64,000 bases of DNA from an uncultured Verrucomicrobiota bacterium. GTDB taxonomy: Bacteria; Verrucomicrobiota; Verrucomicrobiia; Opitutales; Opitutaceae. Every line of letters starts with the position of its first letter. The first letter of the stretch is position 1. Made by a program: the position numbers and the translations under genes. Shown here piece after piece: positions 1 through 64,000 of the stretch. The DNA lies in contig CAJXQX010000014.1 in NCBI GenBank assembly GCA_913058185.1, positions 1-64,000 of the forward strand. Direction: 5' to 3'. The notes beneath the pieces were generated by a model, which searched no databases, was not told the DNA's origin, and worked only from the letters and a program-made list of their open reading frames with translations.

Positions 1-610
1 ACACATGATACCAGTCCGATTCACGTTGGAAGCAGATCTCGAACACTTCATGACCCGCCACGTTAACTTTACGGCAGCCGAACTCACGGAGCTCATCCAG
101 GTTCACTGGCATCACGGAACCGCCGAGCTGGTTTTCATCATCCATCAACCATTCACCGAAACTACCGAGATCTTCGGCATGCACGCCCTTAATGTGCGCT
201 CCGCCATAGTCGGCCAAAGCGACCTTCAATACCGGATTAAAACTAGGCAGAGCCGCCAATTTATTCTCCGGCTCAGATAACGTCACGGTGAAAGCCAATG
301 CCACTGCGGCAACCGCGACCAAACCAATGCTCCAAGGCTGGAGCCACCACGCGCGACTTGATGTGGGTTCGGCGGGTTCCGAGCTGATTTTCGTCCCGGC
401 CAGAATCGACTCCCGCAACCCTGCTGGGGCCGCAATCATCGACAACTTCGCGGCGACGGTCGCATCGAATGCCTGTTCGCGCTCGAACCACGTATTGAGG
501 GTGGGATCGCGATCAGCTTGAGCCAGCGCATCCGCGAAGGCTTCGTTATTGGCATCGGCGCCGTTTGGCCGATATCCTTGTAACATGAATTCTGCTTCTT
601 CGTTGGTCAT
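1..610 (-). CDS. Probable anti-sigma factor, membrane anchored (partial)
   Basis: The frame is open from an ATG at 610 to the window edge, giving 203 codons without a stop, so the C-terminus is missing. The N-terminal ~85 residues are acidic and soluble. One hydrophobic segment lies at about residues 94-111 (core GLVAVAAVALAFTVTL), and the rest would lie outside the membrane. The start ATG overlaps the TGA of the upstream sigma factor gene (ATGA), which implies translational coupling. Known biology: ECF sigma factors are usually co-transcribed with a one-TM anti-sigma factor. I infer that role from position and topology only. No zinc-binding HxxxCxxC motif is visible, so it is not a classical ZAS protein, and the family is not recognised. 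Confidence 0.7.
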   Translation of the reverse strand, partial: MTNEEAEFMLQGYRPNGADANNEAFADALAQADRDPTLNTWFEREQAFDATVAAKLSMIAAPAGLRESILAGTKISSEPAEPTSSRAWWLQPWSIGLVAVAAVALAFTVTLSEPENKLAALPSFNPVLKVALADYGGAHIKGVHAEDLGSFGEWLMDDENQLGGSVMPVNLDELREFGCRKVNVAGHEVFEICFQRESDWYHV

Positions 611-1167
611 TGTTTGACCCCTCCTTTTTTGGTTTTGGGAAATTCTACGACTACGCCCTCTTGGCGACTGCCGGCCTCTTTTTGGGCCATAATTTTACGC
701 AATTGAGTTTTACCGCGGGACAACCGCGACATCACGGTGCCGATCGGCACATCCAAGGACTCGGCGATCTCCTTGTAACTCAGGTCCTCGAGATAAAATA
801 AGGTGAGCGGCGCGCGGAACACCTCGTCCACCTCTTGGAGTGCCTCGACCACCTGATGGGCGTACATCCGACGAGCGTGGTCGATATCCTCAGCTGACAA
901 GTCTTGGGCGGCGGGAGGAAGATCCTCGATCGATTGGGAACGTTGATCCCGGCGACGGCCGCGGAGAAACTCCCGGTATAGCGTAGTAAAAAGCCAGGTT
1001 TTGGCTTTAGAAACCTCGCGAAGCTGGTGCCCACTCTTGGCCCAGATGAAAAAAGTTTGCTGGACCAAATCACACGCGTCCGCCTCCCGCCGCGCCAAAC
1101 TGAGGGCGAAACGGAAGAGTGGCGTGTAGTGGGCGTCCACCAACTGGGCAAAGACCTGGTTGCTCAT
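607..1167 (-). CDS. ECF-type RNA polymerase sigma-70 family sigma factor
   Basis: This 186-residue protein has the two-domain layout of an extracytoplasmic-function sigma factor. Region 2 lies near residues 20-75 (ACDLVQQTFFIWAK, AKTWLFTTLYREF), and region 4 near 115-165 carries the helix-turn-helix LSYKEIAESLDVPIGTVMSR. There is no region 1.1 or 3. It should direct RNA polymerase to a small regulon and be held by the membrane protein encoded just downstream, whose start codon overlaps this stop codon. The ATG at 1167 faces the divergent helicase gene across about 80 bp. The ECF subgroup and the inducing signal cannot be read from sequence. Confidence 0.92.
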   Translation of the reverse strand: MSNQVFAQLVDAHYTPLFRFALSLARREADACDLVQQTFFIWAKSGHQLREVSKAKTWLFTTLYREFLRGRRRDQRSQSIEDLPPAAQDLSAEDIDHARRMYAHQVVEALQEVDEVFRAPLTLFYLEDLSYKEIAESLDVPIGTVMSRLSRGKTQLRKIMAQKEAGSRQEGVVVEFPKTKKGGVKQ

Positions 1168-1249
1168 TGCTTCTAGGAGTAGCCGAATTGTCTCCTTATT
1201 CCCAATCTTCTTGTGAGGCCGTCAAACCGAAGCCCAAAATGCTCCGTTC

Positions 1250-3694
1250 ATGCTTCGGCTCCTGTTACCTCCCAATCTTGCCACCACGGCCCCTCGCGAC
1301 GCGATTGGGGTAAAAATCGAGGTATATCTAAGCCTCCCTCCACCTCCTGAGGTGCTCCCCGCGCTCGCCGCCCTGCAGCGATTTGGTGCCGTCCCCGCGC
1401 CGGTCATGTTTTTGCAGCTCACCCGGGAGCAACTGCGGGAGCTCACCACGCTACTAAAAGGCCAACAGCGCTTTGCCTTGGTCAATGATCCTCAGAAAAC
1501 GCTCCTCTGGATCGGACCCATCCTCCGTGGCGTCAGTGAACATCTGGGCGATCCCGAGCCCAAACCCGTCAAATCGGCCCAACCCGCACCTCCCTCCAAT
1601 CGTAAATCTAAAATCGTAAATCGTAATTCCGAAGATCTTGCTCCGATGCACGTCGACGGTTCCGCCAATTTCCTGGCTATCACCCTGCCCTCCCGCGAAT
1701 CGGTCGCTTACCGGTCCGCGCTCGATCTGCTTAAAGATCACGGATTCCGCCTCGAGCCTTCCAATCGCAAGTGGTGGCTTCGTGATCGCCATAAAACACT
1801 CAGCTTTCTTTCCCACCATCTGGATAGGCTCGAAAACGAATTCCACGCGGAGTTCACCGTCAACTTCGAGCGCAACACCGCCCAGATCGTCAGCGCCGGC
1901 GTATCGACCAAGATCACCAAATCCGGCGATGAATTCGAAGTGACCGTTGGTTTGGACACCGGCGCGATCTCCGGTGCGGAACTGACCTCCGCACTCACCA
2001 GCAATCGGGGTTATTTGGAGTCCGGCGACAAAATCTTCCTGATCGATCCGGCTCAAGCGGCCAAAATCGGCGACGTGCAAAGTGCCCTCGCCGGCGAACC
2101 CACCTCTATAGGCGGCAGCCGTCAGACTCACCGCGTAAGCGCAGCCCGCGCCGCCGAGGTTAATGATTTGCTCGAAGAACTTTCGCCCGGCTATAAATCA
2201 CCGGCCACCTGGCGGGAGCGCAGTCACGCCTTACGCGATCTCAGCACACTCGAATCCCTCAAGGTTCCCGCACCGGCCGGCGAATTCCTGCGACCCTATC
2301 AAAAACTGGGCGTCGCCTGGATGGCCTACCTCCATCGCCACAAATTGGGTGGTATCCTCGCGGATGAAATGGGATTGGGAAAAACGCTGCAGGCCCTCTC
2401 ACTCATCGCGGGACTGCGCGAATCCGAAATCGTAAATCGTAATTCGAAAAGCGAAAATAAGTCGGCCATGCCGACTCTCGTCGTCGCTCCCGCCTCATTG
2501 GTAGAAAACTGGCGCCGGGAAGCCGTCCGATTCACGCCGCAACTCCGCGTATTCGTCCACCATGGGGCGTCCCGCTTGGATTCTTCAGGCAACGTAAACG
2601 AACACGATCTGATCCTCACATCTTACGCGACCTTGGCCAATGATCGCGGTCTCTTCGCCAATGCCGACTGGCGCTGCGTCATCGCCGATGAAGCCCAGCA
2701 CATCAAGAATCGTCGCACCAGAAACGCGAAAGCCCTGCGCGCGCTCTCCGCCCAATCAAGATTTCTCCTCACCGGCACCCCACTCGAGAACTCCCTCAAC
2801 GACTTGCGCTCACTTTTCGAGTTCCTGCTCCCCGGATTCCTCAAAGAACTTCCCACCGGCCTGCGCGGCGACGAACGCAATTGGCACGACGACCGGCTGC
2901 GCTCCCAAACGGCGTCCTATATCCTGCGCCGCACCAAGGTGGCGGTGGCCCCTGAACTTCCCGAAAAAATCGAACAAGTCATCTACTGCGAACAGCCGCC
3001 CGAACAGGCCGCGCTTTACCGCCGCACGCAGGAAACCAGCGAACGCTCGCTCCTCGAGATGGAAACCAAGGACGTCAATCAAGGTTCCATCCGGATGGCG
3101 ACGCTCACCCAACTGTTGCGCTTGCGCCAAGTGTGTTGCGACCCACGGCTGGTCCAACCCTCCGCTCCGGCTATTTGGTCTAGCAAACTCGCTGCCTTCC
3201 GCGAGCTCATGGACGAAATTTCGGACGAAGGACACCGCGTCTTGGTGTTTTCTCAATTCACCAGCCTGCTCGCTCTGCTGCGGGAGGAACTCGATGCCTC
3301 GGGCACGGCCTACGCCTATCTCGATGGCTCAATGACCCCGGCCAAACGTCAGGCGGCCGTCGATCGCTTCCAAAACGACGATCAAATTCCGGTCTTCCTC
3401 CTGTCGCTCAAGGCGGGTGGCACCGGTCTCAATCTCACCGGAGCGGACACGGTCATCCACTTCGACCCCTGGTGGAACCCCGCCGTGGAGGCCCAGGCGA
3501 CGGATCGAGCGCATCGCATTGGCCAGACCCGAGTGGTCACGAGCTACAAGCTGATTTGCAGTGGAAGTGTGGAAGAAAAAGTGCTCGGATTGCAGGAAAC
3601 CAAGCGGGCCCTTTTGGCCGATGTTTTCGAGGCGAGTGACGCTGCCTCCGCCAAATTGGAACTCTCCGACCTGCGCGACCTGCTCAGAGACTGA
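1250..3694 (+). CDS. SNF2/Rad54-family DEAD/DEAH box helicase
   Basis: This 814-residue SF2 ATPase has an N-terminal ~330 residues of unknown fold, then the SNF2 core. Visible motifs are RPYQKLGVAWM (from about 347), Walker A DEMGLGKT (about 371-378), DEAQ Walker B (about 479), LTGTPLENSLNDL, and a C-terminal helicase lobe with FSQFTSLL, LDGSM, GGTGLNLTGAD and QATDRAHRIGQ. Family members translocate on double-stranded DNA and remodel protein-DNA complexes; the cellular role of bacterial stand-alone members is not settled. The protein contains the peptide IVNRNS twice (near residues 122 and 394), encoded by an identical 19-bp repeat. The second copy lies in a short insertion between motif I and motif Ia. 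No SWIM zinc finger is seen. The start ATG at 1250 is the first in frame. Confidence 0.93.
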   Translation: MLRLLLPPNLATTAPRDAIGVKIEVYLSLPPPPEVLPALAALQRFGAVPAPVMFLQLTREQLRELTTLLKGQQRFALVNDPQKTLLWIGPILRGVSEHLGDPEPKPVKSAQPAPPSNRKSKIVNRNSEDLAPMHVDGSANFLAITLPSRESVAYRSALDLLKDHGFRLEPSNRKWWLRDRHKTLSFLSHHLDRLENEFHAEFTVNFERNTAQIVSAGVSTKITKSGDEFEVTVGLDTGAISGAELTSALTSNRGYLESGDKIFLIDPAQAAKIGDVQSALAGEPTSIGGSRQTHRVSAARAAEVNDLLEELSPGYKSPATWRERSHALRDLSTLESLKVPAPAGEFLRPYQKLGVAWMAYLHRHKLGGILADEMGLGKTLQALSLIAGLRESEIVNRNSKSENKSAMPTLVVAPASLVENWRREAVRFTPQLRVFVHHGASRLDSSGNVNEHDLILTSYATLANDRGLFANADWRCVIADEAQHIKNRRTRNAKALRALSAQSRFLLTGTPLENSLNDLRSLFEFLLPGFLKELPTGLRGDERNWHDDRLRSQTASYILRRTKVAVAPELPEKIEQVIYCEQPPEQAALYRRTQETSERSLLEMETKDVNQGSIRMATLTQLLRLRQVCCDPRLVQPSAPAIWSSKLAAFRELMDEISDEGHRVLVFSQFTSLLALLREELDASGTAYAYLDGSMTPAKRQAAVDRFQNDDQIPVFLLSLKAGGTGLNLTGADTVIHFDPWWNPAVEAQATDRAHRIGQTRVVTSYKLICSGSVEEKVLGLQETKRALLADVFEASDAASAKLELSDLRDLLRD
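1598..1633 (+). repeat. Short AATCGTAA-type repeat inside the helicase gene, copy 1
   Basis: A run built from ATCGTAAATC units. It contains the 19-mer aaatcgtaaatcgtaattc (1611-1629), which recurs exactly at 2427-2445. It is read in frame as KIVNRNS and lies in a proline/serine-rich linker of the N-terminal region. Confidence 0.75.
2427..2445 (+). repeat. Short AATCGTAA-type repeat inside the helicase gene, copy 2
   Basis: The same 19-mer as at 1611-1629, in the same reading frame (EIVNRNS). It is followed by a charged stretch (KSENKSAM) that lengthens the loop between Walker A and motif Ia of the SNF2 core. It looks like an insertion tolerated in a surface loop. Confidence 0.75.
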
Positions 3695-3749
3695 TAAAAA
3701 CCTATTGACGACACCACGCCGAATGCTTCCTCTCCCCATTTCTTCTGAC

Positions 3750-3825
3750 GGCGAGATAGCTCAGTTGGTAGAGCAGCGCACTGAAAATGCGCGTGTCCCC
3801 GGTTCGATTCCGGGTCTCGCCACCA
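3750..3825 (+). tRNA. tRNA-Phe (GAA)
   Basis: A 76-nt cloverleaf. The acceptor GGCGAGA pairs with TCTCGCC, and the D-arm contains AGCTCAGTTGGTAGAGC. The anticodon loop CTGAAAA has anticodon GAA, and the T-arm contains GGTTCGATTCC. The terminal CCA is encoded. It is followed at once by an intrinsic terminator. Confidence 0.97.
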
Positions 3826-3830
3826 TTTAG

Positions 3831-3865
3831 AAAAAAAACCGCTCCTTTATAGGGGCGGTTTTTTT
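3831..3865 (+). terminator. Rho-independent terminator of tRNA-Phe
   Basis: The stem CCGCTCC (3839-3845) pairs with GGGGCGG (3852-3858) with one G-T pair and a 6-nt loop. It is followed by a run of seven T and preceded by eight A, so it could also act on the other strand. Confidence 0.9.
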
Positions 3866-3887
3866 GGTTTACGGGACAATATCACGC

Positions 3888-4006
3888 GAAAAAGGGGTCA
3901 GGTCGCAAAAAAGTTCAATGGTGTCGTAGACAGAATGTCTCCTCGCTTCGCTCCTCGATTGTCGGCCTGCAGCCTCGGAATTCACTTTTTGCGACCTGTC
4001 CCCTTC
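3888..4006. repeat. REPIN/MITE-like inverted repeat element
   Basis: Two arms of about 22-25 bp face each other. Left, AAAAGGGGTCAGGTCGCAAA continues into AA. Right, read on the minus strand, it is GGAAGGGGACAGGTCGCAAA continuing into AA. The core AGGTCGCAAAAA is identical (3900-3911 and 3986-3997). About 74 bp lie between the cores and contain a small AGACA/TGTCT hairpin. It has no ORF. Such paired REPs are known to be moved in trans by REP-associated tyrosine transposases, and one is encoded at 61864-62859. Bases similar to both arms (TGACCCCTTTTTC and CCTGTCCCTTTTT) occur just upstream of that gene. Confidence 0.7.
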
Positions 4007-4095
4007 CCCCAGGCCGTAAGTCCACGAGTCACATCGTCCACGCCCACCCCACATCCTTGCCCGAAAATCGGCGGCGCGGGGCAATGCGAGTTTGC

Positions 4096-4101
4096 TAGAA
4101 T
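4096..4101 (+). promoter_or_regulatory. Possible -10 box of ada
   Basis: TAGAAT ends only 6 nt before the ATG at 4108. If it is used, the mRNA would be leaderless, or translation would start at the in-frame ATG at 4135 or 4171. No convincing -35 box was found. Confidence 0.35.
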
Positions 4102-4107
4102 GGGCGC

Positions 4108-4527
4108 ATGACTTTGATCCTCGAAACCACACCTATGTCCGTTCCGCACCGCTTACCTTCCGCATCTACCATGACGCAGGCGTTCTATGATCGGGATGAG
4201 TCAGCGGAGGGAATCTTCATCGTGGGCGTAAAAACCACGGGCATCTTCTGCCGTCCAACCTGCAAGGCCCGTAAACCCAAGCCGGAGAATATTTCTTTCT
4301 ATCCTGATGCCACGGCGGCGCTGCACGACGGATTCCGTCCCTGTAAGCTCTGTGAGCCGCTCGACTCCACCCTTCCGCCTCCCCCCCTCGTGCTGAAGTT
4401 GCGCGAAGCCATTGAAGAAGAGCCGACCCGTCGTATCACCGAACAAAATCTTACTGATCGCGGGATCGATCCCTCTACCGCTCGGCGCCAATTTCGCCGT
4501 TACTATGGTATGACCTTCCATGCTTAA
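4108..4527 (+). pseudogene. ada: Ada DNA methyltransferase, N-terminal fragment (gene split by TAA)
   Basis: The first 139 codons of an Ada protein. The methylphosphotriester-acceptor domain is intact, with the four zinc cysteines in FCRPTC and PCKLC. It is followed by the first half of the AraC-type helix-turn-helix (LTDRGIDPSTARRQFRRYYG). The frame stops at TAA (4525-4527) in TFHA*ARARRMGMA, where Ada proteins normally have an aromatic residue (often Tyr) and continue. The same frame resumes without a shift, so a single base change (for example TAC to TAA) explains the break. Ada repairs methyl phosphotriesters and then activates its own regulon; cutting the HTH should abolish that switch. 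The start is uncertain (4108, 4135 or 4171). Confidence 0.85.
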
Positions 4528-4542
4528 GCCCGTGCCCGCCGC

Positions 4543-5208
4543 ATGGGCATGGCGTTAAAAAACATCGGCACGGGTGACCGCGTCACCGAGGCGCAGTTTG
4601 CCCAAGGATTCGAATCCGCGAGCGGTTTCCGTGATGCCGTGCAACGTTTGTTCGGGGCGCCGCCTAAAAGCGCCGCCGCCAACACGCGCCTACTCTTCGC
4701 CGAGCGCATCACGACCCCGCTAGGCCGCATACTCGCCGTCGCAGGCGACGACGGCCTCCATATTCTCGATTTCGTAGACCGCCGGGGATTGGAACGAAAA
4801 CTCATTGCCCTACGCCAACGCTTGAAGGTGACCGTCGTGCCCGGTTCGCATCCCGTTCTCACCGCCACCGCGGATCAGATGAAAGCTTATTTTGCGGGAG
4901 AGCGGACCGCTTTTGATCTGCCGCTTGCGCCCACCGGCTCCGCTTGGGAGCACGCTGCTTGGGATCACCTCAGATCCATTCCTCCTGGCACCACCGAGAG
5001 TTACGGCACTATGGCCAACGCGCTGGGTCGTCCTGGTGCCGCTCGCGCCGTGGGTCGCGCCAACGGCATGAACTACATTTCTATCATAATCCCCTGCCAT
5101 CGAGTCATCGCCGCCGATGGAAACCTCACCGGTTACGGGGGAGGACTTTGGCGCAAGCAATGGCTCCTAAGCCCCGAACAGAAATTGAAGGGCAACGCGC
5201 GTAAGTGA
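4543..5208 (+). pseudogene. ada: Ada C-terminal fragment: O6-methylguanine-DNA methyltransferase domain
   Basis: In frame with the fragment upstream and separated from it by one TAA and five codons. It carries the second half of the AraC-type domain (VTEAQFAQGFESASGFRDA) and a complete methyltransferase domain with the acceptor cysteine in PCHRVIAADG and the YG of ESYGTMA. If translation restarts at the ATG at 4543, the product (221 residues) could still act as an Ogt-like repair enzyme, so the locus may be a functional split rather than a dead gene. Its TGA overlaps the GTG start of the transporter gene downstream (GTGA). Confidence 0.85.
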
Positions 5209-6083
5209 CTACACAGAAATGGGTTAAATTTATTTTACTCTGTGCGATTTGGAGCAGTTCATTTGTCTTCATCCGCATTTTCGCTCCGGTGCTCGGCCCG
5301 GCCCTAACCGCGGCGGGCCGTCTTGGCATCGCAGGTCTCGTATTGGTCGCCTACCTGCGCGTCATCGGATTTGATTCCAAATGGCGTGAATACCGGGGGC
5401 TTTACTTTCGAATCGGACTGCTGGCCTCGGCGGTCCCTTTCTCCTGTTTCGCTATCGGCGCCCTCCAATTACCCGCTTCCCTGCTGGGGATCCTAAACGC
5501 CTGCACGCCTTTGTTCGGCGCCATCTTCGCCGCCCTTTGGCTGGGCGAAGGATTCGGACTCAAACGAGCGATCGGAGTGTTTCTTGGTCTTGTCGGCGTC
5601 ACCCTCGCCAACGGACTCGGTAACGTTGAGCTCTCGACGGCTACGTTCATAGCTATCGGTGTCACCGTAATCGCACCGCTTTGTTCCGCGCTCTCCGGGG
5701 TGTTTATCAAACTGCGAGCAAGTCATCTTCCCTCCCAGGGTATCGCGGCGTGGACTCAACTTTCGGTCGCACCCGTCGTGCTCCTGGGCCTGCCGGTTTC
5801 TCCCCTGGTTTCAACTCCCGGATTGACCGAAATTGGAGCACTTTTGCTCCTGTCCGTTTTCGGCAGTGCCTTAGCCTATCTACTTTTCTATCGACTGCTC
5901 GCCGATATTGGCCCGACCCGCTGCACCACGATCACGTTCGTCATTCCCGTATTTTCCATGGGCTGGGGCGCCTTACTTCTCGGAGAGCAAATCACTCCGG
6001 GCATGATCATAGGCTGCTCGATCATGATCGGAGGAACGTTACTGGTGATGTCACCTACGCCGGTTAAGCGTGAATCAGTCTGA
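5205..6083 (+). CDS. EamA/DMT family transporter
   Basis: This 292-residue, very hydrophobic protein has about ten predicted membrane helices in two related halves, the layout of the EamA (drug/metabolite transporter) superfamily. The N-terminal half starts WVKFILLCAIWSSSFVFIR, with the conserved W-S-S-F element at the end of helix 1. The second half begins near residue 150 and ends ILLGEQ-like (LLLGEQITPGMIIG). Members export amino acids, nucleosides or other small metabolites; the substrate here is unknown. The GTG start overlaps the ada fragment stop, so it is probably co-translated with it. Confidence 0.9.
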   Translation: MTTQKWVKFILLCAIWSSSFVFIRIFAPVLGPALTAAGRLGIAGLVLVAYLRVIGFDSKWREYRGLYFRIGLLASAVPFSCFAIGALQLPASLLGILNACTPLFGAIFAALWLGEGFGLKRAIGVFLGLVGVTLANGLGNVELSTATFIAIGVTVIAPLCSALSGVFIKLRASHLPSQGIAAWTQLSVAPVVLLGLPVSPLVSTPGLTEIGALLLLSVFGSALAYLLFYRLLADIGPTRCTTITFVIPVFSMGWGALLLGEQITPGMIIGCSIMIGGTLLVMSPTPVKRESV

Positions 6084-6339
6084 GACTGAAACCACATCCC
6101 TGCCCGATAATCGACGGCAGTCGGTCTGCCCCACTTTTCCAAGATGCCCCCGTCAGTCCGTATCCATTATAAGGCGCAATCAGACTGACTTAATCCCACC
6201 GCAGTTTTTGCCGCAAAAAGGCGCAAAAATAGGCGGTGGCCAGTGGTCACCGCACGCGCGCCACGTGGTGCCTCGAATCGTTAAAAAGCGGAGATAGTTC
6301 TTGGGCTTTTTTGCGGCTAAACCCGACTGCCGGCCACGA

Positions 6340-7332
6340 TCACATCGTTACCACGATTTTACCGAACTGCCCGCCTTGCTCCATGAGATCAAATGCGGCG
6401 GGCGCATCGGACAGGGCAAACTTATCGCTGACAATCGGCTTGATTAGATGCTGCTCCACAAAGGCCACCATCGCCCCCCAGTCGGCTGGGCTTCCCATCG
6501 TGGTCCCAAGCAAGCTGAGTTGTTTCCAAAATATTTTGGTCATCGGCAAGACATCCGGATTACCGCGAGTCGCGCCAAAAAACACCACGCGGGCACCCGG
6601 TCGGCATAAATCAACGAGCGCGCCAAACCCATCGCCTCCGGCACTATCCACGATCACGTCAAATCCCAGTCCGGATTTACGCGCCGCTTTGGCCCAACCA
6701 TCTTCGCGATAGTTGAAACCACCTTTCGCTCCGAGCTCGATCGCGCGGGCGATCTTCTCGTCACTGCTGGAGGTCACCCAAACTTCGGCTCCGATCGCAA
6801 CCGCGTATTGCAGGGCAAACAACGCCACGCCGCCTCCGATCCCGGAAAGCAATACGCGCTCCCCCGAACGCAACTGCGCTCGCGAAAACACCGCCCGATA
6901 AGCAGTCAATCCAGCCAAAGGCAAAGCCGCCGCTTCGGGCCAACTTAAGTGGGCCGGTTTCCGCGCAAGCTGGGCCAAAGGCACCACGACTTTCTCCGCG
7001 AGAGTTCCAGCGCGGGGCAGCCCCAGGATCGTAAAATCCGCCCCCTGAACGTGCTTGCTCTCACCCCAATCGAAACTCGGATTGATGACCACTTCGTCAC
7101 CGACGGCCCAATCCGCGGTGTCATCGCCGACCGCTTCAATCACCCCCGCGCCATCTGAACCGGGAGTGACGGGATAATTAATCCCCGGATATTGGCCGAG
7201 TTTGATCCAAAGATCGCGGCGATTGAGCGCGGCCGCCTGCAACCGGATCAATACTTCCCCGGGCCCCGGAGTCGGATCGGACACCACGGCAACTTCGATT
7301 TCGTTTAGAGCGGGAATTTGGACAGCTTTCAT
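6340..7332 (-). CDS. Zinc-type alcohol dehydrogenase-like NAD(P)H:quinone oxidoreductase (MDR)
   Basis: This 330-residue medium-chain dehydrogenase/reductase has an N-terminal GroES-like domain (GPGEVLIRLQAAALNRRDLW, GSDGAGVIEAVG) and a Rossmann domain with the nucleotide loop SGIGGGVALFALQYA. The catalytic-zinc cysteine and histidine positions of true alcohol dehydrogenases are not apparent, which favours the quinone oxidoreductase branch. I chose ATG 7332 (MKAVQIPAL) because the family starts here; a longer frame upstream is poorly conserved and runs into the divergent rluE promoter region. The 256-bp gap to the preceding transporter holds no gene I can see. Confidence 0.88.
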   Translation of the reverse strand: MKAVQIPALNEIEVAVVSDPTPGPGEVLIRLQAAALNRRDLWIKLGQYPGINYPVTPGSDGAGVIEAVGDDTADWAVGDEVVINPSFDWGESKHVQGADFTILGLPRAGTLAEKVVVPLAQLARKPAHLSWPEAAALPLAGLTAYRAVFSRAQLRSGERVLLSGIGGGVALFALQYAVAIGAEVWVTSSSDEKIARAIELGAKGGFNYREDGWAKAARKSGLGFDVIVDSAGGDGFGALVDLCRPGARVVFFGATRGNPDVLPMTKIFWKQLSLLGTTMGSPADWGAMVAFVEQHLIKPIVSDKFALSDAPAAFDLMEQGGQFGKIVVTM

Positions 7333-7390
7333 GATCGAACAGGAATGATCTGACCTTGTCATAGAAACGCGAGTCCCTGTCACTCTTTCC

Positions 7391-7969
7391 GTGTTCATCG
7401 CCTTGCATAAACCCTTTGGATTCCTCTCGCAGTTCACGCCCGAACCCGGATCCAAGTGGCGCACGCTAGCCGACTTCAAAATACCCTCGGGCGTTTATCC
7501 GTTGGGACGATTAGACGCTGATTCGGAAGGACTCCTGTTGTTGAGCGACGAGACGAAGCTTAACGCAAAATTACTCAACCCCACTCACGGGCATCGACGA
7601 GAATATTGGATTCAAATCGAAGGTCTTCCGACTGACCAAGCACTCGCCGAAATGGCCACCGGCGTAACGATTCGGGGGCACCGCACCCTGCCCTGCACCG
7701 CCACCAGACTTGATCCCGGGCCTAATCTCCTCCCACGCGATCCGCCTATCCGGATTCGGAAAACGGTTCCCGACAGCTGGATATCGCTCGTGCTCAAGGA
7801 GGGGAAAAACCGCCAAGTCCGCCGGATGACGGCTGCGGTCGGCCTGCCGACGCTGCGACTTCATCGCGCCGCTATCGGTAATCTATCGCTCGCTTCACTC
7901 GAGCTCCCACCGGGAACGTGGCGCGAACTTTCTGACGAGGAACGGGCGCTAGCTATCCCTAAGCGTTAG
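7391..7969 (+). CDS. rluE: 23S rRNA pseudouridine synthase, RluE/RsuA family
   Basis: A 192-residue enzyme of the RsuA/RluB/E/F family without an S4 domain, which matches RluE (pseudouridine 2457 in E. coli 23S rRNA). It contains the family opener ALHKPFGFLSQF, the catalytic Asp in GRLDADSEGLLLLSD and the late motif KEGKNRQVRRMTAAVGLPTLRL. Translation starts at GTG 7391. The gene is divergent from the quinone oxidoreductase, and its 3' end overlaps the 3' end of the phoX-like gene by 11 bp. Confidence 0.9.
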   Translation: MFIALHKPFGFLSQFTPEPGSKWRTLADFKIPSGVYPLGRLDADSEGLLLLSDETKLNAKLLNPTHGHRREYWIQIEGLPTDQALAEMATGVTIRGHRTLPCTATRLDPGPNLLPRDPPIRIRKTVPDSWISLVLKEGKNRQVRRMTAAVGLPTLRLHRAAIGNLSLASLELPPGTWRELSDEERALAIPKR

Positions 7970-9350
7970 GCCACGGTCCGGTGATCGCCACCGTGTAACC
8001 TGGTTTCTGGATATTTGCAAAAAGGGTCGTGCCATCCGGGGAGAAACAGGCCCCGGCCCATTCACTGCCTTCCGGCCCCACATTGGCTGCAATTTCGTAA
8101 AACTCTCCCTCCGCAGTCACCCCCATGATGCGATTAACGCCTTTGGTGTCTTCGCAGATGATCAAGTCGCCCCAGGGAGCCACCATGATATTGTCACCAT
8201 TCTTCAGCAGTTCGGTGTCATTCGGTTCCGCAAAGAGTTCAATCCGTCCCGGCTGTTCTGTCTCGCGGGAAGTGCCTTCATACGGGCTCGGGATGTAACG
8301 AAATACTTGGCCGAAGGTATTTCTACCGCCGTTAGTCATCGCGAAATAACCTTCCCCTTCGCCCCACCATGCGCCCTCGCCACGGGCGAAGACTGCGGCT
8401 CCTTTGGCCCGTCCGCGGTAGCGTAGATCAAGCGTTGGACTGTCCACGTTATCCATATCGATCCACTCGACTTCGAGCGGCTGGCCCAGCGGGAATGTCG
8501 GTAGCGTCGGCCAGTTACGGGTGTCCATCTGCGGCTGACCTTTGACCGCCAACGCTTGCAACCGTCCGCCCTTCGACAATTTACCGGGTTCGTGCGGCAG
8601 AAAACGGTAAAGCAGTCCGTCGCCCAAATCTTCGGTCTCGTAAACCACACCCGAAGCCGGATCAACCGTCACCGCTTCGTGACGGAATCGACCCATGTCT
8701 CGCAACGCTACTGGCTTCACCAAACCAGGCTCAATCGTGGGTGTTACTTCAAAATTGTATCCGTGCCAGTCTTCCTCGTTGGGTTCCCGCTCGGCGTTCA
8801 CCTCTTCGCAGGTCACCCACGTGCCCCATGGGGTTTGACCACCCGCGCAGTTTCGCTGCGTGCCGATCAATGAGAGAAAATGCTTATCCATGCGCTGCGC
8901 CTTCGTATCAAATACGATCGTCGAAGTGCCGCCCAGACCGGGATCAATCATACGCCCTGGGTCATAAATTAAATCGGGATCTACCAGACCAAGTCGCTCG
9001 TTGTTGGGTCCGAAGGGACTGTGCTGTTTCCAGGCACTTTGATTCTCGTGGTTGCGCACCAGAATCGTGCGACCGTCAGGGGCAGCAAATGCCCCCATGC
9101 CGTCATGCATACCGGGAACGAGTAGGCCGTCATCCATCTCTTCCCCAGCTGATGAGAACGTGGTGTAGGAAAACCCGCGGGGCAGTTGAATCGGCTTACC
9201 CGCTGTTGTTTGCAGGGGACCAAGATTACGCGCACTGCGGGCCCGAGGGGCCATGGCAGCACCCAAGGGATGGTTTAACAGGGTCCGAAGACCCAAAAAT
9301 GCGGCGGAGCCCAAACCCGCTGACCGTAAAAAATCTCGACGCGTATTCAC
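7959..9350 (-). CDS. PhoX family protein (DUF839), Tat-exported
   Basis: A PhoX/DUF839 phosphatase-like protein. It opens with a twin-arginine signal (TRRDFLRSAGLGSAAFLGL), so it should be folded in the cytoplasm and exported. PhoX enzymes are calcium- and iron-dependent beta-propeller phosphatases. Family-like segments seen are RNHENQSAWK, GGTSTIVFD, CAGGQTPWGTWVTCEE and FSPDGTTLFANIQKPG. I prefer the GTG at 9350, right before the twin-arginine motif (463 residues). The frame is open to an ATG at 9542, but that start would overlap the oxidoreductase gene upstream by 83 bp. Substrate specificity is not predictable. Confidence 0.82.
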   Translation of the reverse strand: MNTRRDFLRSAGLGSAAFLGLRTLLNHPLGAAMAPRARSARNLGPLQTTAGKPIQLPRGFSYTTFSSAGEEMDDGLLVPGMHDGMGAFAAPDGRTILVRNHENQSAWKQHSPFGPNNERLGLVDPDLIYDPGRMIDPGLGGTSTIVFDTKAQRMDKHFLSLIGTQRNCAGGQTPWGTWVTCEEVNAEREPNEEDWHGYNFEVTPTIEPGLVKPVALRDMGRFRHEAVTVDPASGVVYETEDLGDGLLYRFLPHEPGKLSKGGRLQALAVKGQPQMDTRNWPTLPTFPLGQPLEVEWIDMDNVDSPTLDLRYRGRAKGAAVFARGEGAWWGEGEGYFAMTNGGRNTFGQVFRYIPSPYEGTSRETEQPGRIELFAEPNDTELLKNGDNIMVAPWGDLIICEDTKGVNRIMGVTAEGEFYEIAANVGPEGSEWAGACFSPDGTTLFANIQKPGYTVAITGPWPNA

Positions 9351-9459
9351 GTTTCCAGAAAGAGATTCGGTTTTCGAGAAGTCAAAGCCTGAACCGTAGG
9401 TTTTACCTGCTTGTAACGCTTCGGGTAATTTTACGGAAGGCTCCTCTGCTGAAGTTGGA

Positions 9460-10539
9460 TCAAACGGGCCTAGTCTCAAGTCGTGGATAATCGGTATACC
9501 CGGCTTCTCCTCCTCCATAAAAGGTATCCGGATTCGGTTCATTCAATACACTCCCACTGGTAATGCGTTCCGCTAAATCGGGATTCGCGATGAAGAGCTG
9601 TCCCCACGAAACCGCATCGGTTTCGCCCGAATCCACCAAAGCTTCACCTTGTTCCGGAGTCAGTTGCTGATTCGCAATATAGGGTCCCCCAAAGGCTGCC
9701 TTGAGGGTCGGACCTAGTCGCGGTGCCTCTTGCGATTCTCGCACAAAAAGAAATGCGATTTTTCGCCGACCCAATTCCTGAGCCAAGTAACCGAAAGTCG
9801 CACCGAGATCCTCATCCCCCATGGTATGCATATCGGCTCGTGGTGAAATATGCATGCCGACTCGATTCGCTCCCCACACTTCGATCACGGCATCCGTGAC
9901 CTCAAGATGGAGTCGAGCCCGGTTTTCAATTGAGCCACCGTAATTATCCGTTCGTTGGTTGGTCAAGGTCTGCAAGAATTGGTCGAGCAGATACCCGTTG
10001 GCACCATGAATCTCGACGCCGTCAAAACCGGCTTTCTGAGCATTTTTAGCGCCGCGCTGGAAAGCTTCTACGATCGCGGGAATCTCGGTTGTTTCGAGTG
10101 CCCGCGGGGTCACGTAGGCCTGCTTCGGTCGGATATGGCTGACGTGTCCCGCCTGAGCGATCGCTGAGGGCGCGACCGGTAATGCGCCGTTCAAATAAAC
10201 GGGATCAGACACACGTCCGACATGCCAGAGTTGGAGAAAAATCCGTCCCCCTGCTTCGTGCACCGCGGCCGTGACCCGAGACCAGCCCTCAATCTGCTCG
10301 TTCGACCAGATACCCGGGGTATCAGGATAGCCCACGCCCATGGGGTCGACGGATGTCGCCTCGGTGAGGATCAAGCCCGCTGACGCGCGTTGCGCGTAAT
10401 AGAGAGCCATCAACTCGGTTGGGACACGTCCGGCCCCGGCCCGGCACCGCGTGAGCGGGGCCATAATGATGCGATTGGGCAATTCTAGGTCGCCGACGCG
10501 CAAGGGAGCCGAGAGAGCTGATACAGTGGAAGTAGACAT
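9460..10539 (-). CDS. Old yellow enzyme family alkene reductase (NemA-like)
   Basis: A 359-residue FMN-dependent TIM-barrel oxidoreductase. Signature segments are PNRIIMAPLTRCRAG at the FMN site, WHVGRVSD, GFDGVEIHGANGYLLDQFL with the substrate-binding His and Asn, and IANPDLAERI near the C-terminus. The family reduces activated C=C bonds and detoxifies electrophiles or nitro-compounds with NAD(P)H. The gene is 27 bp downstream of a thioredoxin gene and close to a TetR regulator, an arrangement like nemRA-type electrophile-response loci. Confidence 0.93.
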   Translation of the reverse strand: MSTSTVSALSAPLRVGDLELPNRIIMAPLTRCRAGAGRVPTELMALYYAQRASAGLILTEATSVDPMGVGYPDTPGIWSNEQIEGWSRVTAAVHEAGGRIFLQLWHVGRVSDPVYLNGALPVAPSAIAQAGHVSHIRPKQAYVTPRALETTEIPAIVEAFQRGAKNAQKAGFDGVEIHGANGYLLDQFLQTLTNQRTDNYGGSIENRARLHLEVTDAVIEVWGANRVGMHISPRADMHTMGDEDLGATFGYLAQELGRRKIAFLFVRESQEAPRLGPTLKAAFGGPYIANQQLTPEQGEALVDSGETDAVSWGQLFIANPDLAERITSGSVLNEPNPDTFYGGGEAGYTDYPRLETRPV

Positions 10540-10566
10540 GCTGGAAAGTATGACCGAAAGGAGCGA

Positions 10567-10914
10567 TTAAGCCTGGGCTGCGTCGTCGAGCGCCGCACCG
10601 ATGGCTTCCGCCGACTGCAAGCCCACGAGCTGCGAAACCGCGCGGCCGTTGCGGAAAATCACCAAAGTTGGCAAGGCCCGCACTCCATGGTTTTGCGCGA
10701 GTCGTTGCTGATCATCGACGTCGACTTTGACCACCTTCACGCTGTCGGCGCGGCTGTCCGCGACTTGCTCTAAAACGGGTGCCAGCGCCTTACAAGACCC
10801 GCACCATTGCGCCCAGAAATCGACGAGCACAAGACGGCCCCGAGAGGCCTCTATTACATGGGTTTCAAAGTCTGCCTCGGTGGCAGCAAAGACTGATGAT
10901 TTAGTTGCATTCAT
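10567..10914 (-). CDS. Thioredoxin with WCGSC active site
   Basis: A 115-residue single-domain thioredoxin fold with no signal peptide, so cytoplasmic. The redox motif is WCGSC at residues 37-41 instead of the usual WCGPC. The buried Asp (VDFWA), the cis-proline loop (RALPTLVIF) and the final GLQSAEAIGAAL helix are present. The Pro-to-Ser change is expected to alter redox potential and partner choice, as known for variants of this position. It lies first in a unit with the old yellow enzyme gene and has a palindrome immediately upstream, which suggests electrophile or oxidant control. Confidence 0.9.
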   Translation of the reverse strand: MNATKSSVFAATEADFETHVIEASRGRLVLVDFWAQWCGSCKALAPVLEQVADSRADSVKVVKVDVDDQQRLAQNHGVRALPTLVIFRNGRAVSQLVGLQSAEAIGAALDDAAQA

Positions 10915-10919
10915 GATAC

Positions 10920-10935
10920 TTGACTAATCGGTCAA
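10920..10935. promoter_or_regulatory. Candidate TetR-type operator
   Basis: TTGACTAATCGGTCAA is an imperfect 16-bp palindrome (TTGAC-N6-GTCAA) that ends 5 bp before the thioredoxin ATG. A bound repressor would cover the ribosome-binding and start region. The nearest regulator gene is the TetR-family gene at 10999-11610. Confidence 0.55.
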
Positions 10936-10998
10936 CAATTATCGAAACGCAAGGGAGGCACCAAAGATTTCCGCTAAACGGACGTTTTTTCCTAAAAA

Positions 10999-11610
10999 TC
11001 AGGCCGCCGACACCGGCTGACGGGCCAGCAAATGTTCACCCACGCGATCGGCCAAATCGGAAATTCGTTCCAGATCATTATGCAACCGGGCTTGGGCCAC
11101 GAGCCCTTCGGAAAAAGCCATCACACAACGCACCTTGCAGGTGACATCACCCGCCTCCACCAGACCAGCATCCTGAGCATCTGCTATGGCGGTCACCCAA
11201 TAGGAACGCACCTCATCAAGAAGGTAGCGGACCTTGTCGCGAATCGCATCATCGCGGTTACCGATCTCGGATCCGAGTGAACACATCACACAACCGAGCA
11301 CGCGGCCGTATTTCTCGTGCAACTCAACCTGCATGGCAAACGTGGCATTGCAGGTATTTCGAATCCGTTCCATCGGGGGAATCGAGGGGGCAAACATTTC
11401 GTCGAGTTGGGGCTTATATTCGACCCACATCCGATCAAGCGCCCGCACCGCGAGGTCTGATTTAGATCCGAAAAAATGGTAGAAGCTCCCTTTGCGCACG
11501 TCTGCCCGTTTGCAGATATCATCAATCGTGACGGAGCCGTAGCTCTCTCCCCATAACAGGTAGAGCGCGGCATCCATCAGTCGTTGATCGGCGTTACTGG
11601 TGCGTCCCAT
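10999..11610 (-). CDS. TetR/AcrR family transcriptional regulator
   Basis: A 203-residue regulator with an N-terminal helix-turn-helix at about residues 25-50 (VTIDDICKRADVRKGSFYHF) and an all-helical C-terminal ligand domain. Two cysteines lie close together (LGCVMCSLG); in electrophile-sensing TetR proteins such as NemR a cysteine is the sensor, so redox sensing is possible but unproven. ATG 11610 (MGRTSNADQR) is chosen over a TTG nine bases upstream. It is followed on the same strand by the thioredoxin and old yellow enzyme genes, which it probably controls through the palindrome between them. Confidence 0.9.
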   Translation of the reverse strand: MGRTSNADQRLMDAALYLLWGESYGSVTIDDICKRADVRKGSFYHFFGSKSDLAVRALDRMWVEYKPQLDEMFAPSIPPMERIRNTCNATFAMQVELHEKYGRVLGCVMCSLGSEIGNRDDAIRDKVRYLLDEVRSYWVTAIADAQDAGLVEAGDVTCKVRCVMAFSEGLVAQARLHNDLERISDLADRVGEHLLARQPVSAA

Positions 11611-11663
11611 TGCTCGCAACCTACGTGGCCCGGCGACTCAATCAAGCTACACCTGCATAAATG

Positions 11664-12650
11664 TCACCGTTCTGTAACTTGAAACGTCTTAGCATGGCGG
11701 GCAGCCAACCACCCACAAACGAACAATTGAGCCGGATGATAGATCATGATCGGGAACAAGATCACCCCGAGTGCCGGGTGGGCGCCAAAGATCACGTTCG
11801 CGAGAGGAACCCCGGTCGCTAGACTTTTCTGGGAACCGCTGATGGTCAGGATTATACGCTCGGCCGGAGCCAATCCCAACATCCCGCCCAACAACCGCGT
11901 TCCAACCAACGCCAGCCCCATCAAGATCGCGCAACCCGCCAAACTTAGCAGCAACGTCGTGAGGCCCTGATTTGCCCACACGTCAGCCTTCACCGAGTTA
12001 CAAAAAGCGGCGTATACAATGAAAAGAATACTCGCGTTCGAGAAATGCGTTAGCCGCTTCTTACTCTGATCCGCCCAATTCTTGGCCCCAAGCCGTCGAG
12101 CCAATTGCCCCAACGCCAACGGGAGTAACAGCAGCACACTGACTTCGCCCAAGACGGCTCCGAAAGATTGACTGCTCCCGCTGGTCTGCATGAGCCAGGC
12201 AATCCACAGCGGGGTCAAAAATACGCCCAACACATTTGAAAGCACCGCGTTAAATATCGCCGCGGCGACATTACCTCCCGCCACTGAGGCCAAGACCACC
12301 GACATCACAATCGTCGAGGGCAATACGCACAGAAACAAAAAGCCCAACCGCAGGTCGGGCGCTAGCCTCGATCCGACCAAGGCATCGAGAGTCAGGCCGA
12401 TAAGGGGGAAAATCAGGAAACAAAACCCTTGGACCCCGAGGTGGAGTCGACCTTTACGGGCACCATCCCGCAGCGCCTTGGCGGGCAGCGTTAATCCCTG
12501 CATGAAGAACACCAATGCAACCGCAACTTTGGTTACGATCTCCGCTCTTAGATAACCCCCTCTCGCCCCCCCGTCTGGCGCCACCCATGCGAGTGCGACT
12601 GCGATCGGCATGCCGATCATAAACCAGTTCTTTTTCAGAAAAGCTCTCAT
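11664..12650 (-). CDS. Bile acid:sodium symporter (BASS/SBF-like) family membrane protein
   Basis: A 328-residue membrane protein with about ten hydrophobic segments. It fits the SBF-like (YfeH-type) branch of the BASS superfamily: FMQGLTLPAKALRDG, FLFLCVLPSTIVMSVVLASVAGGNVAAAIFN and TISGSQKSLATGVPLANVIF are typical. These proteins are sodium-coupled organic anion carriers; the substrate is unknown. Its ATG overlaps the TGA of murJ (ATGA), so the two are probably translated from one mRNA. Confidence 0.9.
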   Translation of the reverse strand: MRAFLKKNWFMIGMPIAVALAWVAPDGGARGGYLRAEIVTKVAVALVFFMQGLTLPAKALRDGARKGRLHLGVQGFCFLIFPLIGLTLDALVGSRLAPDLRLGFLFLCVLPSTIVMSVVLASVAGGNVAAAIFNAVLSNVLGVFLTPLWIAWLMQTSGSSQSFGAVLGEVSVLLLLPLALGQLARRLGAKNWADQSKKRLTHFSNASILFIVYAAFCNSVKADVWANQGLTTLLLSLAGCAILMGLALVGTRLLGGMLGLAPAERIILTISGSQKSLATGVPLANVIFGAHPALGVILFPIMIYHPAQLFVCGWLAARHAKTFQVTER

Positions 12651-14248
12651 TTGGTCGTGGTTTCCGAAGCTTTCCCAAGTAGCCGCTGACGCACGAGCTG
12701 AAGCAATTCCTCGCGGCCTTCGAGCCGGAAAGCGAATGCCATACCCGCGAAAACGAGACCACCCAGCGGGATCAAAACGACGAGTCGAGCGAGGTCTGGA
12801 CCGAACCCGACAGCGAGAGAATCAAAGGCCGCTACCCCTGCTGTGACCACCAGCCCCATGATCACACTAGCTCCCCCAATCTTGGCCAAATCACGACCCA
12901 TGGGAGCAAACGCTAATTCAGGCCGCCGTGCGGTGAGAGCACGTTGTAAATACCAAGCTTGCACGATGACCGCCACATTACTGGCAATCGCGAGACCTTG
13001 GGTGGAGAACGGCCCTTTCAGGGCGAAACAAAGCCCGATATTCACCCCAAAGCTGATCAAGGCCGCGCGCACCGGCGTGCGAGTATCCTTCTGCGCGTAA
13101 AAGGCTCGCAGCAAAAGGCTCACATAAGCGAAGAACGGTAACCCGATCGCGAAGATACCCAGCACCGGAATCATCTCGGCTGTGTTCCCCGCGCCAAACT
13201 CGCCGCGCTGAAACAGCAACCGAATGATCGGCGGAGCTAAAAGGACCATGCCAACCGCGGCTGGCACATTGATCGCGAGAATGAGCCGCATGCCTTTGCG
13301 GTAGGCGGCCGCCATGCCGGTCCAATCGCCCTTGGCGGCGTATTGCGAAATGAGCGGGAAAACCACCGTGATTACCGCGATGGCGAATACTCCGATCGGT
13401 AGTTCGACCAAACGGGTCGCCAGATTGAGGATGGCCGCGGCCGAGTCATTGAGCGACAGCCCAATGATCCGCGAGACCGATAGATTGATGAGGTAAATTG
13501 CCGACCCAAAAACCGTTGGTCCCATCAGCACCAAGATGGACTTAACCGCCGGACTCAGTCGGAACCCCCAAGCCGGTCTCCAGCCCGATCGACTCAACGC
13601 CACCGCCGGCGCCAGCATTTGCCAAAACCCGCCCACCAGCACGCCGCCGCATAACCACTTCATCTGGGCATGGCCCAACTCGAGATTGAGCCCCCATACC
13701 GCCCAGGTGAGCGCTCCAATCATGGAGAGATTCAGCAATATCGGCGACAAGGCCGGAGCGACGAATCGACCCAGCGTCTGCAACGCCGCGCTTAAGGCCG
13801 ACGCTAAACACACAAAAAACAGATATGGAAACAGCCAAACCGCCAAGTGCGCGGCGGTCTGCCAGCGTTGCCACTGAGTGGGATCGTGAGACACCTCTCG
13901 CAGCCACGCCGAATCCGCCAGCAGGTGCAGTGCCCCCATCGCTCCCACCACGATCACGAGCGTTACCAGGCCCAACCAACTCGTAACTTCATTTACGATT
14001 CGAAATGCCGAGGACTTCCGATCCACCGCAAGTTCTTCGTTCAGAGTCGGCACCATGGCCGCAGTCAGCGCCCCTTCCCCCAGTAATCGTCGGAACAGAT
14101 TGGGCAACGTAAACGCGGTTACAAAAGCGGACGCGAGACCCGTAGCGCCAAACACTGCCGTCACCAAAATATCGCGAACCAAGCCCAAACATCGCGACAA
14201 GACGGTCGCAACGGAAACGATGCTGATGTTTTTCAGACTGCGGGACAC
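12647..14248 (-). CDS. murJ: Lipid II flippase MurJ (MviN)
   Basis: A MOP-superfamily transporter of 533 residues with about 14 membrane helices that moves lipid II across the inner membrane for peptidoglycan synthesis. Family signatures are SIVSVATVLSRCLGLVRDI at the N-terminus, FTLPNLFRRLLGEGALTAAMVP, and RLVELPIGVFAIAVITVVFP. I chose GTG 14248 (SRSLKNISIV) because MurJ proteins begin here; a TTG nine codons upstream is also open. It is far from the dcw cluster. A 430-bp regulatory region with three palindromes separates it from the divergent pta. Confidence 0.93.
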   Translation of the reverse strand: MSRSLKNISIVSVATVLSRCLGLVRDILVTAVFGATGLASAFVTAFTLPNLFRRLLGEGALTAAMVPTLNEELAVDRKSSAFRIVNEVTSWLGLVTLVIVVGAMGALHLLADSAWLREVSHDPTQWQRWQTAAHLAVWLFPYLFFVCLASALSAALQTLGRFVAPALSPILLNLSMIGALTWAVWGLNLELGHAQMKWLCGGVLVGGFWQMLAPAVALSRSGWRPAWGFRLSPAVKSILVLMGPTVFGSAIYLINLSVSRIIGLSLNDSAAAILNLATRLVELPIGVFAIAVITVVFPLISQYAAKGDWTGMAAAYRKGMRLILAINVPAAVGMVLLAPPIIRLLFQRGEFGAGNTAEMIPVLGIFAIGLPFFAYVSLLLRAFYAQKDTRTPVRAALISFGVNIGLCFALKGPFSTQGLAIASNVAVIVQAWYLQRALTARRPELAFAPMGRDLAKIGGASVIMGLVVTAGVAAFDSLAVGFGPDLARLVVLIPLGGLVFAGMAFAFRLEGREELLQLVRQRLLGKASETTTK

Positions 14249-14439
14249 GGCACGGTTCTCGCCCGGTCTCGCCAAAGTAACAAGTTACAAGTCACTCCGC
14301 TAAAGCTCTCTTCTCATCCAACCAAACCTCCAAGCCATCGTTTCCAGTCACTACCCATCTCAACAACATCGGCCTTGTGGCACTCCCACCGTTCCAGAAC
14401 CCGCCAACCCCGTTCTCCTCAGTTTCCACACCACAATAT

Positions 14440-14460
14440 TTGTCACGCATTACGTGACAA
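14440..14460. promoter_or_regulatory. Palindromic operator 1 in the murJ-pta intergenic region
   Basis: A perfect 8-bp inverted repeat, TTGTCACG, 5-bp spacer, CGTGACAA. It is the first of three related sites about 65-69 bp apart. The regulator is not identified. Confidence 0.75.
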
Positions 14461-14508
14461 TCCCCGCCTCGTAACGTCCTCAATCAAGCCATCAGCTTCT
14501 CTCAAAAA

Positions 14509-14529
14509 CTGTCATATCATACGTGACAT
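14509..14529. promoter_or_regulatory. Palindromic operator 2 in the murJ-pta intergenic region
   Basis: An imperfect member of the same set, TGTCATATCATACGTGACA, with one strong half site (CGTGACA) and one weak one. It is followed by a very AT-rich stretch likely to hold promoter elements. Confidence 0.65.
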
Positions 14530-14573
14530 TTATTCATATTTATCTATTAATTAGGTATTTATAGATTCATATC

Positions 14574-14594
14574 TTATCACGAATTACGTGACAA
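14574..14594. promoter_or_regulatory. Palindromic operator 3 in the murJ-pta intergenic region
   Basis: TTATCACG, 5-bp spacer AATTA, CGTGACAA. It lies 85 bp upstream of the chosen pta start and shares ATTACGTGACAA with site 1. Confidence 0.7.
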
Positions 14595-14679
14595 TAGATG
14601 AGCGACGGGTTAGGCCGGAAACCACATCTGTCCGTGAGCATTGACGCCGCTTTTTCAACGAGACACGTTTCATCCGTTT

Positions 14680-15726
14680 ATGCCTTTGCTGCCTCGCCTC
14701 TTGCCCAAGCTTCAGCGTCATCCGAAACGCATTGTGTTTCCGGAGGGAGCGGATCATCGCATCCTGCAAGCGGCCCGTCAGTGGGTGACAAGCCGCCTCG
14801 GAGTTCCGGTATTGCTGGGTAACCGCACGGAAATAAAGCGCCTCGCCCAACGACTGGATGTGAACCTTGGAGGTATACGTCTCCTGGATCCGGCGCGCAG
14901 CGATGAGTCTGAATCCTTCGCCGAGCATCTTCACGAACTACGCGCGGCAAAGGGTATGACCTTGGCCGAAGCACGCGAAGCGGTCCGCGACCATAGCACG
15001 TATGCCGCCATGATGGTGATGAACAACCATGTTGAAGCCGTCATCGCCGGAGCCACCCAAAGCGCTTCGAACGCCTTGCGGCCCCTGCTCCAGATCATTC
15101 CCCGGCTCGATGGGGTGAAAACGGTTTCTTCTCTGATGATTCTCGACTTCGACGAGAAGCAGATCGGCAGCGCCGGTAGCCTATTTATGGCCGACTGCGG
15201 TGTGCTCCCCAATCCCACCGCCGACCAACTGGCGGACATTGCGGTCTCGACTGGGATCATCGCCCATCACCTGACCAATGAGACTCCGCGCATCGCCATG
15301 CTCAGCTACACTTCCCACGGAACCTCAGAGGAGCCGAGCGTGATAAAAATGCGCGAAGCCACTCGCCTCGCCCAAGCGCGCGCCTCCGCTGCTAAACTTG
15401 ATTTTTCCATCGATGGAGAGCTCCAGTTGGACGCGGCGCTCGATCGCTACATCGCCACCGCGAAGCACGTCGAATCCCCAGTTGCAGGTCGCGCCAACGT
15501 CCTCGTTTTCCCCGATCTGAACAGTGGCAATATTGGATTCAAACTGGTGCAACACATCGCGGGCGCCAATGCGTTTGGTCAAATTCTCACGGGACTATCC
15601 AAACCTGCGGCCGAAATCAGCCGCGGCTCCAGTGCCCACGACGTTTTCGGTGCCGCAGTGGTTTGTGGAATTCAAGCAATCGACCGCGAAGAGCTATTCC
15701 CTTCTCTAGAAAATTCTGTCGGATGA
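14680..15726 (+). CDS. pta: Phosphate acetyltransferase, catalytic domain protein
   Basis: This 348-residue PTA_PTB-type enzyme converts acetyl-CoA and phosphate to acetyl phosphate and CoA. Family segments are KRIVFPEGADHRILQAARQ, ANVLVFPDLNSGNIGFKLVQ and the C-terminal GLSKPAAEISRGSSAHDV. It has only the catalytic domain, like short Pta enzymes. ATG 14680 is preferred over a TTG 13 codons upstream. The next gene starts on its stop codon (ATGA) and encodes the regulatory half found fused to the N-terminus of long Pta proteins. Three palindromes upstream suggest tight control. No ackA is present in the window. Confidence 0.93.
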   Translation: MPLLPRLLPKLQRHPKRIVFPEGADHRILQAARQWVTSRLGVPVLLGNRTEIKRLAQRLDVNLGGIRLLDPARSDESESFAEHLHELRAAKGMTLAEAREAVRDHSTYAAMMVMNNHVEAVIAGATQSASNALRPLLQIIPRLDGVKTVSSLMILDFDEKQIGSAGSLFMADCGVLPNPTADQLADIAVSTGIIAHHLTNETPRIAMLSYTSHGTSEEPSVIKMREATRLAQARASAAKLDFSIDGELQLDAALDRYIATAKHVESPVAGRANVLVFPDLNSGNIGFKLVQHIAGANAFGQILTGLSKPAAEISRGSSAHDVFGAAVVCGIQAIDREELFPSLENSVG

Positions 15727-16892
15727 AGCGCCCTTACACCAATCCCTTTGAGCTACCAGCGCTACCGCTGCTGAAAGCTCCTACCAACACCACCACACAG
15801 CGGTTATTCGTCGCCGCAACCCGCATGAACGACGGCAAGACCACGACCTGCCTCGGTTTATTTGCTGCCCTACAATCGTTTTTCCCTCGGGTGGGATTCA
15901 TTAAACCAATTGGGCAACGGTTCGTTGAGATCCAGGGGCACAAAGTCGACGAAGACTCCGTGCTACTGGACACGATTTACCAAGTGCACGTGCCAATCGA
16001 GAGCATGAGCCCAGTCGCAATCGACGGCAAATTCACCCGCCGCTACCTCAAATCTCCTTCCGAATTTCTACCGCGATTAGAGGATGACATCTGTCGCGCC
16101 TTTGACCGCGTCTCATGGGAAAAAGATTTCACTTTAATCGAGGGAACTGGTCACGCCGGAGTGGGGAGCGTGTTCGATTTATCGAACGCTCGCGTGGCGA
16201 AAATACTCAAAGCTAAAGCGGTGATTGTTTGTCCTGCTGGCATCGGTCGACCCATTGATGAGGTGGCGCTAAACAAGGCTTTGTTTGACCAAGTTGGGGT
16301 TGAGGTCGTTGGTGCTATTATCAACAAGGTCGATCCGGCCAAAGCAGGTGATATTCGTGATTACGTGGGTCCAGGGCTAGAGCGACTCGGAGTGCCCTTG
16401 TTGGGTATGCTTCCGGTTCAAAAGGTGCTGACCAGTCCAAATCTCCAGCAAATTTCAGCCGAAATCAAAGGCCGTTGGCTCAACGCTGCGGAAGGGGCTA
16501 AAGGCGTGCGAGTCTCACGTTTGGTAGTCGGCGCCATGACCGCCAAGGGGATCGTGGACCATCTTCGTTCCGGCACCGTCATCATCACGCCAGGAGACCG
16601 TGATGACATCCTTCTCGCCGCTATCTCAGCGGCCAAACAATCACCCGACGGAACGGTAGCTGGCATTATTTTGACCAACGACATCGAGCCTGATCGCAAA
16701 CTGCAGACCCTACTCGCCCAAACCAGTATTCCCGTGCTCATGGCCGAGGGTGAAAGCTACCGGGTGACTTCCAAAATTAATGGTATGACGGTCAAGACTC
16801 AGCCTGGAGACAGCGATAAAATCCCCGTGATCAAACGTCTCATTCACGAACACGTGAATATGCCGCAACTGCTCAACGCAATCGGCGCCTGA
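15723..16892 (+). CDS. BioD-like P-loop plus DRTGG domain protein (Pta regulatory-domain homologue)
   Basis: A 389-residue protein with an N-terminal dethiobiotin-synthetase-like P-loop domain (LFVAATRMNDGKTTTCLGLF; effector segments IEGTGHAGVG and AGIGRPIDEVALN) and a C-terminal DRTGG domain from about residue 220 (TPGDRDDILLAAISAA). This is the exact domain order of the N-terminal regulatory region of long Pta enzymes, here as a separate gene overlapping the catalytic gene by four bases. I infer that the two proteins form a complex in which this one senses metabolites. It is unlikely to make biotin, because no bio genes are nearby. The ATG at 15723 overlaps the pta stop; a longer frame upstream is a shadow of pta. 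Confidence 0.88.
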   Translation: MKRPYTNPFELPALPLLKAPTNTTTQRLFVAATRMNDGKTTTCLGLFAALQSFFPRVGFIKPIGQRFVEIQGHKVDEDSVLLDTIYQVHVPIESMSPVAIDGKFTRRYLKSPSEFLPRLEDDICRAFDRVSWEKDFTLIEGTGHAGVGSVFDLSNARVAKILKAKAVIVCPAGIGRPIDEVALNKALFDQVGVEVVGAIINKVDPAKAGDIRDYVGPGLERLGVPLLGMLPVQKVLTSPNLQQISAEIKGRWLNAAEGAKGVRVSRLVVGAMTAKGIVDHLRSGTVIITPGDRDDILLAAISAAKQSPDGTVAGIILTNDIEPDRKLQTLLAQTSIPVLMAEGESYRVTSKINGMTVKTQPGDSDKIPVIKRLIHEHVNMPQLLNAIGA

Positions 16893-16922
16893 ATCGTATA
16901 CCCGCGACCGAGAAGGCGCCGC

Positions 16923-17591
16923 CTAATAGCGAACCAGGACGAGTTTGTCCCCTTGGACCGACACGTCATCGAGCGAATCCCAGTCGTCTTCCATTTCGTG
17001 AGGAATTTCCTGAGCGGCAAAAATTCGATTCATCACGAACCCACCAACGATGGGCAGCTTATGGGCCGCTAATTGACCGATCATAATTTCTTGAGGTTGA
17101 AAAGTGAATCGATCTCCGTCCGTGGAGAATCCGCCGCGCGCTTGCACCACAAACGAACGGCTGAAACCGGGCAGACTGATATCGCAGGGCAATCCCACTT
17201 GAAGCGCACCTTCATGAAGCCTAAAGTTGATCGATTGGGTCGAGATCATGCCGGGTCCCTCTGCGGAATCGGGCTTCGTTTCAGAAGAGGAATACCACGT
17301 GTTCAGTTCATCCGAAGTCAGGGAAATCGCAATCGCTCCTTCTTCGCTTATCATCTGTTTTTTGCGCAGCCATTGTCCGCCTTGGCTGCTGCGGGCCGAA
17401 CCCATCACATAATACACCCGATCTGGATCGGGTTCACGGGGCAACGAGCGCACCGTCTGCACGGGTTGAGCGATTAAATAACCAGCGGCTAAAACGCCCC
17501 CCAATACCAAGCTGATCACCGCGCCGATCGTGACTTCGAAAAAGCTCGGCCCATAGAGTTCACGCTTAACTTTTTTTGCAGATTTGGCCAT
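16923..17591 (-). CDS. Hypothetical membrane-anchored protein
   Basis: A 222-residue protein not assigned to a family. After a basic N-terminus (KSAKKVKRE) there is one strong membrane helix at about residues 20-42 (IGAVISLVLGGVLAAGYLIA), so most of the protein should face the periplasm. The rest is rich in beta-prone segments, such as INFRLHEGALQVGLP and SFVVQARGGF, with no catalytic motif. It lies 18 bp downstream of the FmdB-type zinc ribbon gene on the same strand and is probably co-transcribed with it. Confidence 0.75.
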   Translation of the reverse strand: MAKSAKKVKRELYGPSFFEVTIGAVISLVLGGVLAAGYLIAQPVQTVRSLPREPDPDRVYYVMGSARSSQGGQWLRKKQMISEEGAIAISLTSDELNTWYSSSETKPDSAEGPGMISTQSINFRLHEGALQVGLPCDISLPGFSRSFVVQARGGFSTDGDRFTFQPQEIMIGQLAAHKLPIVGGFVMNRIFAAQEIPHEMEDDWDSLDDVSVQGDKLVLVRY

Positions 17592-17609
17592 GATGTGATC
17601 GGGTTAAAA

Positions 17610-17909
17610 CTAGGTGTTAGATTTGCCAGCCGCTTGGGTAGATTTGCCACCTTCGGTCTTTGCCGGGGTTTTCGCCCCTTCGGTTTTGGCGCCTTCGGTT
17701 TTGGCGCCTTCGCCACCGCGAGGCTTGTTCTTATAATCGGTGATATAGAATCCCGTGCCCTTGAAAATCAATCCTGCTCCTGCTCCCACCAGTCGTTTGG
17801 CGGACCGCTTTTTGCAGTCAGGACAGGTCTTGAGCGGCTCGTCCTTCATGGACTGAAACACTTCCCAATCGTGGCCACACTTGGTGCAGGTGTAGTCGTA
17901 AGTCGGCAT
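17610..17909 (-). CDS. FmdB family zinc ribbon protein
   Basis: A 99-residue protein. The N-terminal half is an FmdB-type zinc ribbon, MPTYDYTCTKCGHDWEVFQS with a second pair CPDC, so four cysteines can hold one zinc. The segment LIFKGTGFYITDYK is the usual FmdB tail. The C-terminus is a low-complexity repeat of GAKTEGAKTEGAKT type, basic and threonine-rich, encoded by near-identical 12-bp units (about 17640-17710). The function of the family is not settled; it is often called a putative regulator. The repeats probably vary in number between strains. Confidence 0.88.
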   Translation of the reverse strand: MPTYDYTCTKCGHDWEVFQSMKDEPLKTCPDCKKRSAKRLVGAGAGLIFKGTGFYITDYKNKPRGGEGAKTEGAKTEGAKTPAKTEGGKSTQAAGKSNT

Positions 17910-17938
17910 AATATATCTAAGGGCTAAAAATTCTAAAA

Positions 17939-18544
17939 CTAGGGTTTAATGCCGCTGCGGCGGCTTTCTTCAATAATCCGGTAGGTCGCGGCGTAATAGG
18001 TCCAACTCCCGGCCATCGCTACAAAAACGGTGAAGGTCATCAACGGGTAACCCGCGACTAATAGTCCAATCAACGCCAAGGTCGGCAGCACGAAACGAGA
18101 CTGGGCGGAGCGTAACATGGCGCCCAGCACCTGAAAACGGAACGCGTCGGCGTATTGCTCGCGTTTCTGGTATTGGTAGATGCCTGCTACCACGAGTGGT
18201 CCCGCGACCATCACCACGGGAACCATGGGAAGGTAAACAAATACCCCAAAATCGAAAACGCGGAGCGGCAGCGTCAGCAGCCAGGCCACGGCGATCGGCA
18301 ATACGCCGAGGACCAAGAAAATGACAAATGCCACGATTCCGTCATAAAAGAGGCGTTTCCACTCCCCCCAGTCCGGTAATATGACCGTATCGCCGCGTCG
18401 GGCGCGCTCAATCAAAGCGTAGAGATACCCGAACACAAAAAATTGGGCGATGGGTATCACCAACAAGAGCGCCCCCACGATACACTTAAGGAACCAAGGG
18501 GAATCCGCGAAAAGGCGTTTGCAAACGAGTTCTAGAGTGGGCAT
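17939..18544 (-). CDS. DUF4013-like integral membrane protein
   Basis: A 201-residue membrane protein with five or six hydrophobic segments. It resembles DUF4013 proteins in its opening (LELVCKRLFADSPWFLKCIVGALLLVIPI) and in the charged loop GDTVILPDWGEWKRLFYDG. The function is unknown. ATG 18544 is chosen because the longer frame would run into the divergent prenyltransferase gene at 18588 and lacks family similarity. It is likely the first gene of a unit with the FmdB and hypothetical genes downstream. Confidence 0.8.
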   Translation of the reverse strand: MPTLELVCKRLFADSPWFLKCIVGALLLVIPIAQFFVFGYLYALIERARRGDTVILPDWGEWKRLFYDGIVAFVIFLVLGVLPIAVAWLLTLPLRVFDFGVFVYLPMVPVVMVAGPLVVAGIYQYQKREQYADAFRFQVLGAMLRSAQSRFVLPTLALIGLLVAGYPLMTFTVFVAMAGSWTYYAATYRIIEESRRSGIKP

Positions 18545-18587
18545 TGCGACGTAAAGACGATGTGCTGCCGAAAGTAGCGAAGCCCCG

Positions 18588-19475
18588 ATGGAAGTCACAA
18601 ACAAATTAAAATCCCTTGTTAGCCGCCTTGAAACCGGCATCGACCGTCATGTCCCGGCCCCTGAGACCCGACCGAGCCAGCTTCACCAAGCGATGCGCTA
18701 CAGTCTGGAGGCCGGCGGAAAGCGCCTGCGCCCTGCTCTACTGCTCGCTGTGGCGGAATTGGACCCAAAGCCCAATGCGCCCGATCCCTTGCCCGCGGCG
18801 GTCGCCATCGAGTGTTTACACACCTATTCGCTGATCCACGACGACCTGCCCTGCATGGACGACGATGACCTGCGGCGAGGCCGTGCGACCGTGCATCGCC
18901 AGTTTGATGAAGCCACCGCGCTGTTGGCCGGTGATTCCCTACTCACGCATGCCTTTGCCCTGCTGGCCAAGGCCTACGCCGATAACCCGACCCTGTCACA
19001 CGCGCTGATCCGGGAATTATCCCACGCCGCTGGCTCCCAGCGCCTGATCGGTGGACAGATGGAAGATCTGCTCGGAGAAGCCAAAGGTGATGCCACCGCC
19101 GAGGATCTCGACTATATCCACCTCAACAAGACCGCTGCGATGATCGAGACAGCCTTAGTGATGGGCGGAATGGTTGCAGGTTGGTCGAACGAGCAGCTGA
19201 CCACGCTGCGCTCGGCCGGGCGGGATCTCGGACTAGCTTTTCAAATCGTCGATGACATCCTCGATGTCACCGCCGACACGGCAACATTGGGCAAAACAGT
19301 GGGCAAAGACGAAGCCACCGAAAAGACGACCTACGTGCGTCTCCACGGGATAGAAACCTCCCGCACCATGGTCGCCGACCGCACCAAGGCTGTGATCGCG
19401 GCATTCGCCTCGTTGCCGGGCGACACGACTTTTCTGGAAAAACTGGCCCAAATGATGGCCAATCGAGTGAATTAG
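18588..19475 (+). CDS. ispA: Polyprenyl synthetase, likely farnesyl/geranyl diphosphate synthase
   Basis: A 295-residue all-helical trans-prenyltransferase. Both aspartate-rich motifs are intact: DDLPCMDDDDLRRG (first, with a two-residue insertion typical of bacterial FPP synthases) and DDILD (second). GGKRLRP near residue 43 is the diphosphate-binding loop. It condenses isopentenyl diphosphate onto allylic primers to make C15 or C20 precursors, for example for undecaprenyl phosphate. It is divergent from the DUF4013 gene. No dxs is adjacent, so the chain length is assigned from motif type only. Confidence 0.92.
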   Translation: MEVTNKLKSLVSRLETGIDRHVPAPETRPSQLHQAMRYSLEAGGKRLRPALLLAVAELDPKPNAPDPLPAAVAIECLHTYSLIHDDLPCMDDDDLRRGRATVHRQFDEATALLAGDSLLTHAFALLAKAYADNPTLSHALIRELSHAAGSQRLIGGQMEDLLGEAKGDATAEDLDYIHLNKTAAMIETALVMGGMVAGWSNEQLTTLRSAGRDLGLAFQIVDDILDVTADTATLGKTVGKDEATEKTTYVRLHGIETSRTMVADRTKAVIAAFASLPGDTTFLEKLAQMMANRVN

Positions 19476-19548
19476 GCGGTCTCCCCTACCTGATCTCCGG
19501 AACGGCATCCCCCTTGCCAGCACAAGTTTCGTGCGCACGATTATCACC

Positions 19549-19764
19549 ATGAAACAGAACCTCACGGTGACTGCCGATCGAGGGACCATCCAAGCGGCCC
19601 GACAGCGTGCGACCAAGGAAGGCACCACCCTCAATCATCTATTCAGAAACTAGATCGCGAACTACGCCCAAACCCAACCCACCGAGGAGAATTATCAGAG
19701 ATTCATAGTCTCGCCTAGACCATGTCGTCCCTGGAACGACCTTCAACCGGGACGAAATGAATGA
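19549..19764 (+). pseudogene. Decayed VapB-type antitoxin gene
   Basis: The ATG frame MKQNLTVTADRGTIQAARQR, followed by ATKEGTTLNHLFRN, then TAG (19651-19653), matches the N-terminus of small ribbon-helix-helix antitoxins. The same frame goes on as IANYAQTQPTEENYQRF, which fits the usual continuation of such proteins, so the TAG probably replaced TGG (Trp). The total is 72 codons, normal for this type. Its final TGA overlaps an ATG (ATGA), the classical antitoxin-toxin junction. As it stands only 34 residues can be made. Confidence 0.65.
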
Positions 19765-19838
19765 GCGCTGAGTTTTTTCTCGATTCGCTTTCTCAGCCCA
19801 CTCCGACGCAGTTTTCAACCACAGACTCACACCGATAG
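19761..19838 (+). pseudogene. Remnant of a PIN-domain (VapC-type) toxin gene
   Basis: The ATG overlaps the antitoxin stop. The first nine codons read MSAEFFLDS, like the start of PIN toxins, where the Asp is the first metal ligand. The rest does not match and stops after 25 codons. The junction is followed by AACCACAGACTCACACCGAT, which resembles the short dispersed repeats common in these genomes, so a repeat or deletion may have removed the toxin body. Confidence 0.45.
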
Positions 19839-20005
19839 CTGAACCCTGATTTCTCCCAAAGAAATCACAGCTCGGTGGGGTCCATCGCGTAACGGTATTA
19901 AAGCCATTCGTGTTCAAAAACTGCAGGCCGACAGCAACTTCATCAGCCTACTAAAAACTGGCTTCCTATCAGCAGTATCAGTCAACAGGACTGAAGATCG
20001 GTCGT
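19839..20005. other. Intergenic stretch without a supported gene
   Basis: The rest of the 530-bp gap between the prenyl synthase and TonB-like genes. Outside the toxin-antitoxin remnant I see no conserved coding, no tRNA and no clear terminator. A 92-codon minus-strand frame (19639-19917) covers it but shows no family features. Confidence 0.5.
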
Positions 20006-20737
20006 CTATCGCCCACGACCGCCGCCACCACCGCCCCGGCCACCACGTTCCGGGGGCTTTTCCGTGATCATGATCGGAAAGGTGACCTCAACCAACTGAG
20101 GTTTACCCTTCTTTTTCATGGGCTCGAATACGCGAGTGGCGATGGTCGAAATTGCGGCGAGTCTCCATACATTTTCCACCTCATCGATCACCTCGGGATT
20201 GTAGGTTTTCCCATCCTTGCCGATAAGGAACTTAACGCGAACGCGTTGTTCTTCTCCGCTACCCATCTTTGTTTTCGGGTAAGAAACTCGCGGAGGAGAT
20301 TTCGGAGTAGGACGTTGCCCGAGTTCTCTCATCGGAATCGGCTTACCCTCGAATTTCTTAAAAATCATGCGTCCAAAAGCACGGTTCAACATATCATTCT
20401 GATTGGGCTTAAATTGAAACGGGATGGAAACTCGCTTGTCGACCGCCTCACCGTCCTTGGTCGCTGGTTCAAATCGCCAAGCCGGAAGCACGGCCAAAAC
20501 CGCTTTCCCAAACGCCTCATCATCGGCGGATTTCACCGATGGTTTTGTGACCTTACCGTCTGCTCCTACCGTAAATTGCACGACCGCCGTGCCCGCGATC
20601 GGTTCTTTGACCTTCAGTGCCGGATAATCCGGAGCCTTGGTTTTGAGCGGTTTAGGTGGAGTAGATGCGGCGTTTATCGATAAAACGCCTGCCATCAGAG
20701 CAGCCAGAAGACGGGGGATAAGGGGCATGGATAGCAT
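20006..20737 (-). CDS. TonB C-terminal domain family protein (two domains)
   Basis: A 243-residue protein with a signal peptide (residues 1-24, PLIPRLLAALMAGVLSINA) and two TonB-C-like domains. The first is at about 30-105 (YPALKVKEPIAGTAVVQFTV, PAWRFEPA) and the second at about 140-225 (VRVKFLIGKDGKTYNPEVID, RVFEPMKKKGKP). It ends in a glycine/arginine-rich tail (RGGRGGGGGGRGR). There is no proline-rich periplasm-spanning rod and no exbB/exbD neighbour, so it is not a classical energy transducer. A periplasmic or envelope role is inferred. Start 20737 or 20728 are equally possible. Confidence 0.82.
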   Translation of the reverse strand: MLSMPLIPRLLAALMAGVLSINAASTPPKPLKTKAPDYPALKVKEPIAGTAVVQFTVGADGKVTKPSVKSADDEAFGKAVLAVLPAWRFEPATKDGEAVDKRVSIPFQFKPNQNDMLNRAFGRMIFKKFEGKPIPMRELGQRPTPKSPPRVSYPKTKMGSGEEQRVRVKFLIGKDGKTYNPEVIDEVENVWRLAAISTIATRVFEPMKKKGKPQLVEVTFPIMITEKPPERGGRGGGGGGRGR

Positions 20738-20871
20738 AGACGCTCAAATATTGGACGAAGTTACAATCGGGGTGAAAAATTCTACGCAACTTTCTAAAGG
20801 TTGCCGGGGTATTTAAATAGTAACTAAATGAAAACTTCCCGGAGTAAAGCTCCACTCAGTCCATTTCAACC

Positions 20872-21267
20872 ATGCCTGAACCTAAAAATATCACCCCTTC
20901 AAACATCGACTCGAGCCACCGTCTGCTCGCAATCCTCTGTCACGCCGCGACCTTCTTCGGCGCGCCACTCCTGGTTCCACTGATCATCTACTTGGTGTCC
21001 AAGAAAGATGAGTCGATCGTCTCCGTCCACGCTGCCGAGGCCCTCAATTTTCACATTAGCTTCGTGCTGTGGGCACTGCTCTGCGTGCCGCTGACCCTCC
21101 TCTTCGGCCTCGGAGCACTTCTCATCGGGATCCTCGCCATCGCGGCCTTCGTCCTCTCCATCATCGCAGTCGTGAAGGCCGCCAACGACGAGGTGTATCG
21201 CTACCCCCTCACCTTGCGTTTGGTCGGCGATCTCCCTCCTCGCCGAGACGTGGTGCGCGACGCCTGA
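20872..21267 (+). CDS. DUF4870 domain-containing membrane protein
   Basis: A 131-residue protein with three or four hydrophobic segments matching DUF4870: HRLLAILCHAATFFGAPLLV, then IYLVSKKDESIVSVHAAEAL (the conserved K-x-x-x-V-x-x-H-A element), then LNFHISFVLWALL. The function of the family is unknown. It is divergent from the TonB-like gene and convergent with the sulfatase gene, ending 14 bp from it. Confidence 0.88.
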   Translation: MPEPKNITPSNIDSSHRLLAILCHAATFFGAPLLVPLIIYLVSKKDESIVSVHAAEALNFHISFVLWALLCVPLTLLFGLGALLIGILAIAAFVLSIIAVVKAANDEVYRYPLTLRLVGDLPPRRDVVRDA

Positions 21268-21281
21268 TCTAGCAATCGGAT

Positions 21282-22664
21282 CTACTTGGGCAAGTGCTGC
21301 ATCAACGCTGATTTGGTCGCCACAACTCCGGGGCGACCGATCAGATTCGTCGACTCGGCGGGATCCTTTTGACGGTCATAGAGCTCTTCGCTGCCATCCG
21401 CGTATTGAATGTATCGATACGCTGACGTCACCACACTGTGGTTGGCTGCCCGCAAGTTCGTAATCGCGGGGTGATCCCAGGGGGTCTGCGGATTTTCAAT
21501 CAAGGGCCGCAAGCTGTGGCCCTCATTCACCGGATTGGCGGGTAGCCCACAAAGATCAAGTAATGTGGGATAAACATCCAGGAGTTGAGTCACGCGATGC
21601 GTCACTTGCCCTTCGGGTAGCCCCGGACCCGCGACGATCATGGGGACTTTGGTGGAGCGGTCCCACAAGGTGACTTTCTTAAAGATTCCCTTTTCGCCCA
21701 AATGGTAGCCGTGATCCGACCATAACAAAATGATCGTATTATCGGCGTAGGGCGACGCCTCTAAAGCGTCCAGCACCGTGCCGACTTGATGGTCGACGAA
21801 TGAAATGCAGGCCAAATACGCCTGCACAATATTTGCCCATTGGTCTTCTTCGATTGCCCAGTCGGTCGTCGGATACTGCGGCTCCCATGCCACTGATTTA
21901 GCATACTCCGGGATGTCGTCCCAATCATTCGGATCATATTCCGGCATCGTCAGCTCATCGGTCGGATTTTGCATCTCAAACCAACGTGGCGGCACAAACC
22001 AAGGCACATGCGGACGAAGAAAACCCGCCATCAGTAAAAACGGACTATCATGATCCTCGCCCAACCGTTCGATGGCCCACTGCGCGGTGCGGTAATCCGC
22101 GGTTTCTTCATCCGTCGCCGGCCAAGCCTGCCAGTCGGTCGAAGTCTCATCACTCACCCAATTGTAGCCCGGTTTTGGCTTCGGCCCAAACGGCTCCCGG
22201 CCACCCGACATATCGATGGTGCCTTCGGGCACGTGCGTATGGAAGATCTTCCCCACCGCCATCGTCTTATAACCAGCCTGGGCAAATGACTCGTGCAGCA
22301 TTGGGGTGCCATGTTTTTTGGCCAACCGCTGCACCTCTTCGTCCGTCAGGTGATCGGTGATGCCCATCGTCGACGGCAGAAGGCCGGTCATGATACTGGC
22401 CCGCGAGGGACCGCAGAGGGGGAACTGACAATGCGTATCGGCGAAGAGCGTGCCGCGCCGCGCCAGCCGGTCGATATTGGGTGTCTTCACATCCGGGTGC
22501 CCGTCCATCACCGACAGCCAGTCGTTCAAATCATCGATCGCGATGAAGAGCACATTAGGCGGCGAACTGACTATCTCTTCCGCGACTTCAATCGGTTCAG
22601 CCTGCGAGCAACCAGCCAGAATCAATAAACTCAACGGGAGTAATAACCGGAGGGGTAACTTCAT
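21282..22664 (-). CDS. Sulfatase, iduronate-2-sulfatase-like lipoprotein
   Basis: A 460-residue type I sulfatase. The formylglycine signature is intact (CGPSRAS), with the preceding metal site NVLFIAIDDLNDW and later metal ligands in LLWSDHGYHLGEKG. The N-terminus is a lipoprotein signal with lipobox LAGC (Cys19), so the enzyme should sit in the envelope. It likely removes sulfate from sulfated glycans, a hallmark lifestyle of marine or algal-degrading Verrucomicrobiota; the substrate is an inference. No sulfatase-maturing enzyme is encoded in this window, so activation must rely on a gene elsewhere. Confidence 0.93.
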   Translation of the reverse strand: MKLPLRLLLPLSLLILAGCSQAEPIEVAEEIVSSPPNVLFIAIDDLNDWLSVMDGHPDVKTPNIDRLARRGTLFADTHCQFPLCGPSRASIMTGLLPSTMGITDHLTDEEVQRLAKKHGTPMLHESFAQAGYKTMAVGKIFHTHVPEGTIDMSGGREPFGPKPKPGYNWVSDETSTDWQAWPATDEETADYRTAQWAIERLGEDHDSPFLLMAGFLRPHVPWFVPPRWFEMQNPTDELTMPEYDPNDWDDIPEYAKSVAWEPQYPTTDWAIEEDQWANIVQAYLACISFVDHQVGTVLDALEASPYADNTIILLWSDHGYHLGEKGIFKKVTLWDRSTKVPMIVAGPGLPEGQVTHRVTQLLDVYPTLLDLCGLPANPVNEGHSLRPLIENPQTPWDHPAITNLRAANHSVVTSAYRYIQYADGSEELYDRQKDPAESTNLIGRPGVVATKSALMQHLPK

Positions 22665-22774
22665 GCCCGAAAGCTGGGTGCGATAATCCGTTCGGTCAAA
22701 CCAGAGAAAATTGATCAGTTCACCCCATCATTCCCCCGGATCAAACTCCGTTCGGCTATTTGACGCCGTGGCAG

Positions 22775-23308
22775 ATGGTCACACGTTCTCACCTTGTGCC
22801 CGTTCCGACTATCGTCCCCCCTATGCCTGGCGCCGAGCAGCGCTTTCAACCATTCGTTGAATTTGTGCAGACGCAGGGATGGGAGACCGAATTCGTCCAG
22901 ATCGAATGGAGCGGTCAACGTCCTCCCTTTGGCCAAACTGAGGTCTTCGAACAAGTCGGTGCTCAAACCGCCGGCAAGATTGTAATGGGATTCTCGCTAG
23001 GCGCGCTCTACTCGCATCTCGGTGCCTTACAAGCGAAGCACCTTATCCTAGGTTCAATTTCGCCGTTCTTTCTGGAAGACGATGACGAACCTCAGCGCTG
23101 GATGATATCCTTCCGCGATGGCAACGCCGTCACCTCGGCCGACGTGCTGTTGGGAGCAAATGAAGATGCCCAGATGCACCGTCGCGCCGAGGCCGTGCGC
23201 GATTTCTACACTCAAAGCAGCTACACCGTCGTGCCGGACGCCGACCATGAACTCTGGCACCCCAACTACCTCGCCGCGATTGGTAAGGTTTTAAACCGGT
23301 TGAGCTAA
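22775..23308 (+). CDS. Alpha/beta hydrolase-like protein
   Basis: A 177-residue protein with a nucleophile elbow GFSLGAL preceded by KIVM, a strand-turn-helix typical of the alpha/beta hydrolase fold. A late Asp-His pair (VPDADHELWHP) can complete the triad. It is shorter than usual (about 220-300 residues), so the cap and some core strands are reduced. The substrate is unknown. ATG 22775 is the first ATG; a TTG five codons upstream and an ATG at 22823 are alternatives. It is divergent from the sulfatase gene (110 bp apart). Confidence 0.72.
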   Translation: MVTRSHLVPVPTIVPPMPGAEQRFQPFVEFVQTQGWETEFVQIEWSGQRPPFGQTEVFEQVGAQTAGKIVMGFSLGALYSHLGALQAKHLILGSISPFFLEDDDEPQRWMISFRDGNAVTSADVLLGANEDAQMHRRAEAVRDFYTQSSYTVVPDADHELWHPNYLAAIGKVLNRLS

Positions 23309-23543
23309 ACGAGCCCGGTGACCGGTCCCGCACAGGCGCGGGAGAGCCCAGCTACAATCAAGCAACTGTTCTGGTTCACAAATCGTGATGTAGCCGAGGT
23401 CGCTGCCCCGGGTTTCAACCTTATTCGTTACCGCACGATGACAATTTCATGAGGTAAACGTGTTCAGCAGCTCTTGTCATCTGGCCTTCCACTCCTGGCG
23501 CTCGATGCCCTGACTATTCCTCGCATCATCGCCATCGGCGGGA

Positions 23544-23897
23544 CTATTTCTGCTTATTCCGGATTTCTTTGATTCGGTGGCCCACTCCGGCAATCGCCTC
23601 GATTACAGGCTTGAGCTCCAAACCCAAGGAGGTGAGTCGATACTCCACCGTGGGAGGTGAGGTCGGCATCACATTTCTTTGCACGACTCCGTCCATTTCC
23701 AATCGCCGTAATCGTTGGGTCAACATCTTGGCTGAGATGCCTGATATGTCACTTTTCAGTTCCGTGAACCGTCGTGCTCTTTTGCTCAGATACCAGATCA
23801 CATTTGGCGTCCAAGCTCCTCCAATCACGCTAAGACATTCGGTGAGCGGACACTTATCGGGCGGTTCGGAAACTGTTTTTTTGCGACGTGAGACCAT
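23544..23897 (-). CDS. HxlR family transcriptional regulator
   Basis: A 117-residue winged-helix protein of the HxlR type. It contains the redox-type cysteine in CPLTECLSVIGGAWTPNVIW, the recognition region FTELKSDISGISAKMLTQRL, and the wing LTSLGLELKPVIEAI. HxlR proteins often sense electrophiles or oxidants and repress adjacent oxidoreductases. ATG 23897 is preferred over a GTG four codons upstream. A palindromic region lies just upstream (23943-23979). The intact gene beyond the neighbouring pseudogene is nitronate monooxygenase, a plausible target. Confidence 0.9.
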   Translation of the reverse strand: MVSRRKKTVSEPPDKCPLTECLSVIGGAWTPNVIWYLSKRARRFTELKSDISGISAKMLTQRLRRLEMDGVVQRNVMPTSPPTVEYRLTSLGLELKPVIEAIAGVGHRIKEIRNKQK

Positions 23898-23942
23898 GAT
23901 TCTTTTCACTTTAACCGGTTACCAAATGGAAACCACATAATT

Positions 23943-23979
23943 AAGTTACTTTAGGTAAGTTAGTATACTTTTGTAACTT
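23943..23979. promoter_or_regulatory. Candidate HxlR operator
   Basis: AAGTTAC and GTAACTT form a perfect 7-bp inverted repeat around 23 bp. The inner sequence holds further symmetric elements (TTACTTTAGGTAA and AAGTTAGTATACTT). HxlR proteins such as YodB bind GTAAC-type dyads. It lies 46 bp upstream of the regulator ATG. Confidence 0.5.
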
Positions 23980-24035
23980 TATGAGTAGTCGTTTGCTGGC
24001 CGAGAGATTCGGCTGAACCAAAATATACTAGGACT

Positions 24036-24499
24036 ACAACAAACCAATCCCCTCTGACCGGACCGGATCTTAAATTCGCTGCCCCTCGCAGCCCTCGCGC
24101 TCGTTTGGGCGGCTACATGCTACTTCCACGTTTACTCGACAAATGTCGCGCCGATCTCGCTGGAACCGTGGATGAATATCACACCAACTGTTTGCTCGAC
24201 CAAGAATTCCTCCAATTCGTGGGGGTGGATCACAATGCCCTACGCGAACAAATCGGTCGCGGAAATGGTGACCACGCGATTCTCGATTGGATCACCGCCA
24301 ACCAAACTCAGCCGCGCAGTCCCTAGGAAATCATCAGCTGGAATGAGTATCAAGAATCGCGTGCTCCAGCTCATCACACGGATCTTTCGGATTACTTTTT
24401 AGGGTCATAGCCAGCCACGAAAAAACGCGGGCAGACATCCACAGTTGGCCGGATCTATTGGATTTCGACGACTATTGCAGCTTCGGCGGAATCGCCTGA
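24036..24499 (+). pseudogene. DUF5069 family protein, pseudogene
   Basis: Three blocks of a DUF5069 protein are in order. The first is RSPRARLGGYMLLPRLLDKC with EYHTNCLLDQEFLQFVG, to ITANQTQPRSP. The second follows an in-frame TAG (where Trp is expected, SP-W-EIISWNEY): EIISWNEYQESRAP. The third is in another frame: RADIHSWPDLLDFDDYCSFGGIA, ending at 24499. So at least one nonsense change and one frameshift have inactivated it. No convincing start codon remains upstream of 24080. DUF5069 has no assigned function. The nitronate monooxygenase gene starts 4 bp after the end. Confidence 0.82.
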
Positions 24500-24503
24500 C
24501 CCC

Positions 24504-25574
24504 ATGACCACGATGCACTCAGATAGCTCATTAGCCAAGCGGCTCAAGATAACCCACCCCATCATTCAGGGACCATTCGGAGGCGGGCTTTCTTCCGTTG
24601 ATCTCGTGGCCGCTGTCTCAAATTCCGGTGGTCTCGGGTCCTATGGTGCCCACATCTTCAACGGGACCGAGATCAAGGAACTCTGTGTCCGTATTAGGAC
24701 AAAGACCGATCGTCCTTTCGCGATCAATTTATGGGTATCCAACGAAGACCCCGAACTCTCAAAGTTCACGGAACCCCAATTCATCGCGCAAAGAAATCAC
24801 TACGGAGAAGTTTACCAACGATTCGGCCTAGAGCCTCCGGAATGGGGCGACCAACATCCTGCAAATTTTGACGAACAGATGGAGGGTGTGCTGGAAGCCG
24901 CTCCGGCGGTTTTCAGTTTCGTTTTTGGAATTTCCTCACCCGACATCCTCAAGGCATGCCGCGAGCGAGGGATTCTCACGATTGCTGCCGCGACCACCAT
25001 TGCAGAGGCAGTAGCAGTGGAGGAAGCGGGGGTGGACATGGTGCTGGCCACCGGGGCGGAGGCCGGAGGACATCGACCTTCATTTCTCCGTCCATCCGAG
25101 GACTCACTGGTTGGCACATTCGCATTGCTTCCAGCCGTTCGGGACAATGTTCGCATACCTGTGATCGCGGCCGGGGGAATCGCCGATCATCGCGGTGTCG
25201 CGGCGGCGCAGCAACTCGGAGCAGATGGGGTGCAAATCGGCACGGCTTTTCTCGCCTGTGCCGAATCGGGCACCACCTCGGCCCACCGAGAATCCCTGCT
25301 GGATAACATCGATGGCCTAACAACGTTGTCTCGCGCGGTCACCGGGCGCTTCGCTCGATTCCTACCGAACGAATTGTCGACCAACGCACCTACGAAGGGA
25401 GCCTCACCACTTCCCTTCCCCGCCCAATCCTGGCTGACTGGGCCGATCAAAAATGCGGCCGCAGTAACGGTGGATCCGGAATTCTCGTCACTTTATGCCG
25501 GTCAAGTCGTGCCACTCGTGAAGCACCCAAAAGTGGACGTTTTGATGCAGGAACTGATCCGTGGGTGGAACTAG
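24504..25574 (+). CDS. Nitronate monooxygenase / 2-nitropropane dioxygenase family
   Basis: A 356-residue FMN-dependent TIM barrel. It has the N-terminal QGPFGGGLSSVDLVAAVSN, the phosphate-binding segment VIAAGGIADHRGVAAAQQLG and the catalytic-region ATGAEAGGHRP, in which the His is the general base of nitronate monooxygenases. It oxidises alkyl nitronates such as propionate-3-nitronate to carbonyl compounds and nitrite. It is downstream of an HxlR regulator and a DUF5069 pseudogene, and convergent with tpiA across a terminator. Confidence 0.92.
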   Translation: MTTMHSDSSLAKRLKITHPIIQGPFGGGLSSVDLVAAVSNSGGLGSYGAHIFNGTEIKELCVRIRTKTDRPFAINLWVSNEDPELSKFTEPQFIAQRNHYGEVYQRFGLEPPEWGDQHPANFDEQMEGVLEAAPAVFSFVFGISSPDILKACRERGILTIAAATTIAEAVAVEEAGVDMVLATGAEAGGHRPSFLRPSEDSLVGTFALLPAVRDNVRIPVIAAGGIADHRGVAAAQQLGADGVQIGTAFLACAESGTTSAHRESLLDNIDGLTTLSRAVTGRFARFLPNELSTNAPTKGASPLPFPAQSWLTGPIKNAAAVTVDPEFSSLYAGQVVPLVKHPKVDVLMQELIRGWN

Positions 25575-25585
25575 ACCCAAGGGAA

Positions 25586-25624
25586 TAAAAAAAATACCCG
25601 GCCGCATCGTGCGACCGGGTATTG
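25586..25624 (-). terminator. Intrinsic terminator of the gap-pgk-tpiA unit
   Basis: A hairpin with arms TACCCGG (25595-25601) and CCGGGTA, extended by further pairing around an ATCGT loop. On the minus strand it is followed by a run of eight or more T (the AAAAAAAA at 25587-25594), so it terminates tpiA. It may also block read-through from the plus-strand gene. Confidence 0.85.
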
Positions 25625-25650
25625 AAAATTGAACCTATATCAGGTGTCCA

Positions 25651-26418
25651 TCAGTTCGCGGCCTGGGCGGCTTCGACGAGCTGCACAAAACTGCGAGCTT
25701 CAAGCGCCGCGCCACCAATGAGGCCACCGTCGATGTCGGCTTGCGCCAACAACTCCGGAGCATTGCCGGGCTTCATCGATCCACCATAGAGGATGCGAAC
25801 CTTGTTGCCGATGGCAGGCGTGAAGCGTTCACCGAGTAGCTTGCGAATGAACGCGTGCACCTCTTGGGCTTGTTCGCTCGTGGCGACCTTGCCCGTGCCA
25901 ATCGCCCAAACAGGTTCGTAAGCGATGACCACGTCCGTGGCGTTCGACTCTTCGACGCCGACGAGTCCGCCTTCGAGTTGGTTCTTAACGACATCCAAGG
26001 TGGAACCGGCTTCACGCTCTTCGAGGCTCTCGCCCACGCAGAGGATTGGCTTCAGTTCAGCCTTCAGCGCGGAGAGCACCTTCTGGTTGATGAATGCATC
26101 GGTCTCGCCGAACAAAGCACGGCGTTCGCTGTGTCCGAGGATCACGTAACGCACGTAGATTGAGCGGAGCATCTCAGCGGAGATTTCTCCGGTGAAGGCA
26201 CCGTTGCGCTCCGGGTGCATGTTTTGGGCGCCCAGCTTAACGCTGGAGCCGTCGAGAGTCTGGCCGACAGACTCAACGGAAGTGAACGGTGGGCAAACCA
26301 CGACGTCTACGTCGTTGGCTTTACCGACCTGGGCAACGATAGCTGACACGAGGTCAGCGGCTTCGCTGGAGGTCTTGTTCATCTTCCAATTACCGGCGAT
26401 GAGTTTTTTACGAATCAT
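25651..26418 (-). CDS. tpiA: Triosephosphate isomerase
   Basis: A 255-residue TIM barrel that interconverts dihydroxyacetone phosphate and glyceraldehyde 3-phosphate. Catalytic landmarks are present: GNWKMNK (Lys), LGHSERR (electrophile His), and AYEPVWAIGTGK (Glu base and flexible loop). ATG 26418 (MIRKKLIAGNWK) is the proper start. The frame is open further upstream, but there it translates the intergenic hairpin repeat (YSLLTTRYSLL). It is the last gene of the gap-pgk-tpiA unit, with a terminator 27 bp after its stop. Confidence 0.97.
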   Translation of the reverse strand: MIRKKLIAGNWKMNKTSSEAADLVSAIVAQVGKANDVDVVVCPPFTSVESVGQTLDGSSVKLGAQNMHPERNGAFTGEISAEMLRSIYVRYVILGHSERRALFGETDAFINQKVLSALKAELKPILCVGESLEEREAGSTLDVVKNQLEGGLVGVEESNATDVVIAYEPVWAIGTGKVATSEQAQEVHAFIRKLLGERFTPAIGNKVRILYGGSMKPGNAPELLAQADIDGGLIGGAALEARSFVQLVEAAQAAN

Positions 26419-26433
26419 GATATTTTTTATAAA

Positions 26434-26538
26434 AAGTAGTGAGTAGCGGGTAGTGAGTAGTGAGTAGCAGGGAATGGCGAGTAGAAGGAGATTTAGAGAC
26501 AATCAATGCTCACCTACTCGCTACTCGGTGCTCGCTAG
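26434..26538. repeat. Inverted GTAGTGAGTAGC-type repeat between pgk and tpiA
   Basis: Left arm 26434-26468 is built of GTAGTGAGTAGC/GGGTAGTGAG units. Right arm 26508-26538 (CTCACCTACTCGCTACTCGG and on) is its near reverse complement. The transcript would fold into a hairpin with a roughly 40-nt loop. It shares its first 20 bases with the copy at 27804. Confidence 0.85.
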
Positions 26539-26550
26539 TCTGACAGAGCT

Positions 26551-27795
26551 TTAGCTCTGCAAGAAAGCTACACCGGGGAGGGATTTGCCTTCGAGGAATT
26601 CGAGACTGGCGCCGCCACCCGTGGAGCAATGGGAAACCTTGTCGGCTACGCCAAATTGCTTGGCCGCCGTCGCAGTATCTCCCCCACCGACCACGGAGAT
26701 GGCTCCGCCGGCGGTAGCTTCAGCGACGGCCGCAGCCATGGCCTTGGTAGCACCGGCGAACTTCTCAAATTCAAACACCCCGGCAGGTCCGTTCCAGATG
26801 ATCGTCTTCGATCCGAGGATGGCAGCGGTGTAGAGTTCGATCGACTTGGGTCCGGCATCGAGGCCTTCCCAACCGTCGGGAATACCCGAGGCATCGTCAG
26901 CGGCTTGGGTGTTGGCGTCCGGACTGAAGTCGTCGGCGCAAACGTAGTCGACCGGGAAAATCAGTTCGACGTTCTTGGCCTTCGCCTTGGCGGCGAGTTC
27001 TTCGACGATCTTCGCACCCTCTTCATCGAAGAGACTGCGACCAATCGCCATGCCATCGATCACCTTCTTGAAGGTGTAGGCCATGCCGCCACCGATGATG
27101 ATCTTGTCGGCCTTCTCGAGTAAATTGGTGATGAGCGGAATCTTATCCGCGATCTTCGCGCCACCGAGGATGGCGAGCAATGGGCGCTGAGGATGATCGA
27201 GCACTTTGCCAAAAGCGGTGAGCTCAGCTTCCATCAGGAAACCAGCGGCCTTCTCGGGCAGGCTCACCCCAACCATGGAGGAATGAGCGCGGTGCGCGGT
27301 GCCAAAGGCATCGTTCACGTAGACATCACCCATCTTGGAGAGGCTCGCGCGGAAGGCCTCGACTGCGGCGGCATCGGCTTTGACCGAGGAACCATCTTCG
27401 GCCTTGGCCTTACCCTCTTCCTGAATGTGGAAGCGGAGATTCTCGAGTAGGAGCACTTGACCGGGCTGGAGCGCGGCGGCTTGAGCCTCGACGGTTGCGC
27501 CCACGCAGTCCTCGGCAAATAGCACTTCCTGACCGAGGAGCTTGGCCAGCTCGGTGGCGATGGGCTGAAGCGTGAACTTAGGATTGGCCTGACCATTCGG
27601 ACGACCGAGGTGGCTCATCAAAACAACCGAAGCGCCTTGGGCCAACGCATGCTGGATCGTCGGCAGAGCCGCAACGATACGCTGGTTATTGGTGATTTCA
27701 CCCGTGGCTTTGTCTTGCGGGACATTGAAGTCGACGCGGATCAGAGCGCGTTTACCAGCGAGCGTGAGATCGCGAATGGATTGGAAAGAAGACAT
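26551..27795 (-). CDS. pgk: Phosphoglycerate kinase
   Basis: A 414-residue two-domain kinase that transfers phosphate from 1,3-bisphosphoglycerate to ADP. It has the N-terminal substrate domain RVDFNVPQDKATGEI, SHLGRPNG and ENLRFHIQEE, and the C-terminal nucleotide domain ILGGAKIADKIPLI, GPAGVFEFEKFA, and VVGGGDTATAAKQFG. The length is normal. It lies between gap and tpiA on the same strand and is separated from each by a hairpin repeat of the same family. Confidence 0.97.
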   Translation of the reverse strand: MSSFQSIRDLTLAGKRALIRVDFNVPQDKATGEITNNQRIVAALPTIQHALAQGASVVLMSHLGRPNGQANPKFTLQPIATELAKLLGQEVLFAEDCVGATVEAQAAALQPGQVLLLENLRFHIQEEGKAKAEDGSSVKADAAAVEAFRASLSKMGDVYVNDAFGTAHRAHSSMVGVSLPEKAAGFLMEAELTAFGKVLDHPQRPLLAILGGAKIADKIPLITNLLEKADKIIIGGGMAYTFKKVIDGMAIGRSLFDEEGAKIVEELAAKAKAKNVELIFPVDYVCADDFSPDANTQAADDASGIPDGWEGLDAGPKSIELYTAAILGSKTIIWNGPAGVFEFEKFAGATKAMAAAVAEATAGGAISVVGGGDTATAAKQFGVADKVSHCSTGGGASLEFLEGKSLPGVAFLQS

Positions 27796-27803
27796 GGTTT
27801 CGG

Positions 27804-27923
27804 AAGTAGTGAGTAGCGGGTAGCAAGTAGTGAGTAGCTAGGAACCGAAAAAAGAAGAGCGAGCAGCGGGGCGGCAGGAGCTTCAAAGAATGCTCACTAC
27901 TCGCTACCCACTACTCGCTACTT
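27804..27923. repeat. Inverted GTAGTGAGTAGC-type repeat between gap and pgk
   Basis: Left arm 27804-27838 (AAGTAGTGAGTAGCGGGTAG and on) pairs with right arm 27892-27923, whose reverse complement begins AAGTAGCGAGTAGTGGGTAG. The arms are about 32-35 bp with a 53-bp loop. It is closely related to the copy at 26434-26538. Confidence 0.87.
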
Positions 27924-27946
27924 TTGAGCGGCGACGAAGTCGCTGC

Positions 27947-28999
<1,053 letters not shown>

Positions 29000-29147
29000 T
29001 TACTCCAATGTAATGGGTTAGATACTGAATTAGTTTAGCCCACGTCATCTGGACGCAGGAATGACGAGGGAAGTGAGCGGGATTGCCCTTGGCAAGGGGT
29101 TTTGCGATTTGGCCCCCACTCCTCCCCGGCTTGAGGGGCAAATTAGC

Positions 29148-31589
29148 TCAATCTGACCGGCGCCACAGCCCGCAACCCAACGCCGGCAGCCATAGTTTTT
29201 CCGGGATATTCACAGGCGGCACCGGATGATTCGGATTTATAAAACGCTCGTGGTCTGCGACTTTCAACCAATCCCCTTCGGCTACTTCCTCGCCAATCTC
29301 GATTTCCACGTCGTGGAGCGTCGGATTAACGGCAAGCAAAAGTTGCTGCTCACCCTGCGGGCCGTCCGCGTTGTATAAAACCGCTGCTGCGAGCGAATCG
29401 GGAGCATACCAAAAGGCAAAAAACGCCTCCGAAGCCCGGGAATAGTGCCGCAGAAGCTCCCCATGGGCCGATCTGCGGAAGGCAATCCAATCAGAAAAAT
29501 ACGCGTGCGTGCCGGGAAACCGCTCCATGCGCCGGTAATCGAGGGCGTTTAAGTCGCCCCGTTGATAGGTGTTGTTCACCCCATGCTTGGAACGGAGAAA
29601 ATCCTGACCCGCTCCAATCATCGGGATCCCGATCGACGAAAACAGCACCGACGCCATCAAGTGGGTGCGTCGCCGATCGTTAGCCGTTGGCAAATGACCA
29701 CTGCCATCCTCGTTTTCGGTGATCTCGTCGATCCAAGTGCGATCATCGTGCGATTCCACGTAGTTGATCGATTGCGCCGGCCAATGCGCAAAGTGCCAGG
29801 GCGAGCCTTTTAAGTAGTAAGCAAACTGCTCCCGTGATCCCTCACCGCGGACGAAGTCCTTCAAGAACCGGCGGTAACCATCGTTCCACGATGCCCACCC
29901 CGTGTCGGCCAGCTGGTCCGAGATGTGGCCGCGGAAACTCCACGGTTCCGCGATCAAGATCACATCCGGTTTCACCTTCTTAAGGGCGATCTCGATATCT
30001 TCGAGCACTTCCGTTCCCAGCAGCTCCGCCAAATCGAACCGGAAGCCATCGATGCCAAACGTCTCGATGAGGTAGCGGCAGCTATCGATGATGAGTCGTT
30101 TCGCCATCGCCGCATCAGCCCGGAGGTCGTTGCCGCAACCACTCCAGTTCATCAAGTCACCGGCTCGGTTCGTGGTGAAGTAATAGAGTTTATCCACGAA
30201 CATCAGATGCCCCGGCACCCCAACATGATTGTAAACCACGTCGAGCACCACCGCCATCCCCCGCCGGTGAAACGCCGATACTAAATCCTGCAGCTCGCCG
30301 ATCCCCGATGCCTTGGCCGGGTCGAGCGCATAAGTGCTCTCCGGCGCAAAGAAATTGTTGGTCATGTAGCCCCAATGGTATTCGTCGACCGTTTCATTAT
30401 CGAACTCCTGCACCGGTTGCAGCTCCACGCAATTGACCCCCAATTGATGAAGATAAAATCCCGGATGCTCGACCCACTTCTGCAGCCCGCGAAATCCCAT
30501 TCGTTCTGCCGGCGTCGCATCGGTCGTGGCCAATGCCGCCAGATCGCGCACATGCGCCTCAGCCATTACCAGATCCTGCCATGCCGGCGTCTTAAATCCA
30601 TCCGGCTCCCACGGGCTAGGCGCCACTACCAGTCCTGGTCCCTCGCGACCGAGCGCCGCTTTGGCATAAGGATCGAGCACCGGCTGAGCGGGATCGAACA
30701 TGCCGAATTCATCCGTGGGTCCATCGATTCGGTAACTGTATTGCCACCCCGCCCAATCACCCGGCACTTCGATTTCCCACACCGCCCGATCACCCTCCGA
30801 GCCGGCCGCACGTCGCTCGAGATCGATCGTCTTCTCCGCCTCAGTCGTATCGTTCAATCTCAACTGCACCGTTCGAGCCCGCGGTGCGAACAAACGAAAC
30901 ACCGTGCTATTTTTGCCCACCAAAGCCCCCAGCGGTAAATCCGTTGCAAGCTGATGAAAATAGGCTCCCGGCCGTAACGGCACCGAATGGGCTCCTTCGC
31001 GCGCCGTCCAATGAACCCGCCACGGCTGCGACAAATCCACCGGATCGGATAACTCGAATTTGAAGAGGTGCCGCCCCGTGCGCTCGGGATCGATTACCCG
31101 GTTGAAATTATTCTCTCCATCATCGACCGCGTTTGGCGCATCTCGCGGCACCGGAAACCAATGGCCCTCCTCGGTCACAAACTTAAAACGCTGCCCCGGC
31201 GATCCATAAAATTTCTGGGCCTCGCCCTCCCACAAATAAACCGGTTCACCGTCCAACGATGCCTCAACTAATTGCCACGCTTCGTCTCCGATGGCTTCGC
31301 TCCAACCGTTGAAATCGCCGACCAAAAATAGCGGTGCGCGCAAGGCATACGGTCGCGGATGCACGTTTCGCGGTAGGAAAAAAAATATCCGCCCGCCATG
31401 GGTAACAAAATACCCGCTCTCGCGCCCATAGGTATGATCAGGCACCCGCGAAACCGACGCCACCTGTAATCCTCCGCTGAAACGGGTCGGCGGAGCGTGC
31501 CTCGCCTTCCAATCATGCGCCAACTCCAACACCCCCTGAGTGGGTGAATTTAACCATGCTTGGACGATATGATTAGCGCGATGCGACAT
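29148..31589 (-). CDS. GH13 alpha-amylase family enzyme, pullulanase/debranching-like
   Basis: An 813-residue starch or glycogen debranching-type enzyme. An N-terminal module (PLFLVGDFNGWSEA, about 87-100) resembles CBM48, and a second such module follows at about 225-310 (STVFRLFAPRARTVQLRL). The GH13 barrel comes after. The nucleophile Asp lies in GFRFDLAELLG (about 516), the acid Glu in ILIAEPWSF (about 546) and the third Asp in ESHDDRTW (about 611). YHWGYMTNN corresponds to the YNWGY motif of type I pullulanases. No signal peptide is seen, so intracellular glycogen or maltodextrin debranching is the likely role. It lies 151 bp upstream of gapA on the same strand. Confidence 0.88.
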   Translation of the reverse strand: MSHRANHIVQAWLNSPTQGVLELAHDWKARHAPPTRFSGGLQVASVSRVPDHTYGRESGYFVTHGGRIFFFLPRNVHPRPYALRAPLFLVGDFNGWSEAIGDEAWQLVEASLDGEPVYLWEGEAQKFYGSPGQRFKFVTEEGHWFPVPRDAPNAVDDGENNFNRVIDPERTGRHLFKFELSDPVDLSQPWRVHWTAREGAHSVPLRPGAYFHQLATDLPLGALVGKNSTVFRLFAPRARTVQLRLNDTTEAEKTIDLERRAAGSEGDRAVWEIEVPGDWAGWQYSYRIDGPTDEFGMFDPAQPVLDPYAKAALGREGPGLVVAPSPWEPDGFKTPAWQDLVMAEAHVRDLAALATTDATPAERMGFRGLQKWVEHPGFYLHQLGVNCVELQPVQEFDNETVDEYHWGYMTNNFFAPESTYALDPAKASGIGELQDLVSAFHRRGMAVVLDVVYNHVGVPGHLMFVDKLYYFTTNRAGDLMNWSGCGNDLRADAAMAKRLIIDSCRYLIETFGIDGFRFDLAELLGTEVLEDIEIALKKVKPDVILIAEPWSFRGHISDQLADTGWASWNDGYRRFLKDFVRGEGSREQFAYYLKGSPWHFAHWPAQSINYVESHDDRTWIDEITENEDGSGHLPTANDRRRTHLMASVLFSSIGIPMIGAGQDFLRSKHGVNNTYQRGDLNALDYRRMERFPGTHAYFSDWIAFRRSAHGELLRHYSRASEAFFAFWYAPDSLAAAVLYNADGPQGEQQLLLAVNPTLHDVEIEIGEEVAEGDWLKVADHERFINPNHPVPPVNIPEKLWLPALGCGLWRRSD

Positions 31590-31779
31590 GCGGTGTGACC
31601 ACGCAGCATCCCGCCACGCTTCCTTCGCACAAGGCGGAATTTATATTCGACGTAAATTACCGCGCGCAACCCGTCCCAAACCGACCGCAATCAACCAAAC
31701 ACCCGAGGCCAAGTCGCACTGCACCCATGGTTGCATTTCGTTTTTGATCGCAAGGCATAAGGAATCTCGTTCCGATTAT

Positions 31780-32226
31780 ATGTATATGTCGTTCCATGAG
31801 TGGACTTTCGTGGGATTTACCGGAAAGCGTAAACTCCCCTACCCCGATAAGATTAAGCAGGCCATTGCCGAGGCACTCGATTTGATCGCGGACCGCACCG
31901 GCTCGCCCTTGGCCGCCGTTTCGTCTGCTGCCTGTGACGCCGACACCTTGTTCATCGAAGAAAGCCTGAAACGCGAGTTGCCATGGACCTTGCTGCTTCC
32001 CTTCCACGAAGATGAGTTCCAAAAAGATTTTACCGCCGAAGAATGGGCTCGAACCAAACCCCTGCTCGCTCGCTCCGTCCGTCGGGTGGTGGAGCACGAC
32101 TCCGAACATCGTGATCACGCGTTCCTCGAAAGTGGTCTGCGCACCGTAGACGAGTCTGACGTGGTATTAGCCGTTTGGGATGGCGAGCCCGGTCTCACCG
32201 GTGGCACCGGTGGAGTGATTGAATAA
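31780..32226 (+). pseudogene. SLOG-like domain protein, N-terminal fragment of a broken gene
   Basis: From the ATG (31780 or 31786) the frame encodes MSFHEWTFVGFTGKRKLPYP, then VSSAACDADTLFIEESLKRE, then DVVLAVWDGEP with a glycine-rich end GLTGGTGGVIE. The glycine-rich first strand, the C/G-A-D element and the VWDGEP strand are the features of Rossmann-like SLOG/LOG-superfamily nucleotide-binding domains. The frame stops at TAA (32224-32226), but the same frame continues with AREIQRPLVIIDMNTGE, the expected last strand, where homologues would read a Tyr or similar. So this is an in-frame nonsense change. The family assignment is by pattern and is moderate. Confidence 0.68.
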
Positions 32227-33217
32227 GCCCGTGAAATTCAACGCCCCCTCGTAATCATCGATATGAATACCGGTGAGATGACGACCGAGCGCATTCCCCA
32301 CGGAGAAGATGCTCACTCTCCGCTGACTCCTCCCGCATTTCTGGAGGATGATTCCACTGGTTTTGAGGCGGTGGAGAAGCTCTACCGCTACCACGATGGT
32401 GAAGCCAATAGACATCGCCCGTGGGCGCAGTCCTTGAGGATGTCCATCATTTGGCTCCATCAGATTGCCACCGTCGTCGCAATTGTGGGACTGCTTTGGC
32501 AAGACCCAAAGATGCTTCAGGAGATTGCCGGCTGGACCAAGATGGGCATTCTCGTGATCGCAGTTATAATATCAACCTGGGTGGCTCACCGCGTGAATCA
32601 CGCGGGGATTCATCATCGCATGCAGGCCGAGCTACTGCACGCCGCCATGGCCGTTTGGCCTCTGCCCGATCCCAAACGCCTCTTATTCTCTCGCCAGTTT
32701 CCCGGATTCATTCGCCTGCAACGAAGTTTGCGCCTCAACCGCCTGTTGCACCCGCCTAAACCCAAATCCCGAGAGGAGCTGAAGGAGGACTATCTCGCCA
32801 ACCGGATCAGCGGCCAAACCTCCTACTACACTAGGGCCGCAAAAAGGGCCCACAACGGCGTGCGCCTCTGGCGCAGGGCTGCCAATACGTTGACCATCAC
32901 CGCGGTCATCGCGGCTCTGACCGCCGCGCTTCATTTGATTGAAGCCGAGAGTGCCCTCTAACCGTTCGTCAAACTAGCCTCGTTGGCTCTTTCCTTGGCC
33001 AGTGCGGCGCTACTCGCCGGCATCACGGCTAGGTGACCTCGCCCGCCGGGCCGTGCGCTACTCCCAGCTATCTGTCGATCTTCACCTCGCGCAGACGCGA
33101 CTCGCCCGCAGTGAATCGATGAAAGGTCTGGAAACGACCATATATCAAACCGAACGCAACCTCCTGCTGGAAATTTGGGAGTGGTTCCAAATCAGCCAAT
33201 TTGGCCAAGAGCACTAA
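32227..33217 (+). pseudogene. SLATT-like membrane part of the broken SLOG gene
   Basis: It continues the frame of the fragment upstream (ATG at 32263). Two helices lie close together (IIWLHQIATVVAIVGLLW and ILVIAVIISTWVA), followed by a long charged region (YLANRISGQTSYYTRAAKRA) and a third hydrophobic segment. The frame meets TAA at 32959-32961, resumes as PFVKLASLALSLASAALLAG, and then shifts by one base near 33030. It ends as a 33002-33217 frame with RYSQLSVDLHLAQTRLARSE and TERNLLLEIWEWFQ. Paired helices plus a C-terminal E-x3-L-x4-W helix recall SLATT domains. With three lesions the whole gene is dead. Confidence 0.65.
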
Positions 33218-33287
33218 TCTGCAGTCATGAATTGGATTCATTCGGAGTGGCGTTGACATCCTAGAGCCAAGAAACACCGCTTGAAAC

Positions 33288-34379
33288 GTGAGCCAAACTG
33301 ACCGCATCCTGGTAGCCTTATCCGGCGGAGTTGATAGCGCTGTCGCGGCCCTACAGCTCAAACAGTCGGGGGCTGAGGTGGAAGCGGCCTTCATGAAGAA
33401 CTGGATCAACGAGGACGAGATCATCGGTGATTGCCCTTGGGAACAGGATATCGTCGATGCTCGGGCCGTCGCGGAGCACCTCGGAATCCCGTTTCGAGTC
33501 GTCAATCTGATGGAGGAATACCGCGATCGGGTCGTCGCCTACCTACTCGACGGCTACCGGCGTGGCCTCACCCCGAACCCCGATGTGATGTGCAATCGTG
33601 ACATCAAATTCGGAGTCTTCGCTCAATGGGCCCGCGACCACAGTTTCAACGCCGTCGCCACCGGACATTACGCACAACGCCGCCGCGATCCAAGCGGTCA
33701 CTGGCAGATGCTCGAAGGCGCCGACTCCAACAAAGATCAAACCTACTTTCTTGCCCTCCTCGATCAGGCTCAACTTGCCACCGCTCGCTTCCCCATCGGG
33801 CACCTCGCCAAACCGGATCTCCGCCGCATCGCGCTCGACGCCGGCCTGCCCAACGCCACCAAGAAGGACAGCCAAGGCATCTGCTTCATCGGGCAGGTAA
33901 AGATGCAGGATTTTCTACGTGAATACGTTCCTGACGATCCCGGCCCCATCGTTCGGGCCACCGACGAAAGCACGCTCGGTGAACATCAGGGACTTCACTA
34001 CTACACGCTCGGCCAACGCAAAGGCATTGGTGTCCCTTCAAACACCGAAGGCGAAGCCTACGTCGTCGTTGGAAAACGAGCCTCCGACCGCGCTCTACTC
34101 GTCGCCTTCGACAGTCCCACCGCCCCAGGGCTCTTCACCACGACCTCGACGGTTCATCACCTACATTGGAACATCTCCAATCCCCCCAACGAATCTACCG
34201 AACTCGAAGGCAAAGTCCGCTACCGCGATCCCCGGGTGCCTCTCACCTTCACGCCCGATCCCGACAACTCTGGGTCAGCCACCATCACCTTCCGCACCCC
34301 CCAACGCGGACTCGCCGCCGGTCAGATTCTCGCCCTCTATGACGACAATCGCCTACTCGGCGGCGGCATCTATGGATAA
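33288..34379 (+). CDS. mnmA: tRNA-specific 2-thiouridylase MnmA
   Basis: A 363-residue enzyme that puts sulfur on U34 of Lys, Glu and Gln tRNAs. The PP-loop is [16 protein letters not shown]. The two catalytic cysteines are in [13 protein letters not shown] and GICFIG, and the C-terminal domain has [17 protein letters not shown]. Translation starts at GTG 33288. The stop codon overlaps the ATG of the small membrane protein that follows. Confidence 0.96.
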
Positions 34380-34938
34380 AAGAACGGTGCGATTTGGGAT
34401 TAGTTTTCACCCAGAGTCCCGCTTCCCAGCACACGGTCACACTCCACTCCCGACTCAAACATTTAAGACCAAATTCCTATTGCTCGTCCTCTACGCCGCA
34501 TTCGTGGTGACAGCGCTGGTTTATCTTTCCTTCGCCCGCCAATGGCAAGCCGATAGCCGACTCGACCCCCAAATCGTAGCCGACATCCGGGCCGCGGCTG
34601 ATACCGTGACAGACCTCGAAACCGCCCACCGATACGCTCTCGGGATGCGATCATATTGCTCGAATTCAGGGCGCCGGATCACCGCCTCGCCGGTTCGCTC
34701 TCCCGGCTACTACCTCCTCTTCGCCTTCATCGCTCCCCTGCCTCTCGCTGGCTACGCCGGCCAGACCATGCGGTCCAAACTCTTCGTCAACCGCCCCGTA
34801 GAAATGCCGCGCCTGGTTTACTGGACGCTGTTTGGCGTTTACGATTCAGCCACCGGAGCGACCGCGTGCTGGCGCACTCGAGTGCGCAGAGTGTCTTTAA
34901 GTTCGGTGAGGCCCGTCTCCTCCTGGCAGGAAATCTGA
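34372..34938 (+). CDS. Hypothetical membrane protein overlapping mnmA and obgE
   Basis: A 188-residue frame whose ATG lies inside the last codons of mnmA and whose 3' end overlaps the convergent obgE by 100 bp. It has two likely membrane helices ([20 protein letters not shown] and [17 protein letters not shown]). The part beyond about residue 155 lies opposite obgE and is arginine/serine-rich, so the natural stop may have been lost. No family is recognised. Coding is supported by the coupled start and the hydrophobic pattern only. Confidence 0.55.
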
Positions 34939-35855
34939 ATAATCTCGACCTCATGCTTTTCGCGAAAGGCGACCAACTGATCTGCCGACTCGGGTAGATC
35001 CATCTTGTTGGCGACAACGACTCGCGGTTTGACGAGCAGCGATTCATCGTAGGCTCCTAGTTCGGCCAACAATGTCGCGTAATCTTCGGCCGGCTCCCGA
35101 CCATCGACTGCGGCCATATCGATCATAAACATGAGCACGGTGCACCGTTCGATGTGCCGCAGGAAGCGATGCCCTAACCCTCGATTATCGCTGGCACCTT
35201 CAATCAATCCGGGCACATCAGCCAAGAGTAGGCGCTCATATATATCAGGGAAATCAATGACGCCTATTTGCGGATGCAGCGTCGTAAAAGGGTAAGCCGC
35301 GGTACGCGGACGTGCGCGGGTGATTCGTTGGGTGAGCGACGATTTTCCGGCATTGGGAAATCCCACCAATCCAATGTCGGCGATGCTCTTTAGCACCAGT
35401 CGATAGATGCCGGCTTCTCCTTCTTCCCCCGGATTTGAGCGCCGGGGAGCCCGATTAGTCGATGTCTTGAAGTGCTTGTTACCAAAGCCGCCGTTGCCTC
35501 CTTTGCAGAGGATCACGCGTTGATCTGCGGCGACCACCTCCGCGACGATCCGTCCCGTCGCCTCATCGGTCACGATCGTGCCCAAGGGCATTCGCAGTTC
35601 ATTTGGATTCCCTTCTCGACCGTCACAATCCTTACCCAATCCGTGGCCACCACGTTCACCCTTCCAGTGGGGCTTGTATTTGAAATCGATCAAATTGTTG
35701 GTATTTTCATTGCCCACGAGCACGACGTCGCCGCCTTTGCCCCCGTCGCCGCCGTTCGGGCCACCCAGCGGCTCGTATTTCTCGCGCCGAAAACTGCTAC
35801 AACCGCGACCTCCGTCGCCGGCATAAGCTTTAATGACACATTCATCGATAAACAT
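34839..35855 (-). CDS. obgE: GTPase ObgE/CgtA
   Basis: A 338-residue ribosome-assembly GTPase. The glycine-rich Obg fold covers residues 1-160 (GPNGGDGGKGGDVVLVG, GNGGFGN). The G domain follows, with P-loop GFPNAGKSSLTQRI, switch motif DVPGLIEGAS, NKMD and a late SCQEE. It has no C-terminal OCT or TGS extension. It lies 66 bp downstream of ftsZ on the same strand, so it may be the last gene of the division cluster transcript. Confidence 0.96.
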   Translation of the reverse strand: MFIDECVIKAYAGDGGRGCSSFRREKYEPLGGPNGGDGGKGGDVVLVGNENTNNLIDFKYKPHWKGERGGHGLGKDCDGREGNPNELRMPLGTIVTDEATGRIVAEVVAADQRVILCKGGNGGFGNKHFKTSTNRAPRRSNPGEEGEAGIYRLVLKSIADIGLVGFPNAGKSSLTQRITRARPRTAAYPFTTLHPQIGVIDFPDIYERLLLADVPGLIEGASDNRGLGHRFLRHIERCTVLMFMIDMAAVDGREPAEDYATLLAELGAYDESLLVKPRVVVANKMDLPESADQLVAFREKHEVEIIQISCQEETGLTELKDTLRTRVRQHAVAPVAES

Positions 35856-35921
35856 ATGGGAACAGCGTGCACATTACCTTCCACTTGCCAAGGGGGGGGA
35901 TTCGTTAACCATTCATAATAT

Positions 35922-37199
35922 TCAAACGCTGATTTTAATGCCCTTACGCAAGTAAGTGGGGATATCCAAATCATGACCTTCGAAGAGGTTACGGTCCGTT
36001 CGCTCAAAAGTCCCTCGGTTGTCCGAGACCGATTGGAAGAGAAACTCGTCCTGCGCCTTCGCTTCCGCGAGGACCGTGGCGTCGTGAACTTTGATTTCGG
36101 CCGCGGTTCTGGGCCCAGCGGGTTTAGCTGCCACCGAGGGAGGATTCGACCGTTGGGCTGACGCGGCGGCAAAGGGTGAAACAATACGTCGAGCGGGCAT
36201 CCGGCCACCAATGTCACTCGTGCCAATCACGCAAATTTCCACCCGCCCCTGAAGATCCTCATCGATCACCGCGCCCATGATCACGTGGGATTCGCGACCA
36301 TACCGCTCCGTCACCGCACCCATGATCTCATTAACCTTCGCCAGGGTCAGATCGGTGCCACCGACAATATTGACCAACAATCGGTCAGCCTTCCGCGAAT
36401 GTTCGGGAGTCGCGAGCAATGGACATTGATCGAGGCTAGCCAACGCCGCCATCGAAGCATCATCGCCCGAACCGCTACCCAGACCGAAGAGGGTTTTACC
36501 GCCACGGGTCTGAAAAGCCTGCCGCAACGTGGCGAAATCCAAATTAATCAGGCCAGTCCGAAAGAGCATCGCCCAAACCGATCGCACGGCGCGACCGATC
36601 CAATCATCGGCCCGGGCAAATGAATCGAGAGCCGTCTCCCCTTCTGCCGCCTCTTGAAGTAACAGGTCATTGGGCAACGGGATCACGGCATCACAACTCG
36701 CGCGCAATGCGATCAAGCCTTGCTCGGCCTGTTTGGTGCGACGCGGTCCTTCAAAGGTGAATGGCATCGTAACAAACGCGATTACCAGTGCGCCGGATTC
36801 GGCCGCCACCTCTGCGACAGTCGGAGCCGCGCCACTGCCGGTGCCTCCCCCCATTCCGGCGATCAGGAAAATCAGATCACAACCTTCCACCACTTCGGCG
36901 ATCTTCTCCCGGTCCGCTTCAATCGCATCGTAACCGATTTCGGGATCGCCGCCCGCTCCCAGACCTCGGGTGACGGAAGAGCCAATCAATACCTTCTCCT
37001 CCACCGGTGAGCTGTTCAACGCCTGCAGGTCCGTGTTGATCGCAGCCAGTCGCAGACGATCGAGTCCATCCATCTTGAGACGATCGACGGCATTGCTACC
37101 GGCTCCACCGAGTCCAAGCACCTTGATCGACACGCTACGATCAGTCATCGCATCGGCCGAGGGGGGCGGAAGTGGGAGTTCGTGTTCTTCGAGTGACAT
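35922..37199 (-). CDS. ftsZ: Cell division protein FtsZ
   Basis: A 425-residue tubulin homologue. The GTP-binding motif is [17 protein letters not shown]-terminal [16 protein letters not shown] is present, and the T7-like segment [12 protein letters not shown] follows. A spacer rich in Ala/Pro leads to the C-terminal peptide [16 protein letters not shown], which should bind FtsA and other membrane tethers. Translation of its ATG overlaps the ftsA TGA by one base (TGATG). It is the last core gene of the dcw cluster. Confidence 0.97.
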
Positions 37200-38407
37200 C
37201 AGGAGCTCGTGAAGAGTTTCTGCAGCAATCCGCGGGAGCGCTGCCGGCCGCTACCGGTGCCGGCGCGATTTTGGAGACCAAAATGGAGCAAACCCAGCAC
37301 CGTCGCATGTTGAGGACGGTTGAGTTTGTCGTCCATGCCTGGAGGCATTTCGCCCAATACGGCGGGGATACCGAAAACCTTGGTCGCCGCATCGGCAATG
37401 GCCGGAAGTTTTGCCGTGCCTCCGGTGAGGAATACCCCGGCCGCACACAGTTCGGGCGCCAGTTCCGCGCCCAACTTCTTTTTCACAACTTCAAAAATCT
37501 CCTGCACACGCGCTTCCGTAATTAATTCAATCGCTCGTCGAGGGAATTGCCGGTCACCAATCGCAAAATCTCCATTGAGCCAAACTTTCTCGCTCTTATC
37601 CCGGCTCATGGTGATAGCGCGGCCGTGGCGGATCTTCAGTTTCTCGGCCTGCCCTTCGGTCACGCGTAGTCCGAGAGTGAGGTCGTTGGTCAGGTGACTC
37701 CCTCCAACCGGAACCGATCCGGTCATAAAAGGTCCGCCATCACGATAGAGCACAAAATCGGTCGTGCCCGCGCCAATATCGATGACCAGCGCTCCATGCT
37801 GACGATCCTGGGGCGTAGTCATCATGGTGCCGGCGGCAAGACTCGAAAGAATCATATCGCCCACCAGAACATTGAAACCGCGAATGACGTGAATGCTGTT
37901 GGCAATGACCGACTCGGAACCATGCACGGTCCAATAACCGACTTCGAGTCGTTGGCCGTGAAGGTGTTCCGGGTTTGCCCCCACCATCTTGCCGTCCACG
38001 TAAAAGGGTCGACGGATGTGGTGCACCACGGTGCGACCCTCCGGAAGCGCCTTGGCTTTGGCGAGGCGGCAAACGGTATCGATATCGAGCTGGCTCACCG
38101 TGTTATCGGCCGCATTCACACTCGCCGAAGCTTGATTATAAAATCCTTCCAGGTGGCCACCACTCTGGGCGAGATACACCTCATCGATTTTCACCCCAGC
38201 ATTCTGCTCAGCGATCAACAAGGCACTGTGGGTGGCATCACTCGCCGATTTAAAATCGGTCACCAAACCTTTGATTACGCCGTGAGCCTGACACTCACCA
38301 AACCCAATTAGATTCACGCTGCCATCGCGCACCATTTCACCGATCAATACAGCTACTTTGGAGGTGCCAATTTCGACGGCTCCAATGAATCGGGATTTAG
38401 ATCTCAC
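37199..38407 (-). CDS. ftsA: Cell division protein FtsA
   Basis: A 402-residue actin-like ATPase that links FtsZ to the membrane. Signature segments are [16 protein letters not shown] (phosphate 1), [17 protein letters not shown] (phosphate 2) and [16 protein letters not shown] (adenosine). Its C-terminus ([13 protein letters not shown]) is a short amphipathic helix as in other FtsA proteins. Start codon GTG at 38407. It overlaps ftsZ by one base. Confidence 0.95.
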
Positions 38408-38432
38408 GGGCGGGTCATGCGGGGTTGGTCAG

Positions 38433-39365
38433 TTAACGAGAGAATGAAATATCGGGTGTGTTAGTGGTGGGTTGATTCAGCGCAACCGGCACTTGAGCGG
38501 CCCCAACCGAAAGATCGATCGAACGCACAGGTGCGGCGGAGCGCCGCTTCGTCTCCGCCAGAATCAGGTCCATTCGGGCGATCTGGGAATAGAAATCCTC
38601 TCTTACCCCAAAAATAATTTCCGGCACGTCGGTCGTTTGCACCAAAATCTGTCCATCCGACGACATGCGAGCCAATGAAACGACTCGCCATGTAGCGTAA
38701 CGACGAGGCACGCCATTACGAGCGGTGGACAACAAATTAGTCAGGCGATCCATCCCTTCGAGCGGTTGAAAACCATCACCTTCCCGCAACAAGCGCACGC
38801 CACCCAACCAGGGCATACTGCGGACCAGCGACGTTTCGTAACCGGTGCCATCAAACACGGTGCCATCCTGAGCTACCATGAATGTGCGCGCATCCGGGCC
38901 TCCGAGGCGGGCTTTTAGACGGACCACGGGCGACCGTTCTTCTAAAATGACTTTTAACGTGGCAGGGAATTCGCGGACCAATACGGCCCGGCGCACTTGG
39001 CCCGAAGCGGTCAATCTCGAACGCATTGCATACAGATCGAGCTCCATCAATCCCGCGGTGGGCACCATATCGAGGGTTTGAGCCAACCATTCTTGGTCCA
39101 GCACCCCATCGGTCTTGAGTTCAATCTCCTCAACCGGGCGCGAATCAGAAACCGCCGCGAGTCGTTGGGGATCGTTTTTAAACGTCCGCCAAATTCCGTA
39201 ACCACCCCAGGTAATGGCACCAATCGCCACAATCGAAGCCAGCGTCCGCACGGCCCCAAGCGTCAAGCGACGGCGACCAACCGACGACATACGACGAGGC
39301 GCAATCTCCTGCGGGATATCCCGCCAATTGCGAGTTTTAGGTTGATCATCAGGGGGAGCGCTCAT
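38433..39365 (-). CDS. ftsQ: Cell division protein FtsQ/DivIB
   Basis: A 310-residue bitopic protein. It has a cytoplasmic basic stretch, one membrane helix at about residues 42-60 (TLASIVAIGAITWGGYGIW), a POTRA-like segment (LMELDLYAMRSRLTASGQVR) and the beta domain (EFPATLKVILEERSPVVRLK). ATG 39365 (MSAPPDDQ) overlaps the ddl stop (ATGA), which decides the start. Position between ddl and ftsA supports the assignment more than sequence, since FtsQ is poorly conserved. Confidence 0.9.
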   Translation of the reverse strand: MSAPPDDQPKTRNWRDIPQEIAPRRMSSVGRRRLTLGAVRTLASIVAIGAITWGGYGIWRTFKNDPQRLAAVSDSRPVEEIELKTDGVLDQEWLAQTLDMVPTAGLMELDLYAMRSRLTASGQVRRAVLVREFPATLKVILEERSPVVRLKARLGGPDARTFMVAQDGTVFDGTGYETSLVRSMPWLGGVRLLREGDGFQPLEGMDRLTNLLSTARNGVPRRYATWRVVSLARMSSDGQILVQTTDVPEIIFGVREDFYSQIARMDLILAETKRRSAAPVRSIDLSVGAAQVPVALNQPTTNTPDISFSR

Positions 39366-40312
39366 GAGGCACCTCCAGAACCAAGCCGCGTGACCAGACG
39401 CAAAATAGCAGGCGAAACCAGTTCGCCTACCAGCTCTGTGAATTCCATTCCCGCGCAACGTGCTCCCATTGGTAAAAGACTGGTTTCTTTCATGCCGGGA
39501 AGTGTGTTAATTTCGAGCAAAAAGCAGTCGTTTTTCTCCGTAATCATAAAATCAATACGCGCATAGTCGCGACATCCGGCTCCGGAGTAGGCCAATTCCG
39601 CCTCTCCTTGCAGTTTCGTGGCCAGGGCAGCGTCGATGGGAGCCGGCGCCAAATACTCCGTAAGTCCCTTCGTATATTTCGCTTCGTAGTCGAAAACACC
39701 CGACTTCGGCACGATCTCCACCGCCGGTAAAGCTTGTCCTTGAATTACGCCCACGGTCACCTCGCGGCCCACAATCTTCTGCTCCGCCAACCAGTCGCCG
39801 GCTTCGATCGTCGCCAACGCGGATTCGATTTCCGCCCGGCTCGAACAAATCGACAACCCCACGCTGCTCCCTCCGCAATTCGGTTTGATCACCACGCCTT
39901 CACCGAGTTTTGCCATGAGGTCAGCAGCACTAGGCTTATTCGTTCCGGAAAATTTCACATCGGCCGGGACGGTCATGTGGGCGGTCTCAGCTAGCAGGCG
40001 TTTAGTGGCATCCTTGTCAAAAGTCAGCTGGCTGCTCGCAACTCTTCCTCCTGCATAAGCCAAGCCCGCATCCTCCAACAGTTGTTGCATACCGCCATCC
40101 TCACCGAACGTGCCGTGCAGGGTCGAAAATACCACGTCGTGATCCGGATCCAAACCTAAAGGCAAAGCTCGTTCGGTAACATCAACCAATCGAGTCGACC
40201 ACCGACGTGCCAAAGCAGCGGCGCAAGCCCGTCCTGATCCCAAAGAAACTTCACGCTCGGTCGAAACTCCCCCAGCCAGCACCACGATTCGCGGCTCAAA
40301 CACGTCACTCAT
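39362..40312 (-). CDS. ddl: D-alanine--D-alanine ligase
   Basis: A 316-residue ATP-grasp ligase that makes D-Ala-D-Ala for the peptidoglycan stem. Visible elements are VVLAGGVSTEREVSLGSG, HGTFGEDGGMQQLLE, KPNCGGSSVGLS (ATP loop) and FLLEINTLPGMKETSLLP (metal-binding Glu and Asn). ATG 40312 overlaps the murC-murB stop (ATGA). Confidence 0.95.
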   Translation of the reverse strand: MSDVFEPRIVVLAGGVSTEREVSLGSGRACAAALARRWSTRLVDVTERALPLGLDPDHDVVFSTLHGTFGEDGGMQQLLEDAGLAYAGGRVASSQLTFDKDATKRLLAETAHMTVPADVKFSGTNKPSAADLMAKLGEGVVIKPNCGGSSVGLSICSSRAEIESALATIEAGDWLAEQKIVGREVTVGVIQGQALPAVEIVPKSGVFDYEAKYTKGLTEYLAPAPIDAALATKLQGEAELAYSGAGCRDYARIDFMITEKNDCFLLEINTLPGMKETSLLPMGARCAGMEFTELVGELVSPAILRLVTRLGSGGAS

Positions 40313-42648
40313 AGTAAGTCCTCCCATTTCGCACCGCACAACAACACCTCGGGTTGCAGGTCGGTTCCCGTTTGACGCTTCACTTCTGCCCGTACCCGGC
40401 GCACGAGATCGACCACTTCACTACTGGTCGCCCGGCCCCGATTTACGATAAAATTGCCATGAACCATTGAGACTTCGGCATCACCAATACGTTCACCCTT
40501 GAGACCACAGACCTCGATCAGCCGACCGGCCGAATCACCCTCAGGGTTTTTGAAAATGCAGCCCGCACTCGGTTCCCGGGGCTGAGACTCCTGTCGCTTA
40601 CTGCGATAAACATCGATCTGCCGCCCCACCAAATCTGACTCGCTCACCGCGTGCGGCTTCAACACCGCGCTGATCGCAATCGTATCGGCGAGTTCGGTGC
40701 AGTGACGATAACCGGTGTGCATTTCCGATTTCAAAAACGTCCGCGACAGTCCGGTGGGGGTCAGTACCTCCACTTCTTCCACCACGTCAAACATCCAGCC
40801 ACCCATCGCCCCTGCGTTCATCCGCAGAGCACCTCCAATATTGCCGGGAATCCCCTCCAAGAATTCGAATCCACTGAGTCCCGCTTTTGCGGCAAGTCCG
40901 CAAAGATTCTTCAATCGCAATCCCGCACCGACTCGCACGCGGCCATCATTCAGGATGTCAAAGGTCTCCCACTCGGTCCGTCGCAATGAAATCACCACAC
41001 CGTTCACGCCGGAATCAGGCACCAGTAAATTCGATCCGCGTCCTAATACAAACGGGGTAACGGATCGCCGGGCGGTTTCAACTAGCACCTTTTGAAGATC
41101 ACCAATGTTCGTTGGCTCCACATAAACGCGCGCCGCTCCGCCGATTCGCATGGTTGTTTTTGAAGCGAGCACCTCATCACGAGTGATTTTTGTTTCAGCG
41201 GTCAACACGTCTCTAAATGTTTCCGCCAAGGTATCCCAATCCGGAACGCCCTGTTCCTCCGCCACCACCTCGTCCACCCACCGTCGCGCCACATGCTCAA
41301 TGTCACCTGCTCCCACAAATACCACCAAGTCGCCCGGACACCGCGACTGACTCAAAAGGGTCATGACATGAGCAGTGTTATCTGGCACATAATTTACCGC
41401 CAAACGGGGAGATTGCTCCTGCAACTCGTCAAAAATATCGGCCGTCGTGCCCCCGATTACAACCGCCTCACCGGCGCCGTAGACCTCCAGTAAGTGGAGG
41501 GTGTCTGCCCGCAATAACACTTCCGTCAGTTCGGTTTTAAACTGTTTGGTCCGAGTGAATCGATGAGGTTGGAAAACGACCACCAAGCGTCCTTCCCCCA
41601 CTTGGTTACGAAGACTCTCTAGTAACTGGCCAATCTCCGTCGGATGATGGGCATAATCTTCCATCACGGTGAGTGTGTCACTCTGGTGCAGTAGGGTTTG
41701 GCGTCGATGCACCCCAGGGAACTCTCGTAATCCCAGGTCGAACGATTCGAACCCCATAAGTTGAACCGCGGCGAGAGCCGCCGTCGCATTGAGGGCGTTA
41801 AATTCCCCGCGAGCCCGCAACGGCACTGCGATCGACTTGAACTCACCACCCAGGTTCAAGTTGATACCAGAATCCGTTGGCGTTGATTCTTCCAAACGAA
41901 AATCTCCCGTCCGGCCAAAAGTTTTTTGTGATCCACCCGAGCTGACTCGACTAAACACCCGCTGGGTCGCCGCACACTTATCCCAACCGAGAACCGTTTC
42001 TGTCGTCCGAGCAATTAAACCCGCGAATGCGTTCTCGATTGCCGCCATGCCGTCATATTGATCCGCATGGTCCCAATCCAAGTTTACCAGGACAGTGATC
42101 GCGGGGGAAAATTTATTGATCGTGCCATCACTCTCATCGATCTCGATCACCAGCCAACGATTTTTTCCGACCGCCGCGGATGGCCAATCATCTCGTTCAA
42201 ACAAACCGCCTAAAATATAACTGGTTTCATTCCCGGCACTCCGCAGCGCCGAAATCAACATCGCGGACACGGTCGTTTTCCCATGCGAACCAGCGATGCC
42301 CACCACTCGATAGTTCCGGGACACTTCAGCCAATAATTCACCTCGTCGCACAACTATTAGGTTCTTTTCTGCCGCGTTCGTCCGAGTCGGATGCGTCGCC
42401 GGGATCGCCGAAGAATAGACAACTAAATCGGCCTCATCCGGGAGATCCCCACCGGGTGTAAGTTCGATTCCCGCTAACTGCAGTTGCGCCAACATGCGCG
42501 GCTTTACCGCCGCGTCTTCACCGGTCACTCGCCAGCCGCATTCGGCCAAGAAAATTGCCAAAGGACCGAGACCCATACCTCCAACTCCCACGGCGTGAAT
42601 ATGGCCAACAGACTGACCAAAGAGGTGCGGTAGTTCCCCTAGATTCAC
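40309..42648 (-). CDS. murC/murB: MurC-MurB fusion: UDP-MurNAc--L-alanine ligase / UDP-MurNAc dehydrogenase
   Basis: A single 779-residue protein with two enzymes. Residues 1 to about 455 are MurC, with IHAVGVGGMGLGPLAIFLAE, the P-loop GIAGSHGKTTVSAM and VFQPHRFTRTK, adding L-Ala to UDP-MurNAc. From about 465 on comes MurB, with TTMRIGGAARVY, PFVLGRGSNLLV, EGIPGNIGGALRMNAGAMGG for FAD and substrate, and AGCIFKNPEGDSAG with the catalytic Ser region. The GTG start at 42648 overlaps the murG TGA (GTGA). The fusion should couple two steps around UDP-MurNAc. Confidence 0.95.
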   Translation of the reverse strand: MNLGELPHLFGQSVGHIHAVGVGGMGLGPLAIFLAECGWRVTGEDAAVKPRMLAQLQLAGIELTPGGDLPDEADLVVYSSAIPATHPTRTNAAEKNLIVVRRGELLAEVSRNYRVVGIAGSHGKTTVSAMLISALRSAGNETSYILGGLFERDDWPSAAVGKNRWLVIEIDESDGTINKFSPAITVLVNLDWDHADQYDGMAAIENAFAGLIARTTETVLGWDKCAATQRVFSRVSSGGSQKTFGRTGDFRLEESTPTDSGINLNLGGEFKSIAVPLRARGEFNALNATAALAAVQLMGFESFDLGLREFPGVHRRQTLLHQSDTLTVMEDYAHHPTEIGQLLESLRNQVGEGRLVVVFQPHRFTRTKQFKTELTEVLLRADTLHLLEVYGAGEAVVIGGTTADIFDELQEQSPRLAVNYVPDNTAHVMTLLSQSRCPGDLVVFVGAGDIEHVARRWVDEVVAEEQGVPDWDTLAETFRDVLTAETKITRDEVLASKTTMRIGGAARVYVEPTNIGDLQKVLVETARRSVTPFVLGRGSNLLVPDSGVNGVVISLRRTEWETFDILNDGRVRVGAGLRLKNLCGLAAKAGLSGFEFLEGIPGNIGGALRMNAGAMGGWMFDVVEEVEVLTPTGLSRTFLKSEMHTGYRHCTELADTIAISAVLKPHAVSESDLVGRQIDVYRSKRQESQPREPSAGCIFKNPEGDSAGRLIEVCGLKGERIGDAEVSMVHGNFIVNRGRATSSEVVDLVRRVRAEVKRQTGTDLQPEVLLCGAKWEDLL

Positions 42649-43778
42649 AACGTCGCAGCCTCCCACGGTGCAAACGTGGAACCAACGGGACTGACTCCGG
42701 CCAACACTTCAAGATCGGCAAACATGAGCTCAAGAGCTTCAGCTCGCTCCATCTTACCCAGCCGGACTCCGATCGCCGTCAAACGGGAATCACTAAACAA
42801 CAAATAGTCGATCTCACTCGCCAAACGATCCAATTGATCTTCTGGCACAATGAGCGATCCGCTGCGGCGCGAAAATTCCCAAGCATTTGCCGCCTGGTGA
42901 TTATCCGCCGCATGAGGATAAGGCACCAAGATCGCGGGCATCCGGCAGCGCACCAGTTCCGCCAATGTGCCAGCTCCCGATCGAGAAATCACCAAATCTC
43001 CAATCGAATAAAGTGCCGACATTTGATCAGAAAATGGGATCCGAGCCACCCTCACGACCTCCCCATCGTCGCTCTCTATCAAGTCAGTCTTCGCCGCGCC
43101 ACCCGCCGGGCCTGTCAACACCAAAATCTGCACCCCTTTTTGGGCAAAATCCTTAGAAACCTGATCTGCCCAGTTATTCAACGCCTGCGCTCCTTGGCTA
43201 CCGCCCATCACCACCAAGGTGCGTTTATCCGCATCCAATCCCAACATCTCCGCAGCTTCTCCCCGCGGCATCCGTGAAATCTCATCTCGAACCGGTAAAC
43301 CAGAGTGGCGAATTTTCTCTCTCCCAACCGCTTCGAGATCAACACCGCGTGGCACGTAAATCCGATCCGCAAATCGAGCTAACGATCGCACTGCTCGTCC
43401 CACCACCCGATTGGCTTCATGCAAGGCTACGGGCACACCCCGCAAACATCCCGCGACTATAATTGAAGCGGTGGTGAATCCGCCAAATCCGATGATCGCT
43501 ACGGGACGTTCGCGACGAATGAGTCGCCACGAAAAGAAAAGTCCTCGGGTTTGTTGCAGCCCGAATTTCACCAAACCTAACGCCCCCATTAACAAGGGTG
43601 CCCCCGGAATTACTTCGAAATCCAATTCCGGATATTTCTGAATCAGGCGAGCATCAATCCGCTTACTGGAAATGAGTAGTAATGGTCGGTGACCTTGGCG
43701 CTTCAGCCACTGCCCCAATGCAATACCCGGAGCCAGATGACCACCCGTTCCTCCGCAGGCAATCAGGAACCGGCTCAT
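42645..43778 (-). CDS. murG: UDP-GlcNAc:lipid I N-acetylglucosaminyltransferase MurG
   Basis: A 377-residue GT28 enzyme that converts lipid I to lipid II at the inner membrane face. It has G loop 1 (ACGGTGGHLAPGIALGQWL), the second loop IGFGGFTTASIIVAG, HEANRVVGRA, and the UDP-GlcNAc site VVMGGSQGAQALN, SRSGAGTLAELV. Its ATG overlaps the ftsW TGA by four bases. Confidence 0.96.
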   Translation of the reverse strand: MSRFLIACGGTGGHLAPGIALGQWLKRQGHRPLLLISSKRIDARLIQKYPELDFEVIPGAPLLMGALGLVKFGLQQTRGLFFSWRLIRRERPVAIIGFGGFTTASIIVAGCLRGVPVALHEANRVVGRAVRSLARFADRIYVPRGVDLEAVGREKIRHSGLPVRDEISRMPRGEAAEMLGLDADKRTLVVMGGSQGAQALNNWADQVSKDFAQKGVQILVLTGPAGGAAKTDLIESDDGEVVRVARIPFSDQMSALYSIGDLVISRSGAGTLAELVRCRMPAILVPYPHAADNHQAANAWEFSRRSGSLIVPEDQLDRLASEIDYLLFSDSRLTAIGVRLGKMERAEALELMFADLEVLAGVSPVGSTFAPWEAATL

Positions 43779-44932
43779 GCCACGACCTCCTCCATCGTGC
43801 GTTCTCGGCCGAGTAGCACGGGTTTGGTCCAGGTGCGGGCGGTGTTTAAAACCACGCCCATTAACATGCCCATGAGTAGTAGATTCGAAAGTCCGGCACT
43901 GATAAATGGCAGCGACATACCTTTGGTGGGTAACATTCCCGTAACTACCCCCAAATTGATGATCGCTTGAAGTGTGATTAAGAGAATCGACCCCGTAACC
44001 AAAAGAAACTGAAACAGGTTCGGCGCTTTTCGCAGATGCAGTAAGCCCAAAAAAAAGATCCCCGAAAACAGCACCACCACGGCGAGCGTGAACGGCAACC
44101 CGAGTTCTTCCCCCATCACCGCAAAAATAAAGTCGGTATGCGCTTCAGGTAGAAAATTAATCTGCTGACGGCCTTGCCCGATTCCCGCACCATCAACGCC
44201 ACCCACCGCGAATGCAGCTAGAGATTGATACAGCTGATACGTGCCGCCCAACTTGTTGCCTTCAACATCAAGGAAAGCGGTAAGTCGATGAAGTCGGTTG
44301 GGGTTATTGATTATTAACACCGCAAACATGGCAACCACTCCACCCACCGCTGGAAGGATGTAACTCCAGCGCGTGCCCGCTAGAAAAACCAAAATCAATC
44401 CCACGGTCATGATCAGGGCGGCGGTACCGAAATCTGGCTGTAATACCACGAGTCCCGTGAACGTGAAAACAATCGCGATCGGCACCACAAAACCACGGTA
44501 GAATTCGCCTCTTCGACTTTGATTGATCCCCAGATAATGCGCGACGCAGAAAACCATCGCAAGTTTGGAGAACTCCGATGCTTGGAGTCGTAACGAACCG
44601 ATGCCCAACCAACGCCGACTGCCATTAACCGAAATTCCGACGCCGGGGATGGCGGTAAGAATCAGAGCCACAATCGCCGCGATTCCCAAAATCCACGAAA
44701 AGCGACGCATCCCTTCGAGGTCCAACCGACTCACCACCACGCACGCGACGGTCGCTCCAAGAACACCGATGATTTGTTTTATAAGATAGAAAAAAGGACC
44801 CTGCTTGAATGCGGCCGTCGCACTGAATAACGTGGGGAGCCCGAGCACAAACAACGCCGCCGCACATACGACAATTAACATCCCTGGATTAACGGCTGAG
44901 CGGCGAACGGAGGAAGGCTTGGAGCGAGGCAT
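43775..44932 (-). CDS. ftsW: SEDS-family peptidoglycan glycosyltransferase FtsW
   Basis: A 385-residue membrane protein with about ten helices of the SEDS family, the septal peptidoglycan polymerase working with FtsI. Family marks are SRRWLGIGSLRLQASEFSKL, VLLQPDFGTAALI, and the C-terminal KGMSLPFISAGLSNLL, corresponding to the P-F-x-S-x-G motif. Position between the LysM protein and murG fits FtsW rather than RodA. Confidence 0.95.
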   Translation of the reverse strand: MPRSKPSSVRRSAVNPGMLIVVCAAALFVLGLPTLFSATAAFKQGPFFYLIKQIIGVLGATVACVVVSRLDLEGMRRFSWILGIAAIVALILTAIPGVGISVNGSRRWLGIGSLRLQASEFSKLAMVFCVAHYLGINQSRRGEFYRGFVVPIAIVFTFTGLVVLQPDFGTAALIMTVGLILVFLAGTRWSYILPAVGGVVAMFAVLIINNPNRLHRLTAFLDVEGNKLGGTYQLYQSLAAFAVGGVDGAGIGQGRQQINFLPEAHTDFIFAVMGEELGLPFTLAVVVLFSGIFFLGLLHLRKAPNLFQFLLVTGSILLITLQAIINLGVVTGMLPTKGMSLPFISAGLSNLLLMGMLMGVVLNTARTWTKPVLLGRERTMEEVVA

Positions 44933-44964
44933 AGGAGGGGTAATTGGTGAAGGAGGAACTGCGC

Positions 44965-46071
44965 TTATTCGAAAACCGGAGGACTGTCTTCAGTCGTGCC
45001 ACCGATCGTCTTGATCGGCTCCTCGACTGTGATCACCGGAATATTAGTCACATCTTTATCCCCAAATCCCGCATCCAAATCCTCGACGGGAGCCTCAGAG
45101 GATGGGGATTCTGTCACAGTCGTGATTGCGGACTCCTCTGGTGGTTCCGTTGGTGCTTCCCACCCTGGGATTACCAATTCCTGACCAGGGCGAATCAAGG
45201 ACGGGTCGCGCACTTTATTGGCCAATGCGATATCGCCGATCTTAACCCCGTATCGACTGGCGATCACGGTGAGGCTTTCTCCCGGCGCTACGGTGTGCTT
45301 AAACGCACCAGCTGCAACGGATGCTGCAGGCGCTGAAACCGCTGCTGGAGAATCGTTCGCAGCGGCTGGAGTCACCGGTGCTGTTTCGGGAATTGCTAAC
45401 CTTGAACCAGCCCGGACCATATCACTCGTCAAGCGATTGAAGGCTTTCAGTTCTCGAACCGTGGTGCCGTGAGCTTGGGCGATCTTACCCAGCGTATCGC
45501 CGGGTCGAATTTCGTAAGTCCTAGAGGTCGCGTCTGCCGTCGGTGTAACATTCGACGAGAACGACGGCGTTGCTATCGTCTTACCCGGAACGATCAACAT
45601 CTGACCAACTCGCAAACCCGCATCGGCCGGCAAACCATTCGCAGAGGCGAGTTCGCGCACCGTCAGGCTATTTTTCTTAGCAAGTGACCAAAGGTTATCT
45701 CCACGTTGCACCGTGTAATTTTCGGCCGGGCGCACATCTGCTACCACCGATTGCGTCTGTAAAGCCGTGCCAACCGCTGAGTTCGGGCGCGTTGGGCTGG
45801 AACGACCGTTGGCCCCGACGGCCGTCGCGTTCGGGTCAAAAGTCAAAGGCACATCAGATGCGAGGGGCGGATTCAGGTCGGCATCGGTCATCTCCGGTGC
45901 GGAAGATATGGGTGACGAACCATATGAAGTTGCGGGGAAATTCGCATCATCGTTTCCCGCAATTGGAGCAGGAGTCCGGTCGGTATTGCGACAGCCGGGA
46001 ATGGCAATGGCCAGAACCAGCACAGCGATGTGAACGGCAACGACGGCGCCTAATATGTTAAGTAGCTTCAT
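44965..46071 (-). CDS. LysM-repeat peptidoglycan-binding protein in the dcw cluster
   Basis: A 368-residue envelope protein. A hydrophobic N-terminus (LNILGAVVAVHIAVLVLAIA) ends at PGC, so it is either a signal anchor or a lipoprotein. Three LysM modules start near residues 118 (YTVQRGDNLWSLAKKNSLTV), 184 (YEIRPGDTLGKIAQAHGTTV) and 260 (HTVAPGESLTVIASRYGVKI), separated by Ala/Pro/Ser linkers. The acidic tail has no enzyme domain. It should bind peptidoglycan glycan strands. Its place between murD and ftsW is not part of the standard dcw order and suggests a division-linked wall factor. Confidence 0.9.
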   Translation of the reverse strand: MKLLNILGAVVAVHIAVLVLAIAIPGCRNTDRTPAPIAGNDDANFPATSYGSSPISSAPEMTDADLNPPLASDVPLTFDPNATAVGANGRSSPTRPNSAVGTALQTQSVVADVRPAENYTVQRGDNLWSLAKKNSLTVRELASANGLPADAGLRVGQMLIVPGKTIATPSFSSNVTPTADATSRTYEIRPGDTLGKIAQAHGTTVRELKAFNRLTSDMVRAGSRLAIPETAPVTPAAANDSPAAVSAPAASVAAGAFKHTVAPGESLTVIASRYGVKIGDIALANKVRDPSLIRPGQELVIPGWEAPTEPPEESAITTVTESPSSEAPVEDLDAGFGDKDVTNIPVITVEEPIKTIGGTTEDSPPVFE

Positions 46072-46106
46072 GACGAGAGTGAGGTTCGGAGGATTGATTT
46101 AAAATA

Positions 46107-47384
46107 CTAGGATGAAAAGATGACCGATTTCAATACCTGCACGAAGGTATCGCCGCGTTGTGCATAACCAGAAAATTGGTCGAGGCTGGAGAACCCGGGA
46201 CTTAACAGGACTTCGTCATCCTGCTCAATGATCTCGCTGGCCCTCCGCACGGCTTCGGCTAAGTCGGCACAGGATTGATGGGACACCCCAGCCGCTCCAA
46301 AAAGTGTCGCCAGAATATTGCGCGTCTCGCCAATTAACAACACGTGTTTCAGGCGAGATTGGATACGTTCTACAAAAGCAGCCACGTCCCCCCCTTTCGA
46401 CTTACCACCAGCAATTAGGATTACTTTACCCCCAAAATGCGAAAGCGCCGCTTCGGTGGCATGGAAATTTGTCGCCTTCGAATCATTCCACCAGACCGCA
46501 CCACCATACTCGCCCACCCGCGCCAACCGGTGAGGGCCGACCGCAAAGTTCTGAGCTGCTGCGTATAATACTGGTTCGCGCAAACCGGCCGCCCTCCACC
46601 AGGCTGCGGCCAAAATAAAATTCTCGCGCTGAGGCTGGCCTTCGAAAGCCGTTCCCCGGAGCAAAATATCTCCGGCGGATTCTTCGGTATCGATGATAGC
46701 CGATTCCGGTAAAGATTGCCCGTAGTCCTCGGCTACCCGAGCCACGCTTGAACCGGCAAACACTTGCCCTCCGATCGCTCGTTCCAATACCCGCCACTTC
46801 GCCATAAAGTAGGCCGTCATCGATTGGTGCCGTTCGAGATGGTCTTCGGCAAAGTTCGTCCAAATTGCGGCATCAGCTCGAAAATGGTGCAGGGCTTCCG
46901 CCTGAAACGAACTCACTTCACAAATGGCGATCGAGTCGGGAGCACCACCATCACGTTTCGCCACGACCTCACTGAAGGCATTGCCCACATTCCCCACGGC
47001 ACAGGCATCGCGGCCCGCCGCGTTTAGCGCAAAACTCAGAAACTCTGTAAGGGTCGTTTTACCGTTGGTTCCGGTCACTGCGACGACCTCTCCGCGCCAA
47101 AACAATGACGCAAAATCAATTTCAGCCAAACAAACCAATCCCGCCGAACGTGCTTCCATCACCCAAGGGTGATCGAGCTCAAAACCGGGGGAAACCACCA
47201 ACAAGCGGTGCTGGTTCGCTTGAAATACCTCTTCGACTCCCTGCCCTCCCGCTTGATCATAAATCACGACCGAAGCTTCGAGTTTTTCGATGAGTTTCGC
47301 TGCCGCACGACCACTTATTCCCCCGCCAAGCACCGCTACGGGGGCTTGCATCAAAGGAACGAGAAATTGAGGAGCGGTTAACAT
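46107..47384 (-). CDS. murD: UDP-N-acetylmuramoyl-L-alanine--D-glutamate ligase
   Basis: A 425-residue Mur ligase that adds D-Glu. It carries VAVLGGGISGRAAAKLIEKL at the N-terminus, the P-loop AVTGTNGKTTLTEFLSFAL, EVSSFQAEALHHFRADAA, and the C-terminal LLSPGFSSLDQFSGYAQRGD with the usual S-x-D-x-F element. It lies 7 bp downstream of mraY. Confidence 0.95.
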   Translation of the reverse strand: MLTAPQFLVPLMQAPVAVLGGGISGRAAAKLIEKLEASVVIYDQAGGQGVEEVFQANQHRLLVVSPGFELDHPWVMEARSAGLVCLAEIDFASLFWRGEVVAVTGTNGKTTLTEFLSFALNAAGRDACAVGNVGNAFSEVVAKRDGGAPDSIAICEVSSFQAEALHHFRADAAIWTNFAEDHLERHQSMTAYFMAKWRVLERAIGGQVFAGSSVARVAEDYGQSLPESAIIDTEESAGDILLRGTAFEGQPQRENFILAAAWWRAAGLREPVLYAAAQNFAVGPHRLARVGEYGGAVWWNDSKATNFHATEAALSHFGGKVILIAGGKSKGGDVAAFVERIQSRLKHVLLIGETRNILATLFGAAGVSHQSCADLAEAVRRASEIIEQDDEVLLSPGFSSLDQFSGYAQRGDTFVQVLKSVIFSS

Positions 47385-47391
47385 CGTATAA

Positions 47392-48513
47392 TCAACGTAG
47401 CTTCAACGTGCCGAGGCCAACCAAGGCACACATGAGTGAGATAATCCAAAATCGCAGCACGATCTTCGTTTCGGGCCAGCCCAGTTTTTGGAAATGATGG
47501 TGAATCGGTGCCATTTTGAAGAACCTTCGTCCCTCCCCAAATCGCCGACGCGTGAATTTGAAATAGAATACTTGGATAAACACCGAAGTCGCTTCGACCA
47601 CGAACACGCCTCCGACAATAACGAGAGTAAGCGGTTGTTGCACCATGAAGGCGACCACTCCGATTAGTCCGCCCAAAGCCAACGATCCGGTATCCCCCAT
47701 GAATACTTCAGCCGGGTGTGAGTTATACCAAAGAAATGCCATTCCCGCTCCAACCAGCGCACCACAAATCACCGCAAGTTCACCTGTGCCTGGAACATAT
47801 CCTATCAACAGATAATCCGCGATGCGGGCGTTACCTGCGGCATAGGCCATAATGCCATAAACCAAAGCAACCGTGATGGTGCAGCCGATCGCCAACCCAT
47901 CAAGTCCATCGGTCAGGTTAATCGCATTGCTGAAACCCACCACCCAGAAGAACATCATCACGAACAGCAGCAGCATGCCGATCACTCCGGTGAAGAGAAA
48001 AATCGGTTCCTTCAGGAAGGGCACCCAGAGTTCGCGGATATGTTCGGCGCTCTGGGTATTTGTCGCAAGTATAACCAAGGCGACGGCCGTTACGGTTGTT
48101 TGCCAAAACAATTTTTCGCGTGATGAAATACCATCTCGGTTTCCTCGCACCACTTTTAAGTAATCATCCCGGAACCCGACCGCGGTCAGGGCACCATACA
48201 CAAAGAGTGAAGTCAGAATCCATACGTTTGGAACCGCCCACAATAAAGTACTCACGGCGACCGCCATGAAGATCAAAACACCGCCCATGGTCGGGGTGTT
48301 TTTCTTATCAAATCGGGTCGCCAGATCACCCGTGCGATCATCGTCGTAGTGCTGGCCAAACTTCAGTCGTTGCAGCTTCGCAATCAACCACGGTCCGATT
48401 ACAAATCCCACCAACGTAGCGGTGCCCGCCGCCAAAAGGGTGCGTAGCGTGAGGTAACGCAGCACCCGCAAGGGGCCCCAAATATGTTCGTATTCAGCGA
48501 GGTAGGAAAGCAT
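47392..48513 (-). CDS. mraY: Phospho-N-acetylmuramoyl-pentapeptide transferase MraY
   Basis: A 373-residue polytopic enzyme that makes lipid I from UDP-MurNAc-pentapeptide and undecaprenyl phosphate. The magnesium-site aspartates are in RDDYLKVVRGN and NLTDGLDGLAIG. KKNTPTMGGVLIF and KMAPIHHHFQKLGWPE (the HHH loop) are diagnostic. It starts 3 bp after the murF stop. Confidence 0.97.
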   Translation of the reverse strand: MLSYLAEYEHIWGPLRVLRYLTLRTLLAAGTATLVGFVIGPWLIAKLQRLKFGQHYDDDRTGDLATRFDKKNTPTMGGVLIFMAVAVSTLLWAVPNVWILTSLFVYGALTAVGFRDDYLKVVRGNRDGISSREKLFWQTTVTAVALVILATNTQSAEHIRELWVPFLKEPIFLFTGVIGMLLLFVMMFFWVVGFSNAINLTDGLDGLAIGCTITVALVYGIMAYAAGNARIADYLLIGYVPGTGELAVICGALVGAGMAFLWYNSHPAEVFMGDTGSLALGGLIGVVAFMVQQPLTLVIVGGVFVVEATSVFIQVFYFKFTRRRFGEGRRFFKMAPIHHHFQKLGWPETKIVLRFWIISLMCALVGLGTLKLR

Positions 48514-48516
48514 GGC

Positions 48517-49899
48517 TCAGTGCAGCCCAGCGGCTCGTTCCGCCAACACCGTTTCCAGTTGGTAGCGGCGACTGCCTTTGATGAATATTGGACCATCCCA
48601 GTGTGAAACAATGTCTCTGATATTCGTCGTATCAGCGTGCACTTGGATTTGTGAATCGTGGCCTCCTTGGCTAAGAACTCCTGCCCTGAGTTCGGCGGAT
48701 CCCGATCCCACCGCGACAACCAAATCACCCGACCGAAGTTCAAGCTGTTCGCCTAATTCCATGTGCTTCAAAGCCGAGTGTGCTCCCAGCTCCTCCATGC
48801 CGCCCAAAACGAGTAGACGTGAAATTTCGTCTGGCGTGAGGTCCGCAAACGCCTGCAAAGCATCCTGCATCGAAGCAGGGTTGGCATTGTAACAATCCAG
48901 ATAAATGAGGCGACCGTCAGCCCGAATGACTTCGCCTCGCATCGCAGGAGGACGCCACGCCATCAAACTCTCCTGAACTTCTGCGGCGGAGATGCCCAGT
49001 CGACGAGCCAACGTAATTGCGAGCACCGCATTCTGAGCCATTCCTCCACTAACTCGGCCCATCTCATAGGTCTCCGGAGTAGAAGCACCTGCCACCACAC
49101 TCAGCAAAGTGCCATCAGCTTGGTTCATCGCCAAATAGTTAACCTCATCCGTTTCAATCGAACCTGAAAAGAGATCCACTTGCGTGACTACGATTCGAGT
49201 CGACGGCAGCGCGGCAAAGGGAGCCATCACCCCCACCTTGGCTGGCATGGCTCGATCTCCCTGCTCTTTCACTGCCGCTAACAAAAGGGCTTTCTCCCGA
49301 GCAACCCCATCAAGGTCTCCTAAATCTTCGGTGTGGGCAAAATCCACTAATGTCACAATAGCCGCATCAGGTTCGATCATTGCCGCCAGCACTGCCATCT
49401 CCCCGGGACCACTGATCCCCGCTTCAACCACCGCAAAGTCATGGGCCTTTGCGTCGAGCCGAGTTAACGTGAGCGGAACTCCGAGGTGATTGTTGAGATT
49501 TCCTTCCGTAGAAAGAGTGCGAGTGCCCAACATTCCGGCGAGCAGGTTCTTGGTCGATGTCTTGCCCGCACTGCCGGTGATACCGATTACTTTACCGGTA
49601 AAATTCTGACGGTGTTTGAGTGCGATCTGTTGAAAGGCCTTTAGGGGATCAGCGACCACTAATTGCGGTAAATCTGATTCGGGACGAGCCTCCGCCACCA
49701 AGGCGGCACTGGCCCCCGCGGCCGCGGCTTGGTTCAAATAGTCGTGCCCATCCCGATGCTCCGTGCGCAATGCGACGAATATCTGACCCGACTCCAACTT
49801 CCGAGTGTCGATGCCAAATCCGGTCAACTCGCACGCAGGCTCTCCGGTCCATTGACCGTTGGTCCAAGCGGAAAGTTGAGCGGGTTCGAAGTGGGGCAT
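48517..49899 (-). CDS. murF: UDP-MurNAc-tripeptide--D-alanyl-D-alanine ligase
   Basis: A 460-residue Mur ligase. N-terminal domain FGIDTRKLESGQIFVALR, P-loop GITGSAGKTSTKNLLAGML, DCYNANPASMQDAL and the C-terminal LLVLGGMEELGAHSALKH identify MurF. It joins D-Ala-D-Ala made by Ddl to the tripeptide precursor. It follows murE with a 12-bp gap. Confidence 0.95.
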   Translation of the reverse strand: MPHFEPAQLSAWTNGQWTGEPACELTGFGIDTRKLESGQIFVALRTEHRDGHDYLNQAAAAGASAALVAEARPESDLPQLVVADPLKAFQQIALKHRQNFTGKVIGITGSAGKTSTKNLLAGMLGTRTLSTEGNLNNHLGVPLTLTRLDAKAHDFAVVEAGISGPGEMAVLAAMIEPDAAIVTLVDFAHTEDLGDLDGVAREKALLLAAVKEQGDRAMPAKVGVMAPFAALPSTRIVVTQVDLFSGSIETDEVNYLAMNQADGTLLSVVAGASTPETYEMGRVSGGMAQNAVLAITLARRLGISAAEVQESLMAWRPPAMRGEVIRADGRLIYLDCYNANPASMQDALQAFADLTPDEISRLLVLGGMEELGAHSALKHMELGEQLELRSGDLVVAVGSGSAELRAGVLSQGGHDSQIQVHADTTNIRDIVSHWDGPIFIKGSRRYQLETVLAERAAGLH

Positions 49900-49911
49900 A
49901 GGTTAGACGGG

Positions 49912-51396
49912 TCAGTCGGTTGTGATTTGTTTGATGCCAATCAACTCCCGCGCCACGAGGCGGTCATCAAATGGCACGACCGTGTCGGCAAATTCTTGAT
50001 AAGGCTCATGGCCCTTGCCCGCGATGAGCAGACTGTCACCGGGTTCAGCCATATCCAACGCGAGGCTGATCGCCTGGCGCCGGTCTTCTATCCAAGTGAT
50101 CCGATTCGGCGCGGTTACACCGGTTTTCATATCATCAAAAATTTGGCTTTGTTCTTCGCGACGCGGATTATCGGCAGTTGCGAAGGTGAAGTCGGCGTGC
50201 TCCTGCACAGCCTGGACCATCATCGGACGCTTTGCCCGATCTCGATCTCCCCCACATCCAAATACCACGAGCAGTCGACCCGGAGTGACGGGCTTCAGCA
50301 TGGCCAACGCATTGCGCAGAGCATCATCGGTGTGAGCGTAATCCACCAGCACGTTGAAGGGTTGTCCCTCTTCGACCCGTTCCATGCGACCCGCAACTCC
50401 CGCGAAGGTGTTCAATCGGTTAAGGAAGTCCTCAGGCTTACGGCCCGATGCAATCACCGTGGCAACGGCGGCCAATAGATTCGAAAGATTGTAACGTCCG
50501 ATCAACGGCGACTCAATGGCACGACTGCCCTGGGGCCAGATCACGGTGAGTTTCGTGTTCTTAAACCCGTATTCGATTTCGGTTGCTCGCACGTCCGCTT
50601 CGGGCGATTCGCCATAAGTCAGTCGCGACTGCTTCTCATCCAACCGAGCGACCAACTTCGCGCCGTATGGGTCATCGAGATTAATCACTGATTTATCGGG
50701 GCGACGACCCAATTCACCGGTAAAAATACGCGCCTTAACTTCGAAATACTCATCCATCGACGCATGGTAGTCGAGGTGATCGCGAGTAAGATTGGTGTAG
50801 ACTGCGACCTTTAACCCGAGCCCTTGCACCCGTTGTTGATCAATACCGTGGGAACTGATTTCCATGACCGCATTTTCACAGCCGGCATCACGCATCTGGG
50901 CGAGCATCCCGAACGTATCAATCGCCTCAGGTGTCGTGCGAAAAGACGGCACCGTGCGAGCACCTAGATCGTAAGCAATCGTGCCCAGTAAACCCACCGG
51001 CTTTTCGCCCCCCAACAGATGCCGCACGAGATGCGCCACCGTGGTCTTGCCGTTGGTTCCGGTGATTCCCGTGACGGCCAGTTCCTCATCCGGAGATTTA
51101 AAATAGCGTCGCGCCACCGTCGCTACCAAAGCGCGCGGATCAGCCGTCTGCACAAAGGTGACCTTGCTGGACGCGGTTCGCGGCATGACCGTAGAAATAA
51201 CCGCCACCGCTCCCCGCGAGACGGCTTCATCGATGAAAAGAGCCCCATCCGTGCGCAGACCGGGAAGAGCAAAGTAGACGTTACCAGGAACAACCCGACG
51301 GCTATCAATCGCTAGACCGGAAATGGGGCGCGCGAGCTCCCCTTTAACCGCCGTGACTTCGTCCTCAGAAAGAGTGTCGGAAAGTTTGGGAGCCAT
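49912..51396 (-). CDS. murE: UDP-MurNAc-L-Ala-D-Glu--meso-diaminopimelate ligase
   Basis: A 494-residue Mur ligase. It contains GLAIDSRRVVPGNVYFALPG, the P-loop TGITGTNGKTTVAHLVRHL, EISSHGIDQQRVQGL and FVVFGCGGDRDR-like VVFGCGGDRDRAKRP. The amino-acid specificity motif DNPRREE predicts meso-diaminopimelate as substrate, so the wall is the A1-gamma type. ATG 51396 (MAPKLSD) is preferred; the frame is open to a TTG at 51504 that overlaps ftsI. Confidence 0.95.
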   Translation of the reverse strand: MAPKLSDTLSEDEVTAVKGELARPISGLAIDSRRVVPGNVYFALPGLRTDGALFIDEAVSRGAVAVISTVMPRTASSKVTFVQTADPRALVATVARRYFKSPDEELAVTGITGTNGKTTVAHLVRHLLGGEKPVGLLGTIAYDLGARTVPSFRTTPEAIDTFGMLAQMRDAGCENAVMEISSHGIDQQRVQGLGLKVAVYTNLTRDHLDYHASMDEYFEVKARIFTGELGRRPDKSVINLDDPYGAKLVARLDEKQSRLTYGESPEADVRATEIEYGFKNTKLTVIWPQGSRAIESPLIGRYNLSNLLAAVATVIASGRKPEDFLNRLNTFAGVAGRMERVEEGQPFNVLVDYAHTDDALRNALAMLKPVTPGRLLVVFGCGGDRDRAKRPMMVQAVQEHADFTFATADNPRREEQSQIFDDMKTGVTAPNRITWIEDRRQAISLALDMAEPGDSLLIAGKGHEPYQEFADTVVPFDDRLVARELIGIKQITTD

Positions 51397-51497
51397 TTTG
51401 AAAACACGGTTACGCGCGATCGATTCGCGCCGAGTGCGAGTAGGAGAAGGAGCACCAAAGGCTTGAATGAGTGGATAGTTTTGTGTAAGATAGCCAA

Positions 51498-53285
51498 TCA
51501 CCAACGGGATCCTTCCAAGGCAAGGCGTGGTTGAGCTTCAGGAGCGACCACAGGTTTAATATCGAGATAAGAAATAAGTTGTTCTGCCACGCGGCGGAAA
51601 GCTGGCACGGCAACCGCCGAGCCGTAGTTGAGCCGGCCAAGCTCCAGTCGAGCATCGTCCACGATCACCGTAACCACGATTTCGGGATCGGAGGCAGGTA
51701 AGAATCCGACGAACGATCCGACGTGATTCTTTTTCGAATAACGACCATCGATAAGTTTTTGAGCGGTACCCGTTTTACCCGCCACTTGATAACCTTCGAT
51801 TGCGGCGCCCTTGGCCGTGCCCTCTTCGGTGACGCCCACCAACATGCGCGCCATCTGACGGGCGACTTCTGCTTTGATCACCCGGCGGCGCGAGACGCCT
51901 CCGAATGAAAACACTTCCTTGCCCTGCGCGTCGCGAATTTCCTTAACCACCTGCGGGCGGAGGAGCTCTCCCCCGCTGGCAATCGTGGCCATCGCGTAGT
52001 GAATTTGAATCGGGGTGGCCGAGATACTGTAACCCGCGGGGATCCGGGTAATCTCCAAGGCACTCCATTTGTCCGGGGTGTTCAACAGGCCCCGACTTTC
52101 ATAACCCAACGGGAAACCAGAGGGCTCACCGAAGCCGAACAATCGGGCGGAATCATACATACCCTTTTCGCCGAGTCGCATGCCGAGTTGAGCGGCACCG
52201 ATGTTACTCGATTGACTGATGATTTCGGCCACACTCAACGGGTGATCGTGCTCGTGATCATCGGGCATGAACTTGCGCACTCGACCTTCGAATTCGAGAG
52301 ATGCGATCGAGCAATTGAACTTCGTGCGGGGCGTAACCAAACCGCGATCAAGCGCGGCGGAGGTCGCGACAATCTTAAACGTCGAACCCGGATCGAGCAG
52401 ATCGGTCACCGCCGTGTTGCGTTGCTGATCTAGGGTCGCGCGACCGTATTCGTTGAGATCAAACGAAGGGTAATTCGCCAGACCCAAGATGAAGCCACTC
52501 TTGGCATCGGAAACGATAATCGAGGCTTTAGCCGGTTGGTAATTTTCCCCGATGTAAGCGAGTTCGGTCTCGATCAAATGCTGCACCATCGAATCGATCG
52601 AAAGCGCGACACTGTAACCATCGTTGGCGGGGACTTCGCGTTTGCGGAATTGAGCCATTTCGCGGCGTAGACCATCCTTTTCCGATTCCCGCCAGCCATC
52701 TTGACCACGTAAGTAAAAATCAGCGTAGCTCTCGATTCCGCCCGAGGGGTCATCCTCACGATTGACGAATCCAACGAGATGAGCCGCTAGTTGATTTCTA
52801 GGATAAGTTCTACGATAAGAACGGTTTCCGTATACACCTTTGATGCCGAGTTTACCCACAGCGTCGTAGGTGGATTCCTCAATTTCGTCGACCAACTTGG
52901 CCCAACGAATGAGACTGGTCTTCCCCGTTTTAGAGATTCGCTTGGTGCGATTAAAGGTCGAGACGAGTTGTTCGAGCGGTTGCCCAATTAGGCGCGCTAG
53001 CTCCGGCCAGTCTGCCCGGTCTTCTTCGCGCAACATCTGAGGATCGACGCCGAGTTGGATGACGGTGCGGGAGGTGGCGAGCACGTCGCCTTTGGCATCG
53101 AGGATGTCGCCGCGCCGCGCCTGTTCTTTGAAGATCGAACTGCGGGCCCGATCTACGTAACTGACCAAGTGTTCACGTTCCAACACGTGGAGATGCACGA
53201 GCCGCACTCCCACACTGGCAAAGCAGAGGAGAACCGCGGTAGCGAGAAGAACGAGACGGAAACTGGAGGCGAAACCCTTCGACAT
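51498..53285 (-). CDS. ftsI: Division-specific penicillin-binding protein (FtsI/PBP3)
   Basis: A 595-residue class B PBP. One N-terminal membrane helix (LVLLATAVLLCFASVGVRLV) anchors it. The dimerisation domain follows (RRGDILDAKGDVLATS). The transpeptidase motifs are STFK in LDPGSTFKIVA, SSN in IISQSSNIGAAQ and KTGT in VAGKTGTAQ. It cross-links septal peptidoglycan with FtsW. There is no PASTA domain. Confidence 0.95.
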   Translation of the reverse strand: MSKGFASSFRLVLLATAVLLCFASVGVRLVHLHVLEREHLVSYVDRARSSIFKEQARRGDILDAKGDVLATSRTVIQLGVDPQMLREEDRADWPELARLIGQPLEQLVSTFNRTKRISKTGKTSLIRWAKLVDEIEESTYDAVGKLGIKGVYGNRSYRRTYPRNQLAAHLVGFVNREDDPSGGIESYADFYLRGQDGWRESEKDGLRREMAQFRKREVPANDGYSVALSIDSMVQHLIETELAYIGENYQPAKASIIVSDAKSGFILGLANYPSFDLNEYGRATLDQQRNTAVTDLLDPGSTFKIVATSAALDRGLVTPRTKFNCSIASLEFEGRVRKFMPDDHEHDHPLSVAEIISQSSNIGAAQLGMRLGEKGMYDSARLFGFGEPSGFPLGYESRGLLNTPDKWSALEITRIPAGYSISATPIQIHYAMATIASGGELLRPQVVKEIRDAQGKEVFSFGGVSRRRVIKAEVARQMARMLVGVTEEGTAKGAAIEGYQVAGKTGTAQKLIDGRYSKKNHVGSFVGFLPASDPEIVVTVIVDDARLELGRLNYGSAVAVPAFRRVAEQLISYLDIKPVVAPEAQPRLALEGSRW

Positions 53286-53296
53286 TCGTGATAGCG

Positions 53297-53701
53297 TCAG
53301 CGGGCCCCGGGATTGATTAAGGTAAAGCGCACCGATTCATCGCCGGTGATAACTTCCTTAGAAAATATTTCGAAGTTGCGCATCGCAGCCAATCGTTCTT
53401 CCGGCGATTCCTCGATCCGCACGATGTGCAACTCGGCCGGGCGAACCAGGCCGAGCTGCATCTCGCGGTTTCTAGACTCTAACGTCTGGGGCGATTGCTC
53501 GCTGGCGAGCCGGGCTGAGGTCTCAGCCAGGCGTCGCTCGACCGCCACGAGTCGGCGTTCAGTTTGCTTGGTTAGTTCGGCTGTCTCCGAAATTTGGTGA
53601 CGCATCCACACCGTGCCCAGCCAGACGGATCCGTTGAATCCGGCCAAAACCAAGAGGTAGACCATTAATTCACTGACGAATGCAGAGGCTGATTTTTTCA
53701 T
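53297..53701 (-). CDS. ftsL: FtsL-like division protein
   Basis: A 134-residue bitopic protein. A short basic N-terminus precedes one membrane helix (MVYLLVLAGFNGSVWLGTVW, about residues 13-32), and then a long predicted coiled coil (TAELTKQTERRLVAVERRLA) lies in the periplasm. Sequence similarity to FtsL is weak, as always for this family. The position between rsmH and ftsI and the topology support the call. FtsL links FtsB/FtsQ to the FtsW-FtsI synthase. Confidence 0.8.
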   Translation of the reverse strand: MKKSASAFVSELMVYLLVLAGFNGSVWLGTVWMRHQISETAELTKQTERRLVAVERRLAETSARLASEQSPQTLESRNREMQLGLVRPAELHIVRIEESPEERLAAMRNFEIFSKEVITGDESVRFTLINPGAR

Positions 53702-53714
53702 GGCGCGACGAGGG

Positions 53715-54671
53715 TCAAAGTTTGCGCAGTCCGCGGAGTTTCGCGGAACGGCTGCGGGGATTTTCGGCGAGTTCGGTTTCGCCGGCGGTGATGGGCTTAC
53801 GCGTCAAGGCATCGGCGAGTTTTTCGCGCAGGTCTTGAGGGGTGGAGTCGTTGGTGCCAACGGGCTGGCCGCATTGCCGGCGGAAAAATCGCTTCACGGG
53901 CCGATCCTCGAGGGAGTGAAAACTGATCATGGCGAACACCCCGCCTGAGTTCAGGCGTTCGAACGCGGCCGGAAGAGCGCGTTCAATGGCGCCGATCTCA
54001 TCATTCACCGCGATACGAATACCTTGAAAAGTGCGAGTCGCAGGATGAATCCTGGATTGACGGCGCAGGGCCGCAGGAATGACAGCGGCCACCACCTCGG
54101 CCAGCGAGGCCGTGCGGGAAAGTTGACCGGTGCCCCGGGCGGCGATGATAGCTTTTACAACCCGGCGCCAGCTCTTCTCTTCGCCATAGTTACGCACGGC
54201 CCGCACGAGCATCTCTTCGGTAGCCGTTTCTAACCAAGTCGACGCCGGGACACCACTCCGTGGATCCATACGCATATCGGCCGGAGCATCATGGCGGAAA
54301 GAGAAACCGCGCACAGCCTCATCGAGTTGGAAGGAGGAAACGCCCAAATCGAACAACGCACCATCAAAGGTGCCGAGATCGAGTTCGCCCAGACGACCAA
54401 AGTCGGTGTCGATGAGCTGGAAACGTGGGCCGAAATCGGCCTGCAATGCTTCAGCGCGGGGTTGGGCTGCGGGATCGCGGTCGAGGGCGACGACTTGCAC
54501 GTCCGGCGCCGCTTCGAGCAAAGCTTGGGTATGACCACCGCCGCCAAACGTGCCATCGAGAATCCGCGACCCCGGAGTGGGAGCGAGTAGCTCAAGCACC
54601 TCGGCGAGCAGGACGGGTTGATGGCCGGGATTCATACGATCGATCAGAGGTTCAAATGCAATGGCGGCCAT
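53715..54671 (-). CDS. rsmH: 16S rRNA (cytosine-1402 N4)-methyltransferase RsmH
   Basis: A 318-residue SAM-dependent methyltransferase (MraW). Motif I is [18 protein letters not shown], with [16 protein letters not shown] before it, [18 protein letters not shown] and [16 protein letters not shown]. Its ATG at 54671 lies inside the last codons of the small ORF upstream, with GGAG eight bases before it, so translation is probably coupled; 54635 is an alternative start. Confidence 0.95.
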
Positions 54672-54879
54672 GATGACTCCTCCACATTACCAGACGATCG
54701 ATCGCCGAAGGCATCGCTGCCTCTGAAACGACCGGTGAAAAATACTGCTCCAAGAACTCGCGACGACGGCGGCGCTCTTCGAGGCGGGCAGACGAAGCCA
54801 CCCCGCCACAGGCGTCGGTTCCGAAACCGGCCGCGGAATCGGAGGAAGGCTTCGAGAAACTGATGGTGGATACCGCCAT
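54652..54879 (-). CDS. Small hypothetical protein between mraZ and rsmH
   Basis: A 75-residue ORF with ATG 54879, 2 bp after the mraZ stop, and a 20-bp overlap with rsmH. It is rich in Arg and Glu in the middle ([19 protein letters not shown]) and has no membrane helix or known domain. The tight spacing on both sides is typical of a real gene in this operon. The product is unknown; it could also serve only as a translational bridge to rsmH. Confidence 0.6.
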
Positions 54880-54881
54880 GA

Positions 54882-55343
54882 TCAGATTCCGAAGCGCTGC
54901 ATCACACTGCGCTGACTTGCGGTCGTGGATTCCTGCTCCACCTGCGACCACATCGTCGGGTTGTATATATTGAATTTATTAAGCCCGCCCACGAGGACGA
55001 CCTCACTTTTAGGACCGCCGAGTCCGGCATGGCCAAACAACGACTCGCTCAGCGCTATCCGTCCCTGGCTGTCGAAGCTGAAGGACTGGGTGCCTGACAT
55101 GAACACACTGATGTCATTCTGGGCGGCGGTATCGGACAGCGGCACTTGAGCAAACTTCTCGTAGAGCTTGTTGGCCTCTTCTGGCGGCAAAACCGACACG
55201 TATCCGCCTGGGTTAGGAATCGCCAAAAACGAAGTCCCCTTCTCGAACAGCCCACGCCACGGCGACGGAATCGTGACACGATTCTTATCGTCGAGGAGGT
55301 GCCGGAAATTCCCGGCGAGGTAAGCTTTGGACGGAGTAGACAT
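54882..55343 (-). CDS. mraZ: Transcriptional regulator MraZ
   Basis: A 153-residue protein with two SpoVT-AbrB-like MraZ repeats: FRHLLDDKNRVTIPSPWR and SFDSQGRIALSESLF, each with the D-x-x-x-R core. MraZ forms a ring and binds repeated TGGG boxes upstream of its own gene to repress the dcw cluster. Here four such boxes lie at 55364-55399, 20 bp upstream of the chosen ATG 55343 (MSTPSKAYL). An ATG two codons upstream is possible. Confidence 0.93.
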   Translation of the reverse strand: MSTPSKAYLAGNFRHLLDDKNRVTIPSPWRGLFEKGTSFLAIPNPGGYVSVLPPEEANKLYEKFAQVPLSDTAAQNDISVFMSGTQSFSFDSQGRIALSESLFGHAGLGGPKSEVVLVGGLNKFNIYNPTMWSQVEQESTTASQRSVMQRFGI

Positions 55344-55363
55344 CTGCATTAAAGGTATTAGTG

Positions 55364-55399
55364 CCCCAATTCGCCCCAAAATGACCCATTTTCTCCCCA
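55364..55399 (-). promoter_or_regulatory. MraZ operator: four TGGG-type direct repeats
   Basis: On the minus strand the boxes are TGGGG (55395-55399), TGGGT (55384-55388), TGGGG (55374-55378) and TGGGG (55364-55368). Spacing is 11, 10 and 10 bp, one helical turn each. This matches the known MraZ box pattern (TGGGN repeated with 5-bp spacers) and sits right before mraZ, so autoregulation is expected. Confidence 0.88.
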
Positions 55400-55570
55400 T
55401 TAGGTCAAGAGTAGATCCTCAGAAACGTTAGAAAAATGGGTAAATAGCCAATTTGGGCGGAATCCCTCGATCTCTACCCTCGAAATACCCCACGACTTGG
55501 TCTCATCGCGGCGTCACATCTGGCATCCAATTTCAGCGCCAAAAGTCATATCGACTTCAGTTCTTCTCCA

Positions 55571-55592
55571 AATGACTTAAATCAAAGTCATT
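55571..55592. promoter_or_regulatory. Palindrome of unknown function upstream of the dcw cluster
   Basis: AATGACTT (55571-55578), 6-bp spacer AAATCA, AAGTCATT (55585-55592): a perfect 8-bp inverted repeat with the look of a regulator site. It is about 230 bp upstream of mraZ and downstream of the truncated CsgG-like gene. No regulator is identified. Confidence 0.5.
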
Positions 55593-55883
55593 CAATAATT
55601 TACCTATAAGCTGGAGCGCAACAGCGCCTAAATCATCGGGGAACACCTGGGACGGTCGTCTGATTCGCCCCTCACCGGCAATCAAGCCCAGCCGTCAGGC
55701 CAACGATAACGCCGGGACCATGAGACCGAAATGCTTCGCCACCCCCATCTACCGCAGTCGCGAATGGAGTCTCCGCGTTAAGCGATCGAGGCCCACACCT
55801 GCGGGTGATTTAGCAAAGAGCTCTAAAAGCCTTCTGCTCTTTCTAATCGGCTCCCCTTGCCTAACGCGCCGGTTTGGTGGGCG
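55593..55883. other. Intergenic stretch without a supported gene
   Basis: Together with 55400-55570 this makes about 480 bp between mraZ and the 3' end of the gene at 55884. I see a weak hairpin AAAGAGC/GCTCTTT near 55819-55845 that could be a degenerate terminator, and no conserved coding. Confidence 0.5.
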
Positions 55884-56489
55884 TTAGCGGGGGCGGTTCG
55901 AGGACTGTAATCGTACCAGCAACACCCAGAGAGCGAATACCGCGAAGAGTCCACCGCCTAGCCACATCGCGCCCTGCTTGATCCAGTCGCGTTTGATCAC
56001 GAGTTGGCTGGCTGGCATTTCCGCCATAGCCATGCGTTCTGCGCCCCAAAGTAATTGTCCGGTTTCGACCGCGTAAGCCTGCATCGATACGCGCACCTGC
56101 ATGACTTCGCGACCGCCTTCGATTTGCACCACCCCAGTTCCGGTGTCGGCCACGCCACGATACACCCCAGTCACGCGGCCTACGATGATGCCTTCGACGC
56201 CTTGGAGATCACCGAATTTCTGAATCGTGCTTGGGTCCATGGTGTCGCCGAATTCGTCACCCATGCGGATTTCATCCAATATCGCATTGAAGGTCGCATC
56301 ATCTTGGCGAGTGAACAGAGCGTATTCAGTGCCTATCGCGGCCTCGGCAAATGCGTTGCGCAACTGCTCGGTAAAATATCCGCCATCGATGTCTCGACTC
56401 AACGGCAGGACGGCAAACCGCTTGGGTTTCACTCCTCGGGTGAGAAACTCCCGCGCCCAGATGTTGAGGGCCGTGGTCGGGTTACGCAA
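55884..56489 (-). pseudogene. CsgG/penicillin-binding-lipoprotein-like protein, 5' end removed by the IS element
   Basis: The frame runs into the IS element at about 56474-56489 and has only a TTG near the junction, so the natural N-terminus is missing. The remaining ~200 residues contain KRFAVLPLSRDIDGGYFTEQL, LQGVEGIIVGRVTGV and VSMQAYAVETGQLLWGAERM. This pattern is of periplasmic CsgG-like proteins that form a Rossmann-like sheet. A C-terminal membrane helix (AMWLGGGLFAVFALWVLLV) is followed by a short basic tail. The function is unknown. Confidence 0.7.
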
Positions 56490-56499
56490 ACTGGACCAA

Positions 56500-57441
56500 C
56501 TAAACGGTTAGTCTGGACGGGTTGATGTAGTGGTTGAGGGTGTAGAGTAAGTCAAGGGATGGGCGGAAGGAGGCCGGAGGCCGACTGGAGCCCTTCCCTT
56601 GAGAGGAGGACTCTGCTTCGAGCTTTTGTTCAAACTCGATGGGGCTGATGTAGCCCAACGAACCGTGGGGGCGCAGGTGGTTGTATTTCCTTCGCCAGTC
56701 TTCGATCACAACACGCGCTTCGGTCAGCGTGTAGAGTATCTCTCGATTGAGGCACTCGTCGCGCAGTCGAGCATGGAAGCTCTCGATGTATCCGTTTTGC
56801 CAGGGACTGCCCGGATCGATGTAGAGCGTCTTGATCGACTGGGATGCGAGCCATGCTCGTAACTCCTTCTCGATAAATTCTGAGCCATTGTAGCTGTGGA
56901 TATGCTCCGGAGCTCCGTGCTCGGCAATCAGCCGGTTCATGATTGATCGCACCTTGCGTGCGTTGATCTTACGATCCACGTGGATGCACCGGCTTTGCCG
57001 GGTGTATTCATCGAGGACCGTAAGCATGCGTAGCTTGCCACCACGCATCGTCGTATCGTGCACGAAGTCCCACGTCCAAACGTGATTGGGGTGGGTCGCC
57101 TTCGTCGGCAGCCCCGTGGAGACCCCACAGCGCCGTCGCTTGGGCTTCTTCACGGGCACCATCAAGCCGAGCTGCTGGCGCAGCCGTTGGATCAAACGCG
57201 CTCCGACTCGCCAGCCCGCTTTCTTCAGCAGGCGAGTAATCTTCATATAGCCCATTTCCGGATGCTCTCGACTCATCCGGCGTAGCGCTGCCTTCAACTT
57301 GGCCATCTAAGCATCAGGTTGCTTCGCCTCGTAGCAAAACGTGCTGCGATGCAGGCCAAAGTGCCGACAGGCCTCGCGAGCCGTGCAACGGCCCCGGTTC
57401 ACCATCGCGACGATGATCTGTCTTTTGTGACCGGGGCTCAT
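56500..57441 (-). pseudogene. IS3-family transposase OrfB, with TAG and mutated DDE site
   Basis: From ATG 57441 the frame reads MSPGHKRQIIVAMVNRGRCT, then HFGLHRSTFCYEAKQPDA, then TAG (57307-57309), then MAKLKAALRRMSREHPEMGY in the same frame. The integrase core follows. The first Asp is present in TWDFVHDTT and the Glu in GYIESFHARLRDECLN. The second catalytic position reads HSYNGSEF where active enzymes have S-D-N-G, so Asp became Tyr (codon 56890-56892). Nonsense and active-site changes make it inactive. Confidence 0.88.
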
Positions 57442-57706
57442 AGTTTTTTTCGAGCGCCTCCTTCAGCAGCTCTTTGCCGAGCATCTCATCGGCCAGCATA
57501 CGCTTTAAACGGGTGTTCTCCTTCTGCAGCTCCTTTAGCTGCTTGGCTTGATCGAGTTCCATCATGCCAAACTCGCGCTTCCAACGATGGAAGGTCTGTT
57601 CGCTGATGCCGTGTTCCTGGCACACGCCTACGATGGTGCTCCCGGCTTGGTCAGCTTCGCGCAATATGCGAATCTTCTGCTCGGTCGTGTATCTTTTGCC
57701 TTTCAT
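57314..57706 (-). CDS. IS3-family transposase OrfA (helix-turn-helix protein)
   Basis: MKGKRYTTEQKIRILREADQ opens an HTH of the OrfA type with GISEQTFHRWKREFGMM, followed by a leucine-zipper helix (KQLKELQKENTRLKRMLADE). OrfA normally ends near LEKK just before orfB. Here the poly-A run (seven A, 57444-57450) lets the frame run on as a non-family tail to 57314. With eight A the frame would end at a TGA overlapping the orfB ATG, so a one-base deletion is likely. Confidence 0.85.
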   Translation of the reverse strand: MKGKRYTTEQKIRILREADQAGSTIVGVCQEHGISEQTFHRWKREFGMMELDQAKQLKELQKENTRLKRMLADEMLGKELLKEALEKNYEPRSQKTDHRRDGEPGPLHGSRGLSALWPASQHVLLRGEAT

Positions 57707-57772
57707 GGTCTGGGTCCTTTATGGATTCCCAGACTAACTCTCTCAATGGCTCAGTTCTCGTAACCCCGACCA

Positions 57773-58608
57773 ATGCCGAAAATAGTGGCTATGAATGCCT
57801 CAACTCGGATCTCGATCCTGTTCTCAAAATCGATCAATCGGGCAATATCGTGGAGAGTTTCGGTGCCGGCATGTTCATCTGGCCCCACGGACTCGAGGTG
57901 GATCCGGAAGGAAATGTTTGGGTGACCGATGCGGTGAACGAGCGGCGGCACCCGGAAGGCGATCCACGCGGTCACCAAGCAGTCAAATTCAGCCCCACCG
58001 GCGAGGTGCTCATGGTGCTCGGGAATCCCGGTGTCGCGGGCAGTGGTGATTACGAATTCAACAGCCCATCCGACATCGTGGTCGCCGAAACCGGCGACAT
58101 ATTCATCGCTGACGGCCACGCGGCCGATACCAACAACCGCATCGTCAAATATGCGCCAGATGGCACCTTTCTGAAGGCGTGGGGTCAAACGGGTTATGCT
58201 CCCGGTGAGTTTCGTATGATTCACTCTCTGGCGATCGATCAGCGTGGCCGACTCTTCGTCGCCGACCGGTTTAACAACCGCGTGCAGATCTTCGACCAAG
58301 AGGGTGATTATATCGCTCATTGGACGCAGTTCGGTCACCCCAGCGGAATATTTTTTGATACCCACGATAACATTTATGTCTCCGATTCGGAATCCGACAA
58401 TCACCAGAATCTTGGCTGGGAAATGGGCATCCGTATCGGCGATGCCCTGGAGGGCTGGATTAAGTATTTCGCCCTCCTGCCGGGAGGAGATCCTCGAATC
58501 AAAAAAGGTAACGGCGCAGAGTTCGTTGCGGTCGATAAATACGGCAACATGTATGGCGGCGACCCAACCAATCGCAGAATACAGAAATACGTCCGCGCTC
58601 GGCCGTAG
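57773..58608 (+). pseudogene. NHL-repeat (peptidyl-alpha-hydroxyglycine lyase-like) protein, 5'-truncated
   Basis: About 278 residues of a six-bladed NHL beta-propeller. The repeats read FIWPHGLEVDPEGNVWVTDA, FNSPSDIVVAETGDIFIADG, IHSLAIDQRGRLFVADRFNN, IFFDTHDNIYVSDSES and EFVAVDKYGNMYGGDPTNR. The end (RRIQKYVRARP) is intact. The N-terminal signal peptide and first blade are missing because the IS element starts there. The open frame continues into the IS to an ATG at 57721, which may allow a hybrid product. Such proteins are usually exported and often act as lyases or binding propellers. Confidence 0.78.
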
Positions 58609-58638
58609 CTCCACCTCAAACCTCGTTGTGAATCCTTT

Positions 58639-60474
58639 ATGTTTGGCCTGAGGTTTTGGATAAAGAAACCACGTCTGCTTACCGCGTTGATCCTCGGGGT
58701 CGCTGGGCAATCAAACCTCGCGGCCTTTAATGCCTATGGTTTCACGTGGTCGTCGGGAGACATTAAAATCCACCTTCAACTCGATGGCGCAGCGGCACCT
58801 GGGTTGCCGCCCTCCCTGCTCGATGGGTCCAGATCGTGGAACGAAGTCGCCCGCGATTCGATGGCCACTTGGAACCTGCGGCTCGTGCGTAGCCAACTCG
58901 TCGAATCCACCGCAACCGATTCGATCCCTCCCGCCGACATCAACGGCCGCGCCGAGATACTTTTCTCCGCTACCGCATATGGCGATGCGTTTGGCGCGAC
59001 CACTTTGGGCGTTACTCTACTCGAGTCCGACCCCGCCAATCCCGCGCGAATCCGTGAAGCGGATATCATCATAAACAATACGAAACCGTGGAATTCCTAC
59101 CGCGGTGACTTGCGCTCGGACGGGACTGATCTTCGCCGGGTCATGATTCATGAACTAGGTCACCTGCTCGGTCTCGGTCACCCCGATACCGCCACCCCCG
59201 CGCAATCGGTTGAATCCATCATGAATTCGAGCGTGACCAATCTCGATCGACTGGCGGACGACGATACCGCCGGGGCAGTCGCTCTCTACGGAAGGACTTT
59301 AGTTACACCCGTCATCACCGAGGCCCCTTCCTCCATCACTGCGACGGTGGGAGATCTTGTTACCATAGACATCGAAGTTGATAATCTCCCTGCACCGCGG
59401 CAGACCAACTCCGCCGTGACATTCAGCTGGTTCTACCCAGATCGACTTCCGCAGAATTTTCCCGACAACAATCTCTTCATTGAAGATCGAACGCGTCTGG
59501 ATATCGGTCTCGTGCAGACCTACGACGCCGGCACTTACAGTCTGATTGCTTCCAACGCGGACGGTATCGCGCGAACCGACGTGACCTTGTCCGTCGCCCC
59601 GGTGCCCGTATCACCCGCAACGCAGCTGGCCAATCTATCGACCCGCGCCTTCACCGGCCCCGGTAACCGCGCCCTCACGGTGGGATTCGTAATCTCCAGC
59701 GATCAGCCACATCGGGTCATGTTGCGGGCGGTGGGTCCCACCCTCGGCGCGGCTCCGTTCAATCTCAATGGCACGCTGAACGATCCCATTCTCAGCCTGC
59801 GCAAAAGTAACTCTGATGGCAGCACCAGTGCGGTGGCGGTAAACGACAATTGGCATCAACCCGCCTCCGGGTCAGCCGCCGTAATTCGACAAACGGCCGC
59901 CACCCTCGGGGCCTTCGCGCTCAATGAGAACTCCGGAGACGCCGCCCTGTTGATCGATCTCGATCCTGGTGTCTACACCGCAACCGTCTCGGGGGGTGGA
60001 CCGCCCGGGGCGGGCACCGAAGGGCTCGTCATCGTCGAAGCCTACGATGTGAATACCGACGGCTCGACCAATCGCCTGGTGAATCTCTCCACCCGCGGAT
60101 TCGTGAGCAACAACGACGCAACCATGATCGCCGGACTCGTGGTGGCCGGACCGGCGGCGAAAACCTACTTAATCCGCGTTGCAGGCGACACTCTGGCCAA
60201 CTTCGGCGTCGGTGAACCGATCGATGATCCGCAGATAACGTTGTTTCGCGGTTCAGATCGGCTCCGCGCCAATGATGACTGGGACCACCCTCAAGCTCAT
60301 CAACCGATGCTGCGGGAGTTGATGGCAGAGCTCGGTGCATTTGCTTTAACGGACCGTCAAGAGTCCGCCATGTTGGTAACCCTCACTCCCGGCCCCTACA
60401 CGGTAATCGTCGAAGGATTCGAAGGCAGCGAAGGCGTCGGGATTGTAGAGCTTTACGAAGTGCCCACCGAGTAG
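58639..60474 (+). CDS. Matrixin-family zinc metalloprotease with Ig-like and verrucomicrobial repeat domains
   Basis: A 611-residue secreted protein. A signal peptide (about 1-30) precedes a matrixin domain, residues 33-215, with the zinc site HELGHLLGLGH and the Met-turn SIMNSS. An Ig-like domain (VGDLVTIDIEVDNL, TYDAGTYSLIASNADG) follows. Two related ~120-residue modules begin NLSTRAFTGPGNRALTVGFV and NLSTRGFVSNNDATMIAGLV and contain VMLRAVGPTLG and YLIRVAGDTL. Modules of this form are common in large exported proteins of this phylum and probably mediate surface display or binding. It lies 31 bp downstream of the NHL gene. Confidence 0.88.
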   Translation: MFGLRFWIKKPRLLTALILGVAGQSNLAAFNAYGFTWSSGDIKIHLQLDGAAAPGLPPSLLDGSRSWNEVARDSMATWNLRLVRSQLVESTATDSIPPADINGRAEILFSATAYGDAFGATTLGVTLLESDPANPARIREADIIINNTKPWNSYRGDLRSDGTDLRRVMIHELGHLLGLGHPDTATPAQSVESIMNSSVTNLDRLADDDTAGAVALYGRTLVTPVITEAPSSITATVGDLVTIDIEVDNLPAPRQTNSAVTFSWFYPDRLPQNFPDNNLFIEDRTRLDIGLVQTYDAGTYSLIASNADGIARTDVTLSVAPVPVSPATQLANLSTRAFTGPGNRALTVGFVISSDQPHRVMLRAVGPTLGAAPFNLNGTLNDPILSLRKSNSDGSTSAVAVNDNWHQPASGSAAVIRQTAATLGAFALNENSGDAALLIDLDPGVYTATVSGGGPPGAGTEGLVIVEAYDVNTDGSTNRLVNLSTRGFVSNNDATMIAGLVVAGPAAKTYLIRVAGDTLANFGVGEPIDDPQITLFRGSDRLRANDDWDHPQAHQPMLRELMAELGAFALTDRQESAMLVTLTPGPYTVIVEGFEGSEGVGIVELYEVPTE

Positions 60475-60486
60475 TTCTATTCCGGT

Positions 60487-61806
60487 ATGCCCCTAGCGCC
60501 CCAGCACCCCACCCGGCGATCCTTCCTCAAGCGCTCCAGTGCGTTCGCCGCCTTCACGATCTTGCCCAGTGGACTACTAGCCAACAGCCCCAACGGCCGC
60601 CTGCAAGTCGCCCAAATCGGCGTCGGCGGACGAGGAAAACAAAACCTCAACGCGCTCCTCTCCTTATCGCAGCTCGACATGGTAGGATTGTGCGACGTAG
60701 ACACGCAGTTCCTCGGCGAAGCCGCCGCCGCCGTCCCCGGCGCGACCAAGTTTCGCGACTATCGGAAGCTGCTCGAACAACTCGACGACAAGATCGACGC
60801 CGTGCTCGTATCGACGCCCGATCACATGCACGCCCCCATCGCGACCGCGGCGATGAAAGCGGGAAAACACGTCTATTGCGAAAAGCCGCTGGCGCACAAT
60901 GTGGTCGAAAATCGCGAACTGAGATTACTTGCCGAATCCACGGGCCTGACCACGCAACTCGGCATCCAGAACTCAGCAGGTTTTGGTTACCGCATGACGA
61001 GTCACTACGTCCGAACTGGACTCATCGGAAAAGTTCAAGCCGTGCACGTTTGGTCTAACAAAGAATGGGGACGCGACGAGGCCACCGTGCCGAACCACCA
61101 CGATGCCATTCCGCCTAATCTTGATTGGAACCTATGGTTGGGGGTGGCTCCGCAACAGGATTATAGGAATGATGACTATCATCCCAAAAACTGGCGGAAG
61201 TTAACCGACTTCGGAACCGGCACTTTAGGCGATATGGGTGTCCATATTTTCGATACACCATACCGAGCGCTCGAACTGACCGCGCCGCGCTGGGTGCGCA
61301 CAACCTGTCGCGCCCCCAATGGCTTCTCTCACCCCTCGCGAAACATCGTCGAGTATTCCTTCCCTGCGACACCTTACACCGCTGAGGAACTCAAATGGAC
61401 CTGGTATGACGGGCAAGACGCCCCACCTACCGCCATCGCAGGAGTCACCCTCCCCGAGGGACGTGAATTCCCGGTCCAAGGCTGCGTGATGGTCGGCGAA
61501 AAAGGAGCAATACTCACTGGCCACAAAGCAGGGCCTCAAACCCTGCCAGTCGAGCTCATCCGCTCGGTGCCACGGCCCAAACTCGACCCCATCGATCATC
61601 ACGAACAATGGGTTGAGGCGTGCCTCGGCCGCGGCCAAACCGGATCCCCCTTCAGTTACGGTGGCCCACTCTGCGAAGCCCTGCAACTCGGCGTCGTCGC
61701 CAACCGTTTCCCCGGTCAAAAACTCCAGTGGAATACCGAAGCCATGCAGATCACCAACCTCCCCGCCGCCAACCAATACCTAAGGCGCGAATACCGAGAT
61801 TTTTAG
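60487..61806 (+). CDS. Gfo/Idh/MocA family oxidoreductase, Tat-exported
   Basis: A 439-residue oxidoreductase with a twin-arginine signal (TRRSFLKRSSAFAAFTILPS). The Rossmann domain reads VAQIGVGGRGKQNL with an NAD(P) loop G-x-G-G-x-G, then VSTPDHMHAPIATAAMKAGK and the catalytic-region EKPLAHN. The C-terminal domain GDMGVHIFDTPYRALELTAP is typical of the exported, planctomycete/verrucomicrobial branch. Such enzymes act on sugars or cyclitols; the substrate is not known. It starts 12 bp after the matrixin stop and may share its promoter. Confidence 0.92.
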   Translation: MPLAPQHPTRRSFLKRSSAFAAFTILPSGLLANSPNGRLQVAQIGVGGRGKQNLNALLSLSQLDMVGLCDVDTQFLGEAAAAVPGATKFRDYRKLLEQLDDKIDAVLVSTPDHMHAPIATAAMKAGKHVYCEKPLAHNVVENRELRLLAESTGLTTQLGIQNSAGFGYRMTSHYVRTGLIGKVQAVHVWSNKEWGRDEATVPNHHDAIPPNLDWNLWLGVAPQQDYRNDDYHPKNWRKLTDFGTGTLGDMGVHIFDTPYRALELTAPRWVRTTCRAPNGFSHPSRNIVEYSFPATPYTAEELKWTWYDGQDAPPTAIAGVTLPEGREFPVQGCVMVGEKGAILTGHKAGPQTLPVELIRSVPRPKLDPIDHHEQWVEACLGRGQTGSPFSYGGPLCEALQLGVVANRFPGQKLQWNTEAMQITNLPAANQYLRREYRDF

Positions 61807-61863
61807 AAACGATTTAGAAAAGTAGAAATTCGGAGAAGGCGTGATCGGCGCTTTCGATACACG

Positions 61864-62859
61864 CTAGCCGAAGGTCTTACTTCTCAGTCCCCGCAGGGTT
61901 GATAAGTCTCCCCAATCGGTGACTCGCGGAACGGGTCGAGGTGCAGTGCGAGTCCGTTTTCCGGTGAGTCTTTGGTAGGTGCCCAAGTGTTCTTGGACAA
62001 AGGCGTGCCCTCCCAACACGGCGCCATCGCTGAAATACCGCACCCGGCACCGCAGCACCTGGTGAAGAGGTAATCGGCCCTTCGCTTTGATCACCCTCTG
62101 CATAGCAGCGTCATCGATCTTTGCGCCATATTCTTTTGGCGCAGATCCCTTACCAAAGAGTGTTTCGCGGTAGGCGTCCTGGGTCCAGTCCCACCCATGT
62201 TTCCGACCACCCTCGATCAATTGAACAATCCCCTGCTGGGCTGGCTTGTGACCGGCCACGGCTTCGGCATAACCGCAAAAACGATAGTCTTTGGGATCGT
62301 TGACCAATCCTGCGCGAACCGGGTTCAGATCGATGTAAGCGGCCATGGTTCGCATGACGCCGGACGTAGCTTCAACTAACACACTCTTGAAGCGTTCCGC
62401 CCAGAGGGTGCCGTAGCGTTGATGACTACGGTTATACCAGACAGAGAAACGTTGTTTCACGAGTTTCATGAACTGCGAAAGATCGCCCATCATCGCGAGC
62501 TGCTGATTGCGCCATTCCTTCGCAGCATCACCGTTGGATTTGAGCTGAGATTGGATGACATCGAAGCGAGCCGTTTGGTATTTGGTGGGTTTGGGATAAA
62601 GAATCCGAAAACGCCGAACTAATTCAGCGTCGGTGACGGCGGGTTTCTGTGGGACACGCACCAGCACATGGAAGTGGTTGGACATGATGGCGTAGGTTAT
62701 GATTTCCAGACCGCAGTAGTCGGAGATCTGCCACAGTTGCTTCCGCAGCACCTCCTTGGCCACATCATCCAGCAACCGCTCCCCATTCACCGTGCGAGAC
62801 ATGCAGTGATACACCGCCTGCCCCTCCCCTGCATCCACCTTAATCCGTGCCTGTCTCAT
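61864..62859 (-). CDS. REP-associated tyrosine transposase (RAYT, Y1/HUH family)
   Basis: A 331-residue single-strand transposase. The HUH metal site is SNHFHVLVRVP, with the companion QAVYHCMSRTVN at the N-terminus, and the catalytic Tyr lies in MAAYIDLNPVRAGLV. Long C-terminal extensions beyond the IS200-like core are typical of RAYTs that act on REP sequences. Bases close to both arms of the REPIN at 3888-4006 occur just upstream (CCTGTCCCTTTTT near 62913 and TGACCCCTTTTTC near 63045). This suggests a RAYT with its REP partners. The protein looks intact. Confidence 0.92.
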   Translation of the reverse strand: MRQARIKVDAGEGQAVYHCMSRTVNGERLLDDVAKEVLRKQLWQISDYCGLEIITYAIMSNHFHVLVRVPQKPAVTDAELVRRFRILYPKPTKYQTARFDVIQSQLKSNGDAAKEWRNQQLAMMGDLSQFMKLVKQRFSVWYNRSHQRYGTLWAERFKSVLVEATSGVMRTMAAYIDLNPVRAGLVNDPKDYRFCGYAEAVAGHKPAQQGIVQLIEGGRKHGWDWTQDAYRETLFGKGSAPKEYGAKIDDAAMQRVIKAKGRLPLHQVLRCRVRYFSDGAVLGGHAFVQEHLGTYQRLTGKRTRTAPRPVPRVTDWGDLSTLRGLRSKTFG

Positions 62860-63404
62860 TCTCCTACAATCTGATCGGGATTTTCAGTCATTCTGTCAAG
62901 TGTTATTAACCTGTCCCTTTTTTAAAAGCCTCCGCAGGGAGCAACGCGACCGGAGAGCTGGCGCGGCGTGTGCCGCAGGGGCATGGTTGTTACGCGTTGG
63001 GTTTCAGATCCATCGCCCGCATCAATCTTTTTCCTGTGCGTTTGACCCCTTTTTCCCTACGGAAGGCCCCTCACCAAGCAGTTTGATTAAGGAATATATA
63101 CTGTCTTTATTAGAAGAAAAATCTAAAATTAGACTTTCATTATTAAATAACATCAAATGAGCATGATAGCCGTTATAATATGCCATTCTATCCATCACAA
63201 AACCTTCCTTACTGAGGACACGATACCGCTCATGGCTAAGCGTCCTCTCTCTCTCTTAATAAAAAAGAACGACCTACTCACTAAAGTCAAAATCCTGGAT
63301 GGATACTTTATTGTTATAGTATGTTTATTGAATAAGAAACTTAATAATATTAAAAACACTGAAATCGCAAAAAATTAACCTTAGGGCTCTCGTGATATTA
63401 TCGC
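62860..63404. other. REP-like and AT-rich region upstream of the RAYT
   Basis: 62900-63060 holds REP-like sequence. From about 63085 the base composition falls to strongly AT-rich, unlike the rest of the window. A minus-strand frame ending at 63022 reads MDRMAYYNGYHAHLMLFNNE from 63195 and is open upstream to a TAA near 63260. I do not recognise it, and it may be a fragment of a transferred gene. Plus-strand frames here are short and look accidental. Confidence 0.5.
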
Positions 63405-63773
63405 TCATTGGTAGCCAATGGCGCGCCGAAAAAAAGAAGAAATAAGAAAGAAGAAAAACCCGTAACCAAACAAATCCCCATAATATAGGTTTACTTGAAC
63501 TTCATCCTTCTTGCTCTCAATTTTAGCTTTCATTAAATTTTGATAGTATTCAGCACAACCTCCTGCTGCAAAAAGTTTTCCATACCCCACACCAAGTTGA
63601 ATATTAGTATCTGAAATCATACTCGCCATTTCAACCTGTCCATCCCAATAACTAGCCAATTCTCTGTATTGCTGGCGGTCAGTAACCGCTTCGTTAATTG
63701 TTGCGGTCAAGCTTACCGCACCAGCCGCGACTCCAACAAAAACTGCAACGTTCGCACTGGCATAACCCAACAC
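63405..63773 (-). CDS. Hypothetical protein in AT-rich segment
   Basis: A frame of about 122 residues from a GTG at 63773. It starts with a small hydrophobic stretch (VAVFVGVAAGAVSLTATI), then YRELASYWDGQVEMASMISD, and ends in a Phe-rich hydrophobic tail. The frame is open for some 26 further codons upstream (NNYCHGITAVTAGLTFAETT) but contains no ATG. Low GC and the lack of family similarity suggest a fragment of a recently acquired gene, possibly the C-terminal part of a larger polymorphic protein. Function unknown. Confidence 0.4.
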   Translation of the reverse strand: MLGYASANVAVFVGVAAGAVSLTATINEAVTDRQQYRELASYWDGQVEMASMISDTNIQLGVGYGKLFAAGGCAEYYQNLMKAKIESKKDEVQVNLYYGDLFGYGFFFFLISSFFRRAIGYQ

Positions 63774-63905
63774 CGTGGTTTCCGCGAAAGTTAACCCGGC
63801 CGTAACAGCTGTTATGCCATGGCAATAATTATTGCCTGTTCCTATTAAAGGAGTGCTAACTATTTTTTACTTCCCTGCCCTGGGGAAAGATCTTGTTTCT
63901 AGAGG

Positions 63906-64000
63906 ATGATCTCACCCAGCAATATTCAGCTTATCGGCACGGAAGTCGCGGTCGCTTGGAGCAATGGCAGTGAATCCTATTTTGGGTCCGAGATGCTGCG
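63906..64000 (+). CDS. DUF971 family protein, N-terminal part (partial)
   Basis: From ATG 63906 the frame reads MISPSNIQLIGTEVAVAWSN, then GSESYFGSEMLR, to the window edge. This matches the start of DUF971 proteins (the N-terminal domain of gamma-butyrobetaine hydroxylase-like proteins), whose opening is of the form P-x-x-I-x-L-x-G-x-x-L-x-I-x-W-x-D/N-G. The C-terminus is outside the window. Confidence 0.72.
   Translation, partial: MISPSNIQLIGTEVAVAWSNGSESYFGSEML

Follow-up and report, generated by a model that had tools for sequence, protein, structure and literature searches.

The stretch at 3888-4006 of the window (the 64,000 nucleotides analysed here, which belong to contig C14 of genome G000; 4.09 Mb, 159 contigs) is, on balance, probably a REP- or REPIN-like non-autonomous element, one of a family of about 60 imperfect hairpins, the partner of which would be P0001, a TIRYT (a Y1 HUH transposase with flanking terminal inverted repeats) encoded on contig C15, and not the RAYT encoded in the window. 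The observations behind this assignment are the copy number of the element, a 12-base inverted match to the P0001 ends, a hairpin plan that covaries in another genus, the match of perfect end-dimers to the ends of resident TIRYTs and, within the genus, the confinement of the hairpins to the genomes with the closest P0001 homologues, located at one locus.

The arms of the window element match in inverted orientation over 20 bp with one mismatch (Table 1), and the 12-bp identical inverted cores noted in the original prediction are exact, at 3900-3911 on the forward strand and 3986-3997 on the reverse strand. The description of the element as gene-free DNA after tRNA-Phe was equally accurate; the other side is bounded by an ada-like ORF that starts near 4108. 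By reading, this ada-like gene (4108-5208) is interrupted in frame by a TAA at about 4525-4527, and its frame resumes in the ORF at 4543-5208. Folded as single-stranded DNA, the stretch forms one long hairpin (-23.8 kcal/mol, z -3.36), with 1 of 200 shuffles equally good. A 45-bp piece of the middle of the element recurs at C25:995-1039 (87%) and may be another repeat that sits within the loop of the hairpin.

Table 1. Features of the window and end-flanked Y1 transposase genes of G000
Feature	Position	Strand	Remark
tRNA-Phe (gaa)	3750..3825	+	upstream neighbour of the window element
Left arm AAGGGGTCAGGTCGCAAAAA	3892..3911	+	20-bp inverted arm
Variable middle of the window element	3912..3985	.	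between the arms
Right arm AAGGGGACAGGTCGCAAAAA	3986..4005	-	inverted; differs from the left arm at one base
Y1 transposase gene, 331 aa, subclass 2.3-like	61864..62859	-	proposed partner; pairing not supported
AAAAAAGGGACAGGTTAATAACAC	62900..62923	-	one-sided upstream motif of the window-RAYT family
GGGAAAAAGGGGTCAAAC	63040..63057	-	second likeness upstream of the window RAYT, orientation as the first
C3 Y1 transposase			inverted ends GGGGTCAGGCTTTGTAGTTTGTGGT
C60 Y1 transposase (gene with one TGA)			inverted ends GGGGTCAGACTTTGCAC
C15 Y1 transposase P0001			inverted ends GGGGTCAGGTCGTGTTT, 1009 bp apart

Copy counts, proposed in the original prediction as a check, came out in favour of repetition for the arms and the fold but not for the element as a whole: the 20-base arm, at up to three mismatches, has 34 sites in the 4.09 Mb of G000, often in inverted pairs, compared to 0 for the reversed control, whereas the complete 119 bp find a full-length match in G000 only in themselves, with the arms and the 45-bp middle piece recurring. 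The core AGGTCGCAAAAA alone (up to two mismatches) was discarded as a counting unit because it is too short, with 9 matches in the window against 6.2 expected. A covariance model built from 20 short G000 copies (R1) yielded 112 matches over both strands of this genome at E<=1, which correspond to 68 distinct sites, at least 61 of them at E<=0.01 (150 of 959 candidates scored); 59 of 63 sites could be recovered for reading, the other 4 lying outside the available loci or failing the end check. The family consensus ends read GGGGTCA.GTCG...CGAC.TGACCCC. By eye, the G000 sites that were read comprise hairpins with AAAAGTGAAC- or AAGTTTACT-type arms, among them the window copy, a shorter type of the form GGTCGTGACTAAATTGC...GCAATGCGTCTACGACC, and two elements (C1:93104 and C50:21213) in which the ends continue as in P0001. 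R1 is biased to GTCG arms; a bias-free pair pattern (GGGGTCA, 34-64 bases, TGACCCC) also lists mostly GTCG among its G000 rows. A further copy of the family is located at C14:64251-64309, 251 bases past the end of the window and beyond the region of the window RAYT.

Directly 3' of many G000 hairpins, arrays of an ACTTGNN heptamer are found (for example, C80:324-342, C31:5412-5430 and C36:526-544; the window element was left out of this flank reading), and these arrays often terminate in ACTTCGCG followed by a small hairpin. The pattern ACTTGNNACTTGNNACTTG, with overlaps counted, occurs 28 times in G000, 19 in G004, 18 in G005 and 3 in G002, and has 0 matches in G001, G003, G006 and G007.

G000 encodes six Y1_Tnp genes, of which three, on C3, C60 and C15, are flanked by inverted GGGG-type ends about 1 kb apart, and among these only the C15 gene, P0001, has ends identical to the hairpin ends over the first 12 bases. 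The prediction of a multi-copy REPIN-like palindrome whose ends resemble the ends of a Y1 (RAYT-type) transposase was upheld. P0001 retains NHYH, LFQ and YIHLNP (the HUH and Tyr motifs) and matches the E. coli TnpA-REP structure 4er8 (E 8e-4); the search for a Pfam HTH gave no match at E<=1. The predicted structure of a 72% homologue shows C-terminal helices and was set aside given its mean pLDDT of 49 (two-row alignment). P0001 fits the described TIRYT/TIRtron type, the ends of which carry GGGGWSAS. The nearest named carriers of P0001 homologues found are the Opitutaceae metagenome assemblies JABIRI01 (72%) and CAKZMS01 (61%).

Another candidate partner, the short DHLH-type RAYT at locus L056 (G000 C68), was rejected because its flanking GTAG-type repeats differ in sequence; they read GGTAGGGCGTGCTCGCCGAGC and have one orientation on both sides. 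Among the loci examined, exact copies of this repeat occur at L056 (2) and L171 (1), and none is present in the window at up to three mismatches; the contig end at L056 reads like what we take to be a Nextera adapter. A different inverted sequence, GGGGACAT.GGTAA, is located near further TIRYT genes of G000 and G003 (L051 1995-2043; L137 564, 3595).

The hairpin arms were compared with 45 sets of TIRYT ends (36 hand-picked and nine others), for G000 on the basis of 57 of the 59 read sites (exact GGGGTCA in 23 left and 36 right arms); the resulting scores are rankings rather than tests because the copies are related. For bases 8-14 of the G000 arms, the best fit is a tie between P0001 and its G005 homologue (5.48 of 7), with the sets of G005 C134, G004 and hairpin-free G001 (5.28) and of G003 (5.08) close behind; over bases 8-16, the G005 homologue ranks first (6.87 of 9) and P0001 joint fifth (5.87) of 90 rows. 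For the arms of G039, a genome of another genus of the same family, the resident C19 gene is best over bases 8-14 (4.76 of 7; next 4.37) and third over bases 8-16. The near-equal fit of the G001 and G003 sets and the lower ranks over bases 8-16 count against the assignment to a TIRYT. So do the divergence of the G000 hairpins from the P0001 ends past base 12 and the fact that G001 and G003 possess TIRYTs with the ends GGGGTCATGTCG yet no hairpins. Tight co-variation of the arms with the P0001 ends across species was looked for and not found, and the arms do not track the differing P0001 ends of G002, G004 and G007, which also counts against the assignment. In the window element, the match to a terminal inverted repeat extends over 12 bases only, and dimers of full-length repeats occur elsewhere, in G004, G005 and G039.

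These dimers of a resident TIRYT's own end (class A) are distinct from the imperfect hairpins (class B) that comprise most of the G000 copies, including the one in the window. In G005, class A is represented at C280:14259, with the ends of the P0001 homologue of that genome, and at C63:19189, beside its own TIRYT; the G004 dimers on C98, C385, C396, C426, C743 and C618 have the ends of the G004 P0001 homologue, matched by eye with 0-1 mismatches in some 22 bases (in C618, two mismatches between the arms). Of 68 pairs in a 1.01-Mb sample of G039, 17 are near-perfect in their arms, 49 belong to class B and 2 are others; five dimers of the sample match the ends of the resident C264 gene. The hairpin population of G039 consists of 53-bp elements, many of them flanked by CCGTTYG-type short repeats.

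The structure of class B was derived from 36 distinct 53-base rows obtained from the 68 G039 pairs (four turned by hand), in which the search pattern dictates the outer 7 pairs. Behind a 7-bp GGGGTCA stem and a 2x2 mismatch come two 5-bp helices separated by a one-base 3' bulge, then a C.A mismatch and a final 4 bp closed by a TTGG loop. In the 2x2 mismatch, which is mostly A.A/A.A, base 8 is paired in 0 and base 9 in 3 of the 36 rows. In this alignment (A4), 94.8% of 756 cells are paired compared to 83.8 in shuffled alignments, changes on both sides of a pair affect 73 cells (22.8 shuffled) and 11 of 21 pairs (6.4 shuffled), and none of 500 shuffles reaches the observed value of either pairing or double-sided changes. 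The covariation score is 0.258 versus 0.072 for shuffled alignments, and slid alignments attain at most 39.2% pairing and a score of 0.071. For G000, 11 of 12 distinct 67-base copies were aligned (the 56- and 57-base sets are without a common register), and these have a related plan in other letters: a 7-bp stem, a weakly paired base 8 (3/11), GTCG/CGAC paired in 11/11 and an extra 3' base near base 14/15 in all 11. Where both ends of a G000 copy are intact (21 copies), bases 8-9 are of the C.A type (ACG/ATG) in 11, paired (AGG/AGG) in 8 and AGG/ACG in 2, so that the base-8 mismatch is present in 13 of 21 and absent in 8 as well as in the window copy, which again counts against the TIRYT assignment. 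In the window copy, bases 8-9 are of the paired type, with both arms AGG, and the mismatch sits at base 5; the extra A is present in its right half, and R1 prefers the reverse strand (48.6 vs 39.8 bits).

Across the 95 genomes compared, P0001 homologues were detected in 52 (E<=1e-10), window-RAYT homologues in 27 (E<=1e-20) and R1 hairpins in six (E<=1e-5). This search employed stricter filters, with up to 52 candidates scored per genome, so that the numbers of matches on both strands are lower bounds: at least 49 in G000, 46 in G005, 45 in G004, 17 in G002, 13 in G007 and 1 in G039. Within the genus, hairpins are present in five of eight genomes, namely, those with the closest P0001 homologues (identities of 100, 72, 61, 58 and 58%, the 61% homologue with one in-frame TAA), whereas the hairpin-negative genomes have homologues of 54% (G003), 53% (G006, broken) and 52% (G001). 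The DNA flanking the P0001 locus is common to G000 and to G002, G004 and G005 on both sides and G007 on one side; in G001, G003 and G006, the match is limited to the gene. The P0001 homologue of G004 has an in-frame stop, yet this genome is rich in elements, another point against the TIRYT assignment. The upstream SNF2-like host gene is 87% identical to that of G000 in G005, 77% in G007, 75% in G002, 74% in G001, 73% in G003 and 70% in G006, with no close match in G004. Given that its identity is about the same in G002, which has hairpins, and in G001 and G003, which have none, inheritance within a clade could explain the pattern, and the presence of hairpins within the genus may stem from plain shared ancestry.

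The bias-free pattern finds at least three GGGGTCA...TGACCCC pairs in nine of the 95 genomes, all of which possess P0001 homologues (9/52 with a homologue vs 0/43 without, p=0.0036; by genus, 5/5 against 41/81, p=0.029), the three-pair cut having been set after the counts were known. With respect to the window RAYT, the corresponding numbers are 7/27 with and 2/68 without (p=0.0019) and, by genus, 3/5 against 21/81 (p=0.11); at the level of genomes, the association with end pairs is as strong for the window RAYT as it is for P0001, largely through one genus. G039 has 244 pairs (control 0) and G002 has 10 (1 control match), whereas two of the five pairs of G007 are unlike the hairpin family. 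The pairs of G021 (20), G067 (31) and G091 are counts only, and the parts of G021 and G067 examined contained no pairs.

An alternative explanation is that the hairpins belong to a lost or unrecognised transposase, or are orphans that share an ancient GGGGTCA end with the TIRYTs. This scenario accounts for the inner arms, which match no TIRYT end found, and for the inner hairpin sequence being much alike across the genus while the ends of P0001 vary from species to species. It is made an unlikely scenario by the 12 bases shared with P0001, the coexistence of the hairpins with perfect TIRYT end-dimers and the limit of one pair per genome among the 43 genomes that lack a P0001 homologue.

Mobility was examined in a 15-kb stretch of G000 (C60) with four copies. 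The copy at C60:7551 has a sequence-diverged counterpart at the corresponding position of G005; the tail flanking C60:20898 is retained in G005 without the hairpin; and at C60:10312 (in G005 and G007) and C60:18725 (in G007), the intergenic gaps are shorter and the flanks poorly alignable. Three of the four sites are without the hairpin in G005 and/or G007, with flanks that do not align cleanly, so that the comparison is one of turnover and not of a clean empty site, none of which was obtained in the relatives compared. Given the divergence of the copies and the site common to G000 and G005, recent movement is unsupported. In G001, G003 and G006, tRNA-Phe lies beside the same upstream gene as in G000 without the element, the matching DNA ending with the tRNA; in G002, G005 and G007, no tRNA was found in the 1.5 kb behind that gene.

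The shared C60:7551 copy, the position of the window copy behind a tRNA and the strong covariation would also suit non-mobile structured sites kept by selection (bidirectional terminators, mRNA-end stabilisers or protein-binding sites), the covariation then reflecting an RNA hairpin or the correction of quasipalindromes by template switching. Such sites appear improbable considering that the hairpin ends are transposase ends, that G005 keeps the tail and not the hairpin at C60:20898, that the hairpins are patchily present and that, in an Rfam scan of 3500-4400, no family except tRNA reached the gathering score.

The original prediction had paired the element with the window RAYT, pointing to sequences like both arms upstream of that gene. 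These likenesses are real: GAAAAAGGGGTCA (13 bases, from 63055 down) is common to the left arm with its flank and the upstream DNA, GGGACAGGT (9 bases, from 62917 down) is common to the right arm and the same DNA, and the shared 13-base word is above chance: 400 stretches of 241 bases drawn at random from the window gave 12 bases as the longest such word. Both likenesses point the same way, however, and no inverted arm-like copy was found behind the gene, which is accompanied by same-orientation upstream motifs only and not flanked by inverted REPs. The GAAAAAGGGGTCA likeness continues as GGGGTCAAACGC, resembling other TIRYT ends of G004 and G005, and a second likeness of this type was not reported upstream of the other window-RAYT homologues inspected. 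The window RAYT (motifs NHFH...YIDLNP) and its 92% copy on C18 each have a single upstream AAAAAAGGGACAGGTTAA. AGGGACAGGT is located upstream in 8 of the 9 family members inspected (two from G000) and was not seen in L120; no inverted exact copy is present within 500 bases downstream in any of the 9, the sole near-copy being a one-mismatch inverted GAGACAGGT downstream of L121. In sequence, the window RAYT resembles Quentin subclass 2.3, which is reported to be without REP-like structures (PMC6006769).

The distribution is also discordant, with three intact window-RAYT homologues (67-71%) in G001, which has no hairpins, and 20 end pairs in G021, which has no homologue at E<=1e-20; the association with the RAYT that the prediction anticipated holds across genomes (p=0.002), with co-occurrence in the five hairpin-positive genomes of the genus, and is weaker in the count by genus (p=0.11). 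Despite this co-occurrence and the above-chance likenesses, partnership by proximity is disfavoured on end sequences and distribution, and a REPIN of the window RAYT is a most improbable explanation, given the one-sided motif that continues differently, the discordant genomes and the presence in G000 of a TIRYT that matches better.

The substrate of Y1 enzymes of the IS200/IS605 and RAYT type is single-stranded DNA in folded form. Under the TIRYT assignment, we infer that P0001 acts on the hairpins: the enzyme would recognise the GGGGTCA end together with the imperfect stem on single-stranded DNA, would cut and rejoin the hairpin by Y1 chemistry and could thereby have spread the family, the window copy having presumably gained a second repeat in its loop later and being now a static relic. 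In E. coli, TnpA-REP activity is reported to depend on a mismatch of two bases in the stem of the REP (PMC8266576). The fixed-place mismatch behind the G039 end stem may be read in a comparable way, the GGGGTCA stem then taking the role of GTAG.

No description of an imperfect REP-like class that shares only the outer TIRYT end was found in the open-access literature searched, and an open-access search on GGGGTCAGG brought up, among the matches listed and by title, no bacterial repeats of such kind. We tentatively suggest that TIRYTs, for which REPs are reported to be lacking, might have a REP class of their own, consisting of polar imperfect hairpins with the GGGGTCA end of the transposase, a mismatch behind it and a 3' bulge, which would evolve separately in different genera, coexist with perfect end-dimers and, in one genus, be accompanied in many cases by ACTTGNN arrays as possible targets or co-travelling tails. 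If so, REP-associated and inverted-repeat-associated Y1 transposase systems, so far treated as separate, would be linked, the TIRYT group would gain a candidate substrate, single-stranded and of a structure open to testing, and a RAYT that shares a window with a palindromic repeat need not be the partner of that repeat.

REPINs, reportedly described by Bertels and Rainey in 2011, are short inverted-arm elements that a Y1 transposase would mobilise in trans; the elements described here are likewise short and have inverted arms, but these arms are not themselves REP hairpins. As in REPs, the hairpins are multi-copy and have a conserved mismatch or bulge (in G039, the 2x2 mismatch and the 3' bulge; in G000, the extra 3' base in 11 of 11 aligned copies and the base-8 mismatch in 13 of 21), whereas the foot of the hairpin carries the conserved end (AA)GGGGTCA and not a GTAG-type tetranucleotide. 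In comparison with E. coli REPs and group 2 RAYTs, the imperfect, polar, multi-copy hairpin with conserved mismatches forming a bulge is shared, and the differences are the missing GTAG foot, the stem that starts with GGGGTCA, the single long hairpin and the different RAYT subclass (PMC8266576). P0001 carries NHYH, FQ and YIHLNP, in agreement with the subclass 2.1 motifs NH[YF]H and Y[IV]HLNP. Most described TIRYTs fall into this subclass, and Quentin et al. (2018) report no REP-like sequences near subclass 2.1 genes, whereas here REP-like hairpins are dispersed in genomes carrying such genes (PMC6006769). The TIRYT/TIRtron systems, as outlined by Di Nocera et al. (2013), have repeats with GGGGWSAS that are dispersed singly, as dimers and in groups (PMC3733652). 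P0001, a Y1 gene flanked by inverted GGGGWSAS-type repeats, corresponds to that outline; the dispersed hairpins differ from it in that they share only the outer 7-12 bases with the gene ends and have an imperfect stem, and the perfect dimers form a separate class beside them.
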